Source: Acidobacteriota bacterium (GTDB lineage Bacteria > Acidobacteriota > Terriglobia > Bryobacterales > Bryobacteraceae). From it: 64,000 nucleotides of DNA. The first letter of the stretch is position 1. Every line of letters begins with the position of its first letter. Position numbers and translations under genes: made by a program. Shown here one piece after another: positions 1 through 64,000 of the stretch. The notes under the pieces were generated by a model. It ran no database searches. It saw nothing but the letters and a program-made list of their open reading frames with translations, and was not told the DNA's origin. Location: positions 1-64,000 of the forward strand of contig JACQDF010000030.1 of assembly GCA_016201205.1 (NCBI GenBank), in the 5' to 3' direction.

Positions 1-2
1 AG

Positions 3-680
3 ATCAAGCTGGACCGCCGCGTGGGCGACGGCTTCTACCTGACGACGTCCTACACCTGGAGCAAAGGGCTCAACTACAGCGAGGACAACGGCGGCATCGC
101 GATTCCCCTGAGCGTTCCCTTGAACAAGGCGCGGATGAACGACAACCGGACGCACATGTTCACGCAAAGCTACATGTACGAATTGCCGTTCGGACGCGGG
201 AAGAAATGGGCGCAGGGCGGCGTGGCAATGTGGGTTCTGGGGGGCTGGCAGTTCCAGGGGCTGCTCAGCCTGATGACCGGCCAGTGGGTCACGCCGTCGG
301 TGTCGGGCGTGGTGAATGCTCCAGGCAACGCCGACCGGCCAAACTTCATCTCGCCGGTGGTATACCTGGGCGGCGCGGGTCCCGGGCAGAAGTTCTTCGA
401 TCCGGCGTCCTTCACCATCCCAGCTCAGAACACGCTGGGCAACGCGGGGCGCAACATCATCGTCGGGCCGGGGATCGTCAACGTGGACGCGGCGCTGCAC
501 AGGGAGTTCCGGGTGCGGGAAGGGATAGCGCTGGCGCTGCGCGTCGAGAGCTTCAACTTCAGCAACACGCCGCATTACAGCAATCCGAACACGAACCGAA
601 ACTCGCCGCAGTTCGGCGAGATTAGCTCAGCCGAGCAGGACCAGCGGCAGTATCAGATCGGGTTGACGCTGCGATTCTAG
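3..680 (+). CDS. TonB-dependent receptor / Oar-like outer membrane protein, C-terminal part (5' truncated by window edge)
   Basis: Open frame from base 3 (IKLDRRVGDGFYLTTSYTWSKGLNYSED...); typical Oar/TonB beta-barrel C-terminus ending ...YQIGLTLRF; similar style to 17517-20786. Confidence 0.8.
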   Translation: MKLDRRVGDGFYLTTSYTWSKGLNYSEDNGGIAIPLSVPLNKARMNDNRTHMFTQSYMYELPFGRGKKWAQGGVAMWVLGGWQFQGLLSLMTGQWVTPSVSGVVNAPGNADRPNFISPVVYLGGAGPGQKFFDPASFTIPAQNTLGNAGRNIIVGPGIVNVDAALHREFRVREGIALALRVESFNFSNTPHYSNPNTNRNSPQFGEISSAEQDQRQYQIGLTLRF

Positions 681-718
681 CGGTAGCTAGTCGAAGATCC
701 CATAATCGCAAAGGAAAC

Positions 719-784
719 GGGACCGCTTGCTGACGCACGCGGCTCAGAAAGGGCTTCCGAGCCACGACCGCTAGGGAGCGGTTG
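719..784. repeat. Palindromic dispersed repeat element, copy A
   Basis: ACCGCT...GGCTC...GAGCC...AGCGGT nested stems; near-identical architecture and sequence to 41732-41797 on the opposite strand. Confidence 0.6.
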
Positions 785-792
785 GAAAGGTC

Positions 793-2112
793 TTAGTCGA
801 CCCGGACCGGCGCTCCTTGAAACTGGCAGTCCGACAGGCGCAGGCCGGTGACGTGGCGGCAGACCAGGCCCGGGCGTTCCTCGGTCTCGCGAAACCGTGT
901 TTCGACGGCGTGCAGGCGCAGATTGCGGACATGCCTGCAGAAGAGCCCGTAGGCGGGGAGAGCGCCGAACATGCTGTGCTCGGGGTAGCGGTCCGCGTTC
1001 TCCGGGGGGTCTCTGTCCGCGTCCGCTTTCGTGCCTCCGCCCACGAACTCGAGATGCACGTTATCGAGCGTCACCTCCTCGATCTGGTGGCCCGGGATAC
1101 CTGAAATGGCACAGCCCACGCGGCTGCCGCCGCTGGCGACGATGTCCCGCAGGATCACGTTGCGCAGGCGGCCCGCGCCCGGACGCAATCCGCCTTCGGC
1201 GAACGGCCGTCCGCGGTCGCCTAATCTGACAAACACGGGTGCGCCCACGTTGTTCATTACGACGTTCGACACCAGGACGCGGTCGAGTGTCCCGCCGTCC
1301 ACAATCTCGAGCGCAACGCCGGACAGCCGGGTTTCGTAAACCGTGCAGTTGCTGATCGCGATATTCTCGAAGCCGCCATTGGTCTCGGTGCCAAGCTTCA
1401 GCGCATTGCAGCGGGAGCTGAGAACGCAGTTCGTGACAACGACATCCCGCGCGGGGCGGTCCAGCGTGCTCTTGAGCACGATGGCATCGTCTCCCGACCA
1501 GATATCGCAATCGGAGATACGGACGCGGTGGCAGGCGTCGATGTCAATCCCATCGTTATTCGAGTTGACCCGGCTGCGTACGTTGACGCCGCGGATGGAA
1601 ACGTCTTCGCAAGCCAGATAATGCTGCACCCACATGGGGGAGTCGATCAGGGTGACGTCACTGACGCTGACATGGCGGCAGTTGATCATACGGATCATAT
1701 AGGGACGCACTTTGTACGGCCCATGGAAGGAGGCGCCCTGGCCGTCCATCAGCCCATGGCCTTCGATGGCGATGTTTTCGGCATCTTCGGCATAGAGCAG
1801 CGAGCGCTCCGTGTAAGTGTCGGTGTAGGAACGGATCTTGGGAACGCGGCTCGGGTAGTCGGCCAGATCGCGGGAGCCGCGGAGGACGGCGCCGGACTCG
1901 AGGTGCAAGCAGACATTGCTCTTGAGAGTGAGGGTTCCCGACTGGTAAGTTCCGGCGGGAAAGCGGACCGTGCCGCCTGTGCGCGAGGCGGCGTCAATGG
2001 CCGCCTGGATGGCGGAAGTGGAAAGCCGCTTTCCCGTGGGGTCGGCTCGAAACTGGGTGACGTCGATCGAACCGGAAGCGGCGGCAGCGAAAAGGAACGA
2101 GCGCCGGAGCAT
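793..2112 (-). CDS. Glycoside hydrolase family 28-like (polygalacturonase / pectate lyase superfamily)
   Basis: N-terminal signal then VTQFRADPTGKRLSTSAIQAAIDAA..GGTVRFPAGTY, NNDGIDIDACHRVRISDCDIWSGDDAIVLKS motif. Confidence 0.85.
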   Translation of the reverse strand: MLRRSFLFAAAASGSIDVTQFRADPTGKRLSTSAIQAAIDAASRTGGTVRFPAGTYQSGTLTLKSNVCLHLESGAVLRGSRDLADYPSRVPKIRSYTDTYTERSLLYAEDAENIAIEGHGLMDGQGASFHGPYKVRPYMIRMINCRHVSVSDVTLIDSPMWVQHYLACEDVSIRGVNVRSRVNSNNDGIDIDACHRVRISDCDIWSGDDAIVLKSTLDRPARDVVVTNCVLSSRCNALKLGTETNGGFENIAISNCTVYETRLSGVALEIVDGGTLDRVLVSNVVMNNVGAPVFVRLGDRGRPFAEGGLRPGAGRLRNVILRDIVASGGSRVGCAISGIPGHQIEEVTLDNVHLEFVGGGTKADADRDPPENADRYPEHSMFGALPAYGLFCRHVRNLRLHAVETRFRETEERPGLVCRHVTGLRLSDCQFQGAPVRVD

Positions 2113-2124
2113 GGAGTTCTACCT

Positions 2125-2739
2125 CTATCGTCCAATGATAGGAATGTGCGGGGCTGCCGTGCGCGGCAGATCTCCGGTCAGGCGGGGGTCGCCGGCAAGC
2201 TCGATCGCGCGTTTGCAGGCGACGAAACACGATTTGATATAGAAGGCCAGCGCTTTCGGATGATCGAGTGTGCACGTATGCACCCAGAACCGCCGCGGCT
2301 TGTGCGACCACGCCTGTTCGATGGCGAACTGCATCAGGCAGCGTCCGGCGCCTGTGCCGATCAGATCCGTTGTAACGCCGAAGAAAGCGAGCTCGACGTC
2401 AGGCGGCTCGCGGCGGTCGAGCTCGATCAGGACCTTGGCAACGCCCTGGTGCTCCAAAGCGAACACGTCGACGCGCGGGTCGTGGATGATTGCGGCGAGC
2501 TCATCGTCGCTCATCCGCAGTCGGCTGAACCAGAGCCATTCCTCGCCGACCGCCCGAAACAAGCGCCGGTAGCAGTCCAGATCAGGCTTGCTGATGTCGC
2601 GGATCGAAAGGCCGGCGGGAAGCGGCAAGGGCTCGAAGGCCGGTTTGGCGCGCATCTCGAGAAAGGTCACGACAGCGGCGATTTTGCCGGCGGGCAAGTC
2701 GGTGTATCCGTCCGGGAGGATCATTCTATCAACCGCCAC
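2125..2739 (-). CDS. GNAT family N-acetyltransferase
   Basis: GVTTDLIGTGAGRCLMQFAIEQAW...VHTCTLDHPKALAFYIKSCFVACKR acetyl-CoA binding pattern. Confidence 0.75.
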   Translation of the reverse strand: MAVDRMILPDGYTDLPAGKIAAVVTFLEMRAKPAFEPLPLPAGLSIRDISKPDLDCYRRLFRAVGEEWLWFSRLRMSDDELAAIIHDPRVDVFALEHQGVAKVLIELDRREPPDVELAFFGVTTDLIGTGAGRCLMQFAIEQAWSHKPRRFWVHTCTLDHPKALAFYIKSCFVACKRAIELAGDPRLTGDLPRTAAPHIPIIGR

Positions 2740-2791
2740 TATACACCGGGTGGCCCGGTGGCAGGTGGTGCGCTAAAGGTGCGTTGCCGGT

Positions 2792-3126
2792 TTACGGAGT
2801 TTGATCGGTCTTGCTTGGAGGGTTCAGTGAGTCCAGAAAGTCTTGGTCAACCATAGTCCATCCATCCCGAGCGAGCATGAAAACCTTGTTCGCCTTCCTG
2901 AGGAACTCGATGCCCAATAATGGCCGTGAGGCGCTGGGCTCCAAGACGATAACGCCGTGAACCTTTTCGGATTCGACGACGACGGTTCCATAGGCCAACA
3001 ATTTAGGCTGCGAAGAGCCATCGGCAAGAGTCCAACTGCTTGTTCCGTATAGTGTGATGTGAGGGCAAGCGGAGACGCATCCATCAGCGGCATCAACAGG
3101 AAGCCCGTGAAGCCGGTGTCAATCAT
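2792..3126 (-). pseudogene. Retropepsin-like (clan AA) aspartic protease split by a frameshift
   Basis: Frame 1: MIDTGFTGFLLMPL...; after ~3050-3075 homology continues in another frame: ITLYGTSSWTLADGSSQPKLLAYGTVVVESEKVHGVIVLEPSASRPLLGIEFLRK. Confidence 0.6.
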
Positions 3127-3195
3127 AGCCTCGAATTCTTGCTGGAATTGCTCGGAGAGGCCGTAGACTTGGATTTTGATGATCGGGGACCGACG

Positions 3196-3492
3196 CTATC
3201 TAAAGAGCCAGTCTGAATTGGAGGCATTCTGGTAGGTTCCCATCTGAAAAGCGCTTGGGAAACCAACACGGATGAGATGGAACAGGTCGTCCGGGTCGGC
3301 GGCTCTTGCTTTTTCCAAGGCTTCCTCGGCGGTATCCCCGAGTGTGGCCGCTGACGTTTGCACGTTGATGGCGACGAACTTGCCATGATGCTCGCGCTCG
3401 TATTCTTCCTGGAACTTCAGCCTGTAGATGTCTTCCCCTAGCTTGGCCAGAACTTTGGGGTTGAGGGAATGAGGGTTCCTTGTTGCTGGCAT
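3196..3492 (-). CDS. Small hypothetical protein (gene directly upstream of the aspartic protease)
   Basis: MPATRNPHSLNPKVLAKLGEDIYRLKFQEEYEREHHGKFVAINVQTSAATLGDTAEEALEKARAADPDDLFHLIRVGF; plausible operon partner. Confidence 0.6.
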   Translation of the reverse strand: MPATRNPHSLNPKVLAKLGEDIYRLKFQEEYEREHHGKFVAINVQTSAATLGDTAEEALEKARAADPDDLFHLIRVGFPSAFQMGTYQNASNSDWLFR

Positions 3493-3673
3493 GGCGCTGC
3501 CTCCCGGATCTAGACGTTCGCGGACCGTCCGAGACGGACGGCCCATCAGTCTATCGAAACCATCGACAGCCTGCAACCACCACTTTAGCACAGAAACGCC
3601 AAAACAACAACGTGAAGTATTGTTTTTTCAGTACTTTAGAAGCGCAAAGGCCGCGCCCCGCGGCGCCAAGCCG

Positions 3674-3732
3674 TTGAGGAACACCGGAGTGTCCCTCCCG
3701 CGGGCGCGGTCCGTTTTGCGCGTGTTCCTCAA
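3674..3732. repeat. Inverted repeat TTGAGGAACA ... TGTTCCTCAA in intergenic DNA
   Basis: Perfect 10-bp arms at 3674-3683 and 3723-3732. Confidence 0.6.
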
Positions 3733-3861
3733 AGGCTCTTGCATGTCCCACACCCGATCCGCAATGCCTGCTTCCATCGCCGGGGTACCCGCAGGCTCCG
3801 GTGAATCTCAGCCGTGATCTCCTGGTGGCACACGCCAGCGAGGCAGTGTATGCTGTGAAGT

Positions 3862-5070
3862 ATGCTGAGGCAACTGGGCTTTTTCGCGGCAATGAGCGTT
3901 TTCACGGCGGGCGCCCTGTCCGCCGCCAAGGCGACCTTCTCCAAAGATGTCGCTCCCATTCTGAACAACCGCTGCGTCGAGTGCCACCGGGCGGGCGAAG
4001 CGGCGCCGATGGCGTTCACTTCCTACAAAGAGGCGCGGCCCTGGGCGAAGGCCATCAAAGCGGCCGTGCTGATCAAGAAGATGCCACCGTGGCTGGCCGA
4101 TCCTGCGCACGGGAAGTTCTCCAACGACCGGCGTCTGTCGCCGGAGGAGATCGAGACGATCACCGCCTGGGCGGATGCGGGCGCGCCGGAAGGCGATCCC
4201 AACGACTTGCCGCCTCCGCCTGAATTCGCGGCGGGCTGGAATATCGGCAAGCCGGACGCCGTCTTCGATATCGGCGAGGACTTTGACGTGCCGGCATCGG
4301 GCGTAGTGCCGTACAAGTACTTCACCGTAGAGACGAATTTCAAGGAAGACATCTGGATCGAGGCGGCCGAATGCCGTCCGGACAAGCGCGCCGCGGTGCA
4401 CCACATCATCGTGTTTGTGGTGGATCCGAAAGAGAACCTGGCAGGCACTGGCGGAAACCTGCTGGTCGGCTGGGCGCCGGGCGATCCGCCGATGAATTAT
4501 GCGCCTGGCACGGCGAAACTGGTCCGCGCGGGCTCGAAGCTCCGGTTCCAGATGCACTACACGCCCAGCGGCACGGCAGTGAAGGATCGCAGCCACGTGG
4601 GGTTGCGTTTCGCCAAACAGCCGCCCAAGCACCGCGCGCTCACAGGCCGTGCGCTGACCTTCAACTTTAAGATCCCCCCCTATGCGGACAACCACGAAGT
4701 AACCTCGAGCTTCACAGCGAAAGAAGAAGTCCGGGTGACGAGCCTGATGCCGCATATGCACGTGCGCGGCAAGGACTTCAAGTACACAGTCGTCTATCCG
4801 GATGGCCGCAGCGAGGTGCTTCTCCATGTCCCGAAGTACGATTTCAACTGGCAGTTGTCCTACGTGCTCGCCGAGCCGCTGGTGCTGCCGAAAGGCGCGC
4901 GGATAGACTGTGTAGCTCACTATGACAACTCGGCGAACAACAAGTACAACCCCGATCCCAGCAAGGAAGTGAAATGGGGCGACCAGACCTGGGAAGAGAT
5001 GATGATCGGGTGGTTCAACTACACAGTGGACGCGCAGCCGGTCCAGATTTCCAAGACCGGCGCCGAGTAG
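3862..5070 (+). CDS. c-type cytochrome / copper type II ascorbate-dependent monooxygenase-like protein
   Basis: Signal peptide, heme motif CVECH, then PHMHVRGKDFKY..., HYDNSANNKYNPDP..WGDQTWEEMMIGWFNY. Confidence 0.8.
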   Translation: MLRQLGFFAAMSVFTAGALSAAKATFSKDVAPILNNRCVECHRAGEAAPMAFTSYKEARPWAKAIKAAVLIKKMPPWLADPAHGKFSNDRRLSPEEIETITAWADAGAPEGDPNDLPPPPEFAAGWNIGKPDAVFDIGEDFDVPASGVVPYKYFTVETNFKEDIWIEAAECRPDKRAAVHHIIVFVVDPKENLAGTGGNLLVGWAPGDPPMNYAPGTAKLVRAGSKLRFQMHYTPSGTAVKDRSHVGLRFAKQPPKHRALTGRALTFNFKIPPYADNHEVTSSFTAKEEVRVTSLMPHMHVRGKDFKYTVVYPDGRSEVLLHVPKYDFNWQLSYVLAEPLVLPKGARIDCVAHYDNSANNKYNPDPSKEVKWGDQTWEEMMIGWFNYTVDAQPVQISKTGAE

Positions 5071-6813
5071 ATGCGCCCGGCGGGATCCTGTGCCGCGGTC
5101 GTCCTGGTTTGCCTCAGCGCGTCCGCTCAGGATCTCGTCAAAATACCCGCTTCCGCCAAGGAAGTCACTGATGTCGAGACGGGCATCAAGATCGCCATCA
5201 CGGCCGGTGAATTCCTGATCTCCCGCACGGAAGTCACGCAAGCCGAATTTCTGCTGGTGATGGGCTTCAACCCAGCCAATTTCCAGGGACCGCGCCGGCC
5301 GGTGGAAAACGTCTCCTGGTGGGACGCGATCCGCTATTGCAACCTGCGCAGCCGGAAGGAAGGGCTCGAGGTCTGCTATGACCTGGACACAGGCCGCTGT
5401 GACCGCACCCGCAACGGGTACCGGCTGCCGAGCGACGCCGAGTGGGAATTCGCCTCCGCGGGCTCGGATCCGAAGCAGGCTCATCTGGGCTCGCGGGACA
5501 CAAAGGACACGGATGCGCTGCGAACGCTGGCTGGGCAGGGCCCGAGCGAGGTGGCGAGTCTTGCTCCGAACCAGTTTGGCCTGTACGACATGCTTGGTAA
5601 CGTGTGGGAGTGGACAGACGATTATTTCAACCCCGCGCCCAACACACCACAGCAGAACGAGCGCGGGCTGGCGCGGATCTTGCGAGGCGGCTCGTACGTA
5701 AGCACGACTTCGGGCTGGGCGCGCGGCTACCGGACGTCGCTCGAGCCGGAGCGAAAAAGCCGGTTCACGGGCTTCCGCGTGGTACGCACCGTGACTGCGG
5801 AGTCGAAGGCGCCAGCGATCGATGCGGGCTGGTTTGAGCCCTACAACAAGCCTCCCGCCGGTTACGAGATGTCGGCTGGCGCGCTGGCTCCGCTGATATC
5901 GCCGGGAGACGACTGGAAGAGGAAGCGTCAAGAGCTGTTCGCAAAGTGGAAGGAAATTCTCGGGACGCCGCGGGCAAGCGTGCCGAAGCCGCAGGCGAAG
6001 CTGGTCGAAACCATCCGCGAGTTCCACTACACCGCGAAGCTGATGTACCTGCGGGTGGAGCCTGACTTCTGGGAAAAGATCCTGATCGCAATGCCGTTGA
6101 GGCCGGCGCGCACGCCGACGCCCGTTGTCATCGTGCCTTACTACGACGTCGATGTGCCGGCGGGACGCAACCTGGGCGGGCGTTCGTTCACCCCCGGTTA
6201 CGTGCGCTCCTACGCCTACCTGGCGGCGCAGCGTGGATTCATCGCGGTGGCGATCCGCTGGTTCGGCGAAAGCTACGGTGAGCGCTACGACGAGGCAGTG
6301 GCCAATCTCGCCCTGCGGCACCCTGGCTGCACAGGCCTTGGCAAATGGGTGTGGGATGCGCAGCGGCTGCTCGACTACCTCTGCACGCTTCCGGAAGTGG
6401 ACCGCGAGCGGATCGGCATCATCGGGCATTCTCTGGGCGCGAAGATGGCGCTGTACGCGGCGGCGATGGATGAGCGGATCAAGGCGGTCGTGTTTTCCGA
6501 AGGCGGCATCGGATTCCGCATGTCGAATTATGATGACTACTGGTATCTGGGCGAGCGGATGAAGAGCCTTCCGCCGGGCACGGACCAGCACGAATTGCTG
6601 GCGCTGATCGCACCGCGGGCGTTCCTGCTGATCGGCGGAGATGAATACGACAAGGCCGGGAGCTGGCATTACGTGAATGCGGCGCGTGCGGTGTATGAAA
6701 CGTACGGGCGGCCGCGGCAGATTGGCTATTTCAACCACCACAGCGGACATACGCCGACGCCGGAGGCAGTGTGGCATGCAATGCGGTGGCTGGAGCATTT
6801 TGTCGGGAGATAG
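5071..6813 (+). CDS. SUMF1/FGE-sulfatase-like domain fused to alpha/beta hydrolase (dienelactone hydrolase/acetyl-xylan-esterase-like)
   Basis: N-half: SRTEVTQAEFLLVMGFNPANFQGPRRPVENVSWWDAIRYCN...GYRLPSDAEWEFA...LGNVWEWTDD...LRGGSY; C-half: GIIGHSLGAKMALYAAAMDERIKAVVFSEGG...HHSGHTPTPEAV. Confidence 0.85.
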   Translation: MRPAGSCAAVVLVCLSASAQDLVKIPASAKEVTDVETGIKIAITAGEFLISRTEVTQAEFLLVMGFNPANFQGPRRPVENVSWWDAIRYCNLRSRKEGLEVCYDLDTGRCDRTRNGYRLPSDAEWEFASAGSDPKQAHLGSRDTKDTDALRTLAGQGPSEVASLAPNQFGLYDMLGNVWEWTDDYFNPAPNTPQQNERGLARILRGGSYVSTTSGWARGYRTSLEPERKSRFTGFRVVRTVTAESKAPAIDAGWFEPYNKPPAGYEMSAGALAPLISPGDDWKRKRQELFAKWKEILGTPRASVPKPQAKLVETIREFHYTAKLMYLRVEPDFWEKILIAMPLRPARTPTPVVIVPYYDVDVPAGRNLGGRSFTPGYVRSYAYLAAQRGFIAVAIRWFGESYGERYDEAVANLALRHPGCTGLGKWVWDAQRLLDYLCTLPEVDRERIGIIGHSLGAKMALYAAAMDERIKAVVFSEGGIGFRMSNYDDYWYLGERMKSLPPGTDQHELLALIAPRAFLLIGGDEYDKAGSWHYVNAARAVYETYGRPRQIGYFNHHSGHTPTPEAVWHAMRWLEHFVGR

Positions 6814-6817
6814 GAAC

Positions 6818-7702
6818 ATGCACAAGCTGGTGAGTATCTCTATCGTGTTCGCCGGGCTTACCTACGCCGGCGTTTCCATCCAGCAGCGTCAGGCAATCGA
6901 GCAGGTGGTCGGCGTCAAGGGCGCATACACGGAAGCAGAAGATGTGTTCCGGGTCGCGTTTCCGCGCGCCGACGTGCCGGTGACCGTCGAGGGACGGGCG
7001 ATGCATCCGTTTCTCGGGTTCACCTCGTGGGCGGCGTTCACCAGCCATGGCAACGGGCTCATGGTGATGGGCGATATTGTGCTGCTCGAGGACGAGGTGA
7101 GTCCAGCCATGTCCGCGGCGCTGGACAACAATCTTGAAGTTACGGCTCTGCACAATCACTTTTTCTTCGAGAAGCCGCGCGTGATGTACATGCACATCGG
7201 GGGTCACGGACAGCCGGAGCAATTGGCGGGCGCTGTCAGGCGTGTGCTGGGCGCGGTGCGCGGAGTGCGCGAGAAGCAGCCCGCGCCGGCCGCGGACTTC
7301 GGAGGACCGGCCATCCCGGCGCAGAACTCGATCGATTCAACGGCTCTGGACGCCATCCTGGCCACCAAAGGCGAAGTCAACAACGGAATGTACAAAGCCA
7401 CCATCGGCCGCCCGGCGAAGATGCACGGAACGGCGATCGGCAAGCAGATGGGAGTCAACACGTGGGCCGCGTTTGCGGGCGCCAATGACCGGGCGCTGGT
7501 GGACGGCGACTTCGCGATGGTCAAGGACGAGCTCCAGGGAGTACTGAAGTCGCTGCGCAAGAGCGGCATTCACATTGTGGCGATTCACAACCACATGACG
7601 CAGGAAGAGCCGCAGTACATATTTCTGCATTATTGGGGAACGGGTCGCGCGGCGGATCTGGCAAAAGCGGTGAAAGCAGCCATGGACAGCCAGGGACGCT
7701 GA
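6818..7702 (+). CDS. DUF1259 domain-containing protein (LpqO/LppY family)
   Basis: Two similar halves (GNGLMVMGDIVLLEDEVSPAMSAALDNNLEVTALHNHFFFEKPRVMYMHIGG / VDGDFAMVKDELQGVLKSLRKSGIHIVAIHNHMTQEEPQYIFLHYWG). Confidence 0.8.
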   Translation: MHKLVSISIVFAGLTYAGVSIQQRQAIEQVVGVKGAYTEAEDVFRVAFPRADVPVTVEGRAMHPFLGFTSWAAFTSHGNGLMVMGDIVLLEDEVSPAMSAALDNNLEVTALHNHFFFEKPRVMYMHIGGHGQPEQLAGAVRRVLGAVRGVREKQPAPAADFGGPAIPAQNSIDSTALDAILATKGEVNNGMYKATIGRPAKMHGTAIGKQMGVNTWAAFAGANDRALVDGDFAMVKDELQGVLKSLRKSGIHIVAIHNHMTQEEPQYIFLHYWGTGRAADLAKAVKAAMDSQGR

Positions 7703-7726
7703 AACCGCCTGTAGCCTGTCCCCGGT

Positions 7727-10156
7727 TTACTCGACGCGGAGAGTGGCGCTGGGGTTCAGCCGCGCTGCCCGCCGCGCGGGCAGATAACTCGCCAGCAGCG
7801 TCATGAACAGAAAGACGCCGGTCGAGACGGCATACACGATGGGGTCCACGGGCGAGATTTCATACAACAAGCCGGCGAGCAGCCGGGTGGCGCCAAAGGA
7901 ACCGATCCAGCCGGCGAGCAGCCCGAATGCCACCGGCAGCAGCGACTGGCCGACAATCCAGGCGTGAATCGAGCCTTCATTCGCTCCCAGGGCCATGCGA
8001 ATGCCAATCTCCCTGGTGCGGCGCGTTACACGAAACGTAGTCACGCTGTAGACGCCGAATGCAGCCAGGAAGAACGCCAGCGCGCCGAAGGCAGTGAACA
8101 GCGCGGTGCGAAAGCGCGGCTGGGCGAGTGAATCCTGGATGCGGCGCTGCATGCTGAGCACTGCATAAACAGGTTGTTCGCGGTCGAAGGACGCGATGGC
8201 TTGCTGCAACCGCTCGCCGTACCGTTCCGGCGGCACGCGCGTGCTGACGAGGATGGTGATCCAACGAGCGGGAGACTGCGCGTAGGGCTCGTAGATTTGG
8301 GGAATGGGTTTGATGGCGAGGCCGGCGGTGCGAACGTCGGAAACAACGCCGACGATCGTCCGCCAGGGAATACCGGGCCGCGGCGCGCCCAACATGATGC
8401 GCTTGCCGAGAGGGCTTTCATCAGTGAAGAAGCCCCTGGCCAGCGTCTCATTGACGATCGAGACGGGGTTCTGCGCGTCGCGATCGCGGTCGTCGAAATC
8501 GCGGCCCTCCTTCAGCGGGATGCCCAACAGGCTGAAATAGCCCGCTGCGACGGTCTGGAAATGAGCAAACTGCGGCGTGGGACCGGATGCTTCATAGTTG
8601 CGTCCCTCGAGACTGAAGGGATCGCCGCCGGTTCCATAGCTGAAAGGCGGCCGCGAGGAAACACTGGCGGCTCTGATCTCGGGCTGCCGGCGCAGGAAAT
8701 CGATCAGGCGCTCGGTGAAACCGCGAACCTCGTGCCGTTCGCGGAATTGCGACTGCGGCAGAGAGATCTGCGCGGTGAGGATGTTTTCGCTGCGAAATCC
8801 GGGATCCACCGATCCCAGCCGCGCCAGGCTGCGAAGAAGCAAACCCGAGCCGATGAGCAAGACGAGGCTGAGGCAGGCCTGTATCATCACCAGGCCGCCA
8901 CGCACCGTGCCGCGGGAGACCCGCGAGCCCGAAGCGCGCAGCAGCTCGGGGTTGTGGCCGGGCAGAATTCCGAAGATGAGTCCTGAGACGCAGCAGACGA
9001 GCCCGGTGAACACCAGCACGCGGAAATCGATGGGAATGCCGTCAAGGGCGGAGAGATCGTGCGGCATCGTCTGGTAGAGCAGACGGGAGCCGGCGAACGA
9101 CAGCGCGAGCCCGACAACGCCGCCAAGCAGGCTAAGCAATATGCTTTCCGTGGTGAGCTGCCTCCAGATGCGGCCTTGGCTGGCGCCCAGCGAGTAGCGG
9201 ATGGCCAATTCCTGCTCGCGCTTGGCGCGCCACTCCATGAAAAGCTGGGCGACGTTGGCGCCGGCGATGACGAGCATCAGGATGGTGGCGCAGAACAGAA
9301 GGACGAGACTCCTTCGCGAGGAGCCGAACAACTGATCACGCAGGGTCACGACACCCGCAGTGTAGCCGGCGTCTTCGCCGCGCGGGCCTTGATAGACGCG
9401 GAATTCGACGCTGAGCGCCCGGGCAATGGATTTCATTTCGGCCCGCGCCTGTTCGATCGGGACATCCGGCTTCAGTCGCCCCAGCAAGCGCAGGGCGCCG
9501 CGGATGCGATTGGGATCGGCCTCCAGCGGCACGGGGAGCCAGACGTCGGGCGCTTCCCATCCAGTCAAACGGAAGCGGAAGCCAGGCGGCATGACGCCGG
9601 CGATGGTGTAGGAGCGATTCTCGATGATCAATGCTTTGCCGAGCACGGCCGGATCGGCTCCGAAGCGCCGCCGCCAGAGTCCATCACTCAGGATGGCGGA
9701 CGTGTCTTTGCCGCGGCGGTCTTCTCCAGGCTGAAAGCCGCGGCCCAAAGCCACCGGCACGCCAACGAGCGAAGGCAGATTCGCCGTCATCTGCATCACC
9801 TGCACGCGCTCGGCCCGCTCGGCGAATTGGGCGGTGGCCGACATGGGGACGAAGGCGGCAATATCCTCAAAAGAGCGCGCTCGCTCGCGATAATCCTCGT
9901 AGATCCCCATGCTCGAGGGGTATTCCAGGATGCGGAGTTTGAGGAGCTGGTCCCAGATCATCACCAGGCGGTCCGGATCGCGATACTCGAACGGCTTCAG
10001 CAGCGCCGCGTTGACCACGCTGAACATGAGCGTGGCGGCGCCGGCGCCGAGGCCCATGGCGAGAATCACCAGCGCGCTGAACATGGGATTCTTCCAGAGC
10101 ACCCGGAAGCCGTAGCGGATGTCGCGGCCGAGCGGTTCCATCCATCGCGCGCTCAT
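7727..10156 (-). CDS. ABC transporter permease, ADOP/MacB-FtsX type
   Basis: MEPLGRDIRYGFRVLWKNPMFSALVILAMGLG...; ...RTREIGIRMALGAN...PARRAARLNPSATLRVE. Confidence 0.9.
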   Translation of the reverse strand: MSARWMEPLGRDIRYGFRVLWKNPMFSALVILAMGLGAGAATLMFSVVNAALLKPFEYRDPDRLVMIWDQLLKLRILEYPSSMGIYEDYRERARSFEDIAAFVPMSATAQFAERAERVQVMQMTANLPSLVGVPVALGRGFQPGEDRRGKDTSAILSDGLWRRRFGADPAVLGKALIIENRSYTIAGVMPPGFRFRLTGWEAPDVWLPVPLEADPNRIRGALRLLGRLKPDVPIEQARAEMKSIARALSVEFRVYQGPRGEDAGYTAGVVTLRDQLFGSSRRSLVLLFCATILMLVIAGANVAQLFMEWRAKREQELAIRYSLGASQGRIWRQLTTESILLSLLGGVVGLALSFAGSRLLYQTMPHDLSALDGIPIDFRVLVFTGLVCCVSGLIFGILPGHNPELLRASGSRVSRGTVRGGLVMIQACLSLVLLIGSGLLLRSLARLGSVDPGFRSENILTAQISLPQSQFRERHEVRGFTERLIDFLRRQPEIRAASVSSRPPFSYGTGGDPFSLEGRNYEASGPTPQFAHFQTVAAGYFSLLGIPLKEGRDFDDRDRDAQNPVSIVNETLARGFFTDESPLGKRIMLGAPRPGIPWRTIVGVVSDVRTAGLAIKPIPQIYEPYAQSPARWITILVSTRVPPERYGERLQQAIASFDREQPVYAVLSMQRRIQDSLAQPRFRTALFTAFGALAFFLAAFGVYSVTTFRVTRRTREIGIRMALGANEGSIHAWIVGQSLLPVAFGLLAGWIGSFGATRLLAGLLYEISPVDPIVYAVSTGVFLFMTLLASYLPARRAARLNPSATLRVE

Positions 10157-10176
10157 GAGACTTAGCGTACACGAGA

Positions 10177-12591
10177 TTAGGGCTGGCTTTTCTCCATTCG
10201 CACCACCAGCAGCGCTGCCAGATACAGGGCGCCGCCGATGAGCATCGTCTGCTGCAAGCCGAGGTACAGCGCGAAGAACATCGAGCAGGCAGAGCCGAGC
10301 ACGCTGGACGCCGCATTCAACGACCACGCCCAGCGAACCGAAGGCTTATGCCGCCGTTCAAGATGCCGCAGTCCCGCTGGAAACGGCATGCCCATCGTGA
10401 AGCCGACTGGCGCAATCAATAGAACGGCGACAGGTCCCTTGAGCCAGCCCGGCCATCCAACACCGAAGGAGGTGATCGGGCCGACAATCAGCGCAAGCGC
10501 CAGAATGCCCCCCGACGCCACCGCGAGCAGGCGCATCCAGCGTGCACGGTCCCCGGCGAGCACGCGATGGCTGAAGTAACTCCCGAGTCCGCTCGACACC
10601 AGCATGGAGAAGATAATGACCGTCAGCGCATAGGTCGGATGGCCCATGAACAGCACGAACTTCTGAATCAGCGCGACCTGAATGAGAATGTATCCGACAC
10701 CGATCGCAACAAAGTAGAGCAGGTAGCGGCGCACGCCGGGTTCGGCTGGCAGCCGCGTGCGCAACAGCAGGGGCGGCAGAGCAAGGGTGATCAGCGTGGC
10801 AAGCAGGCTGATGCCCAGCAGCCCGAACAGCAGCGGTACAGCACGGTTAATCTTGTAATCCGCGGAGAACTCGGAGGCGTTTCGGAGGAAGCCGAGGACA
10901 TCTTTGGGTTGGACCGTGTAGAAGAAAAACGGGCGGTTGTCGCCCACCGGCGAGACGTCGTAGGGATAGCCGCGATAGAACGCGGCCGGGTCCGGGGCGG
11001 CCAGATAACTCGAGAAGGCGTTGCGGGCGGCGTTTCCGGGAACGTAGACAGGCTCGAGCCGGGCAGCCACGATGTGATTCACGATCGCGGGAATGCTCCG
11101 CTCCGGGACCGGCTTGCGGGTGATGATCACTGTATCAGTGGCCCCCCACTTGTGGAGGTCGCGAGCGTTCTCGCGGGCCACCAGGACGTGCCGCCAGGCT
11201 TCTTTTTCGCCGAGCCGGTCGAGGGCCTGGCGCGCCAGCGACACCAGGCGCAACGATTCGCGCGGGGGCTCGAAGCCCCACCTGGTGAACGCCAGGATGC
11301 CGTCGTCGGTGAGGTGGCTCAGGTAATCATAGAACGCGTCGGTGGTGTAGAGGTTGTTCTCGGCGAGCGCGAATGCGCCGGCGGCCGTCGACGCCCAGGT
11401 GTCGACGAGCGTGGCCTGCAAGACCTGGTATTTTTCCGTGCTGTGGCGCACGAAGCTGCGGCCATCCTCGACAAACAGCCGGATCTCGGGGCGAAGGTAA
11501 AGACCCTGGCTCAAATCGGGCCGCTCCCGCATGATGGTTCTGGCGATGATGGGGTTGATCTCGACGGCGGTGACATCCTTGCTGCCGGAAGCGAGCGCGC
11601 GGGCAACGTCGTAGCCGCCGCCTGGGCCGATGATCAATGTCTTGGCGGCGGGCCTGAGCCTGTACGGCAGACCGGGACCTTGCGAGAGCAGGTTGTCACG
11701 GTCCTCCTTGGCAAGATGGTCAAAGTTGAAATTGGCAATGGCGGTGGACGCATCAGCGTCAATCACGATCCAGCGGGTTTGCTCGACGATGCCGATGCGG
11801 GAGAAGCTGTTCCACTTGGTGAACATCTCCGGCGGCAGCTTGCGCCCTTTGGCGTAGCGGACCTCGACCACGGGGTTCTTCATGTTCAGAATCACCAGCG
11901 AGGTGAGCGCCAGCGCCAGCAGCACGGCGCCGGCGCGTCCCTGGATGCGGCCTTCGACGTGGAACCAGATTGCGCCCGCGGCGGCGAACAAGACGCCGGC
12001 GGCAAGGACGGTATTGGGGCCGCCCAGCAAATTCAGGAACGGGATCAGCAGCAGACAGCCGCCGGCGGCGCCCATGAGATCGAAGAAATATACGCGGTCG
12101 ACGCGCTCGATCGTTTCCGAGATGACGATGGCAACCACCGCTCCCGCGATCATAAACGGGAATGCGGCGGCGAAATAGACAGCCGCGAGCGTCCAGTTGC
12201 CGAACTCCTTCTCACGGGAGAGCAGGAAAACCAGCGCCGCCGGCACGGCGACGGCATTGACGGTCGAGAGAACACCGAGCCGCGAAAAGAGGCTGCCTGG
12301 CCGCGCGCGGACGAGATAGCTGCACACGCCGCCCGCGCCGAGCCCGAACAGAGCGATCGAAATGGCGAGAAAAGCAAAGTGGTAATAGAAGACGACGGAG
12401 AAAATGCGCGTCAGTGAGAGCTCGAGCAGCAGCGAAGCGAGCGTGGTCAAGGTGACGCCGAGGTAGATCTGCGGCCAGCTAATCGGCTTAATGGGGAACG
12501 GAGAATCGATCCGGGACAAAGTAATATGGTAAGCCACGCCAATCGGATAAGATAGAACCCGCCATGAACCGCAGACGCTTTCTCCGAACAC
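10177..12591 (-). CDS. Multi-pass membrane protein with spermidine-synthase-like (SpeE) domain
   Basis: N-terminal TM segments, central LIIGPGGGYDVARALASGSKDVTAVEINPIIARTIM..., C-terminal TM segments. Confidence 0.75.
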   Translation of the reverse strand: MFGESVCGSWRVLSYPIGVAYHITLSRIDSPFPIKPISWPQIYLGVTLTTLASLLLELSLTRIFSVVFYYHFAFLAISIALFGLGAGGVCSYLVRARPGSLFSRLGVLSTVNAVAVPAALVFLLSREKEFGNWTLAAVYFAAAFPFMIAGAVVAIVISETIERVDRVYFFDLMGAAGGCLLLIPFLNLLGGPNTVLAAGVLFAAAGAIWFHVEGRIQGRAGAVLLALALTSLVILNMKNPVVEVRYAKGRKLPPEMFTKWNSFSRIGIVEQTRWIVIDADASTAIANFNFDHLAKEDRDNLLSQGPGLPYRLRPAAKTLIIGPGGGYDVARALASGSKDVTAVEINPIIARTIMRERPDLSQGLYLRPEIRLFVEDGRSFVRHSTEKYQVLQATLVDTWASTAAGAFALAENNLYTTDAFYDYLSHLTDDGILAFTRWGFEPPRESLRLVSLARQALDRLGEKEAWRHVLVARENARDLHKWGATDTVIITRKPVPERSIPAIVNHIVAARLEPVYVPGNAARNAFSSYLAAPDPAAFYRGYPYDVSPVGDNRPFFFYTVQPKDVLGFLRNASEFSADYKINRAVPLLFGLLGISLLATLITLALPPLLLRTRLPAEPGVRRYLLYFVAIGVGYILIQVALIQKFVLFMGHPTYALTVIIFSMLVSSGLGSYFSHRVLAGDRARWMRLLAVASGGILALALIVGPITSFGVGWPGWLKGPVAVLLIAPVGFTMGMPFPAGLRHLERRHKPSVRWAWSLNAASSVLGSACSMFFALYLGLQQTMLIGGALYLAALLVVRMEKSQP

Positions 12592-13799
12592 TGGCCGCCG
12601 GCATCCCGGCGGCGTCTCTCTACAACCGCCCGCTGGTGGCCCAGGCGAAGCCGCTCAACCTGAAGATCAGCGGGCTGAAAACAATCGCCGTGAACGTGGG
12701 CAGCGTGAATTGGGTGTTCGCGAAGGTGCAGACCAGCCAGGGCTTGACCGGGCTCGGCGAAGGATCCATCACCAGCAAAGAGGCCACCCTTGCCCAGGCC
12801 ATCATGGAACATGAGCGCTATCTTCTGGGCAAGGATGCGGCGGACATCGAACTGCTATGGCAAGGCATGTTCCGCTATCCCCGGTGGCGAGGCGGTCCGA
12901 TTCTGAACAGCGCGATCAGCGCGGTCGAGATTGCGCTGTGGGACATCCTGGGTAAGGCGCTGGGCGTGCCCATCTACAAGCTGCTCGGCGGAGCGGCACG
13001 GCGGCGCGTGCGTCTGTACAAGGATGTCGGCGGCGCCACCGCCGAACAGCTTGTGGCCAGCTTCCAGCAGGCCAAAGCGGAGGGCTATACGGCAGCCAAG
13101 TCCGGTTTCATCACCGTGCATAATGACCTGGTGCGGCCCGCTTTCGCCGTGCGCGAGGCGCATCGCAAGCTCGAAGCCGTTCGCAAATCCGCCGGCGAGG
13201 ACTTCGATATTTGCATCGACGCCCACGGGCAACTGACCACCGTCATGGCGATCGACTTCTGCACGCGCATCGAAGAGCTGCGGCCGTTCTTTGTGGAAGA
13301 GGCGACCCAACTCGAGGACCTGGGCGAGCTGGAATTGTTGCGGCAGAAGACGAAAGTGCCGCTGGCCACGGGTGAACGCTCGTTCACCAGGTACGGCTTT
13401 GCCGATTTTTGCTCGCGCCATCTGGTGAATTATGTGCAGCCGGACGTTTGCCACGCAGGCGGCATCCTGGAACTGAAGAAGATCGGCGTCCTTGCGGAGA
13501 CGTATCGGGTCGAGATGGCGCCGCACAACCCGCAGAGCATGGTGAGCACGCTGGCTTCCCTCCACGTCGACGCCACAACGCCTGCATGCACGATCCAGGA
13601 GTACAGCCCCAACCGGCAGCCTTGGGTGCAGGATCTGTTCTTCGGATACCAACTGCCGGTGCGGGAGGGCCATGCGGCTCTGCCGGATAAGCCTGGGCTA
13701 GGGGTGGACCTCGACGAGAAGGTAGCCGCGGCGCATCCTTACAAGCCGGTGAACCGGCCCAACTATGTGTTCTCCGATGGGGGTGTGGCGGACCACTAG
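12564..13799 (+). CDS. Mandelate racemase/muconate lactonizing enzyme family (enolase superfamily), Tat signal
   Basis: MNRRRFLRTLAAG; YKLLGGAARRRVRLYKDVGG...DICIDAHGQLT...FVEEATQLEDL...YVQPDVCHAGGI. Confidence 0.85.
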   Translation: MNRRRFLRTLAAGIPAASLYNRPLVAQAKPLNLKISGLKTIAVNVGSVNWVFAKVQTSQGLTGLGEGSITSKEATLAQAIMEHERYLLGKDAADIELLWQGMFRYPRWRGGPILNSAISAVEIALWDILGKALGVPIYKLLGGAARRRVRLYKDVGGATAEQLVASFQQAKAEGYTAAKSGFITVHNDLVRPAFAVREAHRKLEAVRKSAGEDFDICIDAHGQLTTVMAIDFCTRIEELRPFFVEEATQLEDLGELELLRQKTKVPLATGERSFTRYGFADFCSRHLVNYVQPDVCHAGGILELKKIGVLAETYRVEMAPHNPQSMVSTLASLHVDATTPACTIQEYSPNRQPWVQDLFFGYQLPVREGHAALPDKPGLGVDLDEKVAAAHPYKPVNRPNYVFSDGGVADH

Positions 13800-14549
13800 C
13801 CGTACTCGAAACCGGCCAGCGTATAGATCATGGGGCCGGACGCAACGTGTGCAGCGGAGGTGTCGCCGCGCAGCATGCGCATCAAGCGCCGCACGGGCTG
13901 ATAGCCTGCTTGGCTCTGCGCCGTGCTTTGCCAGGAAAGCGGCCAGCAGCGTTCGTGCGGTTTCGCCGTCGCGCGCAACACAAGGTCCGAAAAACCGCGC
14001 AACCCGCCCGGGCCGTGCGAACGCGAAGCCCTTGCCTTCGATCGCGTACACTTCCCCTTGCGCCAGGCTGCGCAACAAACCGGAGCGATCGGCGCCGAAC
14101 GCCTCGCGATCCAATGCGATAACCCATTCCTCGAGGCGGGACCCGGTTGCCGGCGCCAGAGAGCATTCGCCCGGCTGCCGGAGCCAGCGTGAAACAGGGC
14201 GCTCATCGGCGAAGCCGAGTTTCGCGTAGACAGGGCGGCCGAGCTCAGTTGCGTCGAGCTTGACGCAAGTGACTCCGCGCTCCTCGAGAGAGTCGAGCGA
14301 CTGCTCGATCAGCGCGCGAGCGTAGCCCTTTCCGCGATGCGCCGGTGTCGTGAGCATCATGCCGATCCACGCCAGACGTGGCTCGTAGATAAGCGCAACC
14401 ACGGTGGCCGCCAGGCGCCCGTCTGCTGAGATGGAGAAGCAGCCTTCCGGCGCCAGTCGAAACAGGCGCTCCCAATCCCCTTCCGTCTGGTTCCATCCCG
14501 CCTCGGTGGAAAGAGCGAAAGCCTCGCGGGCGTCGAACGGCGGTATCAT
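13796..14549 (-). pseudogene. GNAT acetyltransferase with apparent C-terminal frameshift
   Basis: MIPPFDAREAFALSTEAGWNQTEGDWERLF... good to ~AFLAKHGAE; a C-terminus in another frame (AGYQPVRRLMRMLRGDTSAAHVASGPMIYTLAGFEYG*) ends at 13796 against the convergent gene's stop. Confidence 0.6.
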
Positions 14550-14556
14550 CGCGATT

Positions 14557-16527
14557 ATGCGCGATGGTATCACGCGGCGGATGGCGGTTTCGGCTCTGGC
14601 GGCCGGTGTGACAAGGGCTCAGCAGGCGCCCTACCGCGATTATTCCCGGTGCCTGCCGGACTATTTGCGTCATGTGGCGGCGGAATGCCTGAAACGCCGG
14701 GAGGAGGCGATCGCGAAGCTGACGAACGCGACGGCGATTCGCGAACGCCAGCGCTGGGTGCGCGCGACGTTCTGGCAATTGTGCGGCGGGGAGCCCGAGC
14801 GGACGCCACTGAATGTGCGCGTCACCGGGAGCTTCGAGCGCGAGCGTTATCGCGTCGAGAAGCTGGTCTACGAAAGCAGGCCGGGATTCTTCGTCCCCGC
14901 GAATCTTTACCTCCCGAAAACGGGCGCGCCGCCCTATCCCGGCGTTCTGTTCCAGATGGGGCACAGCCGGAATGGGAAGGCCGCGGCCGCGTACCAGAAG
15001 TGCTGCCAGGGGCTCGTGCAGATCGGCTTTGTCGTGCTGGCGTTTGATCCCATGGGGCAGGGCGAGCGTACGTACTATCCGCGCGCCGACGGCGTGCTGA
15101 CGCGGCTGCGTTCGCCCGACGATGAGCACACCGTGCCAGGTCAGCAATTGCTGCTGGTGGGCGATTCATCGACGCGTCTGCAAGCCTGGGACGCCGTCCG
15201 AAGCCTCGATGTGCTGGCCTCTTATCCGCTGGTGGATGCAAAACGGCTGGCCTCGACGGGCAATTCCGGCGGCGGCACGCTGACGATGTTTCTCGCCGCC
15301 GTCGATGACCGGCTGGCGGCGGCCGCGCCGTCGTGTCCGAACTCGGAGAACTTCGTGTGCGATGATTTCAGCCCGCCCGGCTCGACGGACGACGCCGAGC
15401 AGAACTTTCCGGGCTCGGGGCCGCTTGGGTTTGACCGCTGGGATCTGCTGTATCCGCTGGCGCCCAAGCCGTTGCTCGTGCTGGTGAGCGCGAAGGATTC
15501 CTTCGGCACCTATTCGCCGAGCTACATGACCAGCGGCCGGCGCGAGTTCAGGAAGCTGGCTGGCGTCTATCGGGTGCTGGGGACCCAGACCCGCTTGCGA
15601 TGGTGGGAATCGCTGCTGCCCCACGGGCTGAACTACGCGGAGCGCATCGAAATCTACAACTGGTTCCGCAGATGGCTGCAAGACGCCGGGGAACCCTTGA
15701 CCGAAGAGCCGCCGGTGGCTCCGGAAAAAGATGAGACTCTTTGGGCGACCGGGAAAGGCAGCGTGGTGCGTTCGCTTTCGAGCAAGCGGCCGCTCGATCT
15801 GGTCGAAGCCCCGGCCATTGTTTCCGGCGATTGGAAAGCCTTGCTGGGAATGGACGAGCCGCCCGTGCGTCCGCGCAGGATCAGCTTGGGGAAATCGGTT
15901 TCCGAAGGCTGCGACATCGAAGCGTTGGAAGTGTTCTCAGCGCAGCATGTCTGGGCGCCGTGCTGGCTGTACCGGCCACGGACGAGCAGCGGAACGATGA
16001 TCGTGCTGGATCCGGCGGGCCGCAATGCGCGCTGGGGCGAGGGTGACCTGTATCACGAACTGGCGCGCCGGGGCCGGACGGTGTGTGCGCCGGATCTGCG
16101 CGGCACCGGCGACCTGACTCCCGAAGCAGGCCGCGGCGCCCCGCGGTACACACTTCGGCACGCGAGTGAGCACGATTATGCCTGGGCCTCCCTGATTCTG
16201 GGACGAAGCCTGCTGGGACAGCGCGTCACGGATCTGATCACAGTGGTGCGCGCGATGGAAGGGCCGGTGCGAGTTGCCGCGCTGGGCAAGATGACCGTGC
16301 CGGCGATCTTCGCCGCCGCGATCGAACCGCGCATCGAGCGTGTGCTGCTGGCCGGCGGGCTCGCTTCCTATCGTGACTTGCTGGGGCAGGAAGAGTACAC
16401 CGAGCCGTTCGCGAATTTCCTCCCGCGCATTCTGCTGTGCACGGACTTGCCGCATTTGATCGATCCGGCGCGCGTCACCCGCGTCCCTGCCGGTGAATGG
16501 ACCGCGGAACGGCTCTCAGCCCTTTAG
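14557..16527 (+). CDS. Two-module alpha/beta hydrolase (acetylxylan esterase-like)
   Basis: LYLPKTGAPPYPGVLFQMGHS...AFDPMGQGER...RLASTGNSGGGTLTMFLAAVDDRL. Confidence 0.8.
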   Translation: MRDGITRRMAVSALAAGVTRAQQAPYRDYSRCLPDYLRHVAAECLKRREEAIAKLTNATAIRERQRWVRATFWQLCGGEPERTPLNVRVTGSFERERYRVEKLVYESRPGFFVPANLYLPKTGAPPYPGVLFQMGHSRNGKAAAAYQKCCQGLVQIGFVVLAFDPMGQGERTYYPRADGVLTRLRSPDDEHTVPGQQLLLVGDSSTRLQAWDAVRSLDVLASYPLVDAKRLASTGNSGGGTLTMFLAAVDDRLAAAAPSCPNSENFVCDDFSPPGSTDDAEQNFPGSGPLGFDRWDLLYPLAPKPLLVLVSAKDSFGTYSPSYMTSGRREFRKLAGVYRVLGTQTRLRWWESLLPHGLNYAERIEIYNWFRRWLQDAGEPLTEEPPVAPEKDETLWATGKGSVVRSLSSKRPLDLVEAPAIVSGDWKALLGMDEPPVRPRRISLGKSVSEGCDIEALEVFSAQHVWAPCWLYRPRTSSGTMIVLDPAGRNARWGEGDLYHELARRGRTVCAPDLRGTGDLTPEAGRGAPRYTLRHASEHDYAWASLILGRSLLGQRVTDLITVVRAMEGPVRVAALGKMTVPAIFAAAIEPRIERVLLAGGLASYRDLLGQEEYTEPFANFLPRILLCTDLPHLIDPARVTRVPAGEWTAERLSAL

Positions 16528-17511
16528 CCAGGCGTCTTTGCGCTCGCGGACGAAGTCATCGTCCGCCAGATGCGGATACGATGCCAGAACGCGGTCGATC
16601 TCCCCGGCCTGGCCTGGCGACAGACCCTCGTTTGGATCGAGACACCAGATGCCTTCGAGCAGACCCTGACGCCGCAGCACTTCGTGGATGCCCGCGATGC
16701 AGCCGTGGAACTGATTGGCGGCGTCGAACAGGGCGGCGTTGGCATCGGTGAGCTGTGTGCTCAGAGCAAGCAGGTCCGTGGTGTCGCCGCGCTGAATCCG
16801 ATCGAGCAGCTCGACCGCGCGTCTTGTCCACACAGCCCATTGACCGAGCAGCCCGCCCGCGATGCGCACGGTGGTTGCTTCCACTGCGAAAGGCGTCAGC
16901 AGGTCGACGACGATATTATCGTCGTTGCCGGTGTAGAGCGCGATTTCGGCGGCGCGGCCGGACGCCGCCACCGCACGCACCACGTCGAGCGTCTGATAGC
17001 GGTTGAATGGCGCGATCTTGATGGCGACGACGTTGTCGATCTCCGCGAAGCGCCGCCAAAACTGATACGGCAGCAGCCGGCCGCCGACGGCGGGTTGCAG
17101 GTAAAAGCCGAACAGGGGCAGCACCTGGGAGACGGCTTTGGCGTGGTCCATGAGCTGCTCGATGGGGGCGTCCTTGAGCGCAGCCAGGCTGAGCAGCACT
17201 GCATCATAGCCGAGGCGCGCCGCCATTTCAGTCTCGCGCACGGCTTGCGCCGCCGGCCCGCAAGCGCCGGCCACGCGCACAATGCTGCTGGCTTCTTCCG
17301 AGGCCAGCGAAAGCACCGGCTCGAGCAGCCCGCAATCGCGGATCGCGAATTGCGTCGTATGCACACCGACGGCGACGCCGCCCGCGCCGGCAGCTACGTA
17401 GTAGCGTGTCAAGGCGCGCTGGCGGCGCTCATCGAGCTTGCGGGCGGAATTCAGAGCGAGCGGGTGCGCCGGGATCACCAGCCCGCGCTGGAGGCGTTGG
17501 CGAAGGTCCAT
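16516..17511 (-). CDS. Dihydrodipicolinate synthase family protein
   Basis: RGLVIPAHPLALNSARKLDERRQRALTRYYVAAGAGGVAVGVHTTQFAIRD...; DapA-like TIM barrel. Confidence 0.75.
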   Translation of the reverse strand: MDLRQRLQRGLVIPAHPLALNSARKLDERRQRALTRYYVAAGAGGVAVGVHTTQFAIRDCGLLEPVLSLASEEASSIVRVAGACGPAAQAVRETEMAARLGYDAVLLSLAALKDAPIEQLMDHAKAVSQVLPLFGFYLQPAVGGRLLPYQFWRRFAEIDNVVAIKIAPFNRYQTLDVVRAVAASGRAAEIALYTGNDDNIVVDLLTPFAVEATTVRIAGGLLGQWAVWTRRAVELLDRIQRGDTTDLLALSTQLTDANAALFDAANQFHGCIAGIHEVLRRQGLLEGIWCLDPNEGLSPGQAGEIDRVLASYPHLADDDFVRERKDAWLKG

Positions 17512-17516
17512 CCTCT

Positions 17517-20500
17517 CTAGAATGTCACCTTCAGGCCAAGTTGCAGATTCCGCGCAGGCCGTGACTCGCTGATCACGCCAAACGTCGCGGCGCCCAGCGC
17601 GCGCCCTGGATCCTCGAAGTTCGCATGATTGGGCAAGTTGAACGCCTCAGTGCGGAACTGCACATTCCAGCGGTCGCCGGTGGCGAAGTTCTTGAGCAGC
17701 GAGAGATCGATGTTCACGATCCCCGGCGAGGTGACCAGCGCGCGGCCCGAATTTCCGAATGTGAACTGCGGCGGCGCGACCACAGCCGCTGTATCGAACC
17801 AGCGCGAGACGCTGCGCCCGGAGGAGGGCAGATTCGGATCGCTCAGCACGTTGACACGCTGCCCGCCCGGGTTGAACGCGTTCGTGCCGTTCACTTGCGT
17901 CACCAGAGCGTCGGGGCTGCCCGCTTGCAGCGTGAGAATGGCGCCCACGTTCCAGCCGCCCAGCAGAACGGCGGAAGCGCCGGAGGAGAGCCATTTGCGC
18001 CGGCGGCCGAAAGGCAATTCATAAACGCCGCTGCCAACAAGACGATGGCGCACATCGTTGCCGGAGAGCGATTTCTCCGCGCGCCGGTCATAGTAATTCT
18101 GCATGCCGCCGCCGACGGCGCCGACTTCGAATTGCGCCGGCACGTCGTCGATGAATTTGGCGATGGTGTAATTGGCGAGAAAATTCAGACCGCCGGAGAA
18201 CCGCTTTTCGACTTTCGCATTGAACGAGTGGTAGCTCGAATTGCCCCACATCGGACTGACGCGGGTGACGTTGCCGAACTGCGGGAAGGGCCGGCGGATC
18301 TGCGCATTGCCCGCGCCCATCTGCCCGGGGCGGACCTGGTTCATGTTCGTATCCGGCCCTGGAATCCCATGGCTGCCGTTGCCGAGATAGCTCAGATCCA
18401 GGATCATCTGAGCGCCCAGATCCCGCTGCACATTCAGGTTCCATTGCTGCGAGTACCCGAGACGGCGGTCCGGGTCGACGAACTGCGGCGCAAAGCGGAT
18501 CGGCTGGCCAACAGGCACGGCTCCAAAGCCCGGGCCCAGTTCGGGACGCACTCTTGTTTCCGGAAAGCCATTGCGGAGCAGAAATGGCGACGTGATGCCG
18601 TTGTCGGGCGTCGTAAAGGAGCCGCTGGTCTCGTATCCGGCGCTGGTGTTGTTGGAGCCGGGCAGCGGCACGCCGAAGAAGACACCGTAGCCGGCGCGCA
18701 CCACCGTTTTCGCGAATGGTTTCCAGGCGACGCCGAAGCGCGGAGCAAAGTTGTTGTAGTCGCCGTTGTAGACGTTCCGGCCAACGCCGTCGCGGCCGGC
18801 GAACGTGATCACGCCCGGGGTGGCGGAAGCCGGGTTGATGGCAAACAAGTCGAATCCGTTCTGCCTGTCGTTGGCGTCAAAGCGCGGCGTATGCGTTTCC
18901 CAGCGGAGACCGGCGTTCAGCGTGAGCTTTGCCGACAGCTTCCAATCGTCCTGCACAAAGAGGGCGATGTACTTGGCGCGGCGGTCCAGGATATCGGTAT
19001 CGAGCACGGAGCCGGAGTTGGGAAAGCCGACAAGAAGACTCGCTAAGGCGTTGCCGGTGTTGTTTACGCCAGGTTGCGCCGTGGGTTGAACACCAAAGCT
19101 CATCTGGCCGGAGATCGACGTGTTCAGATCGTCGACGTTCCGCGCCAGCCGGAGTTCGCCGCCGAGGCGCAGCGAATGCGCGCCCCGAAAGATGGAAACG
19201 TTATTGACGATGTGCGTGTCGTGGATGGGAATCTGAATGCGCTCGGCGGTTCCCGGGCCGATGGGCGCGTAGCCGGCAATGTCCACGCGGGGGAAGGCGC
19301 GGTCAGAGACGCCCTTCAGCCCCAGCTTCGCTGGCCAGCCCTGGTCCAGCCCGAGAGAGAGATTCTGGAACCGGCGCGGCTGCCAGTTCAGGCGAAAGTC
19401 ATTGACGATGGTGGGCGTGAAGTTGTGAAGCTCATTGAGCAGCAGGCTGTGGGCGCGGCGGCTGGTGGTGTTGCCGTTGGGATCGGCGGCAGTCTCCGGA
19501 TAGACCGTGGTGCTGTAAGTGGGGAAATCGTGCATCACGTATCGCACCGAGATGCGGTCGCGCTCGCTGAAGATGTGATCGCCCTTGGACGTCCAGGTGG
19601 TGATGTTCAGCGCGTTGGAGGCGTTGGCGACGAAGTTATTGGCGCCGGCGAGATTGGTGGCGGGGCGGTTGGACGGTGGGGAAAAGGCGGCGAGCCTGGC
19701 GCCGACCGGATCCTGGCGGCTGGCGGGAATAACGTTGCCGGCAAATGCCGTGCGGATGAGGCGCGAAGGGTTCGCCGGATCGGGGCGCGTGGTGTCCGGA
19801 TCATAAACGGGAATGGGCGCGCCGGCGGCGGTGGTGGTGCGGGAGAAATCGCCGCGACGTTCGAGTTCCGTGGGCACCGTCAGCAGGCGCACGATACCGA
19901 TCCGCTGGCGCTGGAATTCGATGTGCGAGAAGAAGAACGTTCGGTTCCGGATGAGGGGACCTCCGGCCGCGCCGCCGAACATGTTCCAGCGCAGCGGCGG
20001 CCTGGTGGCGGCGAAGAAGTTGCGGGCATCGAGCTTATCGTTGCGGAAGTACTCGTACAGCACGCCGTGGTACTGGTTGGTTCCGGAGCGGGTGGTGACG
20101 GTGACCACACCGCCGCTGGTGTTGCCGAATTCGGCCGAATAATTATTCTGGTGGACACGGATTTCCTGAACAGCCTCGACCGGCGGATTGAAGAGCGCCT
20201 GTGGAATCTCGAGAGCAATATTCGAGGAGTTGACGCCGTCGAGCAGCCATTGCTGCTGGTCGCCGCGCCCGCCGGCCACCGAAACGCGAGGCCGGATCAC
20301 GTCGCCGCCGATGAAAACGGCGCTGCCCATCAAGCCAAGCAATTCGCCTACACGGCGGCCGTTCAAAGGCATGTCGGCGATCGTCTTGTTCTCGATGAAC
20401 TGGCCGACGGAGGAAGTTTCCGAGTCGAGCAGTGGCGCGGTTCCGGCGACTTCAATGGATTCACTGACCTGGCCCACCTGGAGCGTGATATCGAGGCGGC

Positions 20501-20786
20501 TGACACGCCCCAACTCGAGCACGATGCCGCTGCGGGTGTAGTTTTGGAAGCCGCGCGCTTCGGCATTCAGCCGGTACCGGCCGGAGGCGAGCAACGGAAA
20601 CGTGTACTCGCCCTGCACATTCGTGGCCGCCGTGACGGCGACGCCCGTTTCCTCATTGGTGAGACGCAAGGTCACGTTCGGCAGGCGGGCCTGGGAAGCA
20701 TCGTTGACCAGCCCGGTAAGCGTGCCGGTGGAAACTTGGCCGGATGCGGCCGTCACGAAAACCAGCAGAAGAGCCGACAGGGGCAT
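17517..20786 (-). CDS. TonB-dependent receptor / Oar-like with carboxypeptidase-regulatory-like N-terminal domain
   Basis: VSTGTLTGLVNDASQARLPNVTLRLTNEETGVAVTAATNVQGEYTFPLL...; plug and barrel; ends QLGLKVTF. Confidence 0.92.
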   Translation of the reverse strand: MPLSALLLVFVTAASGQVSTGTLTGLVNDASQARLPNVTLRLTNEETGVAVTAATNVQGEYTFPLLASGRYRLNAEARGFQNYTRSGIVLELGRVSRLDITLQVGQVSESIEVAGTAPLLDSETSSVGQFIENKTIADMPLNGRRVGELLGLMGSAVFIGGDVIRPRVSVAGGRGDQQQWLLDGVNSSNIALEIPQALFNPPVEAVQEIRVHQNNYSAEFGNTSGGVVTVTTRSGTNQYHGVLYEYFRNDKLDARNFFAATRPPLRWNMFGGAAGGPLIRNRTFFFSHIEFQRQRIGIVRLLTVPTELERRGDFSRTTTAAGAPIPVYDPDTTRPDPANPSRLIRTAFAGNVIPASRQDPVGARLAAFSPPSNRPATNLAGANNFVANASNALNITTWTSKGDHIFSERDRISVRYVMHDFPTYSTTVYPETAADPNGNTTSRRAHSLLLNELHNFTPTIVNDFRLNWQPRRFQNLSLGLDQGWPAKLGLKGVSDRAFPRVDIAGYAPIGPGTAERIQIPIHDTHIVNNVSIFRGAHSLRLGGELRLARNVDDLNTSISGQMSFGVQPTAQPGVNNTGNALASLLVGFPNSGSVLDTDILDRRAKYIALFVQDDWKLSAKLTLNAGLRWETHTPRFDANDRQNGFDLFAINPASATPGVITFAGRDGVGRNVYNGDYNNFAPRFGVAWKPFAKTVVRAGYGVFFGVPLPGSNNTSAGYETSGSFTTPDNGITSPFLLRNGFPETRVRPELGPGFGAVPVGQPIRFAPQFVDPDRRLGYSQQWNLNVQRDLGAQMILDLSYLGNGSHGIPGPDTNMNQVRPGQMGAGNAQIRRPFPQFGNVTRVSPMWGNSSYHSFNAKVEKRFSGGLNFLANYTIAKFIDDVPAQFEVGAVGGGMQNYYDRRAEKSLSGNDVRHRLVGSGVYELPFGRRRKWLSSGASAVLLGGWNVGAILTLQAGSPDALVTQVNGTNAFNPGGQRVNVLSDPNLPSSGRSVSRWFDTAAVVAPPQFTFGNSGRALVTSPGIVNIDLSLLKNFATGDRWNVQFRTEAFNLPNHANFEDPGRALGAATFGVISESRPARNLQLGLKVTF

Positions 20787-20868
20787 AGATCACCTCGAGA
20801 AGCAGGATGGCGCGATAATATCACAAGCCCCCCCCATCCGCGTGATACGCGATACTGGAACCAAAAGA

Positions 20869-23800
20869 ATGTCCGACCAGCCGTTTGTCCACCTGCACAA
20901 CCACACTGACTACTCTTTGCTCGATGGCGCCTGCGAGATCGGGCAGATGATGAAGCTTGTCGCCCGGCAGCAGATGCCTGCGATTGCCATTACCGATCAT
21001 GGCAACCTGTTCGGCGCGGTCGAATTTTACAGCCAGGCCAAGGACCACGATGTTCACCCGGTGATCGGCTGTGAAGTTTACGTTTCGAAAAAAGAGCACA
21101 AGGACCGGTCTGACACACGCTACAACCATCTGGTGCTGCTGTGCGAAAACCAGGAGGGTTACCGCAACCTGATCAAGCTTGTCTCGACGGGTTTTCTGGA
21201 CGGTTTCTATTACAAGCCGCGCATTGACAAGGACCTGCTGGCGCAGCATTCCAAGGGTCTGATCGGGATGTCCGCATGCCTCCAGGGCGACATCAACGAG
21301 ACGCTGCTGGCGGACCGCTACGAAGAAGCGCGGCGGCTTGCCTACATGTATCAGGACATGCTCGGCAAGAACAGCTTCTTCCTCGAAATCCAGAATCACA
21401 ACCTCGATCAGGACAAGAAAGTGATTCCGCTGCTGGTGCGGATGTCTCAGGAAACGGGCATTCCGCTGGTGGCGACCAACGACGCGCATTACCTGCGCAA
21501 AGAAGACGCACGCACCCACGAAGTGCTGATGTGCATCCAGACGGGCAAGACGATGTCCGATCCCAACCGGATGCGATTTCAGACTCCCGAGTTTTATCTG
21601 AAGTCGCGCGACGAGATGATGCAGGTGTTCGGCGACTTCGAGGAGGCGCTCGACCGCACCTGGCAGATCGCCCAGCGGTGCCAGGTGCAGCTCGAGAAAG
21701 TTTCAGAGCCGTTTCCCAGGTTCGAAGTGCCGCAAGGGCACACCACCGACACGTATTTTGAGTACGGGGCGCGGCAGGGCTTCGAGAAACGCCGGCCGCG
21801 GCTGGAGGCGCAGCGGGGACGCGGATTGTTGAAGCACGAGCTTGGCGAATACGTCGAGCGGCTGGATCTGGAAATCCGCATGATCCAGCAGATGAAGTTC
21901 TCGGGCTATTTCCTGATCGTCTGGGACTTCATTCGATTCGCGAAGTCGAAGGGGATCCCGGTGGGGCCGGGGCGGGGCTCGGCGGCGGGCAGCCTGGTCA
22001 GCTATGCCATGGAGATCACCGACATCGATCCTCTTCAGTACGGGTTGCTGTTTGAGCGCTTCCTGAACCCGGAGCGGGTGAGTTTGCCGGATATCGATAT
22101 CGACTTCTGCACGAACCGGCGTGGTGAAGTGATCCAGTATGTCACCGAGAAGTACGGGCGCGAGCAGGTGGCCCAGATCATCACCTTCGGGACGCTGGCG
22201 GCGAAAGCGGCCATCAAGGACGTAGGTCGCGCGCTGGACATGACCTTCGCCGACGTCGACCGCCTCACCAAGATGGTGCCCGGCCAGCTCAACATCAAGC
22301 TCAAGGACGCCATCGCGCAAGAGCCGGCATTGCGGGAAGCCTCCAGGAAAGACGACCGCGTAAGAGAGGTGCTCGAAGTGGCCGAACAGCTCGAGGGGCT
22401 GGCGCGCAACGCGGGCGTGCATGCGGCCGGCGTCGTCATTTCACCGGCGCCGCTCAAGGATCTGGTTCCGCTCTACCGCACCAACCGCGATGAAATCGTC
22501 ACCCAGTTCGATATGACGGGCCTCGAAAAGCTGTCGCTTCTGAAAATGGATTTTCTGGGCCTGACGACGCTGACGATCATCGAGGAAGCGATCAAGCTGG
22601 CGGCCAGCCATCGCGGCGTTCAGATCCGGATCGAAGACCTGCCGCTGGACGATGCCGCCACCTATGAGATTTTCTCGAAGGGCTACACCAGCGGCGTGTT
22701 CCAGTTTGAATCGCAGGGGATGCGCGATATCCTGCGGCGCTACGAACCGTCGCGACTGGAAGACCTGTGCGCGCTGAACGCGCTCTACCGGCCCGGGCCG
22801 ATTCAGGGCGGGATGATCGACGATTTCATCAACCGCAAGCATGGCCGGACCGGCGTCAGCTACGATTTGCCGCCGCTCAAGGAGATTCTCGAGGAGACCT
22901 ATGGCGTCATCGTGTACCAGGAACAGGTGATGCAGGTCTCGCACATCCTGGCGGGGTACTCACTGGGCGAGGCGGATCTGCTGCGGCGCGCCATGGGCAA
23001 GAAGAAGCCGGAAGAAATGGCCAGACAGCGCGCCCGGTTCATCCAGGGCGCGCTCGAACGGGGCTTTCCGCAGAAAAAGATCGAGAAGATCTTCGACCTG
23101 ATGGAGCAATTCGCCGGCTACGGCTTCAACAAGTCGCACTCGGCGGCCTACGCATATCTCGCCTACGTGACGGCGTATCTGAAAGCGCATTATCCGCTGG
23201 AGTTCATGAGCGCTCTGCTGACGTCGGAAACGGGCAACACGGCGAAGATCGTGAAGTACATCAACGAGTGCCGCGAGATGGGCATCCGCGTGCTCCCGCC
23301 GGATGTGAATTGCAGCGGGCTGAACTTCACACCGGATGGCGACGCCATCCGCTTCGGCCTGGGCGCGGTGAAGAACGTGGGCGCCGCGGCGGTGGAATCG
23401 ATTGTGAGCGCGCGAGAGAGGTTGGGGAGGTTCCGGTCGCTCTATCACTTCTGTGACGAGGCGGATCTTTCGGCGATCAACCGCCGCATGATCGAGAGCC
23501 TGATCCGCGCCGGTGCGCTGGATTCGCTCGGCGCCGCGCGCAGCCGCATGATGGCAGCAGTGGAAGGCGCCATCGAGGCGGGCCAGCGGGCGTGGAAGGA
23601 CCGGCTGAGCGGGCAGGGCGGCTTGTTCGGCGCCGAGATGGGCCTCGAGCCCCATGAGGATCCGCCGCTGCCGGACGTGCCGGAGTGGACGCCGGAAGAA
23701 AAGGTGGCAGGCGAAAAGGAAATGCTCGGCATCTACGTAACGGGGCATCCGCTCGACCCGTTCCGCGAGAAGATCAAAGAACTGACGGCGCACACCACCG

Positions 23801-24321
23801 AGACGCTGGAGGGCCTGGCGCGGGGCACGGAGGTGAAGGTGTGCGGCATTCTCACGGGCATCCAGCGGCGGCGCAACAAAGAGGGCAAGCCGTTCGCCAT
23901 CATGCGCCTCGAAGACTGGTACGGCTCGCTCGAAGCGCTGGTGTTCAACACACAGTACGAAGCGCTGACGCCGTATCTGATCGAGGACCAAGGGGTGCTG
24001 GTGCGCGCGCAGGCGCTGCCGGAAGAGAATGGCCCGCCCCGGCTCAGCGTGCAGGAGATCATTCCGCTCGCCAATGCGCATGTGAGCTACCCGGCGTTGA
24101 TTTCCATTCGCGTGTCGCTGGGGTCGCCGGAACGCGCCACGGCATTGCGGGAGCTGATTGCGAACAAGCCCGGCGAGACCGACGTGCGGTTGCGGCTGGA
24201 AAAGCCCCGCGATTTTTCGGTGGTGCTGGATCTTTCTTCGAAGGTGCGGGCGGACAAGGAATTCCTGAGCGAGGTGGAGCGCATCTGCGGCGCCGAGGCG
24301 CTCGAGATTCTGGCCACGTAG
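20869..24321 (+). CDS. dnaE: DNA polymerase III subunit alpha
   Basis: MSDQPFVHLHNHTDYSLLDGACEIGQMMKLV; PHP, GPGRGSAAGSLVSYAMEITDIDPL, PDIDIDFC motifs. ORF-track start at 20602 is too long. Confidence 0.97.
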   Translation: MSDQPFVHLHNHTDYSLLDGACEIGQMMKLVARQQMPAIAITDHGNLFGAVEFYSQAKDHDVHPVIGCEVYVSKKEHKDRSDTRYNHLVLLCENQEGYRNLIKLVSTGFLDGFYYKPRIDKDLLAQHSKGLIGMSACLQGDINETLLADRYEEARRLAYMYQDMLGKNSFFLEIQNHNLDQDKKVIPLLVRMSQETGIPLVATNDAHYLRKEDARTHEVLMCIQTGKTMSDPNRMRFQTPEFYLKSRDEMMQVFGDFEEALDRTWQIAQRCQVQLEKVSEPFPRFEVPQGHTTDTYFEYGARQGFEKRRPRLEAQRGRGLLKHELGEYVERLDLEIRMIQQMKFSGYFLIVWDFIRFAKSKGIPVGPGRGSAAGSLVSYAMEITDIDPLQYGLLFERFLNPERVSLPDIDIDFCTNRRGEVIQYVTEKYGREQVAQIITFGTLAAKAAIKDVGRALDMTFADVDRLTKMVPGQLNIKLKDAIAQEPALREASRKDDRVREVLEVAEQLEGLARNAGVHAAGVVISPAPLKDLVPLYRTNRDEIVTQFDMTGLEKLSLLKMDFLGLTTLTIIEEAIKLAASHRGVQIRIEDLPLDDAATYEIFSKGYTSGVFQFESQGMRDILRRYEPSRLEDLCALNALYRPGPIQGGMIDDFINRKHGRTGVSYDLPPLKEILEETYGVIVYQEQVMQVSHILAGYSLGEADLLRRAMGKKKPEEMARQRARFIQGALERGFPQKKIEKIFDLMEQFAGYGFNKSHSAAYAYLAYVTAYLKAHYPLEFMSALLTSETGNTAKIVKYINECREMGIRVLPPDVNCSGLNFTPDGDAIRFGLGAVKNVGAAAVESIVSARERLGRFRSLYHFCDEADLSAINRRMIESLIRAGALDSLGAARSRMMAAVEGAIEAGQRAWKDRLSGQGGLFGAEMGLEPHEDPPLPDVPEWTPEEKVAGEKEMLGIYVTGHPLDPFREKIKELTAHTTETLEGLARGTEVKVCGILTGIQRRRNKEGKPFAIMRLEDWYGSLEALVFNTQYEALTPYLIEDQGVLVRAQALPEENGPPRLSVQEIIPLANAHVSYPALISIRVSLGSPERATALRELIANKPGETDVRLRLEKPRDFSVVLDLSSKVRADKEFLSEVERICGAEALEILAT

Positions 24322-24332
24322 AATAAGGAGAA

Positions 24333-25181
24333 GTGGAGCAATCACCCAATCAACCCGCGCCAGCGGCGGCTCCCAGTCCCGTCTGGCAGCGCGTGCAACT
24401 GGCGCGCCACCCCAAACGCCCGCACTCGCTCGATTACATCAGCCTGCTGATCACGGATTTCCAGGAACTGCACGGCGACCGCGCGTTCGGCGAGGACGCC
24501 GCCATCGTGTGCGGCATGGGGCTGTTCGAAGAGCAGCCGCTGATGGTGGTGGGCCAGCAGAAAGGGCGTGATACGAAGCAGAAACTGCTGCGCAACTTCG
24601 GCATGCCCAAGCCGGAAGGCTATCGCAAGGCGATGCGGGTGATGAATCTGGCGGCGAAATTCGGCAGGCCCGTGGTGACGCTGCTCGATACGCCAGGCGC
24701 CTATCCCGGCATCGACGCCGAGGAGCGCGGGCAGGCGCAGGCGATCGCCTGGAACCTGCGCGAGATGGCGCGGCTCCCCGTGCCGGTGATCGTGGTGGTG
24801 ATCGGCGAAGGCGGCAGCGGCGGTGCGCTGGCGCTCGGCGTGGGCAATCGCGTCTACATGCTCGAGAACAGCATTTACAGCGTGATTTCGCCGGAAAGCT
24901 GCGCGGCCATCATTTACCGCGATGCCGGCAAAGCCGAGCAGGCGGCCGGCGCGCTGAAGCTGACCGCGCCCGATCTGCTGCGGCTGGGCCTGATCGACGA
25001 GATCATCCCCGAACCGCCCGGCGGCGCGCAGGATAATCTACAGCAGGCGGCTGAGCTGATCCGGGTGACCCTGCGAATGGCGCTCGAGGAGTTGAAGGGG
25101 CTGACCCGGCAACAGCTCATTGACCAGCGCTATGACAAATTTCGCCGCATGGGCAATTTCTTCGAGCAAGACGGCGCATGA
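24333..25181 (+). CDS. accA: Acetyl-CoA carboxylase carboxyltransferase subunit alpha
   Basis: [35 protein letters not shown]...[39 protein letters not shown] start. Confidence 0.95.
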
Positions 25182-25444
25182 AGAAAGCAGGGCTGTGGAT
25201 CACACTGGCCGCGGTGGTGTTCATCGGGCTGGTCGTGTATTCGACGCTGGGCCTCAAGCGCCATCGCGTCGAGGTGTGTGTCGAGTTCAACGGGCGCACC
25301 GCCTGCCGCACGGCCGGCGGCGAGACTCCGGAGAAAGCCCGGCGTGCGGCGATTGACAACGCCTGCGCGCTGATCGCGTCGGGCGTCGGCGATTCGATCG
25401 CCTGCCAGAACAAGCCGCCGCTGAGTGTGAAGCAGATCGAATGA
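25178..25444 (+). CDS. Small membrane-anchored hypothetical protein
   Basis: Start overlaps accA stop; N-terminal TM; conserved-looking small ORF. Confidence 0.6.
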
Positions 25445-25495
25445 GGCGATGGATGCCGTCGGCCGTCAGTCCGGTTGCGGCATACTGAAGCGTAA

Positions 25496-28162
25496 ATGCT
25501 TCTGTTCACGACCACCAGCGGGGTCGCGCTGGACCCGCTTCGGGCTTTCCGGGACGATGTCCGCTCGGGTCGCGAGGACTCATGCCTGCTGATGCCGACG
25601 GCCACGATGGCCGAGCACATCCGCCACTTGCTCGCTCGCCAGGGAGCCCTTGTTCGCCCCGACAGTGTGGTCACTTTGTCCCGCTTCATTGAGCCCTACG
25701 TGCGCGCAACGCCCCAGGCTTCGCCGGCCGCGCTCCATTATCTGGTGGCGCGCCGGCTCGAAAAGGATCCGCCCGAAGTCTTTCGCCCGCTTGCGCATTC
25801 TCCAGGTTTGCGTCGCATGATCGCGTCACTCATCGAAGAAGCCGACGCGGCCGGCTGCTCCACGCGGCTGCTCGCCCGGCGGGCCGCGTCACCTGCCGCC
25901 AGGGCGTTTCAATCCGTCTACCGGAACGTCGAAGAAGAACTTCAGCTTCGCAGCCTGCTGCTCGGATCCGAACGGCTGAGGATCGCCGCCTCACGCATCC
26001 ACGCCGTCGGGCATCCCTGGCGGCGCATTTATCTGGCCGGCTTTTTCTCGCTGTCTCCCGCGGAACTCGAAGTCGTCGATGCGCTCCGTCCGGCGGATCG
26101 CTTCCTTTCGCTGCCGGAATGGCTGGGAGCTGAAGACACGCGACGCCGCCTCCCGGGTCTCGGCTTCACCGAACAACGCGTCGTCGAGAACAGGCCGCAA
26201 CCCGTCACAATCCTCATCCGCGCTGCGAACGAGCAGGAAGAAGCGGAGGAAATCGCGCGGCGCATCGCGGCTCTCGTCCAGCGCGGCGCCAGCTTTCGCG
26301 ACATCGGCGTCGTGGTCCGCCGCGAGCATCCCTATACGCCGCTGCTCGGCTCCACCTTTGGCCGCTTCGGCATTCCGGCGCGGTTCTACTTCCAACGCCC
26401 GCTTGCCGCGCATCCGCTGGCCCGGTATTACAGCAACGTGCTCGATGCGCTTGAATCGGGCTGGGACTGGGAGCGCCTGCTTGCAGTGATCGCCGCCCCT
26501 TACTCCGGGCTCGGCGCCACAGTGGAAGGGGACACGCTCGATCACAACCTCCGCACGCGTATTCCCGGGCATGGACTGCCCCGGGAACTCGACGCCCTTT
26601 GCGCCATCGAGCATTGGCCCGCCGCGCGGTTCCTGCCGGCACAGTGGGTGGAGGAGTTCGGCCAGCTCAGGAACCTGGTGCGGCTGCCTGCGATCACGGA
26701 CGGCGTCTCGCACCAGCAGGCGCTTTCGTGGCGCGAGCTCGCCTCGGCGGTCGAAGCTTGGGATCGCGCAGTCTCCGACGCCGCCGCGCTGCTGGATCCG
26801 GAAACGCCGGCAACGCTCAGCGAGTTCCGGCATCTTTTGTGCGCACTCCTCGATCACACACACACCGGCTTGCGCGACCAGCGCCGCAACGTGGTCCATG
26901 TTCTCGATGCGTACGAAGCGCGCCAGTGGTCGCTTCCCATCCTCTTTGTCTGCGGCTTGATCGAGCGCGTGTTTCCACCTTATCATTCCGAGCATCCGAT
27001 CCTGGGCGATGCCGAGCGCGAGCGTCTTCGAGATGACGGCGTCTTGCTGCGCACTTCGGCCGAGCGGCAGCGCGAGGAAGAGTTCCTCTTTGAGACGGTC
27101 ACCTCGCGCGCTTCCGAGCTGCTGGCGCTCACGTACGCCGCCGCCGGCTCGAAAGGCGACCGGTTGCTGCCGTCGTTTTTCCTCAGCCGCCTGGAGCGCT
27201 CCCTCGGAATCCGCCCTGAGCCGGCCGTGCCCTGCCGGCCGCGGCCGCTCTGGCCCAAGTCTCCCCCGCGGGCCGCGCGGATCACGGATCGAAGCCTGCT
27301 CGCGTATCTCGAGCAGGCGCGATCCACGCTCTCGCCCACCGCAATCGAATCCTTTCTGCAATGTCCCTTTCAGTTCTTCGGGCGGTACATTCTCGAGCTG
27401 GAGTCGCCGCCCCAGCCGCCCTCCGAGCGCCTCAATCTGCTTCTGCAAGGAGACATCCTGCACCGCACGCTGGCTGAAGCGGAATCTTCGCCGCTTTCTG
27501 TCGGGGAGATCTTCGCGCGGCTGTTCACCCAGGCCTGTCGCGAGCGTGCGATCCCGCAAGACTGCCGTACCGAGAAGGCGCGCCTCGAATTGCAGGCGAA
27601 TCTGCGCCGCTTTCTCGATGCTGCTCCGCTCACCGGCGTCATGACCCGCGGCGTCGAACACAGCTTCGACCTGAGACTGGCGCCCGGCCTGCGCCTGCGC
27701 GGCAAGATCGATCGCATCGTCGAGCTGCCCCAGAGAGGCCTGGTGGTCATCGATTACAAATACACCACTCCGGAAAAGATCCGCAGCCGCATCCGCGCAC
27801 ACCTGCAAGGGGAACTGGTGCAAGGCGGGCTGTATCTGTGGGCCGCGAAGCAGCTCTACCAGGCCGATGCCGCCGGCGTTCTTTACTGCGGGTTGCGTGG
27901 CGAGGTGAGCTGGGGCGGCTGGCATCTCCCCAGCTTCGGCTGGCAGCAGATCGGCGACTCTGTTGAAGCGGAAGGACTGCGCGACATGATGGATCGTGCC
28001 GTCCAGGCAAGTCTGAATGCCGCCGCGCGCATCGGCTCCGGCGAGATCGCACCTGCCCCCGCCGACCGCACCAAGTGTGGCTGGTGCGAGTTCCGCGACC
28101 TCTGTCGCGTGGAATCGACGCCGGCTGGGGTCACCATCGCCGCCGGAGGTTCGTCGTCTTGA
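25496..28162 (+). CDS. addB: AddB-like helicase-nuclease subunit (PD-(D/E)XK, Fe-S cysteines)
   Basis: ESFLQCPFQFFGRYIL...GLVVIDYKYTTPEKI...CGWCEFRDLC pattern; followed by AddA. Confidence 0.85.
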   Translation: MLLFTTTSGVALDPLRAFRDDVRSGREDSCLLMPTATMAEHIRHLLARQGALVRPDSVVTLSRFIEPYVRATPQASPAALHYLVARRLEKDPPEVFRPLAHSPGLRRMIASLIEEADAAGCSTRLLARRAASPAARAFQSVYRNVEEELQLRSLLLGSERLRIAASRIHAVGHPWRRIYLAGFFSLSPAELEVVDALRPADRFLSLPEWLGAEDTRRRLPGLGFTEQRVVENRPQPVTILIRAANEQEEAEEIARRIAALVQRGASFRDIGVVVRREHPYTPLLGSTFGRFGIPARFYFQRPLAAHPLARYYSNVLDALESGWDWERLLAVIAAPYSGLGATVEGDTLDHNLRTRIPGHGLPRELDALCAIEHWPAARFLPAQWVEEFGQLRNLVRLPAITDGVSHQQALSWRELASAVEAWDRAVSDAAALLDPETPATLSEFRHLLCALLDHTHTGLRDQRRNVVHVLDAYEARQWSLPILFVCGLIERVFPPYHSEHPILGDAERERLRDDGVLLRTSAERQREEEFLFETVTSRASELLALTYAAAGSKGDRLLPSFFLSRLERSLGIRPEPAVPCRPRPLWPKSPPRAARITDRSLLAYLEQARSTLSPTAIESFLQCPFQFFGRYILELESPPQPPSERLNLLLQGDILHRTLAEAESSPLSVGEIFARLFTQACRERAIPQDCRTEKARLELQANLRRFLDAAPLTGVMTRGVEHSFDLRLAPGLRLRGKIDRIVELPQRGLVVIDYKYTTPEKIRSRIRAHLQGELVQGGLYLWAAKQLYQADAAGVLYCGLRGEVSWGGWHLPSFGWQQIGDSVEAEGLRDMMDRAVQASLNAAARIGSGEIAPAPADRTKCGWCEFRDLCRVESTPAGVTIAAGGSSS

Positions 28163-31100
28163 CCCTCAACGACGCCCAGCGAGCCGCTGTCGAGCGTACC
28201 GGGCAGGATGTGTGCGTGGTCGCCGGGCCCGGTTCGGGCAAGACCCGCGTCCTCATCGAGCGCTTCCGCTGGCTCGTCCAGGCGCAGAAGATTCACCCTC
28301 GGCGCATTCTCACCATCACATTCACCGACAAGGCCGCCACCGAAATCAAGCAGCGTCTGCTGGAAGCTTTCGCTGAAGCAGAGCCGCTGCGCCAGGAGAT
28401 GGAGCGGGCATGGGTGTCGACGATTCACGGCTTCTGCACCCGCCTGTTGAAGGAAAACGCCATCGAAGCCGGCGTTGATCCGGATTTTCACCTGCTCGAC
28501 GAAGCAGGAGCCGAGATCCTCCGGCATCAGGCGGCCGAAGCCGCTTTGGACGATCTTCTGGCGATGCGCCCCGATCTCATGCCTGTTCTCTTAAAGGATC
28601 TCGCGACCGGCGCTTCCGACCTGGAGCAGGCTCTTCTCGATTTGTATGAAGAAGCGCGCACCGCCGGGCGCGGGGCGGCGGATCTGCGGACGCCTGCGCA
28701 GCCGGTCTCCGACTGCTGGCCGGAGATCCTGGAGATCGCTCGAGTCGCGCTCACCGATCCCGCAACCGGAACCGTCAGGCAGCGGGAAGCGCACCACGAG
28801 TTCCACCGCTGGGCCGGGCGCGTCCTGGCTCTTCCGTCCGATGCCGGCCGGCGAGAGCGGTTGCTCCTGCTCGACGATCTTCCGCGGCCGAGCTCGCTGA
28901 AAAACACCACCCGCGCACGCACCCTCGCCCAGCAGCTCAAAGATTCCCTGATCCCCGCCTGCCAGGCGGCGCTGATTCTCCTGACGCGTCTGGATCTGTA
29001 CCCGCTTTGTCTGGAAGCGCTGCACCGCATTCATGATGAATACACGCACGCCAAGCGCGACCGCGGCGCGCTCGACTTCAACGACCTCGAAGAATTCGCC
29101 ATCCGCCTGCTCGAATCCGACCGCGCGCTGCGCGAGCGCATCCGGAACAGCTTCGACCACATCCTGATGGACGAGTTGCAGGACACCAACCGCCTGCAAT
29201 GGCGCCTGCTGGATCTGATCCGCCGCCCGGACCGTTTGTTCGCCGTCGGCGACGTGAATCAGTCCATCTACTTTTTCCGGCATGCCGATCCGGCGGTCTT
29301 CCACGAGTATCGCGATTCCGTGGCCGGACGCGGAGGCGTGATCGACGAGCTGCGCGAGAATTACCGCAGCCGCGCCGAGATCCTCGAGGCCGTGAATGCA
29401 ATGGTTCCGAGCCTGCTCGACGGACTGGAGCCGCACCGGTTAACCGCTCTTGGCGAGCACGCGAAAAAAATGGCGCCTTCGCTCGAGTTCTTCCACTCGT
29501 ACGCTGCCGCCGGCGGCGACGATCCGGTGCGCACTGAAGCCTGCTGGATTGCACGCCGTATCCGCGAGATGGAAGCCACGATGCTCATCGGCAAAGCCGG
29601 GGAGCGGCGGCCGGCGCGCTTCTCGGACTTCGCCGTGCTAACGCGCACCATCGCTTCCCTGGAACCGATCCAGCGGGCCCTCGACGAGTTCGGCGTCCCT
29701 TCCGTCATCAGCGGCGGACGCACGTTCTTTGAGGCCCGGGAGATCCGCGACCTGGTTGCGTGGCTGGCGGTGCTGGCCAACCCGCGCGACGAGATCAGCC
29801 TGGTCACTGTGTTGCGATCCCCGCTGGTGGGCGCGCCGGATGAGACGCTGCTGCGGCTCAAGCGCGCCGGCGGCGAGATGTTCGCTGCCATCGCCGCGGA
29901 AACCGGGGACGAACGCCTGGTGTGGTTCCACCGCCTTGTGCGGCAACAGCGGGCGCAAGCCGGCACGGCGTCCCCCGATGCGCTGCTCAGCCAGGCTCTG
30001 GACGAGTCGGCTTACATGGACGGTCTGCCTGCCCGCGCCCGGGCCAATGTCGCCCGGCTTCTCGATCTCGCCCGCCAGCGGCACGCTTCCGCTCCCTGCA
30101 CACTCGGCGAGCTGGTGGATGATCTTGCGAGCTGGCGGAACGCCTCCTCGGAGCAGGAAGCCGCTGCCGGCGAGCTCTCCAACTGCGTGCGACTCATGTC
30201 CGTCCATGCGGCCAAAGGCCTCGAGTTCCCGATTGTCTTTCTCGCCTCGCTGCGCTCCGGCGGCTCAAACAAACCACCCGTATTCTGTTTTTCTCCGGAT
30301 GGCACGCTGGGCGCCTTGTGGCGGCATCCGGAAACAGGCATAGGCGTGTCCGATCCCACTCACATGCAAGTCTGGGCGCTCAAGAAACGCCACGATCTGG
30401 GCGAGGAATGCCGCCTCCTGTACGTCGCCATGACGCGCGCCGAGGAGCATCTGGTTTTCACCGCCTCCCCCAACCGCTCGTTGGATTGGGCAAGCCGCAT
30501 CAACGACGGTCTCAACCTCCCTTCCGGTTTCCCCAGGCAGGAGGCGCACACGGTGATGCACATCCCGGCAGGCGCGTCCATTGCAGTCACCCACTCACGA
30601 GTTCCACCCGCCAGCGATTTTCCCGCTACGGTGTTTTCCGACGACGGCGTGGTCGAGTATATCGACCCGCTTCCAACGCCCGGCCAGCATGAAACAGTCG
30701 TGGCGGTGACGTCGGTTGCCCAATTCGCCTTCTGCCCGCGCCAGTATTACCTGGCGCGCTACCTGGGCTGGGAAAACCGGGGACAGGCTACCCGTTCCCC
30801 AATTCCGCCGCGCACTGACCCCGGCGAATTCTCCGCCAGCGAATTCGGCATACTTGTCCATGATCTGCTTGCCGGCAAGCCCCGCCCCGACGCGACACCG
30901 GAAGCGCTGGCGCTGGCCGAGCGGTTCCAGTCGAGTGATCTCGGCCAGCGCGCTGCCCGCGCCACACGCTCCGGACGCGAATACGATTTCCTGATCGAGG
31001 TGGAAGACCTCGTGCTTCGCGGCCAGATCGACCTCTGGTTCGAGGACGGCGGCCAGATCGCGCTGGTGGATTACAAGTCGGACCAGGTCGAACCCGGGCA

Positions 31101-31410
31101 CGAGCGGCAACACGCCGTTCGCTACGAGCCGCAGCTCCGGCTCTATGCACTCGCGTTGGAGCGCCTCATCGGGCGAATCCCGGAGCGCGCTGTCTTGTGG
31201 TACTTGCGCACTGGCGCCGCCGTGGACGTGCCCCTGGGGCAGGCAAGCCTCGAGCGAACCAGGACCGAGGTTGGCAGCTTGCGCGAGGCGCAGCAAACGA
31301 TGCACTTTCCGCTGCGGGAAGGCGTCCACTGCGTACGCTGTTCCTATTACGGCGGCGCGTGTCCGGCCTCGCTCACATTCTCCGCCGCCGCGCCGAAAAG
31401 CTCATCGTGA
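28159..31410 (+). CDS. addA: AddA-like UvrD/REP helicase-nuclease subunit
   Basis: LTLNDAQRAAVERTGQDVCVVAGPGSGKTRVLIERF..., LDFNDLEEFAIRLL, MDELQDTN, GDVNQSIYFFRHAD, RLMSVHAAKGLEFPIVF, ALVDYKSDQV; TTG start overlapping addB stop. Confidence 0.9.
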   Translation: MTLNDAQRAAVERTGQDVCVVAGPGSGKTRVLIERFRWLVQAQKIHPRRILTITFTDKAATEIKQRLLEAFAEAEPLRQEMERAWVSTIHGFCTRLLKENAIEAGVDPDFHLLDEAGAEILRHQAAEAALDDLLAMRPDLMPVLLKDLATGASDLEQALLDLYEEARTAGRGAADLRTPAQPVSDCWPEILEIARVALTDPATGTVRQREAHHEFHRWAGRVLALPSDAGRRERLLLLDDLPRPSSLKNTTRARTLAQQLKDSLIPACQAALILLTRLDLYPLCLEALHRIHDEYTHAKRDRGALDFNDLEEFAIRLLESDRALRERIRNSFDHILMDELQDTNRLQWRLLDLIRRPDRLFAVGDVNQSIYFFRHADPAVFHEYRDSVAGRGGVIDELRENYRSRAEILEAVNAMVPSLLDGLEPHRLTALGEHAKKMAPSLEFFHSYAAAGGDDPVRTEACWIARRIREMEATMLIGKAGERRPARFSDFAVLTRTIASLEPIQRALDEFGVPSVISGGRTFFEAREIRDLVAWLAVLANPRDEISLVTVLRSPLVGAPDETLLRLKRAGGEMFAAIAAETGDERLVWFHRLVRQQRAQAGTASPDALLSQALDESAYMDGLPARARANVARLLDLARQRHASAPCTLGELVDDLASWRNASSEQEAAAGELSNCVRLMSVHAAKGLEFPIVFLASLRSGGSNKPPVFCFSPDGTLGALWRHPETGIGVSDPTHMQVWALKKRHDLGEECRLLYVAMTRAEEHLVFTASPNRSLDWASRINDGLNLPSGFPRQEAHTVMHIPAGASIAVTHSRVPPASDFPATVFSDDGVVEYIDPLPTPGQHETVVAVTSVAQFAFCPRQYYLARYLGWENRGQATRSPIPPRTDPGEFSASEFGILVHDLLAGKPRPDATPEALALAERFQSSDLGQRAARATRSGREYDFLIEVEDLVLRGQIDLWFEDGGQIALVDYKSDQVEPGHERQHAVRYEPQLRLYALALERLIGRIPERAVLWYLRTGAAVDVPLGQASLERTRTEVGSLREAQQTMHFPLREGVHCVRCSYYGGACPASLTFSAAAPKSSS

Positions 31411-31487
31411 GTATTCTCCCCGGAGAATGCCACCCGGCGCTGGCTGCGGCCCTGTCTGCCGCCCGCGCCGGTCCTACGCAAACATGA
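31407..31487 (+). pseudogene. Truncated duplicate of the 5' end of the downstream ORF (31540-31869)
   Basis: MSILPGECHPALAAALSAARAGPTQT* resembles MSVFWENATRLLDAALSAARAGRPTES; DNA similarity also extends upstream into the addA tail. Confidence 0.55.
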
Positions 31488-31539
31488 TCCTCGAGTCCCG
31501 CCCTTCACACTTTTCTCCTCTCCGTCCGAAAAGCTCTTT

Positions 31540-31869
31540 GTGAGCGTCTTCTGGGAAAATGCCACGCGGTTGCTGGATGCGGCTCTCTCGGCGGCCCGCG
31601 CAGGCCGGCCCACCGAGTCCATGACGGTCCTGATCGGCGCCGAAGGGGGAATTCATATTCTGGCCGGCAATGACTGGCCGTTGGACCGGTTGGCGTCGGA
31701 TCGTGGCGTCCCCATCGCTTACCGCGTTCACCAGCGGCAGGGGCGGATCACGGTGGAGGGGCACACGGCAAACGGTTCCTGCTATCTGGAATCCAGGACA
31801 GCGGAGCCCGCTGCCCGCCGCCTCCTGCGCGATCAGCCGATGTACAGCGTTGACTGCCGGCGGGTCTGA
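31540..31869 (+). CDS. Small hypothetical protein
   Basis: MSVFWENATRLLDAALSAARAGRPTESMTVLIGAEGGIHILAGNDWPLDRLASDRG...; GTG start. Confidence 0.7.
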   Translation: MSVFWENATRLLDAALSAARAGRPTESMTVLIGAEGGIHILAGNDWPLDRLASDRGVPIAYRVHQRQGRITVEGHTANGSCYLESRTAEPAARRLLRDQPMYSVDCRRV

Positions 31870-31984
31870 CGCGATATTCCGGATTCGTGGTTTATTCGCC
31901 TGGTGCGGAAAACGGCTCTCGGGCAACAAATTTTCTTTCTTGCTGAGAATAAATCGTGCCAGCGGTGACCTATTTGTTTAAAGG

Positions 31985-32386
31985 ATGCCCGCGATGTCTG
32001 CTCCCGCGCCCACTCTGGCTCCCGTGCGACTGCTGTTGTTCGGCCTTGACGCTCCGCTCGCGACAGAATTGGAAACCGCCCTCTCCGGCCATGTCGCGAT
32101 GATCAATCCAGATCCTCCGGATGACGTGGCCCAGTGCCGCTGCCTTTTGGAGGAGGCGCGGGCGAATCTTCTCTTCTGCCCTGCCCGTGCGGAGATTCTC
32201 CGGGTCGTGCTCGAAGCCGCTCGATCCTTTCATCTTCCGGTTGTCGTCGTCAGCCCGTATCCGGAAGTGGACGAGTGGCTGAACGCCATCGAGGCGGGGG
32301 CGGTGGATTACGCCACCCCGCCGTTTGAGAGAAAACAGATGCAATGGATCCTTGCATCCAGCTTACGTACGATAGAAGCAGCCTGA
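31985..32386 (+). CDS. Degenerate response-regulator receiver (pseudo-REC) single-domain protein
   Basis: REC-like beta/alpha pattern, LPVVVVSPYPEVDEWLNAIEAGAVDYATPPFERKQMQWIL; phosphoacceptor Asp and conserved Lys not present. Confidence 0.65.
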   Translation: MPAMSAPAPTLAPVRLLLFGLDAPLATELETALSGHVAMINPDPPDDVAQCRCLLEEARANLLFCPARAEILRVVLEAARSFHLPVVVVSPYPEVDEWLNAIEAGAVDYATPPFERKQMQWILASSLRTIEAA

Positions 32387-32390
32387 CCGC

Positions 32391-34022
32391 TTATTCGGAG
32401 GGCAACGTCCCCGCCACAAACAGGCTCTGGTACTGCACCCGCCCGCCGCTCCGCAAGCTGGTCATGGGCCGCAGCACGCGGAAAGCGATTGCGTCGCCTG
32501 CCTTCAGTGTCCCCTGAATTCTCCGCACGTCCTCGTGCGAGCTGACCGGCTGCCGGTTCACGGAAAGCACAATGTCCTTTTCCATCAGCCCGATCTCTTC
32601 CGCAAAGGAGTCGGCTTCCACGCGGGTGACCAGTACGCCGCCCTTGTGCTCTGGAGGGATTCCTTCCCGCTCGGCCTCCGACAGCGACCGGATGGAAATG
32701 CCGAACTTGGCCTGGGTGGCGCCCTCTCCGCCTCGCTCTGGCTGTCCTGAGCGGCGGTTGCGGCTGAATCGCGGATCGTTGGCGAAGACTTCCTCGCGGT
32801 CGGCGATCGTGAGTCTCAGGTCCGACTTCTTTCCGCCGCGATCCACGGTAAGGGAGGCTTCCGAGCCGACAGGCATCTCCGAGACACGGCTCACCAGGTC
32901 GTCGCCGTCTTTCACGCTCCTGCCGTTGATGGCGACAATCACGTCGTCGGACTTGATGCCGGCCTTCTCGGCGGGACCGCCCGGCTGCACCGACTCCACC
33001 AGCACGCCGTTGGTCAATCCCATCGCTTTCAACACCTCGGCCTGCTTCTCATATTTCTGCCAGCCCACGCCGATGGAGCCGCGCGTCACTTTGCCATGCT
33101 GGATGATGGCGTTGTAGACTTTTGCCGCCTGGTTGACCGGCATTGCGAAGCCGATGCCCTGGTAGCCTCCGCTTTGGGTCGCGATAGCCGTGTTGATGCC
33201 GATGACCTCGCCATTGATGTTCAGCAGCGGGCCGCCGCTGTTGCCCGGGTTGATGGCGGCGTCTGTTTGCAGGAATCGCTGGAACTGCTGCGCGCCAGGC
33301 ACGTCGCGGCCGAGGGCGCTGATAATGCCCGCCGTCACCGTGGCTTCAAAGCCGAACGGCGAGCCGATGGCCACCGCCCAATCGCCTACCTGCACCGCTT
33401 CCGAGTTGCCGATCTTGGCCGCTGCCAGCGGCCTGCCCGCATCGATCTTGACCACCGCAAGGTCGGTTTCAAAATCCGAGCCGATAAGCTTGGCCTTATA
33501 ATCCTTGCTGTCGCCGTGCAACTTCACCCGGATGTGGTCGGCGCCGTCCACGACGTGATGATTCGTGAGGATGTAGCCGTTCTTGTCGACGATGACGCCT
33601 GAGCCGGAAGCTTCGCGGCGGAACCGCGGCATCTGTTGGCGTGGAGCGCCGAAAAAGCGGCGGAACAAGTCGGCATCCTCGTCCTCATCTTCCTCGAGCT
33701 GGGGACGCCGGCGGCTGCTCGCCTGCGGCTTCGCCGAGAAATCCGTCGTGATGTAGACGACCGAGGGTTCCAGCTTCTTGGCCAGCCTGGTGAACTCGTT
33801 GGAGAGTTGCTGCGGGCTGGGGATGGTCAACGGGGTCGCATCCGGAGCGGCGCTTTGGCCCTTTTCCGCCCGCACTCCCGTATTGATCAGCGTCCCGATG
33901 AGGATGCCGAACGACAAAGTGAACAACAACAGGCTGGCGCTGAGAAACTTTTGCTCACGCGCTTTGTCCAGGAAATTCATGGTGCTTTCAGAAACCTCCC
34001 CGAGGAATAACCCTTGCTTCAT
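32391..34022 (-). CDS. Trypsin-like serine protease with PDZ domains (HtrA/DegP/DegQ family)
   Basis: GSGVIVDKNGYILTNHHVVDGAD...ETDLAVVKI...INPGNSGGPLLNINGEVIGINTAI; PDZ domains. Confidence 0.93.
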   Translation of the reverse strand: MKQGLFLGEVSESTMNFLDKAREQKFLSASLLLFTLSFGILIGTLINTGVRAEKGQSAAPDATPLTIPSPQQLSNEFTRLAKKLEPSVVYITTDFSAKPQASSRRRPQLEEDEDEDADLFRRFFGAPRQQMPRFRREASGSGVIVDKNGYILTNHHVVDGADHIRVKLHGDSKDYKAKLIGSDFETDLAVVKIDAGRPLAAAKIGNSEAVQVGDWAVAIGSPFGFEATVTAGIISALGRDVPGAQQFQRFLQTDAAINPGNSGGPLLNINGEVIGINTAIATQSGGYQGIGFAMPVNQAAKVYNAIIQHGKVTRGSIGVGWQKYEKQAEVLKAMGLTNGVLVESVQPGGPAEKAGIKSDDVIVAINGRSVKDGDDLVSRVSEMPVGSEASLTVDRGGKKSDLRLTIADREEVFANDPRFSRNRRSGQPERGGEGATQAKFGISIRSLSEAEREGIPPEHKGGVLVTRVEADSFAEEIGLMEKDIVLSVNRQPVSSHEDVRRIQGTLKAGDAIAFRVLRPMTSLRSGGRVQYQSLFVAGTLPSE

Positions 34023-34158
34023 TATATGCCGTCCAGGATAGACTGCCAGCCTGTGATTTTGCCACCCGGCTGCTGCTAGTCCAATGGATGCCCGATTGTA
34101 CGATTTGGTTTCAGGCCCCTCCAGGATAGACGAAGGCGGCTGAGAAAAGTAACCAGCC

Positions 34159-35424
34159 TCACGCCGTCAGCAGCAGGCAGAGCGTCAGCAGAATGCGCTC
34201 CAGGCCCAGATCCCTGCCTTCCGGATCGAACCACTCATCGAAGGTGTGCGCCCCGCCCCCCTGTCCCCCGGCGCCGATGGATAGCGCTTCCATGCCGAGG
34301 GAAAGGGGAATGTTCGCGTCCGTGGATGCGCAATCCAGATGAGCGCGGATGCCAAGGCAGGCGTCGACGGCCTGCAAATACGTCAGAATGGCGGCGCCTT
34401 CCCAGAGACGGCCGCCCGGCCGCGCGCCGATCTCCCGCACTTTGGCCTGCACGCGGCCTCCGCTGGCTCGGCTGTTCTCGATTTCCACAGCACGCTCGAC
34501 CACCGTGGCGAGCAGACGCGACATTTCTTCCAGGCGGTGGGACTCCTCAGACCGCACATCGAGCTTGGCGCGGGCCATGGTGGGAATCGAGTTCACGCTG
34601 ACGCCTCCTTCGATGGTCCCGAAGTTGAAGGAGGAGCGCGAGTCGATTCCGTTGCCGGTGACAAAGAGCTCTTCGGTAAAGCAATGAATCGCCCGGCTCA
34701 CCGCGTGCACCGGGTTTGCATTCCCATGGTCGCTCCAGCTATGTCCGCCGGGACCGGTGACGGCGACTTCAAAGCGGCGGCTGGCCCGCGCGCGGTGTGT
34801 GATGTGATCCGTGCCGGGGCCGTCCAGCACCAGGTAGGACCGGATCTTGTGCCCGAGCTGAGATTGCCTGCAAAGAAAGCGCATGCCGTTCAGGTTGCCT
34901 TCGCCCTCTTCTCCCACATTCGCGACCAGCAGCAGGGATGCCCGGCTGTCGGCAAGCGGCGGCGACGCTTTCCAGGCAGCGGCGAACGCCAGCAATGCGG
35001 CCAGACCCGGTCCATTGTCGGAAACGCCAGGTCCATGGAAATGGCCTTCCCGGTCGATGTGCACTTCCTCGGGCTGGCGCGGGGCGAGCACCGTGTCCAG
35101 GTGCGCCGTCAGCGCCACGAACGGCCCCTGGCGGTTCGAATCCGCGTATGCGATCACGTTGCCGGCGCGGTCCATTCGCGCGTCCCAGCCGAGGAGACGG
35201 AACTGCGCTTCCATCCATTGGGCGCGCTTCTCTTCCAGGAATGTGGGCGCCGCGATCCGGCACAGCTCCAGGTGCTGCTCATTGATCCAGGACCTGTGCT
35301 TGTGAAAATAGCCGGTGCAACCCCGGGTGGTGCGCGCAGCCGCCAGGCCAGTCACCGACTTTTGCAACCGGGGATCGGCTTTGCCTCCGCCGTGTTTCCT
35401 GGCTGCCTCGACGGGACTCGCCAT
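34159..35424 (-). CDS. M20/M28-type metallopeptidase (peptidase T-like)
   Basis: PFVALTAHLDTVLAPRQPEEVHID...GPGVSDNGPGLAALLAFA...NVGEEGEGNLNG...GGQGGGAHTFDEWFDPEGRDLGLER. Confidence 0.85.
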   Translation of the reverse strand: MASPVEAARKHGGGKADPRLQKSVTGLAAARTTRGCTGYFHKHRSWINEQHLELCRIAAPTFLEEKRAQWMEAQFRLLGWDARMDRAGNVIAYADSNRQGPFVALTAHLDTVLAPRQPEEVHIDREGHFHGPGVSDNGPGLAALLAFAAAWKASPPLADSRASLLLVANVGEEGEGNLNGMRFLCRQSQLGHKIRSYLVLDGPGTDHITHRARASRRFEVAVTGPGGHSWSDHGNANPVHAVSRAIHCFTEELFVTGNGIDSRSSFNFGTIEGGVSVNSIPTMARAKLDVRSEESHRLEEMSRLLATVVERAVEIENSRASGGRVQAKVREIGARPGGRLWEGAAILTYLQAVDACLGIRAHLDCASTDANIPLSLGMEALSIGAGGQGGGAHTFDEWFDPEGRDLGLERILLTLCLLLTA

Positions 35425-35433
35425 AAGCCGCTG

Positions 35434-36720
35434 TCAGCGACGGTCCATCGGCACGAAATTGCGCCGCGCCGCGCCCAGATAGAGCTGCTTGGGACGCGCA
35501 ATCTTCTGATCGGCGTCCACCAGCATCTCTTCGTAATGGGTGAGCCATCCGGCCGTGCGAGGGATGGCGAACATCACCGTGAACATGTCCATCGGCAGCC
35601 CCATGGCTTCGTAAATGATGCCCGAATAAAAGTCCACGTTGGGATAGAGCTTGCGTTTGATGAAGTAGTCGTCTTCCAGCGCGATCCGCTCCAGCTCGAC
35701 GGCGATATCGATCAGCGGGTTCCTGCCGGTCACTTCGAAGACCTGATCGGCGGTCCGCTTGATGATGCGGGCGCGGGGGTCGTAGTTCTTGTAGACGCGG
35801 TGGCCGAAGCCCATCAGACGCACGTCTCCGGCCTTGACCCGCTGGACATACTCCGGGATGCGGTCCTTGCTGCCGATGCTGCGGAGCATCTTCAACACAG
35901 CCTCATTGGCGCCGCCGTGCAGCGGGCCGTAGAGCGCTGCCGCCGCCGCCGCCAGCGAGCTGTAGGGATCCGTGTTGGCGCTGCCGACGCTGCGCATCGC
36001 TGTCGTCGAGCAGTTTTGCTCGTGATCGGCATGCAGAATAAACAGAATGTCCAGCGCCCGCTCCATCACCGGGTTCGGCTTGTACTTCCCTTCGGTTTTC
36101 CGGAACATCATGTTCAGGAAGTTGCCGGTGTAGGAGAGGTCATTGTCCGGGTAGGCGTACGGCATGCCGATGTTGTGACGGTACGTGAACGCGCCGATGG
36201 TCGGCACTTTGGCCACCAGGCGGAAAAACTGCTTGCGGCGGATGGCGGCGTCGTGGATATTCTTCGCTTCCGGATAAAACGTGGAAAGCGCGGCCACCGT
36301 GCTCACGAACATGCCCATCGGATGCGCGTCGTAACGGAAGCCGGCGATGAACTGCTTCACGTTCTCATGCAGGATCGTGTGGTGGGTGACCTGGTGAACG
36401 AAGTCATCCAGTTGCTGGCGCGCGGGCAGCTCGCCGTTGTGGAGCAGGTAAGCCACTTCCAGGAACGTGCAGGTTTCGGCGAGCTGCTCGATCGGGTAGC
36501 CGCGATACTCGAGGATCCCTTTGTCGCCGTCGATGTACGTGATCGAGCTTTTGCAGGCGGCGGTGTTCACAAATCCGGGATCATAGGTGCACAGACCGGG
36601 ATCATCGTCAGCGACTTTGATCTGGCGCAGGTCCGTTGCCCGAATCGAGTCGTGCTCAATCGGAAGAGTATAGGCTTTACCGGTGCGGTTGTCCGTGATC
36701 GTGAGGGTCTGGTTCGACAT
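35434..36720 (-). CDS. gltA: Citrate synthase
   Basis: GDKGILEYRGYPIEQLAE..., HADHEQNCSTTAMRSVGSANTDPYSSLAAAAAALYGPLHGGANEAVLKML, GFGHRVYKNYDPRA. Confidence 0.96.
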   Translation of the reverse strand: MSNQTLTITDNRTGKAYTLPIEHDSIRATDLRQIKVADDDPGLCTYDPGFVNTAACKSSITYIDGDKGILEYRGYPIEQLAETCTFLEVAYLLHNGELPARQQLDDFVHQVTHHTILHENVKQFIAGFRYDAHPMGMFVSTVAALSTFYPEAKNIHDAAIRRKQFFRLVAKVPTIGAFTYRHNIGMPYAYPDNDLSYTGNFLNMMFRKTEGKYKPNPVMERALDILFILHADHEQNCSTTAMRSVGSANTDPYSSLAAAAAALYGPLHGGANEAVLKMLRSIGSKDRIPEYVQRVKAGDVRLMGFGHRVYKNYDPRARIIKRTADQVFEVTGRNPLIDIAVELERIALEDDYFIKRKLYPNVDFYSGIIYEAMGLPMDMFTVMFAIPRTAGWLTHYEEMLVDADQKIARPKQLYLGAARRNFVPMDRR

Positions 36721-36739
36721 GAGCTTTGCCGTCCCAATT

Positions 36740-37288
36740 CTACCGTTTTTTCTGGGACGCCCCCGGCAATACTTTCTCGATCTCGGCGGAGAGAGTTTTC
36801 ACGCTGATCACGCCTCTGTTGGCCTCGTCGTGGTCGAGGTCGTTGCGTATGTAGCCCTCCGGATCGATCAGAAACAGATGCGGGAAGCTGACGGTGGGGT
36901 TTTTCGGGGTGATCTTCAAGTACGAGGCGGCCATCTGGCCGCAATCAAACAGGATCGGCGATGTGATGTTGTTCTCAGCGATGTATTTGTTGACGTTGTC
37001 GATCGTGTCCGGCTGGATCACGACGCTGAGAATCTGGATGCGGTCGCCGTATTTCGCTTTCACCTGTTCGAGAACGCCGCTGATCGTCTTGCAGGTGGGA
37101 CACTTGGTCTGCATGAATTCGATCAGCAGCACCTTGCCGCGATAGTCGGCCGGATCGTGCTGGCGGATGGTGCGGTCGGGCAAGGAGAACCCGGGCGCTC
37201 TGCGCCCCGAGAGGGCGCCGCTGGCAAACACGTCGAGAGCGCAGAAAAAAGCAAGGGTGAGGATGCTGATGCGCAGCATAAACTCCAA
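36740..37288 (-). CDS. Thioredoxin-like/TlpA-AhpC/TSA family protein with CPTC active site
   Basis: Signal peptide; RRAPGFSLPDRTIRQHDPADYRGKVLLIEFMQTKCPTCKTISGVLEQV. Confidence 0.85.
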   Translation of the reverse strand: MEFMLRISILTLAFFCALDVFASGALSGRRAPGFSLPDRTIRQHDPADYRGKVLLIEFMQTKCPTCKTISGVLEQVKAKYGDRIQILSVVIQPDTIDNVNKYIAENNITSPILFDCGQMAASYLKITPKNPTVSFPHLFLIDPEGYIRNDLDHDEANRGVISVKTLSAEIEKVLPGASQKKR

Positions 37289-37362
37289 GGTAACATGCCG
37301 GATGCGGGCGGCTGCCCACGGGGCCTCACCACGGGCCGGCTGCCCGTAGTAAGCTCAACCAT

Positions 37363-37899
37363 ATGAGGGAAAGCATCTTTACTGCCGCACTGGCGGCCGC
37401 ATTCGCCCAGGCTTGCTGGAGCGCCGACGCGGTCCGCCCCGCCCCGGACTACACAGTTATGCTCCCCGGCGGCAGAGAGGTGAAGCTCGGCGATTACCGT
37501 GGCAAGGTGCTGTCTTTGGCCTTCATTCTCACCACTTGAACGCATTGCCAGGCGCACGCTCAGGTCATGAGCGGAATCTACAATCAGTACAAAGCACAAG
37601 GGCTGGAGGTCCTGCTGGCGGCCATAAACCAGGATCCGCAGGTGCCCCAATTCATCCGCACTTTCAACCTCCCCTTTGCGGTCGGCACAACCGACGAGGT
37701 ACGGGCGCGGAACTTCCTGCAAATCTCGGCGGTGACGAGGGCGTTTGTGCCGTGGCTGGTGATCATCGACCGCAAAGGAATGATCCGCGAGCAGCAATAT
37801 GGCGACTCGCCGTTCTTCCAGAACCAGCAGCAGAACATCCGGAGCATGGTCGAGAAACTGCTGTCGGAACGAGCGCCGGGAACGGGGAAAAAGAAGTGA
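37363..37899 (+). CDS. Putative selenoprotein: thioredoxin-like/AhpC-TSA family protein, UxxC active site (TGA at 37537-37539 read as Sec, residue 59)
   Basis: [58 protein letters not shown][U][34 protein letters not shown]...; frame uninterrupted except TGA at the first redox Cys position. Confidence 0.85.
37557..37573 (+). promoter_or_regulatory. Candidate bacterial SECIS hairpin (apical part)
   Basis: CGCTCA-GGTCA-TGAGCG: perfect 6-bp stem, GGUCA loop starting 24 nt after the TGA. Confidence 0.6.
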
Positions 37900-38801
37900 T
37901 GACACGCAGGAGCCTGATGGCGGGGTCCGCGCTGGCGGCAGCCGCGCGCGGCAACGCCCAGAGCGCCCGGCCGGGGCGCATCCGGCTGGCCGTATCCACT
38001 TACTCTTACTGGCATTTTCGCGGCGACCGGTATCCGGTCGAGAAGGTGATCGAAGATGCCGCGCGGCTGGGATTCGACGGCGTCGAGATTCTTCATCGCC
38101 AGATGGCGGGCGAGGACCGCGCCTATCTGAACAAGCTCAAGCAGCTCGCCTTTCAGCTCGGGCTGGCGTTGCCGATGCTGTCGATTCACCAGGACTTCGT
38201 CTGGCCGAAACCGGAAGACCGCAAACGCAACATCGAACACACGGTGCATTGCATCGATCTGGCCCACCAGATGGGCATCCCGTGCATCCGGCTCAACTCC
38301 GGCCGGTGGAAAACGGTCCAGTCCTTCGACGATCTCATGAAGGTGAAGGGGGACGAGCCGCCGCTCTCCGGATTCACGGACGCGGACGGGATCAGGTGGT
38401 GTATCGAGTCGATTCAGGAGTGCCTGCCGGCCGCGGAAAAGGCCGGCGTCCTGCTGGCGCTGGAGAATCATTGGGGCCTGACAACGCGCACCGAGACCCT
38501 GCTGCGCATTCACAAAGCGGTCCAGTCGGCGTGGCTGGGAATCAATCTCGACACCGGCAATTTTCCCGGCGAGCCGTACGGGGAAATCGAGAAGCTTGCG
38601 CCGCACGCCAGCATCGTACAGGCAAAAACCTACCACGGCGGCGGCGTATGGTACACGCTGGATCTGGATTACAAGCGTATCGCGGGGATCTTGAAGAAGG
38701 CGGGATTCCACGGATGGGTGTCGCTGGAAATGGAAGGGAATGAGGCTGCGTCGACGGCTGTCCCCAAGAGCCTGGCCATACTGCGCGAAGCGTTTGGCTG
38801 A
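37899..38801 (+). CDS. Sugar phosphate isomerase/epimerase (xylose isomerase-like TIM barrel), signal peptide
   Basis: [68 protein letters not shown]...; start overlaps stop of the selenoprotein gene (TGATG). Confidence 0.88.
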
Positions 38802-38822
38802 TCCGCAGGCCCAGCGGTTCTG

Positions 38823-39827
38823 TCAGGTCTGACTCGACACAAAAAAATCGATCTTGTGAAGCAGGGCTTCGAAGGTGATCCCGAACACCGGCAGCACAAT
38901 CCAGGCGGCTCGCACCGGCAGCATCACTTCCCGCTGCTGCACCTGCACCGTGATGTCCAGAAGAGACGCCAGTGCGTGAGCCACCTGTCGTTTGACAATG
39001 TCCAAAGTCTCTACCCGCAGCATGAACACGAGAATCGCCGAGTGGTCCCAGGAAAAGAACTGGTCGGCTGGCGAGAGGTTGGTGGCCAGTTGTTCGGAAA
39101 TCGCGAAAACAAGATTGTCGGCAACACCTCGTCCAAAGCGATCTGTGACGACGCGATACCGCTCGGCGGCAAAGACGGCCGCGTAGGCGTGATCGCCAGC
39201 CTCAATGGCGGCGAGGAGTACGCGCTCGGCCTGCTTGCGCGTCGGGAAGCCGGTCGCCGATTCAAACTCCGCCTCCCCTGCAATGGTGAAGCCCGGCGCA
39301 TTCTTGGCGTGAGCCTCCAGTTGCTGTTTCAGCCCACTCAGGTTCCGGACTGTATCGTCCCGCTGTTTTTGATGTTCCTCGCGGATGGCTCGAAGGTGGT
39401 CCGCGAGTGAGTTTTTCAGAGTCAGGAAATCCTCTGCGCTATAGGCTCGTTCAATCTTCCGCTCCACCTCTTGCAACTGCACCGCCAAGGATTGGCTGGT
39501 TTTGCCAAGATCCACGATCGTATGGGAGAGCATGGAGATCATCTGGTGGAGATACGCATGGTGCATCCGGAAGTGCTGCGCGGCCCGCCGGTTGTATTCT
39601 TCCAGCGCCTTGTTGGCGGCGCCGGTCAGAACGAGCACATTCTCGTGATTGGGGTCCTCATCCAACTGGCGGAGAATCTCGTCGATGTCGGATCGGAATT
39701 TCGCGTGATCGTCCTCATTCACGGCGATGGAATGCAGGCCGATGCCCTGGATGAGCAGAGATAACCCCCGGAAAAAGGCGCCGGCTTTGTCAGCCGAGCT
39801 ATCGAGGTATTTACGCAGTGAGATCAC
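38823..39827 (-). CDS. Protein with degenerate GGDEF-like C-terminal domain
   Basis: FESATGFPTRKQAERVLLAAIEAGDHAYAAVFAAERYRVVTDRFGRGVADNLVFAISEQL...FFSWDHSAILVFML; no GGDEF signature. Confidence 0.6.
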   Translation of the reverse strand: MISLRKYLDSSADKAGAFFRGLSLLIQGIGLHSIAVNEDDHAKFRSDIDEILRQLDEDPNHENVLVLTGAANKALEEYNRRAAQHFRMHHAYLHQMISMLSHTIVDLGKTSQSLAVQLQEVERKIERAYSAEDFLTLKNSLADHLRAIREEHQKQRDDTVRNLSGLKQQLEAHAKNAPGFTIAGEAEFESATGFPTRKQAERVLLAAIEAGDHAYAAVFAAERYRVVTDRFGRGVADNLVFAISEQLATNLSPADQFFSWDHSAILVFMLRVETLDIVKRQVAHALASLLDITVQVQQREVMLPVRAAWIVLPVFGITFEALLHKIDFFVSSQT

Positions 39828-39955
39828 GGCCGGCTTCCTTTACGACTTATCGGCCGGCAGGACGGGATTCTGCGGATGGAGAAGCTGTTTTGGTGACCTA
39901 GGTCACTGTGGCTGGGCGGCGCTTGCTCCAGAATCAGGCTCTGGAGGCATTCCCA

Positions 39956-40477
39956 ATGACCCACCCGGTTGAATTGCTGATCAACGAACACCGCCTGATC
40001 GAACGAGTGCTTGACGAACTGGAGCAGCGGCTGTCTGGAGACGCGTTTCCCGCGGAGTTTCTCGAGAAGGCCCTCGATTTCTTCATCCGCTTTGCCGACG
40101 GCGTCCACCATCACAAGGAAGAGCAAGTGCTGTTTCCGGCGCTGGCTGCGGCCGGCGTTCCCGTCGAGGGAGGCCCCATCGGGGTGATGCTCGATGAGCA
40201 CCAGTTTGGACGGCACTGCCTGAGGATGATAGGAGCGAACCTGCCCGCGGCTCTCCAGGGGAGCGAGGAATCCGAAGTCCAAGTGCGGCAATATGCGGCC
40301 CAGTACCTTGAACTGCTGAGGCGCCACATCTGGAAGGAAGACAACGTGCTGTTTCAGATTGCGCAGCGCGTTCTGTGCTCGTCCGGCGACGTGGCGGCAC
40401 TCGAAAAGCAATTTCGCGAAGTGCCGAATCCGCTGGAAGAGCTGGTGGCCGAGCTGACCGGCGCCGGCGTCCGCTAG
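39956..40477 (+). CDS. Hemerythrin HHE domain protein
   Basis: MTHPVELLINEHRLIERVLDELEQRL...FADGVHHHKEEQVLFPALAAAG...MLDEHQFGRHCLRMI...HIWKEDNVLFQIAQRVL. Confidence 0.88.
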   Translation: MTHPVELLINEHRLIERVLDELEQRLSGDAFPAEFLEKALDFFIRFADGVHHHKEEQVLFPALAAAGVPVEGGPIGVMLDEHQFGRHCLRMIGANLPAALQGSEESEVQVRQYAAQYLELLRRHIWKEDNVLFQIAQRVLCSSGDVAALEKQFREVPNPLEELVAELTGAGVR

Positions 40478-40744
40478 TCACTTTGTCTTTGTGGATTTTC
40501 CGCCCGCTTTGAAGAGGAAGATCCTGGCGCTTGGAGGGGGCTGCCAAACAACAGGCGCTTGCAGCCGGCGAAGGCCGAGAACAGTACGGCCCACTCCTTC
40601 AAGCGCGCGCGCCTTCGCGCCTGAGCGCCTGAGTCGTTAGCCCGACATCCAGCCGGCATGGAGGTCGAGCATTCGAAACTCTCAATTCCTCGCGTAAGGG
40701 GTCGCCGCGCACGGCGGCAGCACGTCGGCGGCCTGAGCATCATC

Positions 40745-41023
40745 TCACGGAACACGCTCGCCTTTCGGGGCCTGAGCAGGAAGCAGAAAAGTCTTGATCA
40801 ACTCACCCTCGCCGCAGACTGTCATACCGGAGAATCGCTTGTACCACAGACCCTCGAGTACCTCGGGCTCGCCGTCAAGCCACTTGGCCAGCAGTTCTAA
40901 CTGAGATGCGGGAATCTTCCGGCTCTGGACGCGGTCTAGCAGATGCTGAAACAGAGCGGGTGGAACATATTGGCGGCGGACTCTCGGCACGACCTGATCC
41001 CTAGCTTCCCGACCCTCTAGCAT
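40745..41023 (-). CDS. Small hypothetical protein (possible operon partner of 41028-41369)
   Basis: Adjacent same-strand short ORF, MLEGREARDQVVPRVRRQYVPPALFQHLLDRVQSRKIPASQLELLAKWLDGEPEVLEGLWYKRFSGMTVCGEGELIKTFLL. Confidence 0.5.
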   Translation of the reverse strand: MLEGREARDQVVPRVRRQYVPPALFQHLLDRVQSRKIPASQLELLAKWLDGEPEVLEGLWYKRFSGMTVCGEGELIKTFLLPAQAPKGERVP

Positions 41024-41027
41024 CTAG

Positions 41028-41369
41028 CTAGATCCCATAGAAGCCGCGAGTGAGACGCTCTTTGATCCGTGCCGCCTCAACCGGATTCGAGGCCGCCGCG
41101 AGCCGTTTGGCTAGAAGGCCCAATTCTTCGGGGCTAAGGCGATTCCCCTTGCCCTCCAGGACGGCAAGTTCCGCGGTTTCGAGTGCGACCTCTTCCCCAG
41201 TTGGCTTTCGCGCCACCACCCGGCTCCCGGTTAGCGCCTGCCGCACGAACCAGTGATAGACGGCCAATGCGCTCTTGATCACCTCCGTTCGCTTGGAGCG
41301 CGTCAACTCGGCCATCTGGTCAACCAGTGCAAGTTCGTTCGGTGTCAGGACGGGCTGGATTCTTGCCAT
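41028..41369 (-). CDS. Ribbon-helix-helix/CopG-like small protein
   Basis: MARIQPVLTPNELALVDQMAELTRSKRTEVIKSALAVYHWFVRQ resembles RHH N-terminus. Confidence 0.5.
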   Translation of the reverse strand: MARIQPVLTPNELALVDQMAELTRSKRTEVIKSALAVYHWFVRQALTGSRVVARKPTGEEVALETAELAVLEGKGNRLSPEELGLLAKRLAAASNPVEAARIKERLTRGFYGI

Positions 41370-41687
41370 ACTCGGATATCCTCAGTTTCTGTGTTTATTC
41401 TACTCCTTTCTGTCCACGTTGTCGAGCGCGGGACAGCACTCGCCTGCAGTCTTGGGTTGGCCAGGGGATAGGACACCCCTTCCAATCCGCCTTTGTTCCC
41501 GTTGTGTAGCGCTCGGGGAGCCACATCGAGACGGATGCAGATGCGAAACCGCCCGGTCGGTTAGCACCTTCCCGCACGGAGCCCTTCTCCTGGTTTCGAC
41601 CGTCGGCGAGGCCAGGTTATCGGAACCGGGTACCACCCGAAGTCACTACGACCAGACGGCCCTTGAGTTCCAATCTCAGCACGTCCT

Positions 41688-41822
41688 GGGGGTGCTTAAC
41701 GGTTTTGGGGATTGAGCTTGTTCGGCCTCGAAATCCGCTCCCTAACGGTCGCGGCTCGGCAACGGTTACTGAGCCGCGAGCGTCAGCGAGCGGTCAGGCT
41801 CCCCCAAACGGTTAAGCACCCC
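41688..41822. repeat. Inverted-repeat-bounded segment containing palindromic dispersed repeat copy B (41732-41797)
   Basis: GGGGTGCTTAACGGTTTTGGGG (41689-41710) vs reverse complement of CCCCCAAACGGTTAAGCACCCC (41801-41822); inside CGCGGCTC...GAGCCGCG. Confidence 0.65.
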
Positions 41823-41883
41823 GGGACTGGTCGGCGAGTCCCCGTCGGCGAACGTCAATTCGCTAGGATAAAGAACGAAGGGC

Positions 41884-42360
41884 ATGAGAATCTCGATTGG
41901 CGCCGACCACGCCGGGTTTTCCCTCAAGGAGCAACTGCGGGAGAAACTGGCGGCGCAGGGGCACGAGGTCATCGATCACGGGACCAACAGCATGGACTCT
42001 GCCGATTATCCCGACTTCGCGGTGAAGGTAGCCGAGGACGTGGGGCAAGGCCGGGTGGAACGAGGCATCCTGGTCTGCTCGACGGGCGTCGGCATGTCGA
42101 TCGCGGCGAACAAGATTCCCGGCGTCCGCGCGGCGCTGGCCTGGGATCCGGACGAAGTGCGCCTGACCCGTGAGCACAACGACGCCAACGTCCTCACCCT
42201 GGGCGCCAAGTACCTGGGCCTCGATCAGGCCGGGCAGCTCGTATCGATTTTTCTCGAAACAGAGTTCCAGGGCGGCCGGCACGCACGGCGCCTCGCCAAG
42301 ATCGCTGACACGGAAGATCGCGTCCGCAACAATTCGGGCAAGCAAGGAGAAGCGGAATAG
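41884..42360 (+). CDS. rpiB: Ribose-5-phosphate isomerase B
   Basis: [53 protein letters not shown]...[25 protein letters not shown]. Confidence 0.95.
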
Positions 42361-42361
42361 C

Positions 42362-43648
42362 ATGACCGAACAGGAGCGCATGGAGCGGCCGCTGGCCGAG
42401 GTGGATCCGGAAGTGCAGGACGCGATTCGTCAGGAAATCGAGCGTCAGCATTCCGGACTCGAATTGATCGCCAGCGAGAATTTCACTTCCGAGGCCGTGC
42501 TGGAAGCGACCGCCAGCGTGTTCACCAACAAGTACGCCGAGGGGTATCCCGGCAGGCGGTACTATGGCGGGTGCGAATTCACGGACGTTGTGGAGAATCT
42601 GGCGCGCGACCGCGCCAAGGCGCTGTTTCGCGCCGAGCACGCCAACGCGCAGCCGCATTCGGGATCGCAGGCCAATGAGGCTGCCTATGCCGCCGTGCTC
42701 AGCCCCGGGGACACGATCCTTGGAATGAACCTCTCGCACGGCGGGCACCTGACTCACGGCCATCATCTGAACTTCTCCGGCAAGACCTATAAAGTGATTC
42801 CCTACGGTGTGCGGCCCGAGGACGAGCGGATTGACTATGACGAGCTCGCCCGCCTGGCCGACGGCCACAAACCGAAGATGATCATAGCCGGCGGCAGCGC
42901 CTATCCGCGGATCATCGACTTCCGGAAGTTCCGTGAGATCGCCGATTCCGCCGGCGCCGTCCTGCTGGTGGACATGGCGCATTTTTCCGGGCTGGTTGCC
43001 GCTGGCCTGTATCCGAACCCCTGTGACTGGGCTGACATCGTCACCACGACGACGCACAAGACGCTGCGCGGCCCGCGCGCGGGTCTGATCCTCTGTAAGG
43101 GGAAATTTGCCGCTGCCGTCGACAAGAGCCTGTTCCCCGGCGTGCAAGGCGGTCCGCTGGTGCATGTGATCGCAGCCAAAGCGGTTGCGCTGAAAGAAGC
43201 GATGACGCCGGAGTTCGTCACCTACCAAAAGCAGGTGATCCTCAACGCTCAGGCGCTGGCCGAGGAACTGGCGCTCGCCGGCTTCCGGATTGTTTCCGGC
43301 GGCACGGACACGCATCTGCTGCTGGTGGACGTATTCGCCAAAGGCGTCCGCGGCAAGGAAGCCGAACAAGCCCTGGACCGCGCCCATATCACCGTCAACA
43401 AGAACACCATCCCGTTCGACGCTAATCCGCCTCTCAATCCCAGCGGCGTGCGTCTGGGCTCCCCCGCAGTCACCACTCGCGGGTTCCGCGAAACCGAGAT
43501 GAGAGAAGTCGGCAGGCTCATCGCCGATGTGCTGGTGAACATCCAGTCCGCCGAGACGATCGGTTCGGTGGGCCGGCGCGTGCTCGCATTGACCGGGAAG
43601 TTTCCATTGTACCGCTGGAAACTGGCCCCGGCCGCCATCGCCCGTTGA
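42362..43648 (+). CDS. glyA: Serine hydroxymethyltransferase
   Basis: [41 protein letters not shown]...[20 protein letters not shown]. Confidence 0.97.
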
Positions 43649-44809
43649 ATGTCGCTGTCGATTGTTCTGGACGCCCGGCACATCCGCGATTTTGGTGTCG
43701 GAACCTACATTCGCAACCTGACACAGAGCCTGGGCAAACTCGATTCGGACAACCAGTACACGCTGGTCATCCATCCAGGGGATGCACCGCTGCTGGCGGG
43801 CCTGCCCATCAATTTCCGGCTCGTTCATTACGAAGGCCGCGACACACAGCCTTCCGAACATTTTTCGTTCCCGCTCTTCCTGCGGCGTCTGCCGGCCAGC
43901 CTGTATCACATCCCTATCACGATGGTTCCCGTGTGGATGCCGGGGCCTTACGTGGTGACGGTGCACGACGTCAGCCGGCTGCTGTTCGAGCCGCTGCCGC
44001 GCTGGCGGCACGGCCTCCGCCGGTTTCGGCTCCGGCGCGCCTTGTTGAAAGCGGGCCGCATCATCACCGTTTCGGAAGCCACCAGGAACGACGTCGAGGA
44101 ACTGCTCGGCATCCCGGCGCAAAAAATCCGGCTGATCCATAACGCGCCCGATCCGCGCTTCTTCGAGCATGGCCCGCCTTCGGACGCCCGCGCCGGCGGC
44201 CCCGGCGTCTACGACCACGAGCGGCGGCGCATTCTCGAGCGATATCAGATCACGTACCCGTTTCTGCTCTACGCCGGAACGATCCGGCCGCAGAAGAACA
44301 TCCCGCGGCTGGTGGAGGCGTTTGCCGTTCTGAGGGGCGAACTGGAAGAGCACGCGGTGTACAAGGATCTGCGTCTCATCATCATCGGCGACGAGATCTC
44401 GCGCTATCCCGGCGTGCGCCGCGCGGTCGTCGAAACACGCATGGCCAACGCCGTGCGTTTTCTGGGCTTCGTGCCGTTCGACACGCTGCGGGTGTTCTAT
44501 GAGTCGGCCGCGGCCTTCGTGTTTCCGTCGTTGTATGAAGGCTTCGGCCTGCCGCCGCTCGAAGCGATGGCTTCCGGAACACCGGTGGTGACCTCCTGCG
44601 TCAGCTCGCTTCCGGAGGTGGTGGGCGATGCGGCCGTGATCGTGAACCCGGAAAATGTGTTTGACATCGCCCGCGGCATGAAAGAAGTTCTGCTCGACGA
44701 GGACTTGCGCCGCCGTCTGGTCCGGGCCGGGATCGAGCAGGCGGCCCGCTTCAGTTGGGAGCGGACCGCGCGGGAAGTGCTCGAGACCTATCAAGAGGTG
44801 GCCCGCTGA
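43649..44809 (+). CDS. Glycosyltransferase family 1 (GT4-like)
   Basis: SIVLDARHIRDFGVGTYIRNL...FLLYAGTIRPQKNIPRLVEAFAVL...FVFPSLYEGFGLPPLEAMASGTPVVTS. Confidence 0.92.
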   Translation: MSLSIVLDARHIRDFGVGTYIRNLTQSLGKLDSDNQYTLVIHPGDAPLLAGLPINFRLVHYEGRDTQPSEHFSFPLFLRRLPASLYHIPITMVPVWMPGPYVVTVHDVSRLLFEPLPRWRHGLRRFRLRRALLKAGRIITVSEATRNDVEELLGIPAQKIRLIHNAPDPRFFEHGPPSDARAGGPGVYDHERRRILERYQITYPFLLYAGTIRPQKNIPRLVEAFAVLRGELEEHAVYKDLRLIIIGDEISRYPGVRRAVVETRMANAVRFLGFVPFDTLRVFYESAAAFVFPSLYEGFGLPPLEAMASGTPVVTSCVSSLPEVVGDAAVIVNPENVFDIARGMKEVLLDEDLRRRLVRAGIEQAARFSWERTAREVLETYQEVAR

Positions 44810-44812
44810 CGC

Positions 44813-45754
44813 CTACGGCCGGATGCCCGTCGTGGACAGCCGGATGCGATACAGTCCTGTCCGCGCCGTGATGTAGAGTGTGCGTGCGTCGTCGTCACCC
44901 CAGTGCAGGTTGGCGGGAATCTCCGGCGTGACGATGACGCCGATGCGTCTGGCTTCCGGCGTGAACACGTGTGTCCCGCCCGGGCCTGTGCAGAACAGAT
45001 TGCCTTGCTGGTCGGTCTTCATTCCGTCGGGCGCTCCGGGCTCGGTCAGGTGGGTCACATCGGCGAAGACGCTCCCTTCACCAAGCGTTCCGCCGGCGAG
45101 CACCGGGAAGCGGTTCCAGATTTTGCGCTTCACGTCAGAGTTCGCCACGTAGAGATATTTCTCATCCGGCGTGAAGGCGAGCCCGTTGGGCCGCGTCATG
45201 TCCTTGTGCAACAGTGTGAGTACGCCGTCCTTGAGGCGGAAAACGCCATTGAAGTCGAGTTCTTTGGCTGGATCGTGGTCCTGCTTCACCAGGCCGTAGG
45301 GCGGGTCGGTGAAATAGAGCGCGCCGTCGGATTTGTACACGGCATCGTTGGGGCTGTTGAGCCGCTTCCCCTGCCATTCGGAGGCAAGCACGGTAAGCGA
45401 GCCGTCGGGCTCGAGGCGGGTGACACGCCGGTTGCCGTGCTCACAGAGGGTGATCCGGCCCTGGGGATCGAGCGTGAGCCCGTTGGAACCGATAAACGCG
45501 CCCTTGGGTGCGTCCGTGCCGTCAAAGCCGCTCGGCTTGCGGAACACAGTCAATTCGCCGGCGCGCGTCCATTTGTACATGGTGTTCTCCGGGATATCGC
45601 TGAACACCAGGCAGCCTTCTTTGATCCAGACAGGGCCTTCCGTGAACGAGAACCCGCCCGCGAGTTTTTCGATGACGGCGTCGCGGGGAATCAACGCGTC
45701 GATAGCGGGATCGAGCCGGATGATGCTGCCCACAAGGGCGGCTGGCGCGCTCAT
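44813..45754 (-). CDS. SMP-30/gluconolactonase family protein
   Basis: KLAGGFSFTEGPVWIKEGCLVFSDIPENTMYKW...SPNDAVYKSDGALYFTDPPYGL...RPNGLAFTPDEKYLYVANSD. Confidence 0.92.
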   Translation of the reverse strand: MSAPAALVGSIIRLDPAIDALIPRDAVIEKLAGGFSFTEGPVWIKEGCLVFSDIPENTMYKWTRAGELTVFRKPSGFDGTDAPKGAFIGSNGLTLDPQGRITLCEHGNRRVTRLEPDGSLTVLASEWQGKRLNSPNDAVYKSDGALYFTDPPYGLVKQDHDPAKELDFNGVFRLKDGVLTLLHKDMTRPNGLAFTPDEKYLYVANSDVKRKIWNRFPVLAGGTLGEGSVFADVTHLTEPGAPDGMKTDQQGNLFCTGPGGTHVFTPEARRIGVIVTPEIPANLHWGDDDARTLYITARTGLYRIRLSTTGIRP

Positions 45755-45825
45755 TCGACGATTCTATCGTGAAATTGAGGTGCGCCGTCTGTGCATGGTA
45801 CAGTGGTAGTGCGCCGACAAGAAGC

Positions 45826-45902
<77 letters not shown>

Positions 45903-45922
45903 GTTCCAATCTCCGGGATTCA

Positions 45923-48325
45923 CTACCGCTCGTTCGTATTGTACGGCGAGATGTAGCGTACAGACGACAGCCTCGCCAGCGCTTCGAGCTTGTCCAGCGC
46001 GATGCGGCCGATCACCAGTTGCATGGCCTGCTCATGCCGGATCACCTCGAAGCCGAGCGCCTTCAGAGCTTGTAGTGCCGCGCTGCCGTCTCCGTTGATG
46101 TACACCTTCAGCTCCGCTTTGCCATTGCGGACAAACGCGGGGGTTAGCCTGCCTGCCAGCGCCGCCGCGACGTCGGGATGCAGCTTGGCAAGGAACGTGG
46201 ATTGCGTCCGGGGGACATCCATTTCACGAGCATCGCGGGCGGCCTCTTTCCCAACGCGATCTGCCAGCGCGATTGGCCCAGATACCGGCGGCTGGCCGCC
46301 ACGGCCCACGAATCCGCCGGTCCGGAACGCCGACATCGGCATCGACGCCGGAGCAACAGCGACCGCCTCCTGCCGCTCTCCGAACACGCCCTGGTAGCTG
46401 ACGCCTTCCGGCATCTCGACCGGCACTTCGATTCGCCGCGGCTTGCCTGCTTCGGTCACCACACGCTCTTCCACGGCGACAAAGGCGGTGAACTGCGTCA
46501 TCAGCCGGAACTCGAGGCCGAGCTTCGTGATCTGGCTGCGCAGATCGTCGGCCAGCGTGCCGTGTTGCAGGCCGCGATAATCCTGACCCATCAGGTCATC
46601 GATCTTGGTGCGCGCCCACAGCGATGCGAGCACGTCGTGGCGAGGCTCGCCGGCTGCAAAGTCGACGTTCACCGTCCGCGCGAAATCGCCGCCCGCCGCC
46701 TTGCCGAGAATGCGAACGGCGCCCTTGGCGGGCCCGTTGTATCGCCCGTGAATGACCAGCGGCCTGGCGGCGAACAGGTCCGGAATCCGCTTCGGGTAGA
46801 CCTCGGTCACCGGCAGTCCGCCCCAATCGATCCGGATATCCGTGAGCAGCGGATTTCGCATCCGCTCGTGGAAACGCTTGGCCGCCGCCGAGCCGTCGTC
46901 CTGCAACGTCACGTACTCGACTTCGCCGCGCCCGAACTCGGCCATCTTGTCGAGCAGAAAGCGGTTCACCGAGCTGCCGATGCCGAAGCTGAACACACGC
47001 GCGTTGGAATACTTCTTCACTTCAGCGATGATTTCCATGTCGTTGCCGACGTAACCGTCGGTCAGAAACGCAACCACGCGAACATGTTTCTGGCTCTCCG
47101 CCGGCGCCAGCGCCGCGCGGATGGCCTTCATCATCTCGGTGCCGCCGCCGCCCCGCCGGCCCTCAATGAACTGCCGCGCTTTCTCGACGTTTTCCGCCGC
47201 CGCCGGCACCGGTTGCGGGAACAGAATGTGCGTGTCGCCGGCGAAAGTAATGATGTTGAACGTGTCCTGTGGATTCAGGTTCGCCAGCGCCGTCCGCATA
47301 ACTTCTTTCGATTTCTCGAGCGGGAAGCCATACATCGAGCCGGAGGTGTCCAGCACGAAGACCAGCTCTTTGGGGGTCACCTCGCCAGGCGTCACTCGCT
47401 CCGGGGGCTGGAGCATCAGCGTGAAGAAGCCGCCCCGCGAGCCGCGATGCGCCAGCACCGCATCTTCGATCTTGCGGCCGGCCACGTCGTACTTGAGGAT
47501 GAAGTCTTTATTCGGAATGGTCGCCTGGTCCTTCAGCTTGATGACAGCGCGACGCGGATCGGGCCGCTCGGTGAGAACTTCGTGTGACGTGCATGCCAGC
47601 AGGTCGATCGGCACGCCGGCATCGAGGCTGACCTCGACGGTAATGTCATGTCCCGCGCGTGTGCCCGGAGGCGTTACCTGCGGGGTGATGCGCGACCCAT
47701 CCGGCACCCGGTTGGTGTCCGGGGACCAGCCGCCGCCTTGCCTGCCGATGGCCTGCTTGCCGGGAATGTAGCGCGGCCCCACCACCATCGGAAATGCAAA
47801 TTCATACGTCCCGGCTTCATACTTCAGCGTCTCGATGTAGCTGATGGTGATCTTGACCTTTTCGCCCGGCCGGATGTTGGCGACGGATTGAGTGAAAATG
47901 TTGGGGCGGTCCTGCTCGAGCAGGCTCGCCGTTTTGCCGGCGTTGCGGGCGGCGTCATAGATCGCGCGCGCCTCTTCCCGCGGCTTGATCCTGCCCTTGA
48001 CCGTGCGGTCGCCGACGAGCATTGTCATGTCGTCGACAGCGGCGTTTTGCGGCAGCGGGAAGGTGTACACGGCTTCGATCTTCTCCTCCAGCGGGTTCTC
48101 GAAGTGCTGGGTGAGGGTGACGCGGGAAAGAAAGCCTGTGATCTCGGCCTTCACTTCCGTGCGTTTCAACGGGCACGGCAGGATGGGCCGCCCTTCGCGG
48201 TCTATCATCATCAGCGTGCCGGAACTTGCCCGGGCGGACTTGTTGGTATCGGCTGGAGCGGGAAAACAAAACAAGGCGGCCACCGCCGCCCAAATCAAAC
48301 TGTGGGTTGGTTTCTGGGACGTCAT
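45923..48325 (-). CDS. VIT and VWA domain-containing protein
   Basis: VKAEITGFLSRVTLTQHFENPLEEKIEAVYTFPLPQNAAVDDM (VIT); LVFVLDTSGSMYGFPLEKSKEVM (VWA MIDAS). Confidence 0.93.
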   Translation of the reverse strand: MTSQKPTHSLIWAAVAALFCFPAPADTNKSARASSGTLMMIDREGRPILPCPLKRTEVKAEITGFLSRVTLTQHFENPLEEKIEAVYTFPLPQNAAVDDMTMLVGDRTVKGRIKPREEARAIYDAARNAGKTASLLEQDRPNIFTQSVANIRPGEKVKITISYIETLKYEAGTYEFAFPMVVGPRYIPGKQAIGRQGGGWSPDTNRVPDGSRITPQVTPPGTRAGHDITVEVSLDAGVPIDLLACTSHEVLTERPDPRRAVIKLKDQATIPNKDFILKYDVAGRKIEDAVLAHRGSRGGFFTLMLQPPERVTPGEVTPKELVFVLDTSGSMYGFPLEKSKEVMRTALANLNPQDTFNIITFAGDTHILFPQPVPAAAENVEKARQFIEGRRGGGGTEMMKAIRAALAPAESQKHVRVVAFLTDGYVGNDMEIIAEVKKYSNARVFSFGIGSSVNRFLLDKMAEFGRGEVEYVTLQDDGSAAAKRFHERMRNPLLTDIRIDWGGLPVTEVYPKRIPDLFAARPLVIHGRYNGPAKGAVRILGKAAGGDFARTVNVDFAAGEPRHDVLASLWARTKIDDLMGQDYRGLQHGTLADDLRSQITKLGLEFRLMTQFTAFVAVEERVVTEAGKPRRIEVPVEMPEGVSYQGVFGERQEAVAVAPASMPMSAFRTGGFVGRGGQPPVSGPIALADRVGKEAARDAREMDVPRTQSTFLAKLHPDVAAALAGRLTPAFVRNGKAELKVYINGDGSAALQALKALGFEVIRHEQAMQLVIGRIALDKLEALARLSSVRYISPYNTNER

Positions 48326-48477
48326 GTACTCTCCTCACCGGGGGAATGCGGCCGGCAGGCGCATCCTTTCAAACTTTTTCGTCTTGGGTCCGCACGCGCG
48401 AACCGCGAACCGCTGGCTTATAATAGACAGAGAGGGGGCTTGCGTATAGGTCGAGACTCCCCTCGCGAGACGACGAG

Positions 48478-48609
48478 ATGGTAACCCGCAGGAAGGCCTG
48501 GATTTTGTTAGCTGATCATCACACGGTCGTCCGCCGGGGGGGCCAGGCTAATCAGGCGGTAGCCTCTTCGCGTATGCGCGCGGCATGCTTCTCAGAAAGA
48601 CACCTATGA
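48478..48609 (+). pseudogene. Truncated 5' remnant of a NarL/LuxR-type response regulator
   Basis: ATG VTRRKAWILLADHHTVVRRG then unrelated residues to a stop; resembles receiver N-terminus ...VLLADDHTVVREG. Confidence 0.5.
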
Positions 48610-49799
48610 TCCCGATTCGCCGTCTCGTTGGCAGGAGTGTGCTGTGTGGCATCACTGCCCTGACCATGGCCGGATGCGGAAAGCCCAGGGAAGTGGTGGC
48701 CGAAGGCAAGGAGTCGTCGAAAGCCGCAACCCAGGTCCAGCCAAATCCGGCAGGCGTGGTCGTCCTGGGTCCGGACGCACCCGAGCTCCGCCGGATGACG
48801 ATCGAATCCGTGCGCACGGTCCCGCTTCCTGCTGACGAGGTCACCGCCCCGGCGAAGATTGAAGCCAATCCCAATCGGGTGGGGCATGCGGTGTTACCGA
48901 TGCCCGGACGCATTGTGCGGGTGATGGTGAAACTGGGAGACTCTGTTACTCAAGGGCAGCCGGTGATCGTAATCGAAAGCCCGGCGGTTGGCGAAGCCGA
49001 GGCTGCCTACGTTCAAGCGGAAGCATCCGTTCGCCAGGCGGAACTCGCCGTGACCAAAGCCGACGCCGACCTGGCCCGGCTGACCGACTTGTTCGAGCAT
49101 CAGGCGGTCGCCCAAAAAGAGGTCCTGGCCGCGCAAACCACGTCGGCCATCGTTAAGACCTCCCTGGAACAGGCGCAGAGCGCGCGCGAGCAGACGCGCC
49201 GGCGGCTGGAACTTCTGGGCCTCAAGGCTGGCCACCTCCAACAGCAGGTCACGGTGACCGCGCCGGTTTCGGGCAAGGTGCTCGAGGTAAGTGTAGTGGA
49301 CGGAGAGTTTCGCAACGAGATCAGCACGCCTCTGATCACGATCACCGATCTGAGCCGCGTCTGGGCGACCTCGGAGGTGCCGGAAAGCAAGATCCGCTAC
49401 TACAAACTGGGCGGCACAGCCGATCTCGAGCTGATCGCTTACCCGAACGAAGTCTTCCGGGCGCGCGTGACTCGCATCGCCGATACCGTGAACAGTGAAA
49501 CCCGCACGATCAAGGTCAGTGCGGAGCTGGATAACAGCGCTGGCCGCTTGCGTCCGGAGATGTTCGGACGCCTGCGTTATGCCGACGGGTTTGTGCGAAG
49601 CCTATGGGTCCCCGATTCGGCGGTGGTGCTGGTCGGCGACAAGGATTTCGTCTTCCTCGAGCAGGGGCCCGGCCGGTTCCTTGCATCCCCGGTAGAGTTG
49701 GGCCAGCGCCACGACGGCGGATTCGCAGTCACCAAAGGCCTCAAGGCAGGCGACCGGGTAGTTACGCAAGGCTCCGTGTACCTGAAGGCCGCCCTGTAA
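48606..49799 (+). CDS. Efflux RND transporter periplasmic adaptor (CusB/CzcB-like lipoprotein)
   Basis: Lipobox LTMAGC; GHAVLPMPGRIVRVMVKLGDSVTQGQPVIVIESPAVGEAEAAYVQAEASVRQAELAV.... Confidence 0.9.
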   Translation: MIPIRRLVGRSVLCGITALTMAGCGKPREVVAEGKESSKAATQVQPNPAGVVVLGPDAPELRRMTIESVRTVPLPADEVTAPAKIEANPNRVGHAVLPMPGRIVRVMVKLGDSVTQGQPVIVIESPAVGEAEAAYVQAEASVRQAELAVTKADADLARLTDLFEHQAVAQKEVLAAQTTSAIVKTSLEQAQSAREQTRRRLELLGLKAGHLQQQVTVTAPVSGKVLEVSVVDGEFRNEISTPLITITDLSRVWATSEVPESKIRYYKLGGTADLELIAYPNEVFRARVTRIADTVNSETRTIKVSAELDNSAGRLRPEMFGRLRYADGFVRSLWVPDSAVVLVGDKDFVFLEQGPGRFLASPVELGQRHDGGFAVTKGLKAGDRVVTQGSVYLKAAL

Positions 49800-49803
49800 T
49801 TCG

Positions 49804-52800
49804 ATGCTCCGTAAGATTATCTTCTTTGCGATTCACCAGCCGCTGTTCGTGTTTCTCCTGCTGGCGGTGTTCGTCGGAGCGGGCATCTTCGCATTCCGGA
49901 CGTTGCCTATCGAGGCGTTTCCGGATGTCACCGACATTCAGGTCACGGTCGTAACATTATTCCCGGGGCATGCCGCGGAAGAGGTCGAAAAGCAAGTGAC
50001 GATTCCGCTCGAGATCGCGCTCAGCGGCGTTCCGCATGCCCTGCGCCTGTTCTCGCACACACAATTCGGATTGTCCTCCACGTACATCACTTTCGATGAC
50101 GAAGTCGATAACTACTTCGCCCGGCAGCAGGTGCTGGAGCGCCTCCAGGCGGTGGATCTGCCGGAGGGTATTCACCCGGAGCTTGCCCCGCTGTCCAGCC
50201 CGATCGGCGAAATCTATCGCGTATACCTCAAGTCCGACAGGTACGACGCCATGGAGCTGCGCAGCATCGAGGACTGGGTGGTCGGGCGCAACCTCAAACT
50301 GGTTCCGGGCGTGGCCGACGTCGTCAGCCGGGGAGGGTATGTCAAGCAGTACCAGGTGTCGCCCGATCTGACGAAGATGAAATCGCAAGGAGTGACTCTC
50401 CAGCAGGTATTCGCCGCTCTGGGACGCGGGAACATGAACGCCGGCGGGGGCTACATCGAACAGGGAGAACAGCAGTTCATCATCCGCGGCGTCGGCTTAC
50501 TGCGGTCACTCCAGGATATCCGCAACGTGGTGATCGCCGAACGCCGCGGCGTGCCCGTATTGATCAGCGACGTCGCCGAGGTCAGCACCGGATACCAGCA
50601 ACGCCAGGGCATTGTCGGCATGGACGCGCAGGACAACATCGTCAACGGCACGATCCTCATGCGCAAGGGTGAGAACCCGTCCGTGGTCCTGAAAGGCGTC
50701 AAGGCAAAGATGGAGGAACTCAACAGGAGTATCCTGCCCAAGGGCGTCCAGCTCTTGCCCTACTACGATCGCGCCTGGCTGATCGACAACACGCTTACGA
50801 CGGTGTTCAAGAATCTCGCCGAGGGCGCCCTGCTGGTCTGCCTGGTGCTGTTCTTGTTCCTGGGACGCCTGCGGCCGGCGGCAATCGTCGCGGTGGTGAT
50901 TCCGCTGTCCTTGCTGGCCACGTTCATCGGCCTCCAGATCAAGGGCATTCCGGCCAATCTTCTGTCGCTCGGAGCAATGGACTTCGGCATTATTGTGGAT
51001 GGCGCGGTGATCATGGTGGAGAACATTTTCCGCCGCATTTCGCAAGAACGTGAGCAGCACCGCTCCTTCAAGGAACTGGTCGCCGAGGCCGGCTCTCAGG
51101 TGGGCAGGCCGACGTTCTTTTCGATGCTCATCATCATCACCGCCCACATCCCGATCTTTACTCTACAGCGGCACGAGGGCCGTATCTTTGCACCGATGGC
51201 CTATACCATCACCTCGGCGCTGATCGGCTCCCTAGTGTTCTCGCTCACGCTGGTACCCGTTCTGTGCGTGTATTTCATGCGCCGCAGCCTGCCGGAGAAG
51301 GAGAACTTCGTCGTGCGTCTGGCGCACAGGACCTATCAGAAGGTGTTGACAATCGCGCTGCCGCGGCCCAGGATGGTCTTGCTTGTTTCGGCGGGCGCGC
51401 TTTTCGCCACCTTGCTGTTGGTGCCTCAGCTTGGCACAGAATTTCTGCCCGAACTGAATGAGGGCAGCATTTGGGTGAACTTCACGCTGCCGGCCGGCAT
51501 CTCCCTTGGGGAGGTGAACCGTTCGCTCCACAAAGCCCGAACGGCATTGCTCGAGATTCCCGAGGTGTCTCGTGTCGTCTCGCAAGCCGGCCGCCCGGAT
51601 GATGGCACCGATCCCAAGCCGATCAATATGGTGGAAATGCTGGTCGACCTGAAACCCCAGTCCGAGTGGCGGCCGAACGTGACCAAGGAAGACCTTATCG
51701 CGAAGATGGAGAAAACGCTCGACGACATGCCCGGCATCAAGCCGGCCTTCTCTCAGCCAATCCGTGACAACGTGCTTGAATCGATTTCGCAGATCGACGG
51801 CCAGATTGTCATCAAGATTTTTGGCGACGATTCGAATCTGCTCAAGCAGAAGATTGAGGAAATCCTGCCACTGATCTCACCCATCCGGGGAGTCGGCCGG
51901 GCGTTCGTGGATCGCGCCGGCCGCGTTCCTCAGCTTCAGATAGAAATCGACCGTGAACGCGCCGCGCGGTACGGCCTGAACGTCGCCGACATCGAGGACG
52001 TGATCGAAACCGCCCTCGGCGGCCGGCCGGCTACACAGATCTGGGAGGGAGAGAAGCGTTTCGGCGTGGTCGTCCGGCTGCGCGAGGAAGAGCGCAGCAA
52101 CATCGACGCGCTGCGCGGTCTTCTGCTCGACGCCCCGGACCACTCGCAGGTTCCGCTGGATCAGGTGGCCAAGATCGGCGTGCAGGACGGCGTCATGAAC
52201 ATCAGCCGCGAGGGTGGACGGAGCACGGCGGCCATCGGCGTGTTCCTCAAAGGCCGTGACATGGGGAGTCTGGTCCAGGAGATGCAACAGGTGGTGGACA
52301 AGAAGCTCAAGCTCCCGGCGGGCTACAACATCACCTGGGGCGGCGAATTTGAGAACCAGCAGCGCGCCATGGAACGCCTGATCATGATCATCCCCGTCAG
52401 CATCGTGCTGATTTTCGTGCTCCTGTTCGAGGCCTTCAAGACGGTGAAAAGCGCGGCACTCATCTTGCTGAACGTGCCCTTCGCGCTCTTCGGCGGCATT
52501 CTGGCGCTGTTCGTAACCGGGATTCACCTGAGCGTTTCGGCCGCCATCGGATTCATCGCGCTATTCGGACAGGCCGTGCTCAACGGGGTCGTGATGGTGA
52601 GCCACTTCAATGATCTCCAGAAGGCCGGCGCCACGCCGCATCGCGCCGTATTCGAAGGCGCGCAGACGCGGCTGCGAACGGTGCTGATGACTTCGCTGCT
52701 GGCGATGCTCGGTCTGCTGCCGATGGCCCTGTCCAAAGGCATCGGTTCGGAAGTGCAGAAGCCACTGGCGGTGGTCATCATCGGCGGACTTGTCACGGCA

Positions 52801-52875
52801 ACCGTCCTGACCCTGGTCGTGCTGCCGGCGTTGTACCTGATGTTTCACGCCGGCCCCGAGTCGGAAGAACTATGA
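49804..52875 (+). CDS. CusA/CzcA family heavy-metal efflux RND permease
   Basis: MLRKIIFFAIHQPLFVFLLLAVFVGAGIFAFRTLPIEAFPDVTDIQVTVVTLFPGHAAEEVEKQVTIPLE.... Confidence 0.95.
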   Translation: MLRKIIFFAIHQPLFVFLLLAVFVGAGIFAFRTLPIEAFPDVTDIQVTVVTLFPGHAAEEVEKQVTIPLEIALSGVPHALRLFSHTQFGLSSTYITFDDEVDNYFARQQVLERLQAVDLPEGIHPELAPLSSPIGEIYRVYLKSDRYDAMELRSIEDWVVGRNLKLVPGVADVVSRGGYVKQYQVSPDLTKMKSQGVTLQQVFAALGRGNMNAGGGYIEQGEQQFIIRGVGLLRSLQDIRNVVIAERRGVPVLISDVAEVSTGYQQRQGIVGMDAQDNIVNGTILMRKGENPSVVLKGVKAKMEELNRSILPKGVQLLPYYDRAWLIDNTLTTVFKNLAEGALLVCLVLFLFLGRLRPAAIVAVVIPLSLLATFIGLQIKGIPANLLSLGAMDFGIIVDGAVIMVENIFRRISQEREQHRSFKELVAEAGSQVGRPTFFSMLIIITAHIPIFTLQRHEGRIFAPMAYTITSALIGSLVFSLTLVPVLCVYFMRRSLPEKENFVVRLAHRTYQKVLTIALPRPRMVLLVSAGALFATLLLVPQLGTEFLPELNEGSIWVNFTLPAGISLGEVNRSLHKARTALLEIPEVSRVVSQAGRPDDGTDPKPINMVEMLVDLKPQSEWRPNVTKEDLIAKMEKTLDDMPGIKPAFSQPIRDNVLESISQIDGQIVIKIFGDDSNLLKQKIEEILPLISPIRGVGRAFVDRAGRVPQLQIEIDRERAARYGLNVADIEDVIETALGGRPATQIWEGEKRFGVVVRLREEERSNIDALRGLLLDAPDHSQVPLDQVAKIGVQDGVMNISREGGRSTAAIGVFLKGRDMGSLVQEMQQVVDKKLKLPAGYNITWGGEFENQQRAMERLIMIIPVSIVLIFVLLFEAFKTVKSAALILLNVPFALFGGILALFVTGIHLSVSAAIGFIALFGQAVLNGVVMVSHFNDLQKAGATPHRAVFEGAQTRLRTVLMTSLLAMLGLLPMALSKGIGSEVQKPLAVVIIGGLVTATVLTLVVLPALYLMFHAGPESEEL

Positions 52876-54152
52876 TGACCATGAAACGCCTCTTATTTGC
52901 GTTCGGAGTCGCGCCCGCGATGCTCGTTGCGCAGACGCCCCCCATCACCCTGGACCAGGCTCTTCGGGAAGCCATCGCAAGCAATCTGGACCTTGCCGCC
53001 GCCCGCCACAGCATCAGTGTGGCTGAGGCGCGCCAGATCACCGCGAGGCTCCGTCCGAATCCGGTGATGACCGTGAGCGCCGATCACCTGGATCTGCTCG
53101 GCACCGGATACAACTCGATCAACAACGCTGGTCCCAACGAGTACTCCTACCGCACCGACTTCATTCTCGAGCGGGGCGGCAAGAGAACCGCCCGGATGGA
53201 GTTGGCTGCGGTCGAGAAGTCGGTGACGGAACTCGGATTCCAGGACACCATGCGGAGGCTTATCTTCGACGTCGAAAGCGCCTTCGTCGACGTGCAGTTG
53301 GCGAGAGAAAACCTGGCCCTGGCCGAGGACAACCTGCGCAGCTTGAATGGCATCGTGGCGATCAATACGGTCCGCGTGCGGACCGGCGATCTGGCGGTCG
53401 TCGAGCTGGATCGATCGCAGGTTGCGGCCATGCAATATCAGACCGCTGTTCGCCAGGCCGAACTGCAACTTCGGCAGGCCAGGAACCGGCTCCAGTTTCT
53501 GCTCGGCCGGCCCGTCGCCGTCGAGGACTTCGACGTCACCGGGCCAATTCGCCGCGACGACCGCCGCATCAGCTTGGAGGAGGTCCGCGGTCGCGCTCAG
53601 ACACGGCGTCCGGACTTGCAGGCGATCCGGCAAACACAAGCCCGCAACCAGGCCGATCTGCGCCTGCAACTGGCCCAAGGAAAAATTGATTACACCACCG
53701 GTGTGGAATACCGGCGCCAGCAGGCGCCATCCGGCATGGGCAATTCTCTGGGCTTCTTTTTCAGCGCGCCACTGCCCTTGTTCAATCGAAACCAAGGTGA
53801 AATCGCGCGATCTCAACGTGAGATCGACCAGGCCGCGGCGCAGATCCGCGCTCTGGAAGCCCGAGTCAATGGTGAGGTGACCAGTACATGGCATCAGTAC
53901 TTCACTTCTCGCGGACTTCTCGAGGACATCGAGCAGAAGATGCTGGCAAAGGCCAGAAGTGTTCGGCAGACCACTGAATATTCCTACCGTCGCGGCGAGG
54001 CGACTCTGGTGGAGTTCCTGGACGCTCAGCGCGCCTTCAACGACGTCACCCAGAGTTACAACGAAGCCCGAGCCAATTACGCCAGGAGCCTTTATCTGCT
54101 GGACTCGGTCACCGCATCGCCCGTCTCGATCCCCGGACCTGCTCAACCTTAG
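52872..54152 (+). CDS. TolC family outer membrane protein (CusC/CzcC-like)
   Basis: PPITLDQALREAIASNLDLAAARHSISVAEARQITARLRPNPVMTVSADHL.... Confidence 0.93.
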   Translation: MMTMKRLLFAFGVAPAMLVAQTPPITLDQALREAIASNLDLAAARHSISVAEARQITARLRPNPVMTVSADHLDLLGTGYNSINNAGPNEYSYRTDFILERGGKRTARMELAAVEKSVTELGFQDTMRRLIFDVESAFVDVQLARENLALAEDNLRSLNGIVAINTVRVRTGDLAVVELDRSQVAAMQYQTAVRQAELQLRQARNRLQFLLGRPVAVEDFDVTGPIRRDDRRISLEEVRGRAQTRRPDLQAIRQTQARNQADLRLQLAQGKIDYTTGVEYRRQQAPSGMGNSLGFFFSAPLPLFNRNQGEIARSQREIDQAAAQIRALEARVNGEVTSTWHQYFTSRGLLEDIEQKMLAKARSVRQTTEYSYRRGEATLVEFLDAQRAFNDVTQSYNEARANYARSLYLLDSVTASPVSIPGPAQP

Positions 54153-54158
54153 CCTGCT

Positions 54159-55217
54159 TTAATCCTGAGTCCGGATGATGACCTCGAGGGTCACCTTTCG
54201 GGTGGGATCCGGCGTGACGCCGCCTTTACGAAGGGCATCGGTTCGCACATCCGTGGCTTCCTCTTTCGCCTTGCCCGCCCGGCCGAAGGCCTGGCGGAAG
54301 CTTTGGGTCTCCGCTCCGCCCAACCGGGCTTGCGGATCGAGTGAGAATTCGACCAACAGCGTTTCGACGCCGCTGCCGGCGGAGATCACCTCCCGCGCCG
54401 GAATCATCACCGCCTGGCCCCGCCGCACAAACTGGCCGCCTGCCAGCAGAATCGAGTTGGTGCGCCGGTACACGGTAAGATAGCCGTCTTCGGAAGGCGT
54501 GACGCGGAGACGCAGCGGATCTCCGGCCTTGACGGAAGCTCCCGGCGGTAACGGCACGAATTCCCCTTCCGGCGTTTGCCGCAGCACTGCGTAATCCACC
54601 GAAAGCCGCGGCTGGATGGCGCCGGCCGCTGCCGCCGCTTCCTTGGGAACGTCACGCTCCATGCGAGGCTCGCGCTCGGCCACGCTCATGGCCACTTGCG
54701 CCGCCGGAGGTTCGGCTGCCGGGGCAGGGGCAGCCGGAACCACGCGGACGTCGGACGACGGGGGCGCTTTGACACGGGCCAGCGCTGCCTTCGGCCTGGG
54801 CGCCGCGGCAGCCGCTTTCTCTTCCGCCGGGACCGCCGCCGGAGCCGCCTTTTGGGCGAGCGGAGCCGGCTGCGGCTCCACCGCCGGGCGTGGCGTCAGG
54901 ATCACCAGCAACACCGCCGCGGTGGCCAGTGCACCGGCGGCGCCCCAAGCCACCGGCCGGGTGAGCCAGTCGCGCATCCGGCTCCACAGCGATGGACGCG
55001 GCGTCAGCGCCGCCGTCATTTGCGCCTTCACGCCGGGCGTCTCCAGCAGCTCCTTCAAAGCCTGCTCACTCATCAGCTCGTCAAACAGCGCCTGGTCTTC
55101 GAGCGCGCGCTGGAACAGCACCTGCTGCTCGGGCGGCGAAAGGTTGCCCGTTGCGTAGCCGCCCACCAACTTGTTTGGGTCTACTGGCTGATTGTCCTGT
55201 TTGTCCGGGCCGCTCAT
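54159..55217 (-). CDS. Anti-sigma-factor-like protein with Ala/Pro-rich linker and C-terminal DUF4384-like domain
   Basis: LVGGYATGNLSPPEQQVLFQRALEDQALFDELMSEQALKELLE..; C-term LRLRVTPSEDGYLTVYRRTNSILLAGGQFVRRGQAVMIPA. Confidence 0.75.
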   Translation of the reverse strand: MSGPDKQDNQPVDPNKLVGGYATGNLSPPEQQVLFQRALEDQALFDELMSEQALKELLETPGVKAQMTAALTPRPSLWSRMRDWLTRPVAWGAAGALATAAVLLVILTPRPAVEPQPAPLAQKAAPAAVPAEEKAAAAAPRPKAALARVKAPPSSDVRVVPAAPAPAAEPPAAQVAMSVAEREPRMERDVPKEAAAAAGAIQPRLSVDYAVLRQTPEGEFVPLPPGASVKAGDPLRLRVTPSEDGYLTVYRRTNSILLAGGQFVRRGQAVMIPAREVISAGSGVETLLVEFSLDPQARLGGAETQSFRQAFGRAGKAKEEATDVRTDALRKGGVTPDPTRKVTLEVIIRTQD

Positions 55218-55750
55218 GTCTTGCCCTCCCAACCGCCTCCCATGAATTCGAGCAGTTGTTTCCGGCAGCGATGGTCCCAGGTGTAGATCGTGTTGATCGA
55301 CTCGACGTGAAGGATCGCCTGAATCTCGGAAAAGCTTCTGCCTTCCAGTTTGTAGCGAATCAGCTCGCGGCAGCGCTCCCCCAGGAGGGCCATCGCCTTC
55401 CGGAGGCGCTGAATCTGCTCGCGCCGCTCGGCGAGGGCAGCCGGATCAGGGTGCGGATCCGCCAGCGGCTGGTCGTCCGCCGGTACTTGCCTGTTCTCCC
55501 CGCGGCGGTAGCTCTTGGCGAGCATGCCCATCAATTTCCGCCGGGCGATCTCCAATGCCAGCGGAACCAGGTCCGTGGCTTCGATCACGTGCGGGTATTT
55601 CTCGACCAGCGTCATGATGACTTCCTGAGCCACGTCTTCGGCCAGATCCCTCCGATAACGAGATGCCGCGAACCCGACAATCCTTTCACGCAGCAGCAAC
55701 AGGATCTGATCGCGCGCCACAGCGTCCCGGGGCACACCCAATTCTAACAA
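55214..55750 (-). CDS. RNA polymerase sigma factor, ECF subfamily
   Basis: RYRRDLAEDVAQEVIMTLVEKYPHVIEATDLVPLALEIARRKLMG...LGERCRELIRYKLEGRSFSEIQAILHVESINTIYTWDHRCRKQL; probable TTG start behind AGGAGG. Confidence 0.85.
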   Translation of the reverse strand: MLELGVPRDAVARDQILLLLRERIVGFAASRYRRDLAEDVAQEVIMTLVEKYPHVIEATDLVPLALEIARRKLMGMLAKSYRRGENRQVPADDQPLADPHPDPAALAERREQIQRLRKAMALLGERCRELIRYKLEGRSFSEIQAILHVESINTIYTWDHRCRKQLLEFMGGGWEGKT

Positions 55751-55789
55751 GGGAATCCTCCTGCTAAGCTTACTCTTACATCGGCAACC

Positions 55790-56446
55790 ATGACGGAAAC
55801 CATCGGACTGGAAGTCATTGCCGTCAACGGCCCCGGCGTCCTGCACCAGCTTACGGGGGTCATCGCCCGGCATGAAGGCGACATTACCAGCGTTGCCATT
55901 CTCGCCAGCACCACGGACGAGGCTCGCATTTACTTCGAGATCCAATTGCCAGGCGAAGTCGACCGCCTGAAGGCCGACCTGGCCGGCCTGGCCGTCGTGA
56001 AACAGGCGGATCTGACCAACACGATGCAGAGGATCTTCGGCAAGCGCATCATTATCATCGGCGGCGGTGCGCAGGTTGGCCAGGTCGCCATCGGCGCCAT
56101 CTCGGAAGCCGACCGGCACAACATCCGCGGCGAGCACATCTCGGTGGACACGATTCCGCTGGTGGGCGAGAAGCCGCTGGCGGAAGCCGTTCGAGCGGTG
56201 GCCCGGCTTCCGCGCGCGAAAGCAGTGGTTCTGGCGGGCTCGTTGATGGGAGGCGAGATCGAGAAAGCAGTGCGGGAGGTGCGCGAGCAGGGTCTGCTGG
56301 TGGTGAGTCTGAATATGGCCGGCAGCGTCCCCGAGGCAGCGGATCTGGTTGTGTCCGACCCGGTGCAGGCCGGTGTGATGACGGTGATGGCAGTTGCCGA
56401 CACCGCCAAGTTCACCGTCGATCGCCTGAAAAGGCGGGTGTTCTGA
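55790..56446 (+). CDS. ACT domain protein with DUF5612-like C-terminal domain
   Basis: LEVIAVNGPGVLHQLTGVIARHEGDITSVAIL...; RIIIIGGGAQVGQVAIGAISEADRHNIRGEHISVDTIPLVGEKPLAEAV. Confidence 0.7.
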   Translation: MTETIGLEVIAVNGPGVLHQLTGVIARHEGDITSVAILASTTDEARIYFEIQLPGEVDRLKADLAGLAVVKQADLTNTMQRIFGKRIIIIGGGAQVGQVAIGAISEADRHNIRGEHISVDTIPLVGEKPLAEAVRAVARLPRAKAVVLAGSLMGGEIEKAVREVREQGLLVVSLNMAGSVPEAADLVVSDPVQAGVMTVMAVADTAKFTVDRLKRRVF

Positions 56447-56471
56447 AAGGGAACGATGACATAATACTCCC

Positions 56472-57719
56472 ATGAACCGGCGTAACTTCCTCTCCCTTTC
56501 CCCGGCCGCCGCCTTAGCGGTCATGCAGCCCGGCAACCCGGTCCGTATCGCCATCATCGGCATGGGCTCGCGGGGCAGCGCGCTGCTTGGCGAATTCACC
56601 GCCGTCTCCGGCGTCGAAATCGCCACTGTGGTCGACCCCGATGGCAACCGCGCCGAGAAAGCCGCTGCCGCGGTGCTTCAGAAAACAGGCCGCCGGGCGC
56701 GCGTCGAATCCGACATGCGCCGCGTCTTCGACGACAAATCCGTGGACGCCGTCGTCATCGCCACCACCAACCACTGGCACGCGCTCACTGCTATCTGGGC
56801 CATCCAGGCCGGCAAGGACGTCTATGTCGAAAAGCCGGTGTCGCATAACATCTTCGAAGGACAGAAGCTGGTGGAAGCCGCCCGCAAGTACAATCGCATC
56901 GTGCAGGGCGGCACGCAGCGCCGCTCGAGCGGGCGTTTTCGCAAAGCGGTCGCGCTTCTGCACGACGGCGTCATCGGCGACCTTTACCTGGCGAAATGGT
57001 TTTTCCCAGGCAACCGCGACTCGATCGGCTTTAAACCCACCGAGCCTCCGCCCAACTGGCTCAACTGGGACCTGTGGCTCGGCCCCGCGCCCGACCAGCC
57101 CTACCACGCCAATCTTGTCCACTACAACTGGCACTGGTTCTGGGAATTCGGCAACGGCGAATTGGGGAACAACGGCATCCACCTGGTCGACATTTCCCGC
57201 TGGGGGATGCGGAAAGAACTGCCCGTCAAGGTGCACTCCTGGGGCGGGCGCTTCGGCTACCAGGACCAGGCACAAACACCGAACACGCAGAACGTCACCT
57301 GGCAGTATGCCGATGGCTCAGCGATTGTGGGCGAGATCCGCGGCCTCTATACCTCTGAGCCGATGACCTGGGATTTCTTCGGCTCCAAGGGACATCTGCG
57401 CATCGACACCGACGGCCGCTTCCGCTGGTGGCTTGGCCGCAACCAGAAGCCGGAACCCGAAGCCGAAGCGGCGCCCGAATCCAGCCACTACGCCAGCTTC
57501 ATCGAAGCCGTGCGAACGCGCAAGCGCGAATTGCTGAACGCGGAGATCCGCGAGACGCACCTGTCCACGGCGTTGTGCCATCTGGGCAACATCTCCTACC
57601 GGCTGGGACGGGAGCTGCGCTTCGATCCAGCCAGGGAAAAATTCGTTCAGGATGCGGATGCCGACAAGCTGCTGCGCCGCCAGTATCGAGCGCCTTACGT
57701 GGTCCCCGACAAAGTGTAG
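56472..57719 (+). CDS. Gfo/Idh/MocA family oxidoreductase
   Basis: RIAIIGMGSRGSALLGEF...VVIATTNHWHALTAIWAIQAGKDVYVEKPVSHNIFEGQKLVEAARKYNRIVQGGTQRRS. Confidence 0.95.
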   Translation: MNRRNFLSLSPAAALAVMQPGNPVRIAIIGMGSRGSALLGEFTAVSGVEIATVVDPDGNRAEKAAAAVLQKTGRRARVESDMRRVFDDKSVDAVVIATTNHWHALTAIWAIQAGKDVYVEKPVSHNIFEGQKLVEAARKYNRIVQGGTQRRSSGRFRKAVALLHDGVIGDLYLAKWFFPGNRDSIGFKPTEPPPNWLNWDLWLGPAPDQPYHANLVHYNWHWFWEFGNGELGNNGIHLVDISRWGMRKELPVKVHSWGGRFGYQDQAQTPNTQNVTWQYADGSAIVGEIRGLYTSEPMTWDFFGSKGHLRIDTDGRFRWWLGRNQKPEPEAEAAPESSHYASFIEAVRTRKRELLNAEIRETHLSTALCHLGNISYRLGRELRFDPAREKFVQDADADKLLRRQYRAPYVVPDKV

Positions 57720-57739
57720 GTTGGGTTGCCGGGCGTACA

Positions 57740-58705
57740 CTACTTGTGCTTCTTCCAGTAAACTTCGGGGCGTTTGTCCGGCCGAAGCTGCGGATTCGGG
57801 GCCACCATCCTCTCGTAGAGCTCGGGCCGACGCGCGCGAATGTAGGATCCGCCGCTGGCGAGCTCGAGCTTCTCCGGGATGAGGGTCGCGGTCACCACCT
57901 CATCGCCCAGCGAGCGGCACTCGGCGAGAATCTCGCCGTAGGGATCGAGAATCATCGAGCCGCCCGGCTTGATGGCGCCGCCTTCGACGCCGATGGGATT
58001 CGCGTAGAGCGCATACACCCCGTTCTCCCACGCGCGCGCAGGCAGCCAGCGCAGGATCCAGCCGCGGCCTTTGGGGCCATCAAACTCCTGGCGGCAGCGC
58101 ACCGGATCCCGCTGGCGATTGTGCCAGATCTCCGGCTCGACAACGCCCCGTCCCGGCATGGGGCTCGGCAGGCAACCGGTGACATGCGGCATCAGCACGA
58201 TCTGAGCTCCCATCATCGCCGTCAGCCGCACATTCTCGGGAAGATTGTTGTCATAGCAGGTCAGCATGCCGAAGCGCCAGCCAGCGTAATCGAAGACGTC
58301 GTAGCGGTCGCCGCACGTGATGTGCTCGCTGATGAACTCGTGGATCTTGCGATGCTTCGCGATCAACCCGTCGCGTGTCACGACCACCTGGCAATTGTAA
58401 AGGTGATCGCCGTCACGCTCGATGAGCCCGGCTGACACGGCGATGTCGAAGGAGGCCGCAATCCTCTGAAGCTTCTCGACGGAAGGGCCCGGCACGGGCT
58501 CGGCCAGCGCTTCCGTCCCGGCGCGCGTCAGCGTCTCCAGGAAAGTGTAGCCGGAGATCGAGCACTCGTGAAAAAGCACAAGCTGAGCGCCCTGCCGCGC
58601 AGCCTCGCCGCCCAGCCGCTCGATGATCGAGAGATTGTAGTGCTTGTCCTGGTCGCGCGTCTCGAACTGGGCGGCGGCCACCACCACATCGTTCATGCGA
58701 TTCAA
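57740..58705 (-). CDS. Nitrilase-superfamily carbon-nitrogen hydrolase
   Basis: VVAAAQFETRDQDKHYNLSIIERL...LVLFHECSISGYTF...KHRKIHEF...GMLTCYDNNLPENVR. Confidence 0.9.
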   Translation of the reverse strand: MNRMNDVVVAAAQFETRDQDKHYNLSIIERLGGEAARQGAQLVLFHECSISGYTFLETLTRAGTEALAEPVPGPSVEKLQRIAASFDIAVSAGLIERDGDHLYNCQVVVTRDGLIAKHRKIHEFISEHITCGDRYDVFDYAGWRFGMLTCYDNNLPENVRLTAMMGAQIVLMPHVTGCLPSPMPGRGVVEPEIWHNRQRDPVRCRQEFDGPKGRGWILRWLPARAWENGVYALYANPIGVEGGAIKPGGSMILDPYGEILAECRSLGDEVVTATLIPEKLELASGGSYIRARRPELYERMVAPNPQLRPDKRPEVYWKKHK

Positions 58706-58739
58706 CGCAACTCTAGCATGACGGTTTGGGGAATTGAAT

Positions 58740-58817
58740 TGGCGTCCCCGACGGGATTCGAACCCGTGTTATCGCCGTGAAAGGGCGGTGTCCTAGGCCG
58801 GGCTAGACGACGGGGAC
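58740..58817 (-). tRNA. tRNA-Glu (TTC), CCA encoded
   Basis: Reverse strand GTCCCCGTCGTCTAGCCCGGCCTAGGACACCGCCCTTTCACGGCG...GGGTTCGAATCCCGTCGGGGACGCCA. Confidence 0.95.
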
Positions 58818-58888
58818 GCAAAGAAGGCAGGCCTTGCACTTTCTAATCTATCATCTCGATCCAGCCTGTCTCAACTTGAGGGCGGAGC

Positions 58889-59212
58889 TTACAGCGTCTT
58901 CAGATAAGCGATGACGTGGTTTTTCTCTTCGTCGCTGAGGATTTCTTTGTAGGCTGGCATGCCGTTGCCGCCTTCGTTGATGACGCCGCGGACGGTTTCC
59001 TCGGTGGGCTTCTTGCCGTTGTTGAGCTTCGCCTTCTTGAAAAGCCCCTTCAGGCCAGGGCCCATTTTCTTTTCCTCGCTGTCGGCGTTGTGGCACACGC
59101 CGCACTGCTCGAATAGTTCTTTGCCCTTGTCCGGGTCGCCTTTCTGGAAGCCAGAGAGCAGATTGGCTGCAAGCACCACGGCGACACTGGCGGGGATCAA
59201 CTTCTTCAGCAT
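58889..59212 (-). CDS. Small c-type cytochrome
   Basis: Signal peptide; KGKELFEQCGVCHNADSEEKKMGPGLKGLF...GNGMPAYKEILSDEEKNHVIAYLKTL. Confidence 0.92.
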   Translation of the reverse strand: MLKKLIPASVAVVLAANLLSGFQKGDPDKGKELFEQCGVCHNADSEEKKMGPGLKGLFKKAKLNNGKKPTEETVRGVINEGGNGMPAYKEILSDEEKNHVIAYLKTL

Positions 59213-59291
59213 GGAGTACCCAGATCCTCCTCAAGGATGTAGAGTGGTCGCTATTAGTTTAGCGCATCGGAAGGCGTGCTAGCCTGAAGCG

Positions 59292-60344
59292 GTGCGCCCG
59301 GCGATCCTCCTGTTCGCCAAAGCCCCCGTGGCTGGCAGGGTCAAGACACGGCTATCGCCGCACCTGACACCCGGGCAGGCTGCCGCTCTGCACGAGCGAA
59401 TGGTATCCGACACGTGGAGCCGGCTGGAAGGGCTGGGTGATCTCGAGTTGCATACCGACGTAGCCACCGAGGCCTGGCCGCAAGCGGCTGTGCGAAGACT
59501 GCAAGTAGAAGGCGACCTCGGCGCGCGGATGTACCACGCGCTCGAGGCGGCTCTCGGCCAGGGCCGACCTCGAGTGATGATCGCCGGCAGCGACGCGCCG
59601 CAGCTTCCCGCGGCGCAGTTACGCGACTTGCTGAACGCTGATGCCGACGTGGCTTTGGGGCCTACCGAGGATGGCGGCTATTATGCGATTTCCTGCCGCC
59701 GCATCCATCCGCGCATGTTCGAAGGCGTGCGCTGGTCCACGCGCTCGGCTCTCAGTGACACCGCCGCCGCCGTGCTGCGCTGCGCGCTCAGCGTGCATGT
59801 CGGCGCTCCATGGTACGACATCGATACACCGGAGGATCTCGGCCGGCTGCCGGAATCCTGGAGAATGGAGCTTTGTATGCCATTGAAGGAAGGCGATCCC
59901 GCCCCGGCCATCCCGCTTCTCACTGATGAAGGCGCGGCGTTTGACTGGGCCGGTATCACCGGCCGTAACGCCGTGCTGTTCTTCTATCCACGGGCGGACA
60001 CGCCGGGTTGAACGGTGGAGGCGTGCGAGTTTCGCGACGCAATCTCCGATTTTCAAGACCTCGATGCGGTGATTCTCGGCATCTCCGGGGACACCGTCCA
60101 GGCGCAGGCGAAGTTCAAGAGGAAATACAACCTGCCGTTCGCGCTGCTGTGCGACACCGAGCATCGGGCTGCCGAAGCCTGCGGGGCGTGGGTGGAGAAG
60201 AACATGTACGGCAAGAAGTCCATGGGGATCGCCCGGACGACGCTGCTGATCGGCAAAGATGGCCGCGTCCGGAACATCTTCCGCAATGTAAGAGCGGCCG
60301 GTCACGCCGAGCAGGTGAAGCAGGCGCTGGCGGCGTTAGCGTGA
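59292..60344 (+). CDS. Putative fusion selenoprotein: DUF2064/TIGR04282-like transferase + BCP-type peroxiredoxin with Sec at the peroxidatic position (TGA 60009-60011)
   Basis: MRPAILLFAKAPVAGRVKTRLSPHLTPGQAAALHERMV...GSDAPQLPAAQL...LGPTEDGGYYAISCRR...DIDTPEDLGRLPESWRMELCMPLKEGDPAPAIPLLTDEG...AVLFFYPRADTPG[U]TVEACEFRDAISDFQDLDAVILGISGDTVQAQAKFKRKYNLPFALLCD.... Confidence 0.8.
60021..60040 (+). promoter_or_regulatory. Candidate bacterial SECIS hairpin
   Basis: GCGT-GCG-AGTTT-CGC-(G)-ACGC: stem with one bulge, AGUUU loop starting 17 nt after the TGA. Confidence 0.55.
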
Positions 60345-60390
60345 AATTGCGCCGGCAACGCCGGACGTGCTAGCTTGAGAGTGTTCCGCT

Positions 60391-60467
60391 GCGCCTGTAG
60401 CTCAGTTGGATAGAGCGTCTGGCTACGAACCAGAAGGCCGGGTGTTCGAGTCACCCCAGGCGCACCA
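60391..60467 (+). tRNA. tRNA-Arg (ACG), CCA encoded
   Basis: GCGCCTGTAGCTCAGTTGGATAGAGCGTCTGGCTACGAACCAGAAGGCCGGGTGTTCGAGTCACCCCAGGCGCACCA. Confidence 0.95.
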
Positions 60468-60490
60468 TAGAATCAACGGCTTAGCTGCAC

Positions 60491-60738
60491 TTAACTGGAC
60501 TGGAACAAGATCGGACGTACGTGCTGGCGTAGCCGGACAAGCTCGCTTGCATTGTGCCGAAGGAGATTGTCCTCCCAAATTGTGTCAATTTCTTGACGAC
60601 AATCTTGCGCCATCGCCAGACCGATTGCCTCGTAGGAACAGGCTGCTCCAAACCCAGGAGAAAGCCGTTTGCCAATTGGCGATTGGCATCGTCTTCGGGC
60701 AGCACCAAGACGTGTGGCTTATACTTATTGACACTCAT
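60491..60738 (-). pseudogene. Internally deleted and frameshifted partner gene of the adjacent AAA ATPase
   Basis: N-term MSVNKYKPHVLVLPEDDANRQLANGFLLG in one frame; C-term FGAACSYEAIGLAMAQDCRQEIDTIWEDNLLRHNASELVRLRQHVRPILFQSS* in another frame; start overlaps ATPase stop. Confidence 0.55.
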
Positions 60739-61844
60739 GGCTCCACGTCGCCGCGGACCAGGGCGCCAACGAGATCCCCGCTGACTTCGATTTCGTCGAG
60801 CGGACGCACGATCGTGGGCTCAAGATGGCTTTTCCTGTAAAGCACAAGTGTGTTCTCGTCGGAAAAACGGCGGATCGCTTCGGGGTTGTGTGAAGTAGCG
60901 ATGAACTGACCGCCAGACTGGAAAGCTTTGCGCAGAGCCAGCACAAAGTGGCCAACTTCGGACAGTGCCAGGTGACTGTCAGGTTCATCCCAGAAACACA
61001 ACAGCGGGCCATAAGCGTCGTTTGCGGCAAGCACCAGGGCGCATATCATGAAACATTTTTCGCCGTCGGCCAGATCCTCAAAAGGAAGGTTCACGCTCCC
61101 CTGGTCGTTGGAAAACTGGACGACTAACCTGCGAGAGTCTTTGCCGTCCGCCGGATTCTTGATGTCCTTGAGGTCGGGCATCACTTGCCTGAGATAGTCG
61201 TCGATCTTGGTATACGCGGATGGGGCGTAAGCCAGGAGACCTGAAAACCAAGCGCCAAAGTCTGTGACCTGAAGATTCGGCTGCAGCATCTCTTCTTTGG
61301 AGTCTCCTCGAATCAGGCTGGGCGTTGGCCGAAGTATCAGCATCCGAGCAAGCCACTGCTTGAAGACGGATAAGGGATCGTTCGTCGATTGTTGCTGAAT
61401 TATCGGGAGAGCCATCAGGTGCCAGTCGATTCGGAAATCGGCCTCTTTCTCCTGGCCTGCTCTTGCAAGATGCACCTGCGCCAATTCTCGGGTGTAGACA
61501 GGCTTGCCGCCAACCGCGAGCTTCTCTTCGCGTACGCGAAGTTCTTTGAACCCTTTCGGGAGTTCGAGAGCAACAACGTACTGGTAGATCTCGGCTTCCA
61601 GCTCGACTTCGATTTCAAATCGCGTAGGCACATCTGTGCGTCCACGAGCAATGTCCTTCGGCTCAATCAGATCGCCCACTCGGTTCGTACCTCGCGCGAT
61701 CTTCTGTAGAATCTCCAACGCAAGGCCAACCGTTGTCTTGCCGGAGCCGTTGTTTCCAATCAGGAGCACGGACGACCGGCCCGAGACTGGCAACTCGAAG
61801 TTTTCCAGGCAACGGAAATTATGAACGTAGAGGCGACGGATCAC
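60735..61844 (-). CDS. AAA family ATPase (AAA_21/OLD-like, SMC/ABC-type)
   Basis: IRRLYVHNFRCLENFELPVSGRSSVLLIGNNGSGKTTVGLALEILQ...PFEDLADGEKCFMICALVLAANDAYGPLLCFWDEPDSHLALSEVGHFVLALRKAFQSGGQFIATSHNPEAIRRF. Confidence 0.88.
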   Translation of the reverse strand: MIRRLYVHNFRCLENFELPVSGRSSVLLIGNNGSGKTTVGLALEILQKIARGTNRVGDLIEPKDIARGRTDVPTRFEIEVELEAEIYQYVVALELPKGFKELRVREEKLAVGGKPVYTRELAQVHLARAGQEKEADFRIDWHLMALPIIQQQSTNDPLSVFKQWLARMLILRPTPSLIRGDSKEEMLQPNLQVTDFGAWFSGLLAYAPSAYTKIDDYLRQVMPDLKDIKNPADGKDSRRLVVQFSNDQGSVNLPFEDLADGEKCFMICALVLAANDAYGPLLCFWDEPDSHLALSEVGHFVLALRKAFQSGGQFIATSHNPEAIRRFSDENTLVLYRKSHLEPTIVRPLDEIEVSGDLVGALVRGDVEP

Positions 61845-62059
61845 AAGAGAATGATAACGCGCTTGGCGGCTGAAAACAGAAGCTTGCCTTCTCGTTCTGA
61901 ACGCCAGCCTCCGTATGGATTCCACTTTAAAACCGCCCGCCCATTTCGCTGCGGTTGACCAGGGCCGACGGCCTCAGATATGCTGTTAGAAGCGCTCGAT
62001 GTGGCCGACACCACTTTGCTACAGCGCTCTCGTCAAACAAAAGGAAATTGGTGTAAGGA

Positions 62060-62326
62060 ATGGCAAATACGTTTTCTGCGCTGAAACGGATGCGGATGAC
62101 CAGGCGGCGGACGGAAGTGAACCGCCAGCGTAAGTCGCGGCTGCGGCATCAGATCCGCTCGTTCCGGCGTCTGCTGGATGAGAAGAATGTGGCCGGAGCG
62201 AAGGCCCTGCTGCCGGAGACTTTTTCCGTCATTGACCGCGCGGCCAGGTGGGGCATCATTAAGAAGAACACTGCCGCCCGCTACAAGTCCCGTCTAACCG
62301 GGCGTCTGTCGAAGGCCGCCGCGTAA
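62060..62326 (+). CDS. rpsT: 30S ribosomal protein S20
   Basis: [40 protein letters not shown]...[29 protein letters not shown]. Confidence 0.92.
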
Positions 62327-62331
62327 GATCG

Positions 62332-64000
62332 CTACGGCGCCGGACGCGCCCGCGCCGGTCCCCGCAGCACCGCATTCAGGAACAGCACATTCATCCCATC
62401 CATGAACGCACGGAAGTTGGGGTCCGCGGTAAATGCGATGATCTGCCCGCGGCCCTCGCGCTGCACCACCAATAAGGGCTTATAGGCAAGCTGCTTTCGA
62501 TTGTCCTCCCACATGTAGCCGGAAGCGGCCACCTCCTCCGGCCCGGCGAAGACGGCAGCGTTCACACCCTTGTCCAGCTTGATGGGCGTGAAAATGGCGC
62601 GGCCGTCGACCATGGCGTAGACGGAATCGCCCGCGCCGGCGGTCAGCCAATGTTCCGGATCCAGCTTCGCTTTTGCCAGAACGCCCGCGACGGGGTCAGG
62701 CAATTCGGCGTCGGCCTGGATCGCCTTGTCGAACTCCTCCTGTTTGATGAAGAGCTTGCCGGGAACGCGGGTTTCGCTGGGATCCGGTTTCTTGGGCGGC
62801 TCGCCTTGCCGCACCCGGTTCTCCTGCGAAATCGCGAGCAACGCGACGCGAGGATCGGCGAGATAGCCGGCGCCGCCGCCTCCCAGCGCAATGAGCGTGC
62901 CACCGGCGGAGACCCAATCTTTGATGCGGCGTGCTCCGTTGGCGCCGAGCACCGCGTTGTAGCCATCGCCAAAACCGGCATCCGGCAGGATCAGCACATG
63001 AAAGCGGGCCAGATCGGCTGAGGCCAGTTGCTGCGTGCGGACGGGGGTCACCGGGAGGCCATACTGGCGCTCGAGAACAAAGCGGGTATGGCCGGCGGAT
63101 CCCGGCGACGTGGGCCGGTCCCAGGCCAGCGCCACTTCCGGTTTTCTCAGCGGCATTACGTTGCGGCTGCCGAAGTTGACGCCGTCGTCGACCCAGCCGG
63201 TGCCGGTGGCGTAGACATCGACACCGTGCTCAGCGGCGAGTTTCGCCAGCGTCTCGACCAGCGCATCCGGATTCTCCTTCACTTTGAAGATGAGCGTACC
63301 GGCGCCGTAGTTGCGGCCATTTTGGATAAAGGCTTTATCGCTGCTCCAGGCGCGATAACCCTGCTTGAGGGCGGCGATCACCAAGCGGCCCGCCCCGGAA
63401 GAGCCCCAGGGAACAAGAAGCGCGACAGTCGCTTTGCCACCCACGATCTTGCCCTGCGGCATCACTCCGGCCCTCACCGGCTCGAAGGCTCCTGCCGTCG
63501 TCGAGCCGCTCGAGATCAGCTCGACCGAATAAAGCAATGGCAGCGACCAGGCGGTGACGTCGTAGATCTCATCGGGCAGCTTGCGGGCGCGGCGGCGCTC
63601 CTGTTCCTGAATGAACTTTTCCTCCATCGGGACGTTGCGATCGAGCAGGACGCGGATGAGGCGTTTGGAAGGCTGGGCGAGCGGAATCACGTAACTGCCG
63701 GCGGGCAGCTCGCGGTTCTGCACTTTCACCGGCGCGGTTGCCCGTTTCACCTCGATGCCCTGCTCAACCGGCAGGCCGGCCAGCTTGTCAACAGCGGTGA
63801 CGTTGCCGGTGCGTGGCAGAACATACTCGCGCACCGGCTCTTTGCCGCCTTCCTCGATCCCATTCTGGCGGAAGCGGTAGAACTTCTCGAGAAACTTTTC
63901 CCGGTGCTGGGCGGCTGCTTCCAGCGTGGACAGGGAGGCGACAAAATGCCGCCGCACGGTGTCGCGGAAATGGAAGACGGTCTCATCCGTCTTGCGCATC
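62332..64000 (-). CDS. Zinc carboxypeptidase (M14)-like protein, C-terminal part; extends beyond window
   Basis: Long open frame reaching the window edge; glutamine-amidotransferase-like segment (FHVLILPDAGFGDGYNAVLGANGARRIKDWVSAGGTLIALGGG) as in acidobacterial M14 proteins. Confidence 0.65.
   Translation of the reverse strand, partial: MRKTDETVFHFRDTVRRHFVASLSTLEAAAQHREKFLEKFYRFRQNGIEEGGKEPVREYVLPRTGNVTAVDKLAGLPVEQGIEVKRATAPVKVQNRELPAGSYVIPLAQPSKRLIRVLLDRNVPMEEKFIQEQERRRARKLPDEIYDVTAWSLPLLYSVELISSGSTTAGAFEPVRAGVMPQGKIVGGKATVALLVPWGSSGAGRLVIAALKQGYRAWSSDKAFIQNGRNYGAGTLIFKVKENPDALVETLAKLAAEHGVDVYATGTGWVDDGVNFGSRNVMPLRKPEVALAWDRPTSPGSAGHTRFVLERQYGLPVTPVRTQQLASADLARFHVLILPDAGFGDGYNAVLGANGARRIKDWVSAGGTLIALGGGGAGYLADPRVALLAISQENRVRQGEPPKKPDPSETRVPGKLFIKQEEFDKAIQADAELPDPVAGVLAKAKLDPEHWLTAGAGDSVYAMVDGRAIFTPIKLDKGVNAAVFAGPEEVAASGYMWEDNRKQLAYKPLLVVQREGRGQIIAFTADPNFRAFMDGMNVLFLNAVLRGPARARPAP

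Follow-up and report, generated by a model that had tools for sequence, protein, structure and literature searches.

Within the 64,000-nt stretch of DNA analysed here (the window), which belongs to the draft genome of a soil-type bacterium (G000; 7.0 Mb, 392 contigs, 94% complete), one continuous frame links a DUF2064 transferase-like domain to a PrxQ/BCP-type peroxiredoxin (Table 1). With TGA translated as selenocysteine (Sec, U), the sole internal TGA of the frame is U240. The GTG start matches the starts of DUF2064 genes in relatives (VRPAI/MRPAI). The upstream open reading frame, 59292–60011, has this TGA as its first stop, and the two domains share a frame with no stop between them, as the original prediction had stated. 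For either domain, the locus holds the only clear copy in the genome. Next to the downstream tRNA-Arg lie an AAA ATPase gene (OLD/RecF-like; minus strand, 60735–61925) and a small partner ORF (60481–60738), which may together be a tRNA-associated mobile or defence cassette.

Table 1. Features of the DUF2064-PrxQ locus in the window
Feature	Position	Strand	Basis or remark
DUF2064-PrxQ ORF, continuous	59292..60344	+	350 aa from a GTG start; residue 240 is Sec; ends at stop TGA 60342-60344
DUF2064/TIGR04282 nucleotidyl- or glycosyltransferase-like domain	59304..59840	+	Residues 5-183; Pfam/NCBIfam, PDB 3cgx match
Linker, formerly intergenic junction (RLPESWRMELC)	59841..59876	+	Comparison with syntenic G152
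ATG, ancestral peroxiredoxin start (MPLKEGDPAP)	59877..59879	+	6 nt after GGAG
PrxQ/BCP peroxiredoxin domain	59883..60332	+	Residues 198-347
In-frame TGA, peroxidatic position, read as Sec240	60009..60011	+	Translation, homologue comparison
SECIS-like hairpin GCG-UGCGA-GUU-UCGCG-A-CGC	60021..60040	+	Apical loop begins 18 nt downstream of UGA
Divergent neighbour encoding a small c-type cytochrome	58889..59212	-	Conserved in syntenic G152
tRNA-Arg(ACG), directly downstream of fusion ORF	60391..60467	+	Bounds transcription unit

Both domains are recognized by profile searches. Pfam assigns DUF2064 (4.5e-24) and AhpC-TSA (PF00578; 2.5e-29, above its cut-off), and the NCBIfam model TIGR04282 is matched over its full length (1–189 of 189) at 157.8 bits against a cut-off of 134. 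The PrxQ/BCP models of NCBIfam score 126–133 bits and fall short of their equivalog cut-offs (140 and 260). The motifs of the DUF2064 domain are intact (FAKAPVAGRVKTRL, GSDAP, GPTEDGGYYAI and DIDTPEDL). AlphaFold2 predicts the joined protein with a mean pLDDT of 95, falling to about 80 at residues 191–200, and thus confidently models two folded domains with a short, less certain linker. The old name of the transferase family, "rSAM/selenodomain-associated", reflected the co-occurrence of the family with an rSAM/SeCys protein. Because the current NCBIfam name of TIGR04282 concerns arsenosugar (arsenosugar-biosynthesis glycosyltransferase family, a label that in itself tests nothing), we rejected the family name as support for a functional link between DUF2064 and Sec-Prx, and found in it no tie to peroxiredoxins. 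In the open-licence literature searched, DUF2064/TIGR04282 is mentioned in passing only.

The internal TGA falls exactly on the peroxidatic Cys codon (PRADTPG-U-TVEACEF, a PxxxTxxU motif). Among 75 PrxQ sequences, this codon is TGA in seven (the window and six other genomes of the family) and TGC or TGT in 68, and the closest relatives within the window genus carry TGC or TGT. Sec and Cys forms are intermixed on the tree, with six changes needed. Since TGA recurs at this codon in six other genomes of the family, its position is not due to chance. The frame, the domains and the 68 Cys homologues therefore bear out the proposal of a BCP-type peroxiredoxin with TGA at the peroxidatic Cys. TAG or TAA at the active site of other genomes was also considered and rejected, as in the loci read the listed stops fall outside the active site. 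The window protein retains the resolving Cys (EACEF). In the Sec forms of the family, this residue is lost in four of seven (L086, L092, L094 and L100, in G052, G094, G121 and G122), where His or Asp stands in its place (EAHEF or EADGF for EACEF), against one of 42 Cys forms (Fisher, 8e-4); in three of these four, the CAC codon lies inside the SECIS-like stem.

The genome encodes tRNA-Sec (77 bits, confirmed by ARAGORN), SelB (391.5 bits) and SelD (366 bits, with an in-frame TGA). The selenium machinery that the original prediction had proposed looking for is thus present, together with a second Sec redoxin and with the exception of SelA. selA was not found in the 94%-complete assembly, while 11 of the 12 genomes of the genus have it. 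Its usual syntenic neighbour in relatives is also absent from the assembly and, given these two observations, an assembly gap is likely; with that neighbour missing as well, we do not favour the reading in which selA was lost and Sec decoding is dead. SelD is itself a selenoprotein (L169, G000:C253:5198-6121) with a GGU-loop hairpin downstream. The second redoxin is a secreted-looking, Prx-like protein with a TGG-U-TKEM motif (L101, G000:C344:2760-3383; also L125 and L140), which also carries Sec in relatives of the same genus and is a conserved selenoprotein of the genus. In both of these other Sec genes of the genome, a hairpin with a G-rich 3-nt loop lies downstream of the UGA.

The window UGA is followed at +18 nt by the GUU apical loop of an 8-bp hairpin. 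At the SECIS site, five of seven Sec genes of the family have stems of 7 bp or more, versus three of 42 Cys genes (Fisher, 5e-4), a test weakened by relatedness and codon constraint. By itself, the fold energy of the window hairpin does not stand out (z = -1.28), and the stem overlaps with codons that are conserved. Together, the machinery genes, the recurrent TGA and the hairpins make it very likely that the TGA is decoded as Sec, and on these sequence grounds we have high confidence that the locus encodes a real Sec-PrxQ.

Across all the loci compared, 36 same-strand DUF2064/PrxQ pairs were classified. Tightly linked pairs number 26, with 13 overlapping or abutting in another frame, 10 in frame with a stop, and three continuous; in the remaining 10 of 36, from ten genomes, the genes are separated by about 1.4–1.6 kb (L069, L070, L072-L074, L076, L082, L084, L134 and L135). 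Adjacency is found in many species, the two genes being ordinary neighbours in this bacterial family, and judged by these genomes the pair is old in the family. In G143, G154 and G155, which belong to the window genus, about 1.45 kb separates the two genes, which share a contig; the gap in G143 (L069, G143:C73, reverse strand 2735-4040) holds a gene for an ArsA-like ATPase whose C-terminal part is chaperone-like, followed by the start of another, small gene. In the syntenic genome G152, the genes are adjacent: the transferase stop TAA is followed by 16 nt, GAGGGGAGAATCGATC, which contain GAGGGGAG, and then by the ATG of a Cys-PrxQ in another frame.

The three continuous cases are the window, the only one with Sec, and the Cys forms of two sister species of genus g5 (G459:C508, L158, and G417:C443, L159). 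A join unique to the window genome is thereby refuted, the TAA in G459 and G417 being the terminal stop of continuous ORFs. Relative to G836, the g5 join reflects a net one-base change at the junction. In G459 and G417, purifying selection acts on each of the domains (dN/dS 0.25 and 0.11), and the linker changes freely yet remains open. Because the join is found in the window and separately in the g5 pair, the comparison places its origin in at least two events. It is absent from the orthologues of all sisters in the window genus (12 genus genomes), and no further joined case was found among 396 genomes of the phylum at E<=1e-65, a threshold that would miss distant ones. The proposed fusion is thus upheld as regards the open frame and the existence of Cys DUF2064-PrxQ fusions in the family, but no sister in the genus shares it; similarly, a stop between the domains in relatives, which would have spoken for separate genes, or a frame break, is kept in 23 of the 26 tight pairs, with three continuous. 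We conclude that the peroxiredoxin is probably truly joined in frame to DUF2064, and we regard this as a new form of the known Sec-PrxQ.

The junction in the window reads CTG CCG GAA TCC TGG AGA ATG GAG CTT TGT ATG CCA, and a single substitution in the TGG at 59859-59861 would restore a stop. GGAG occurs at 59860-59863 and at 59867-59870, the latter 6 nt before the ATG at 59877, and pairs with the anti-Shine-Dalgarno sequence at -6.4 kcal/mol (duplex energy). As the ancestral ATG and its GGAG are retained, a separate peroxiredoxin may also be made, and its initiation alongside read-through is plausible. No clear Shine-Dalgarno sequence was found before the peroxiredoxin ATG of G459 and G417, so a single product is more likely there; L158 and L159 are more suitable than the window gene for testing whether a true fusion protein exists. 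Because the genus sisters lack the join, the tight pairs are mostly split and the peroxiredoxin keeps its own ATG and GGAG, we treat one 37-kDa product of the window gene as a prediction only.

The explanation we favour, and consider probable, is that a Sec-PrxQ gene has lost the stop and frame break that separated it from its neighbour and now yields a two-domain protein of about 37 kDa, possibly along with a stand-alone peroxiredoxin. The PrxQ gene would originally have been a tightly linked neighbour of the DUF2064/TIGR04282 transferase gene. With the stop and frame break lost in the window lineage, ribosomes starting at the transferase GTG would continue into the peroxiredoxin and produce the two-domain protein, and the retained GGAG-ATG could also start the peroxiredoxin on its own. 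SelB and tRNA-Sec would decode the UGA as Sec, aided by the hairpin just downstream, and the Sec-containing PrxQ is predicted to reduce peroxides; Sec insertion, peroxidase activity and the product set are what we infer from the genes. Where Sec is not inserted, GTG-started ribosomes, which meet no stop before the UGA, would end there after 239 residues, giving a complete transferase domain with a tail of 40–50 residues. A stronger version, in which selenium sets the output of a bifunctional selenoprotein (transferase-peroxiredoxin with Sec, the 239-residue transferase-only form without) and one UGA acts as the switch, seems to us unlikely.

The open frame could instead be incidental. In that case, the ATG at 59877 would be the main start, giving a 17-kDa selenoprotein on its own through translational coupling of the kind seen in relatives, and any joined protein would be minor or useless. 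We see this as a credible but lesser possibility. The retained GGAG with its anti-Shine-Dalgarno pairing fits it, as do the syntenic G152 pair, with Shine-Dalgarno sequence, ATG and stop, the separate genes of most relatives, and the fact that after loss of a stop chance alone joins one frame in three. However, with no stop before the UGA, any translation of the transferase must enter the peroxiredoxin, and the two other joined species keep the join without a clear Shine-Dalgarno sequence ahead of the peroxiredoxin ATG.

Errors in the DNA sequence are the other concern. That a stop was lost through an error of sequencing or assembly in the draft appears improbable. In favour of such an error, the TGG is one substitution away from TGA or TAG, an indel of one or two bases would also separate the genes, the join is absent from the rest of the genus (12 genomes), and the assembly is in 392 contigs. 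Against it, substitution errors in a consensus are rare, and two independent assemblies of another genus show such joins to be real in the family. Still less credible, in our view very improbable, is that the TGA is a true stop or a misread TGC or TGT, leaving a truncated peroxiredoxin or an ordinary Cys enzyme. The Cys codons of the closest genus relatives and the failure to find selA point that way, whereas the frame and protein beyond the TGA are intact and homologue-like, the genome has Sec machinery and two further Sec genes, and downstream hairpins are enriched in Sec genes; a sequencing error, which the original prediction had raised, is further disfavoured because six more genomes from the family also have TGA here.

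The two-domain Sec-PrxQ reading has several consequences. The locus adds a Sec form to a conserved, little-studied gene pair, and the separated, overlapping, in-frame-with-stop and joined junctions within one family trace a route to the fusion of neighbouring genes. Routine annotation would stop at the UGA, and the active site of the peroxiredoxin would go unnoticed. A joined protein, if real, would tie peroxide reduction physically to the transferase, providing a handle on the role of DUF2064. We found no description of a DUF2064-peroxiredoxin fusion in the open-licence literature, in line with the earlier statement that no description of a direct transferase-SecPrx fusion was known.

Sec-containing peroxiredoxin (Prx, PF00578, TxxU) is a long-known bacterial selenoprotein family (PMC1794560, PMC13188914). 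The window protein shares with it the AhpC-TSA domain, the PxxxTxxU motif with Sec as the peroxidatic residue, the occurrence of Cys homologues in most relatives and a tree on which Sec and Cys forms are mixed, and differs in having a DUF2064/TIGR04282 domain attached to its N terminus. Global Ocean Sampling data (PMC2398784) contain Sec-Prx/PP2C-phosphatase fusions, along with other fused Prx-like selenoproteins, and thus set a precedent for linking a Sec peroxiredoxin to a domain of another kind, although the partner here is another one, DUF2064, without a known redox role. PDB 4eo3, a solved structure of a BCP/NADH dehydrogenase fusion, likewise couples PrxQ/BCP to another enzyme; judging from the PDB label, it carries Cys, and it has the PrxQ part N-terminal and a different partner. 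The transferase part resembles typical TIGR04282/DUF2064 proteins (PDB 3cgx) in being a whole domain, above the NCBIfam cut-off and with intact motifs, but these are normally stand-alone genes, whereas the window copy reads into PrxQ. The fusions of G459 and G417 have the same domain order in a continuous ORF and come from the same bacterial family; unlike the window protein, they carry Cys, and they arose separately, through a change of frame at the junction relative to G836.
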